A DNA stretch of 6,358 nucleotides. Origin: Gemmatimonadota bacterium (GTDB taxonomy: Bacteria; Latescibacterota; UBA2968; UBA8231). The stretch lies in NCBI GenBank assembly GCA_026706505.1, contig JAPOYQ010000662.1, positions 1-6,358 of the forward strand, in the 5' to 3' direction. Made by a program: the position numbers and the translations under genes. Shown here piece after piece: positions 1-6,358 of the stretch. The notes beneath the pieces were generated by a model that had not been told where the DNA came from, did not search any database, and saw nothing but the letters and a program-made list of their open reading frames with translations. Each line of letters opens with the position of its first letter. Within the stretch, counting starts at the first letter, position 1.

Positions 1-552
1 CGCAAAGAAGGGCCCTATCTCAAACAGTGCCCAAAACAGATTGTCATTCACCGAGACGGACGTGCTTGGCCATCGGAAATTGAAGGGATAGAAGAAGCGT
101 GCCAACAGCTTGCTGTAGAGGGTTATCTCGACGAAGACTGGCAACTCTCAGTCATTGAGATCGCCAAGTCCGCGCCAGCACCGCTGCGATTGTTCGATGT
201 GAAGCCGTCAAGGAGAGGACAAGGAATCTATGTAGAGAATCCGAGGGTTGGTAGTTGGGTACAGACTTCTCCAAATGAGGGCTACATCTGCACCACTGGG
301 CGTCCCTTCCGAATTCTGGGGACGTCCAATCCGTTACACATCCGGAGGATAGCTGGTGAGATGTCCATCGAACACTGCCTGTCAGATGTTTTTTCGCTTA
401 GTTGCCTGACGTGGACTCGGCCAGAAGGCGCGATGCGTCTGCCGATTTCGATCAAACTTTGTGATCGAAGTCTATTCGATGAAGCCGCGGAGTACGATCA
501 AGACGCCATCAAATTTGAAAATGCCCATCTTCAGGAGGAGGTAGCATCATGA
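1..552 (+). CDS. ago: Prokaryotic Argonaute, C-terminal part of PIWI domain (5' end outside window)
   Basis: The frame is open from base 1 to the stop at 550-552 and gives 183 residues, so the gene begins upstream. Argonautes use a short nucleic acid guide to bind, and often cut, a complementary strand; the PIWI domain is the RNase H-like nuclease. Visible PIWI hallmarks, in order: IHRDGR at residues 16-21, whose D19 (bases 55-57) is the third catalytic acid; VIEIAKS at about 50-56; CTTGRPF and GTSNPLHI at about 97-114; and RLPISIKLCDR at about 146-156, whose D155 (463-465) is the fourth catalytic position. The order matches Thermus thermophilus Ago (LLLRDGR, GTPRPLRV, RLPAPLHLADR), recalled from memory. 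Both visible acids are kept, which favours an active, long-A-like protein, but D1, the glutamate finger, MID, PAZ and N domains are not in view. The C-terminus (EEVAS) is polar, unlike the aromatic/hydrophobic end of many pAgos. Family assignment is strong; the subclass is inferred. Confidence 0.9.
   Translation, partial: RKEGPYLKQCPKQIVIHRDGRAWPSEIEGIEEACQQLAVEGYLDEDWQLSVIEIAKSAPAPLRLFDVKPSRRGQGIYVENPRVGSWVQTSPNEGYICTTGRPFRILGTSNPLHIRRIAGEMSIEHCLSDVFSLSCLTWTRPEGAMRLPISIKLCDRSLFDEAAEYDQDAIKFENAHLQEEVAS
533..541 (+). promoter_or_regulatory. Shine-Dalgarno site for the small helical protein
   Basis: AGGAGGAGG lies at the 3' end of the Argonaute gene, 7 nt before the ATG at 549. It is a near-perfect ribosome binding site and fixes that start, even though the two reading frames overlap. 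Confidence 0.8.
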
Positions 553-920
553 GTGATTTGAGTTTGCTGAGGGGGGTTTACTCCGATGTCGAGGCTTATG
601 GCGTACTAATCGACAAAGTAATTGAACGGCTGGGACATGGAAGGACCGGTCCGCCCGATCCAGATCAGAAGAAGCTCGGGCAGCTTCTCATTGATGCCAG
701 CGATCAGGGCCTCGGATCGGAATCTCTTGAGGCACTGATCTTGGACAGTTTGCTCCGTTCAAACACCGGCGAACCCTTCGCAGGTCTAGATTTGAAGCAA
801 CTTGGCGAGCATCTCCTCAGCGGCCAAGTCGATGCTAGCTATCATAGACAGCTAGAGACGCTTGCCCAGAGACTGGAACAGGAACGGGCGGAGATAGCCC
901 GCCGACTCCGGAGACGTTGA
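549..920 (+). CDS. Small all-helical protein of the Argonaute operon, function unknown
   Basis: The protein is 123 residues. The start overlaps the Argonaute stop by 4 nt (ATGA), and a strong ribosome binding site precedes it. I do not recognise a named family. The composition suggests an entirely alpha-helical cytosolic protein with no signal peptide, membrane segment or cysteine. Helices are likely at about 4-28 and 40-70. A GEPFAGLD turn at about 74-81 is followed by a highly charged Glu/Arg helix from about 96 to the end, which finishes in RRLRRR and could form a coiled coil or touch nucleic acid. Its place between the Argonaute and the protease, with overlaps on both sides, suggests an adaptor, an inhibitor of one partner, or a protease substrate. 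These roles are inference. The reading frame itself is well supported by the coupling on both sides. Confidence 0.8.
   Translation: MSDLSLLRGVYSDVEAYGVLIDKVIERLGHGRTGPPDPDQKKLGQLLIDASDQGLGSESLEALILDSLLRSNTGEPFAGLDLKQLGEHLLSGQVDASYHRQLETLAQRLEQERAEIARRLRRR
910..913 (+). promoter_or_regulatory. Shine-Dalgarno site deciding the metalloprotease start
   Basis: GGAG stands 6 nt before the ATG at 920 but only 3 nt before the alternative TTG at 917. This spacing favours ATG 920, which overlaps the upstream TGA by 1 nt (TGATG). Confidence 0.6.
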
Positions 921-2068
921 TGACCGAAGCCTACCTTGTTGGGTCAATCGGCCAATCGCTGGAGCGAATACGGCAACTGCGCCAAATAGTACAGGGACAG
1001 TATGAGAGGGAATACGACGGCTTGCGCCAAATATGTTTGATGCATCTCGACTCCGCACAGGTAGCCCTTCAATGCCTCGCTGAGGAGACGGTCGTCGATA
1101 CAGCACTACAGACCCCTCGACGTGTGAGAGAATTCACACGCATTGTGGGACAGCTCGAAACTGTTGAAAACGTTGGTGCTTTCGCCCTCAGCAGAGTAAG
1201 CCAAGACGATGACTTTCTCAACCGTCTGATCACGGACGTTTGCAGCGAAATCAATTACCGCCTGATTCCTCCAGTCGTCAGTCATATATCTCAGGACTAT
1301 TTCCATGTATACCTCGACTTCAATCTCCTCTGTCTGCCTTTGATGGAGAGTAGGTTTCTCCTGCATCTACCCGATATATATCACGAACTCTGTCATCTAT
1401 TTCATCGGGAGCAGAATGACGATTTGCCGATACTTGAGGAGTATCATGCTGCTTACGAGCGGAGCTTGTTTGAGGTGGTAAGGCACTTTCGCGACGGGAT
1501 CGTAGCTGCCGAGCGCGTAAGCAAACCAGCAGGCAAGATTTACCAACTCCAACTATGGCGCACCTGTTGGGTCAAATTTTGGATGCAGGAATTCTTCTGC
1601 GACCTGTTTGGCGTAATGGTGGCGGGACCGGCCTTTGCTTGGTCTCACTATCACCTTTGCGTCAAACGCGGCGGTGATCCCTTTGAGACCCCTTTGAGAT
1701 TCGTGTCAACGCATCCGGCAGATGATGCACGGATGCGTGCGGTGCTGATGATGCTGGCAGCGACCGGCTTCGATACGGAGGTGAAACGGATCGAAAAGGC
1801 TTGGCAGGATTTCGTTAAGGTTATGGGTTACAATCTAGAGCCTGAATACCGGCAGTGTTACCCAGAGAATTTGCTTTCTGAAATCGTATCAATGGCGCAG
1901 GAAGGCATCGAAGGGACTGGTGTGCGGACGGCAAAGCCGGATGCGCTAACGCGGATTGTCTGTCTTCTCAACTCCGCATGGCAAGAATTTTGGCGGGTGC
2001 CAAAAGACTATCAAGATTGGGAAAAGGTGCAACTTGAAACCTTACGTTCAGCTACAGGACCTTCTTAG
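920..2068 (+). CDS. Cytosolic HExxH zinc metalloprotease (gluzincin, M48-like motifs) of the Argonaute operon
   Basis: The protein is 382 residues when read from ATG 920. HELCH at 155-159 supplies two histidine zinc ligands and the catalytic E156. EFFCD at 224-228 fits the gluzincin ExxxD pattern, with E224 as the likely third ligand. THP at 264-266, followed by R271 and R273, resembles the tHPp...R element downstream of the ligand in M48 peptidases. The order HExxH, ExxxD, HP...R is convincing for an active peptidase fold. Unlike HtpX or Ste24 I see no transmembrane segments and no signal peptide, so it should be cytosolic. Residues 1-140 are mostly helical and could be a sensor or partner-binding part; about 285-382 is a helical tail rich in Trp and Glu. 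Its 1-nt overlap with the preceding gene places it in the Argonaute operon. The likely role is a defence effector or a maturation protease. The peptidase call is confident; target and exact family are unknown. Confidence 0.82.
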   Translation: MTEAYLVGSIGQSLERIRQLRQIVQGQYEREYDGLRQICLMHLDSAQVALQCLAEETVVDTALQTPRRVREFTRIVGQLETVENVGAFALSRVSQDDDFLNRLITDVCSEINYRLIPPVVSHISQDYFHVYLDFNLLCLPLMESRFLLHLPDIYHELCHLFHREQNDDLPILEEYHAAYERSLFEVVRHFRDGIVAAERVSKPAGKIYQLQLWRTCWVKFWMQEFFCDLFGVMVAGPAFAWSHYHLCVKRGGDPFETPLRFVSTHPADDARMRAVLMMLAATGFDTEVKRIEKAWQDFVKVMGYNLEPEYRQCYPENLLSEIVSMAQEGIEGTGVRTAKPDALTRIVCLLNSAWQEFWRVPKDYQDWEKVQLETLRSATGPS

Positions 2069-2095
2069 AGGACAGTTGGCCCTCTCAAATAGCCA

Positions 2096-2137
2096 GTCGC
2101 CGCCGACCCAACTAAAAAAGCTTAGGCCGACGGCGAC
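2096..2137 (-). terminator. Imperfect hairpin between converging genes; possible 3'-end structure of the M16 transcript
   Basis: Arms 2096-2108 and 2125-2137 pair over 13 positions around a 16-nt loop. In plus-strand RNA two positions are C-A mismatches. In minus-strand RNA the same two become G-U pairs, so all 13 positions pair. It starts about 33 nt past the stop of the M16 gene. No U tract follows it on either strand, so it is not a standard intrinsic terminator. It may instead protect the 3' end or act with Rho. The remaining intergenic bases (2069-2095 and 2138-2170) hold nothing else I can support. Confidence 0.4.
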
Positions 2138-2170
2138 ATATATAATGGCAACATACGATTCCCCGTAGCG

Positions 2171-5038
2171 CTACTCTTCTCCCGCCTCGCCCCCCTCCTC
2201 CTCCGGATAGAGCACCACCCGCACATAGCGGTCCATGTTGAAATACTTCTGCGCTGACTGCTGCACTGCATCCACCGTCAGCGAATCGACCAACGCTGGA
2301 TACTGAGTCAGCAGCCGTGGATCGACCCCGTTGAAGTCGAGCGATGCCAGAGACCCGACCCAGAAGCTGTTTTCCTTGAGGTCTGTCTCGCGCTGGCGCT
2401 TGCGCATTTCCTTGACCTTATCGACGTAGAGGTCGGTGGTGCCGACGGTTTTTAGGCTGTCGATCTGCTCAAAGATTACTTGCGTCAGTTCTTCGACGCG
2501 ATCGGGATCGCTGCCGAAGGAGATGGAGATGCGGTACTCCTCGTCCGGGTAGTGCGAGCCGCTGCTGCTGACCCATACCCCATAGGTGCCGCCCAAGTCC
2601 TCGCGCAACACCTCGCGCAGCTTGATTTCCAGCACGGAGGTCATGGCCCTCAGTTCGAGGTTGTTTTTCCAGCCATCGTATTCAAAGGGGCCGGTGAAAA
2701 TCATCTGTGATCGGCTCTTGGGTTCAATACCGCGATAGACCGCCTTGTCGATCACGCCCTCCGGGGGCTCGATGCCGACGTCGCGCCAAGTCTCCTCCCG
2801 TCCCGTGGTCGGCAAGCCGCCCAAATAAGTGCGCACCAGCGGCTCTATACCTTCGAGGGTGAAGTTGCCGACGAAGAAAAAGGAGAAGTCGCTGGCGTCG
2901 GCAAAGCGATCTTGGTACACGGCCATAGACGTGGCCAAATCCATCTCGTCGAGCAACTCCAGCGACCAGGGGCGCGCCCGGTGGTGGTACTGCGCCATGG
3001 TGACCGAAATGGTGTCGCTGAAAGCTGTCTCTGGGCGCGCGCTGCGATTTTGGATGGAGCCTCTCATAAGTGTCTGATAGGCTTGGAAGGCCGTGCTATC
3101 CTGTCGCGGCGCGGTAAAGAAGGCGTAGATCAGCTCGAACATGGTCTGAATATCTTCGGGCGAGGCCGAGCCAGAAACGCCCTCCTGCAAGCTGCTGATC
3201 CACGGCGATACCCGCACCACTTTGCCGGCCAGTTTCTTCTCTAGTTCGATCTTGTTAAACGGCCCCACGCCGCCCTCGCTCACCACTGAGGTCGCCGTCG
3301 AAGCTGCCACGTAGTCGGCGTCGGGGATCAGCGAGTGCCCGCCGGGGCTATAGGCTTGGAAGAGGATCTCATCGTTTTTGAAGTCCGTCGGCTTCAAGCA
3401 CACGCGGATGCCGTTGGAGAGCGTCCACCAAGTCACGCCGATATCGGGGATTTCGCTGCGTTCGACGATGTCAGCCGGGGCTGGCATTTGCGCCACGAGC
3501 GGCTCGTCGGATACCTCGTCGGCGTACGGCGCGATCTCCTGCTGCGCCGCCTTGGCGAAGATCGCCAGCAGATCTTGCTCGGTGGGAACGGCAATGCCCT
3601 CTTGCTCAGGTGCCTCCACGGTGATTACCCGGTTTTTTTCGCTCGTCCACTCGCTGGCCAGCGCATTGACCTCCTCTAGTGCAATGCCAGGGACCAGTTC
3701 TTGGTAGAGTTCGTACTCCTTGGCAATGCCGGGGATGGCTTCGTCAGTCAGCAGGTGGCGCACGTATTCGGAGGCAAAACCGCTCGACTGTTGTTTGTCG
3801 CGCTCGCGGTAGGACTGCTCCATGCTGCGCAGCATTTCCTTTTTCTCGCGCGCTAGCTCAGAAGCAGTAAAGCCGTGTTCCCGCACTCTCGCTGCTTCAA
3901 TTAGCAGGGCCTCAAGCCCGGCGTCGAAACCGTTGTTTTGCACCGCAGCGCCGAGGATGAAAAACTCCTTGGAGCGCAGCCAACGCCCTTGGCCCGAGTA
4001 AGCCCCTAAAAAGGGCGGCTCGGGGAGCTTGGTCAGTTCGTGCAGACGCTGGTTTAACATCTGGTGATAGAGGGCCTCAATCAGCGAGCGGCGGTAGGTG
4101 CTCACCGTCCCTTGGGGCCGCACGTCCATTTTGTAGTAGATGCTGACGCTGTTGTATGTAGCTTCTGGGTCGGTGGTAATGGCGAAGAGCGTCTCTTCGT
4201 GGTCGGGCACGGGGAACACCGTGCGTTCGGGGGGATTTTCTGCCACGGGGATGCGTGCAAAATACTCCTGCACCAGTGCCTCTACCTCCGCTGGCTCAAT
4301 GTCGCCGACGGCCACAAAACCCATTAGATCGGGCCGGTACCAAGTGCGGTAAAAGCGGCGCAGATCTTCGTGCTGAAAGGTATCGAGCACGGCCTTCTGG
4401 CCGATGGGCAGGCGCACGGCGTAGCGCGAATCCTTCAGGAGAATGGGTATTTGCTCGTCGAACATGCGCTGCTGAGCGCCACGCCGCAGCCGCCACTCTT
4501 CGACGACCACGCCCCTTTCCTTGTCGATTTCCTCGGACTCAAAGCTTATCTGGTGCGCCCAGTCCTCCAAGATTTGGAAGGCCGTTTCCACCACTTCGGT
4601 GCTATCGGTGGGCACGGTCAGCATGTACACGGTCTCGTCGAAGCTGGTATAGGCATTGAGATCCGGCCCAAAGCGCATGCCGATTAGCTCCAGATAATCC
4701 ACCAACTCCTGCTTGGCGAAGTTTTTGGTGCCATTGAAGGCCATGTGCTCGGCAAAGTGCGCCAGCCCCTGTTGGTTTTCGTCCTCCAACACCGAGCCGG
4801 CATCGACCACCAGCCGCAGCTCGACTCGGTTCTCGGGCTTTTGGTTTTTGCGGATGACATAGCGCAAGCCGTTGTCTAGCTGGCCGACGGCCACCAGCGA
4901 GTCAATGGGCAGCTTTGGATCCTCTAGCTTCTCGGTCGTCTCCTCCATCGCCGCCTGTTGCACGGTCGTCGGCGACGTGCTGACGCAGGCGTACAGTAGT
5001 ACTGGCAGCACAGCGAACAGCAGTAAAACTCGTCTCAT
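2171..5038 (-). CDS. M16 family zinc metallopeptidase, two-repeat pitrilysin/PqqL-like lipoprotein
   Basis: The protein is 955 residues when started at 5038, a typical length for one-chain bacterial M16 enzymes. These are clam-shaped peptidases that cut short peptides. The start was chosen because MRRVLLLFAVLPVLLYAC is a lipoprotein signal with lipobox LYAC (Cys18) and an AGGAG lies 6 nt upstream. The in-frame ATG at 5080 would add 14 polar residues before the signal. HFAEH at 94-98 is the inverted zinc motif HxxEH, with E97 as catalytic base. ERGVVVEEW at 174-182 holds the further acids, E181 being the likely third ligand. A first M16_C domain spans about 225-410. The second half (about 535-690 and 700-880) repeats the fold without HxxEH, as expected for the inactive half, and keeps GGTYGV at about 816. 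It should sit in the periplasm on a lipid anchor. The tail ends in an acidic Glu/Gly stretch. Substrate unknown. Confidence 0.93.
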   Translation of the reverse strand: MRRVLLLFAVLPVLLYACVSTSPTTVQQAAMEETTEKLEDPKLPIDSLVAVGQLDNGLRYVIRKNQKPENRVELRLVVDAGSVLEDENQQGLAHFAEHMAFNGTKNFAKQELVDYLELIGMRFGPDLNAYTSFDETVYMLTVPTDSTEVVETAFQILEDWAHQISFESEEIDKERGVVVEEWRLRRGAQQRMFDEQIPILLKDSRYAVRLPIGQKAVLDTFQHEDLRRFYRTWYRPDLMGFVAVGDIEPAEVEALVQEYFARIPVAENPPERTVFPVPDHEETLFAITTDPEATYNSVSIYYKMDVRPQGTVSTYRRSLIEALYHQMLNQRLHELTKLPEPPFLGAYSGQGRWLRSKEFFILGAAVQNNGFDAGLEALLIEAARVREHGFTASELAREKKEMLRSMEQSYRERDKQQSSGFASEYVRHLLTDEAIPGIAKEYELYQELVPGIALEEVNALASEWTSEKNRVITVEAPEQEGIAVPTEQDLLAIFAKAAQQEIAPYADEVSDEPLVAQMPAPADIVERSEIPDIGVTWWTLSNGIRVCLKPTDFKNDEILFQAYSPGGHSLIPDADYVAASTATSVVSEGGVGPFNKIELEKKLAGKVVRVSPWISSLQEGVSGSASPEDIQTMFELIYAFFTAPRQDSTAFQAYQTLMRGSIQNRSARPETAFSDTISVTMAQYHHRARPWSLELLDEMDLATSMAVYQDRFADASDFSFFFVGNFTLEGIEPLVRTYLGGLPTTGREETWRDVGIEPPEGVIDKAVYRGIEPKSRSQMIFTGPFEYDGWKNNLELRAMTSVLEIKLREVLREDLGGTYGVWVSSSGSHYPDEEYRISISFGSDPDRVEELTQVIFEQIDSLKTVGTTDLYVDKVKEMRKRQRETDLKENSFWVGSLASLDFNGVDPRLLTQYPALVDSLTVDAVQQSAQKYFNMDRYVRVVLYPEEEGGEAGEE

Positions 5039-5044
5039 TGATGA

Positions 5045-5049
5045 CTCCT
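5045..5049 (-). promoter_or_regulatory. Shine-Dalgarno site of the M16 lipoprotein gene
   Basis: Read on the minus strand this is AGGAG, 6 nt before the ATG at 5038. It decides between that start and the longer in-frame start at 5080, which has no comparable site. Confidence 0.75.
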
Positions 5050-5052
5050 GTT

Positions 5053-5086
5053 TTGATTGGTCAATAGCCGGTTGATCCATTCAACC
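5053..5086. repeat. Two adjacent palindromes in the M16 gene leader
   Basis: TTGA-N4-TCAA lies at 5053-5064. GGTTGA-N5-TCAACC lies at 5070-5086 and contains TTGA-N5-TCAA at 5072-5084. Their centres are about 19-20 nt apart, close to two helical turns. They fall between the candidate promoter and the ribosome binding site, so they could be a paired operator or a small leader hairpin. The function is inferred from position only. Confidence 0.4.
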
Positions 5087-5099
5087 AGCGGTCTGTTAT

Positions 5100-5128
5100 A
5101 TAATAGAAATATCTCTGTGATTTGTCTC
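5100..5128 (-). promoter_or_regulatory. Candidate sigma70-type promoter of the M16 gene
   Basis: On the minus strand, TATTAT (5100-5105, 5 of 6 matches to TATAAT) follows GAGACA (5123-5128, 4 of 6 to TTGACA) with a 17-nt spacer. The -35 box overlaps the kinase stop codon. The predicted transcript would start near 5093 and carry a leader of about 55 nt. It stands out against the GC-rich surroundings, but its activity is unproven. Confidence 0.4.
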
Positions 5129-6358
5129 ATTGACGCTTGATACTGCCGAATGTTTCACGATTGGAGGCCACTGGAAACGCTGCACTGGCCTCGGCAATGG
5201 AGCCAAACGCGCCGTCAGCCACAGCGGCACACAACGCGGCACCGACGGCGGCCTCTTCGCCGTGTGCCCCTATGTGCAGCGGCATAGCGAACTCCGCTTC
5301 CAGCGCCGCTCGCAGTACGGGATTTAGCTTGATGCCGTTGCCTGCGCCAACCAGCTTGGAGCGCGCGCCACCGCCCAGTAGGATGGCCTCGCGATACGAG
5401 TCGGCCAACTCGACGGCCATGCCTTCCAACAGCGCGCGCGTTAGATGCCCGGCCGTCAGCGTCGCAGTAGTTAGCTCGCGGAAGGCGGCTTTGGCGCGCG
5501 GTCTGCTGCGTGACCCGGAAAACAGCGGGTCGGCGCGCACGCCCTCGGCACCGGCCGGTACGTCAGCCGCTAATGATACGAGCCGCTCGTAGAGGGCCTC
5601 GCTGTCGGGTTGGACATCGGCGAGGGTTTGGATGGCGTCGGCGAAGAAATCGCGCAGCGTCCTGAACGTCCGCCCGCCGACGGCCCCCACGCCCGCCAGC
5701 AGATAGCCGCGCTGGATATAGGGACGCAGTTCGAGCGAGCCGCGCGGCAATGGAGCTTCGATATGCAGGGCCGCTTGTCCGCCGGTGCCGACATTGACGG
5801 CCACGGTGTTGGCGTAATCGGTGACCGTACCGGCAAAGCTGCACTGGTGATCACCGGACGCCACGGCGACGGGCAGGCCCACTGGTACGCCGAGCTTTTG
5901 GGCCATTGCTGGGGTCAGGGGACCGGCCATGGTACAAGATTCGACCAGTTCGGGAAACAGCGACTGGTCTAGGCCGAGATCGGCGATAAGCTCGTCTGCC
6001 CAAGCTTGTTTGGTCACGTCATAGACGCCCCAGCCGAGCGCATCTGTGGGATCGACCACCGGCCGTTTGCCTACCAGCCGCGACACCACAAACTCAGGAG
6101 CCGCTGTGCCGCTGACGCCGCTGGGAAGTTGATTGTTGGCTTGCAGCCAAAACAGGTGCGGCGCGGCGTGGCCAGCCACGATAGGGCAGCCGGTATTGGC
6201 AAAGGCGGGCATTTCTCCCTCAGTGGTGATCGAACCCCCGCGCTGGGCCATGGCGTCTAAGTAGCTGTGCTGCTGGCCCGGTAGGAGTTCTTGGGCGCGC
6301 TGATCCTGCCAGGAGAAATAAGGTCCTACGACTTTGAGCGCGGCGTCGAGAAGCTGCA
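5127..6358 (-). CDS. FGGY family carbohydrate kinase, probably sedoheptulokinase-like (5' end outside window)
   Basis: The frame stays open to the window edge, so the ATG at 6251 is internal and 410 codons including the stop (409 residues) are visible. FGGY kinases move the gamma-phosphate of ATP to a sugar. Just inside the edge is WQDQRA (partial residues 16-21), the W-x-D-x-R substrate-site motif of the N-terminal domain. SGDHQCS at about 167-173 carries the catalytic aspartate D169 (5850-5852). NVGTGGQ at about 188-194 is the phosphate-binding turn, LLGGGARS at about 326-333 the adenosine motif, and EEAAVGAAL at about 367-375 the C-terminal family signature. GDxQCS and the GGG...AAVGAAL tail resemble animal sedoheptulokinase, which would feed sedoheptulose 7-phosphate to the pentose phosphate pathway; another sugar is possible. 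The DxGTT phosphate loop is not in view. The codons are GC-rich, as in the M16 gene 88 nt downstream, with no evident functional tie between them. Confidence 0.87.
   Translation of the reverse strand, partial: QLLDAALKVVGPYFSWQDQRAQELLPGQQHSYLDAMAQRGGSITTEGEMPAFANTGCPIVAGHAAPHLFWLQANNQLPSGVSGTAAPEFVVSRLVGKRPVVDPTDALGWGVYDVTKQAWADELIADLGLDQSLFPELVESCTMAGPLTPAMAQKLGVPVGLPVAVASGDHQCSFAGTVTDYANTVAVNVGTGGQAALHIEAPLPRGSLELRPYIQRGYLLAGVGAVGGRTFRTLRDFFADAIQTLADVQPDSEALYERLVSLAADVPAGAEGVRADPLFSGSRSRPRAKAAFRELTTATLTAGHLTRALLEGMAVELADSYREAILLGGGARSKLVGAGNGIKLNPVLRAALEAEFAMPLHIGAHGEEAAVGAALCAAVADGAFGSIAEASAAFPVASNRETFGSIKRQ

Follow-up and report, generated by a model that had tools for sequence, protein, structure and literature searches.

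Distant bacteria share a gene set that joins an RNA-cutting Argonaute (pAgo) to a small helical protein and to an enzyme resembling zinc proteases, and this conserved pairing suggests that the pAgo may switch on a protein-cutting enzyme upon finding foreign RNA. We identified the set at the start of a 6,358-nucleotide stretch of DNA, hereafter called the window. As the pAgo falls in the already published D-R group of Argonautes (DNA guide, RNA cut), what is new is the small gene and the protease gene that follow it. The best reading of the window is that it holds the downstream half of an operon of the D-R pAgo type that would extend beyond it: since the window starts within the pAgo gene, the HTH and nuclease genes seen in relatives would fall outside. 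The features of the window are as follows.

1..552, + strand: the 183 C-terminal residues of a long pAgo assigned to the D-R (PliAgo) group; frame already open at position 1
55..57, + strand: catalytic Asp, third of the DEDD tetrad, D19 of the fragment (from alignment and the spacing to PliAgo D626)
463..465, + strand: catalytic Asp, fourth of the DEDD tetrad, D155 of the fragment (from alignment and the spacing to PliAgo D762)
549..920, + strand: small five-helix protein, 123 aa, ATG start; constant neighbour upstream of the protease
920..2068, + strand: putative gluzincin-like metalloprotease, 382 aa, ATG at 920 (from the frame and the alignment of homologues)
1382..1396, + strand: HELCH zinc-binding/catalytic motif, residues 155-159, with E156; both H residues and the E unchanged in all 37 and all 18 aligned proteins
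1589..1603, + strand: EFFCD motif, thought to supply the third zinc ligand; E224 and D228 unchanged in all 37 and all 18 aligned proteins
1712..1732, + strand: HPADDAR motif, H265, P266, D268 and R271 invariant in 37/37 and 18/18 aligned
2096..2137, + strand: imperfect inverted repeat about 30 nt past the protease stop, possible operon terminator

The reading frames confirm what the preliminary description had reported, namely that the genes for the pAgo, the small helical protein and the HExxH protein are joined by overlaps of 4 nt and then 1 nt. The protease ORF is listed from a TTG at position 917, one codon before the ATG from which its homologues align. The inverted repeat was read by eye and is absent from the output of a promoter/terminator scan of positions 1-2400, which returned 3 promoter-like sites against 1.3 expected and 2 terminator-like sites against 1.8 expected.

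The PIWI fragment in the window is matched by the PADLOC pAgo_II model (E 6.5e-79), by the PliAgo structure 7r8f (E 2.8e-56) and, under the family cutoff, by Pfam Piwi (E 1.2e-4). PliAgo is the nearest solved pAgo, and the full-length relative L008, which shares 78% identity with the fragment in the window, matches it with an E value of 1e-211. On these sequence comparisons, the window pAgo groups with PliAgo and RslAgo among the D-R Argonautes. The DEDD tetrad is complete in all 16 aligned pAgo relatives and the window keeps both Asp residues in view, on which grounds we rejected membership of the long-B pAgos. RslAgo uses short DNA guides to recognise and cut complementary RNA according to PMC9360449, which leaves the biological role of D-R pAgos as an open question, and the nucleic acid recognised by the window pAgo is probably RNA as well.

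The protease appears to be a HExxH gluzincin-like protein, with proteolysis as its putative activity. Its HExxH and ExxxD motifs are spaced by 65 residues, and we presume, from the gluzincins, that the EFFCD motif provides the third zinc ligand. Both motifs were found in eight of nine later members, the ninth being a fragment, and the HPADDAR motif is altered in some distant members. Residues 94-330 of the window protease align over 181-182 residues with the gluzincin peptidases neprilysin and Zmp1 of the M13 family, in which HExxH is likewise followed by ExxxD. M48 was the identity first considered, from the ExxxD and HP..R motifs; Pfam and NCBIfam profiles gave it no support. None of the models in PADLOC, Pfam and NCBIfam reaches E <= 1 with the window protease, and 18 diverse members match no Pfam or NCBIfam peptidase family at the same threshold, M48, M13 and M78 among them. 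Matches to other families among these 18 proteins are scattered and single-member (E 0.004 or more), and PDB sequence profiles returned helical chance matches alone (best E 0.2). A distant unannotated family, collected with a 444-aa query (of 7998 candidates scored, 1375 reached E <= 0.001), aligns with residues 214-337 of the window protease in a profile comparison (97.5%, E 7e-12). It is of no help in naming the protease, because Pfam matched none of the four members tested at E <= 0.1.

For the small protein of the window, PADLOC, Pfam and NCBIfam likewise hold no model that matches at E <= 1. A fold search gave no match at E <= 0.001, and a PDB profile search gave no E value under 0.003, its top two matches being designed TIM barrels. 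The preliminary description presented the operon as an unfamiliar pAgo system, which holds for the small protein and the protease, both devoid of models, and not for the pAgo, whose group is published.

Among the genome loci found by the protease, the small gene lies directly 5' of the protease gene in 16/16, and a pAgo gene precedes the small gene in 13/16, the other three lacking a pAgo; these counts, which speak for more than a chance arrangement, bear on the question of joint occurrence raised in the preliminary description. Queries with the pAgo yielded, besides the seeds, nine full-length D-R-type pAgos (five on plasmids, four in genomes), and the small and protease genes stand beside all nine in the same order, two of these being sigma-factor operons. 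On the Runella slithyformis plasmid pRUNSL03, which encodes RslAgo (WP_013921749.1), the two genes are directly downstream of the pAgo gene. Outside these counts are four plasmid records from haloarchaea that gave PIWI matches over 30% of the query, and G673 was covered over a 3.2-kb stretch only. In 17 of the 20 relatives examined, the upstream frame overlaps the small gene by 4 nt; gaps of 3, 20 and 11 nt replace the overlap in L019, L020 and L021, respectively. Distances between pAgos correlate with those between proteases (r = 0.97), and the distance correlations range from 0.92 to 0.97. Three scans of viral contigs (A1 and A6 with the protease, A5 with the pAgo) gave no relative and a phage collection gave no match to the protease, at the sensitivity of the few short patterns or tblastn employed.

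These data argue against the view that the pair consists of passenger genes, co-transferred in defence islands and sharing no function with the pAgo, which we regard as the least probable of the explanations considered. The pair does occur without a pAgo, and the flanks, which the preliminary description had proposed to inspect, harbour many defence genes (134 ORFs of >= 100 aa within 5 kb scanned, those above 1300 aa dropped, with output by family rather than locus and without a background control). However, passengers would hardly account for the fixed order, the recurrent 4-nt overlap, the pair next to every pAgo-found case or the r value of 0.97, nor for the fact that the pair was not found within 16 kb of two pAgos of other clades, G972 and G1050.

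The partnership is not exclusive on the side of the protease. Exclusivity is ruled out by homologues without pAgo in G915, G856 and G853, by fragments in G1011, and by G828, in which the protease homologue stands behind a STAND NTPase gene, again without pAgo. In a quick FastTree tree without support values, G915 and G856 sit inside the D-R clade beside the pAgo-bearing G968, and G828 and G853 branch outside that clade. The small gene and the protease gene are also present without pAgo in L062, L063 and L065. The pAgo-less L004 and L007 were counted as one event, because they are ~99% identical over the operon and carry the same remnant. Of the two doubts voiced in the preliminary description, the one that the neighbourhood might occur only once is thus dispelled, and the other, that protease homologues might lie away from Argonautes, applies to the more distant homologues seen.

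The constancy of the small gene beside the protease (16/16, against 13/16 for the pAgo), also in L062, L063 and L065, is what would be expected of a toxin-antitoxin-like pair, in which a growth-arresting protease would be held by the small protein as its inhibitor and released when a pAgo or STAND guard is disturbed. The toxicity of the protease is putative, and the small protein is unlike known inhibitors in the fold and PDB profile searches; we consider this explanation unlikely.

The gene order in relatives is HTH regulator, PD-(D/E)XK nuclease, pAgo, small protein and protease. The functional unit of three genes proposed in the preliminary description is therefore upheld as to linkage, by the order conserved in 9/9 cases and the correlations, and falls short as to extent, the unit comprising five genes in relatives. 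The HTH gene comes first in all 14 genome loci long enough to include that position (L009 and L011 are truncated), in two of the five plasmids and in the four further genomes. Two plasmids carry genes for a sigma-70 factor and a protein of roughly 180 aa in its place, and upstream in plasmid L020 no HTH match and no sigma gene were found.

This arrangement lends some weight to an expression switch, in which the protease would cleave the XRE-type HTH repressor of the operon or the sigma-adjacent protein, such that the operon is on only upon invasion; the protease would then set the supply of the pAgo rather than being its output. ImmA/IrrE act in this way on ImmR/DdrO, but neither the window protease nor the 18 members have an M78 (IrrE_N-like) Pfam match at E <= 1. 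The HTH, small and protease genes are retained in the pAgo-less L004, L005 and L007, yet a pure pAgo regulator ought to vanish after pAgo loss. L020 also fits poorly, as do G828, G915, G856 and G853, in whose fetched stretches the HTH profile finds no match. Craspase cleaves a sigma-factor inhibitor (text of PMC10028731), a precedent for such a substrate. On balance, we find the expression switch credible but doubtful.

The nuclease gene offers another potential target. In Hachiman and AVAST, partner proteases mature nuclease proenzymes, as described in the text of PMC12799240, and the protease might similarly activate the PD-(D/E)XK nuclease. Nuclease and protease are both present in the complete D-R operons examined, and their distances correlate (r = 0.961, 15 loci). 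However, the nuclease match is missing in G828, L062, L063, L065 and L005, the nuclease is shortened in L004/L007, and the published Hachiman/AVAST pairs employ trypsin-like proteases, making this scenario very unlikely in our view.

The reading that we prefer is that of a protease governed by the pAgo. By analogy with Craspase, the small protein and the gluzincin may form a portable output module, wired here to an RNA-sensing pAgo, a proposal that we hold to be evenly balanced between right and wrong. As inferred from RslAgo, the pAgo would take short DNA guides, and recognise and cut complementary RNA. The small protein would keep the protease inactive or dock it on the sensor, and once the sensor fires, which here means a pAgo loaded with its guide and bound to target RNA, the protease would cleave a single protein or a small number of them. 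Within the operon, the candidates for cleavage are the HTH repressor (in the sigma variant, the roughly 180-aa protein beside the sigma factor) and the nuclease; proteins of the host or of a phage are just as possible. The result, putatively antiphage, could be a transcriptional alarm or the arrest of the infected cell, in addition to RNA slicing. In its full form, this proposal describes a DNA-guided, RNA-activated protease with guides derived from the invader, invader transcripts as targets, a small adaptor and a gluzincin of a new family cleaving a transcription regulator, that is, a counterpart of Craspase evolved independently, whose module is also wired to STAND sensors. We advance this detailed version tentatively, as a possibility.

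The operons of D-R Argonautes, which are biochemically known RNA slicers, thus hold a conserved metalloprotease-like gene and a constant small partner, and the role of these Argonautes is reduced to a direct question: does target RNA recognition lead to proteolysis? The RslAgo plasmid provides a laboratory-accessible case. If the answer is positive, CRISPR would not be alone in having programmable proteases triggered by RNA, and those of the Argonautes would use DNA guides.

Among known systems, the D-R pAgo operons of the PliAgo and PnyAgo groups (Lisitskaya et al. 2022, PMC9360449) are the same as ours in having a PD-(D/E)XK nuclease and an HTH protein or sigma factor upstream, and the RslAgo of that work is encoded in one operon of the present set. 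The text of PMC9360449 names the nuclease, the HTH protein and the sigma factor but neither of the two downstream gene products; the words 'protease' and 'peptidase' have 0 occurrences there, a count outside which lie Fig. 1b and the supplements, where both genes may appear unlabelled. The long-B pAgo systems BPAN, BPAS and BPAM (PMC10620215) also combine a long pAgo with effector genes, but their pAgos are described there as catalytically inactive and accompanied by nuclease, Sir2 or membrane effectors, whereas the DEDD tetrad is intact here and the partner is the putative protease. The Hachiman/AVAST pairs (PMC12799240) resemble our operons in bringing together a nuclease and a protease for defence; they use a trypsin-like protease and another sensor, in contrast with the HExxH protein found here, whose part in proteolytic activation would be by analogy. 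The type III-E CASP system Craspase (Cas7-11, Csx29, Csx30, CASP-sigma; PMC10028731) likewise couples a guided RNA-cutting nuclease to a protease, a comparison of working only: our operons are not members of that type, as the pAgo and the HExxH protein replace Cas7-11 and the CHAT protease, and activation by RNA would be shared by analogy. The likeness extends to the sigma-factor variant, in which a sigma gene lies next to that of the small, roughly 180-aa protein, as in Craspase.

The first three genes of the window overlap on the + strand, by 4 nt and 1 nt as reported in the preliminary description, and the following features were identified:

1-552, + strand: C-terminal fragment (183 residues) of a long prokaryotic Argonaute (pAgo), by reading frame and profile matches
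549-920, + strand: small protein gene, by reading frame; overlaps the pAgo frame by 4 nt
920-2068, + strand: protease gene, by reading frame; overlaps the small protein gene by 1 nt
2171-5080, - strand: two-domain M16 insulinase-like peptidase, by Pfam/domain match; convergent with the operon, outside it and probably ordinary
5127-6356, - strand: FGGY-family carbohydrate kinase, by domain match; open at the window end

The pAgo fragment matches PADLOC pAgo_II (E 6.5e-79) and PliAgo (7r8f; E 2.8e-56). Its residues 19 and 155 correspond to the final two Asp residues of the catalytic DEDD tetrad, with the same spacing of 136 as D626-D762 of PliAgo. The tetrad is complete in 16/16 aligned pAgo relatives, and the full-length pAgo of the related locus L008 matches PliAgo with E 1e-211. 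Two groups of DNA-guided, RNA-cutting (D-R) pAgos were defined by Lisitskaya et al. 2022 (PMC9360449), with genes for a PD-(D/E)XK nuclease and an HTH protein upstream in the PliAgo group, and for a PD-(D/E)XK nuclease and a sigma-70 factor in the PnyAgo group. Judged by its sequence, the window-type operon is a D-R Argonaute operon. Pfam, NCBIfam and PADLOC gave no match at E <= 1 for the small protein or the protease of the window.

A genome scan with the protease alignment yielded 16 loci, from many phyla by record titles. The small protein gene immediately precedes the protease gene in all of them, and a pAgo gene lies ahead of it in 13 (intact in 11, split in L001 and truncated where the contig stops in L011). 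Genes for an XRE-type HTH protein and a PD-(D/E)XK nuclease precede pAgo, as established with Pfam in the four loci tested and by similarity in others; the HTH gene is found in 14/14 loci long enough to show it, L009 and L011 being cut short of that region. The complete unit therefore comprises five genes, for HTH protein, nuclease, pAgo, small protein and protease, so that the three-gene unit initially described recurs but is part of a larger operon. In L001, pAgo is broken into two frames, an IS66-type transposase gene flanks the operon, and a shorter, 96%-identical copy lies on the other flank.

Pairwise distances over 16 loci are strongly correlated (pAgo-protease 0.973, pAgo-small protein 0.921, small protein-protease 0.941), values reached by 0/5000 permutations. 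Searching 392, 64 and 301 genomes (phyla of G012, G008 and G005, respectively) with pAgo gave nine matching genomes, including the seeds G012 and G008. The other full-length matches (G706, G839, G850 and G968) all have the five operon genes in order (4/4). Weak partial matches were found in G673, with a covered neighbourhood of 3.2 kb only, and in G972 and G1050, whose pAgos belong to other clades and beside which no small protein or protease gene was found within 16 kb.

Among 72,556 plasmids, the protease query had five matches. The full-length pAgo query gave nine records, five of which cover at least 80% of the query and are the same five plasmids; the neighbourhood comparison was made on these, the remaining four records being haloarchaeal with 30% coverage. 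Protease and pAgo queries from a sigma-group member, run separately, each retrieved the same five. The gene order is nuclease, pAgo, small protein, protease in 5/5. One of them, Runella pRUNSL03, encodes the pAgo WP_013921749.1, an accession that PMC9360449 assigns to RslAgo. An HTH gene is present in two (Runella and Rhizobium), and genes for sigma-70 and a roughly 180-aa protein in two (Spirosoma and Emticicia), which we took as PnyAgo type by gene content; neither an HTH nor a sigma-70 gene was detected upstream in the cyanobacterial plasmid L020. As it occurs in both HTH and sigma-70 plasmids, the small protein-protease pair is present in both D-R operon types.

Defence genes among the 134 flanking ORFs include type I restriction, PglX, Hachiman HamB, ThiF and Prok-E2 genes, as raw content with no background rate; on plasmids, the flanks harbour a CBASS phospholipase as well as multiubiquitin/ThiF and restriction genes. 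Both Bacteroidota operons (L017 and L019) have multiubiquitin, ThiF and DUF6527 genes next to them, and ThiF and prokaryotic E2 genes are recurrent around the genome loci. The words 'protease' and 'peptidase' occur 0 times in the text of PMC9360449, figures and supplements being outside this count, and 0 times in the accessible part of the 2018 pAgo operon survey (PMC6299218). No pAgo-metalloprotease link appears among the literature matches listed, which comprise titles and abstract openings, mostly outside subscription journals.

Three of the 16 protease loci (L004, L005 and L007) lack pAgo and retain the HTH, small protein and protease genes; the rest of these draft genomes gave no pAgo match. 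Neither nuclease nor pAgo was found in L005. L004 and L007, about 99% identical, share an in-frame deletion:

9310-9639 of L004 and L007 (two Gemmatimonadota MAGs), + strand: 109-aa in-frame remnant, nuclease N-terminus fused to pAgo C-terminus

In the phylum of G008, 6/64 genomes have the protease: three with pAgo, two pAgo-deleted (G004 and G007) and G828, where a STAND NTPase gene (NB-ARC, E 2.5e-6; nSTAND4, E 3.8e-7), its 5' part apparently cut by a transposase gene, is followed by a 150-aa ORF and the protease gene:

7873-11056 of L042, - strand: STAND NTPase (by domain matches), 150-aa ORF and gluzincin of the window protease's family; possibly a STAND-protease defence operon

In the phylum of G005, 6/301 genomes have it: G968 with pAgo, G005 pAgo-deleted, and G915, G856, G1011 and G853 without. 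A small-family gene lies directly upstream in G915 (E 6.7e-4), G856 (E 9.1e-8) and G853 (E 2.5e-4); G1011 shows fragments only. In a quick FastTree tree, G915 and G856 fall within the D-R clade beside G968, and G828 and G853 outside it. Exclusive partnership of the protease with pAgo is ruled out by L004, L005, L007, G828, G915, G856, G1011 and G853. Since pAgo-less loci keep both genes, the small protein-protease pair is a tighter unit than its pairing with pAgo, and it looks portable. The proposed association thus recurs, as 9/9 full-length D-R-type pAgos besides the seeds carry the pair (4 genomes and 5 plasmids, the latter also protease-query matches), but homologues away from Argonautes exist.

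Two pAgo-less pairs, L062 and L063, have look-alike convergent neighbours (by eye, from sequence starts), a sign that their place in the chromosome may be fixed; Pfam matches none of the L063 neighbours. In the class of G010, with 385 genomes, the seed alone gave a full-length match, and four more matched a distant family weakly and in part. L023-L026 represent a distant unannotated family of 416-447 aa with HExxH/ExxxD-like motifs; Pfam matches none of the four members tested, and L023 has 1375 relatives at E <= 0.001.

Residues H155, E156, H159, E224, C227, D228, H265, P266, D268 and R271 of the protease are invariant down to 22-25% identity, in a 37-row alignment (the window, 26 of 120 listed proteins and 10 of 16 loci) and an 18-row alignment (13 rows in common with the former, plus the five plasmids). 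Among nine members fetched later, eight keep HExxH and ExxxD, L064 being a fragment without HExxH. C227 is substituted in L048, L062 and L063, and HPxD..R is changed in L042 and L064, and was not seen in L065. The conserved part is therefore the presumed zinc site, whose retention points to selection for catalysis.

The small protein-protease pair might be an output module under the control of a sensor, which would be pAgo in D-R operons and perhaps the STAND ATPase in G828. We infer protease activation, a substrate and a defence role. The gene arrangement first noted is confirmed, and its earlier interpretation is supported in part; the pair recurs with pAgo but not exclusively. If true, the mechanism is possibly important, and it is sharply testable. 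Its nearest working analogue would be Craspase, in which a guided RNA nuclease switches on a protease that cuts a sigma-factor inhibitor (PMC10028731); similarly, most D-R operons join a transcription regulator, an RNA-cutting nuclease and a protease.
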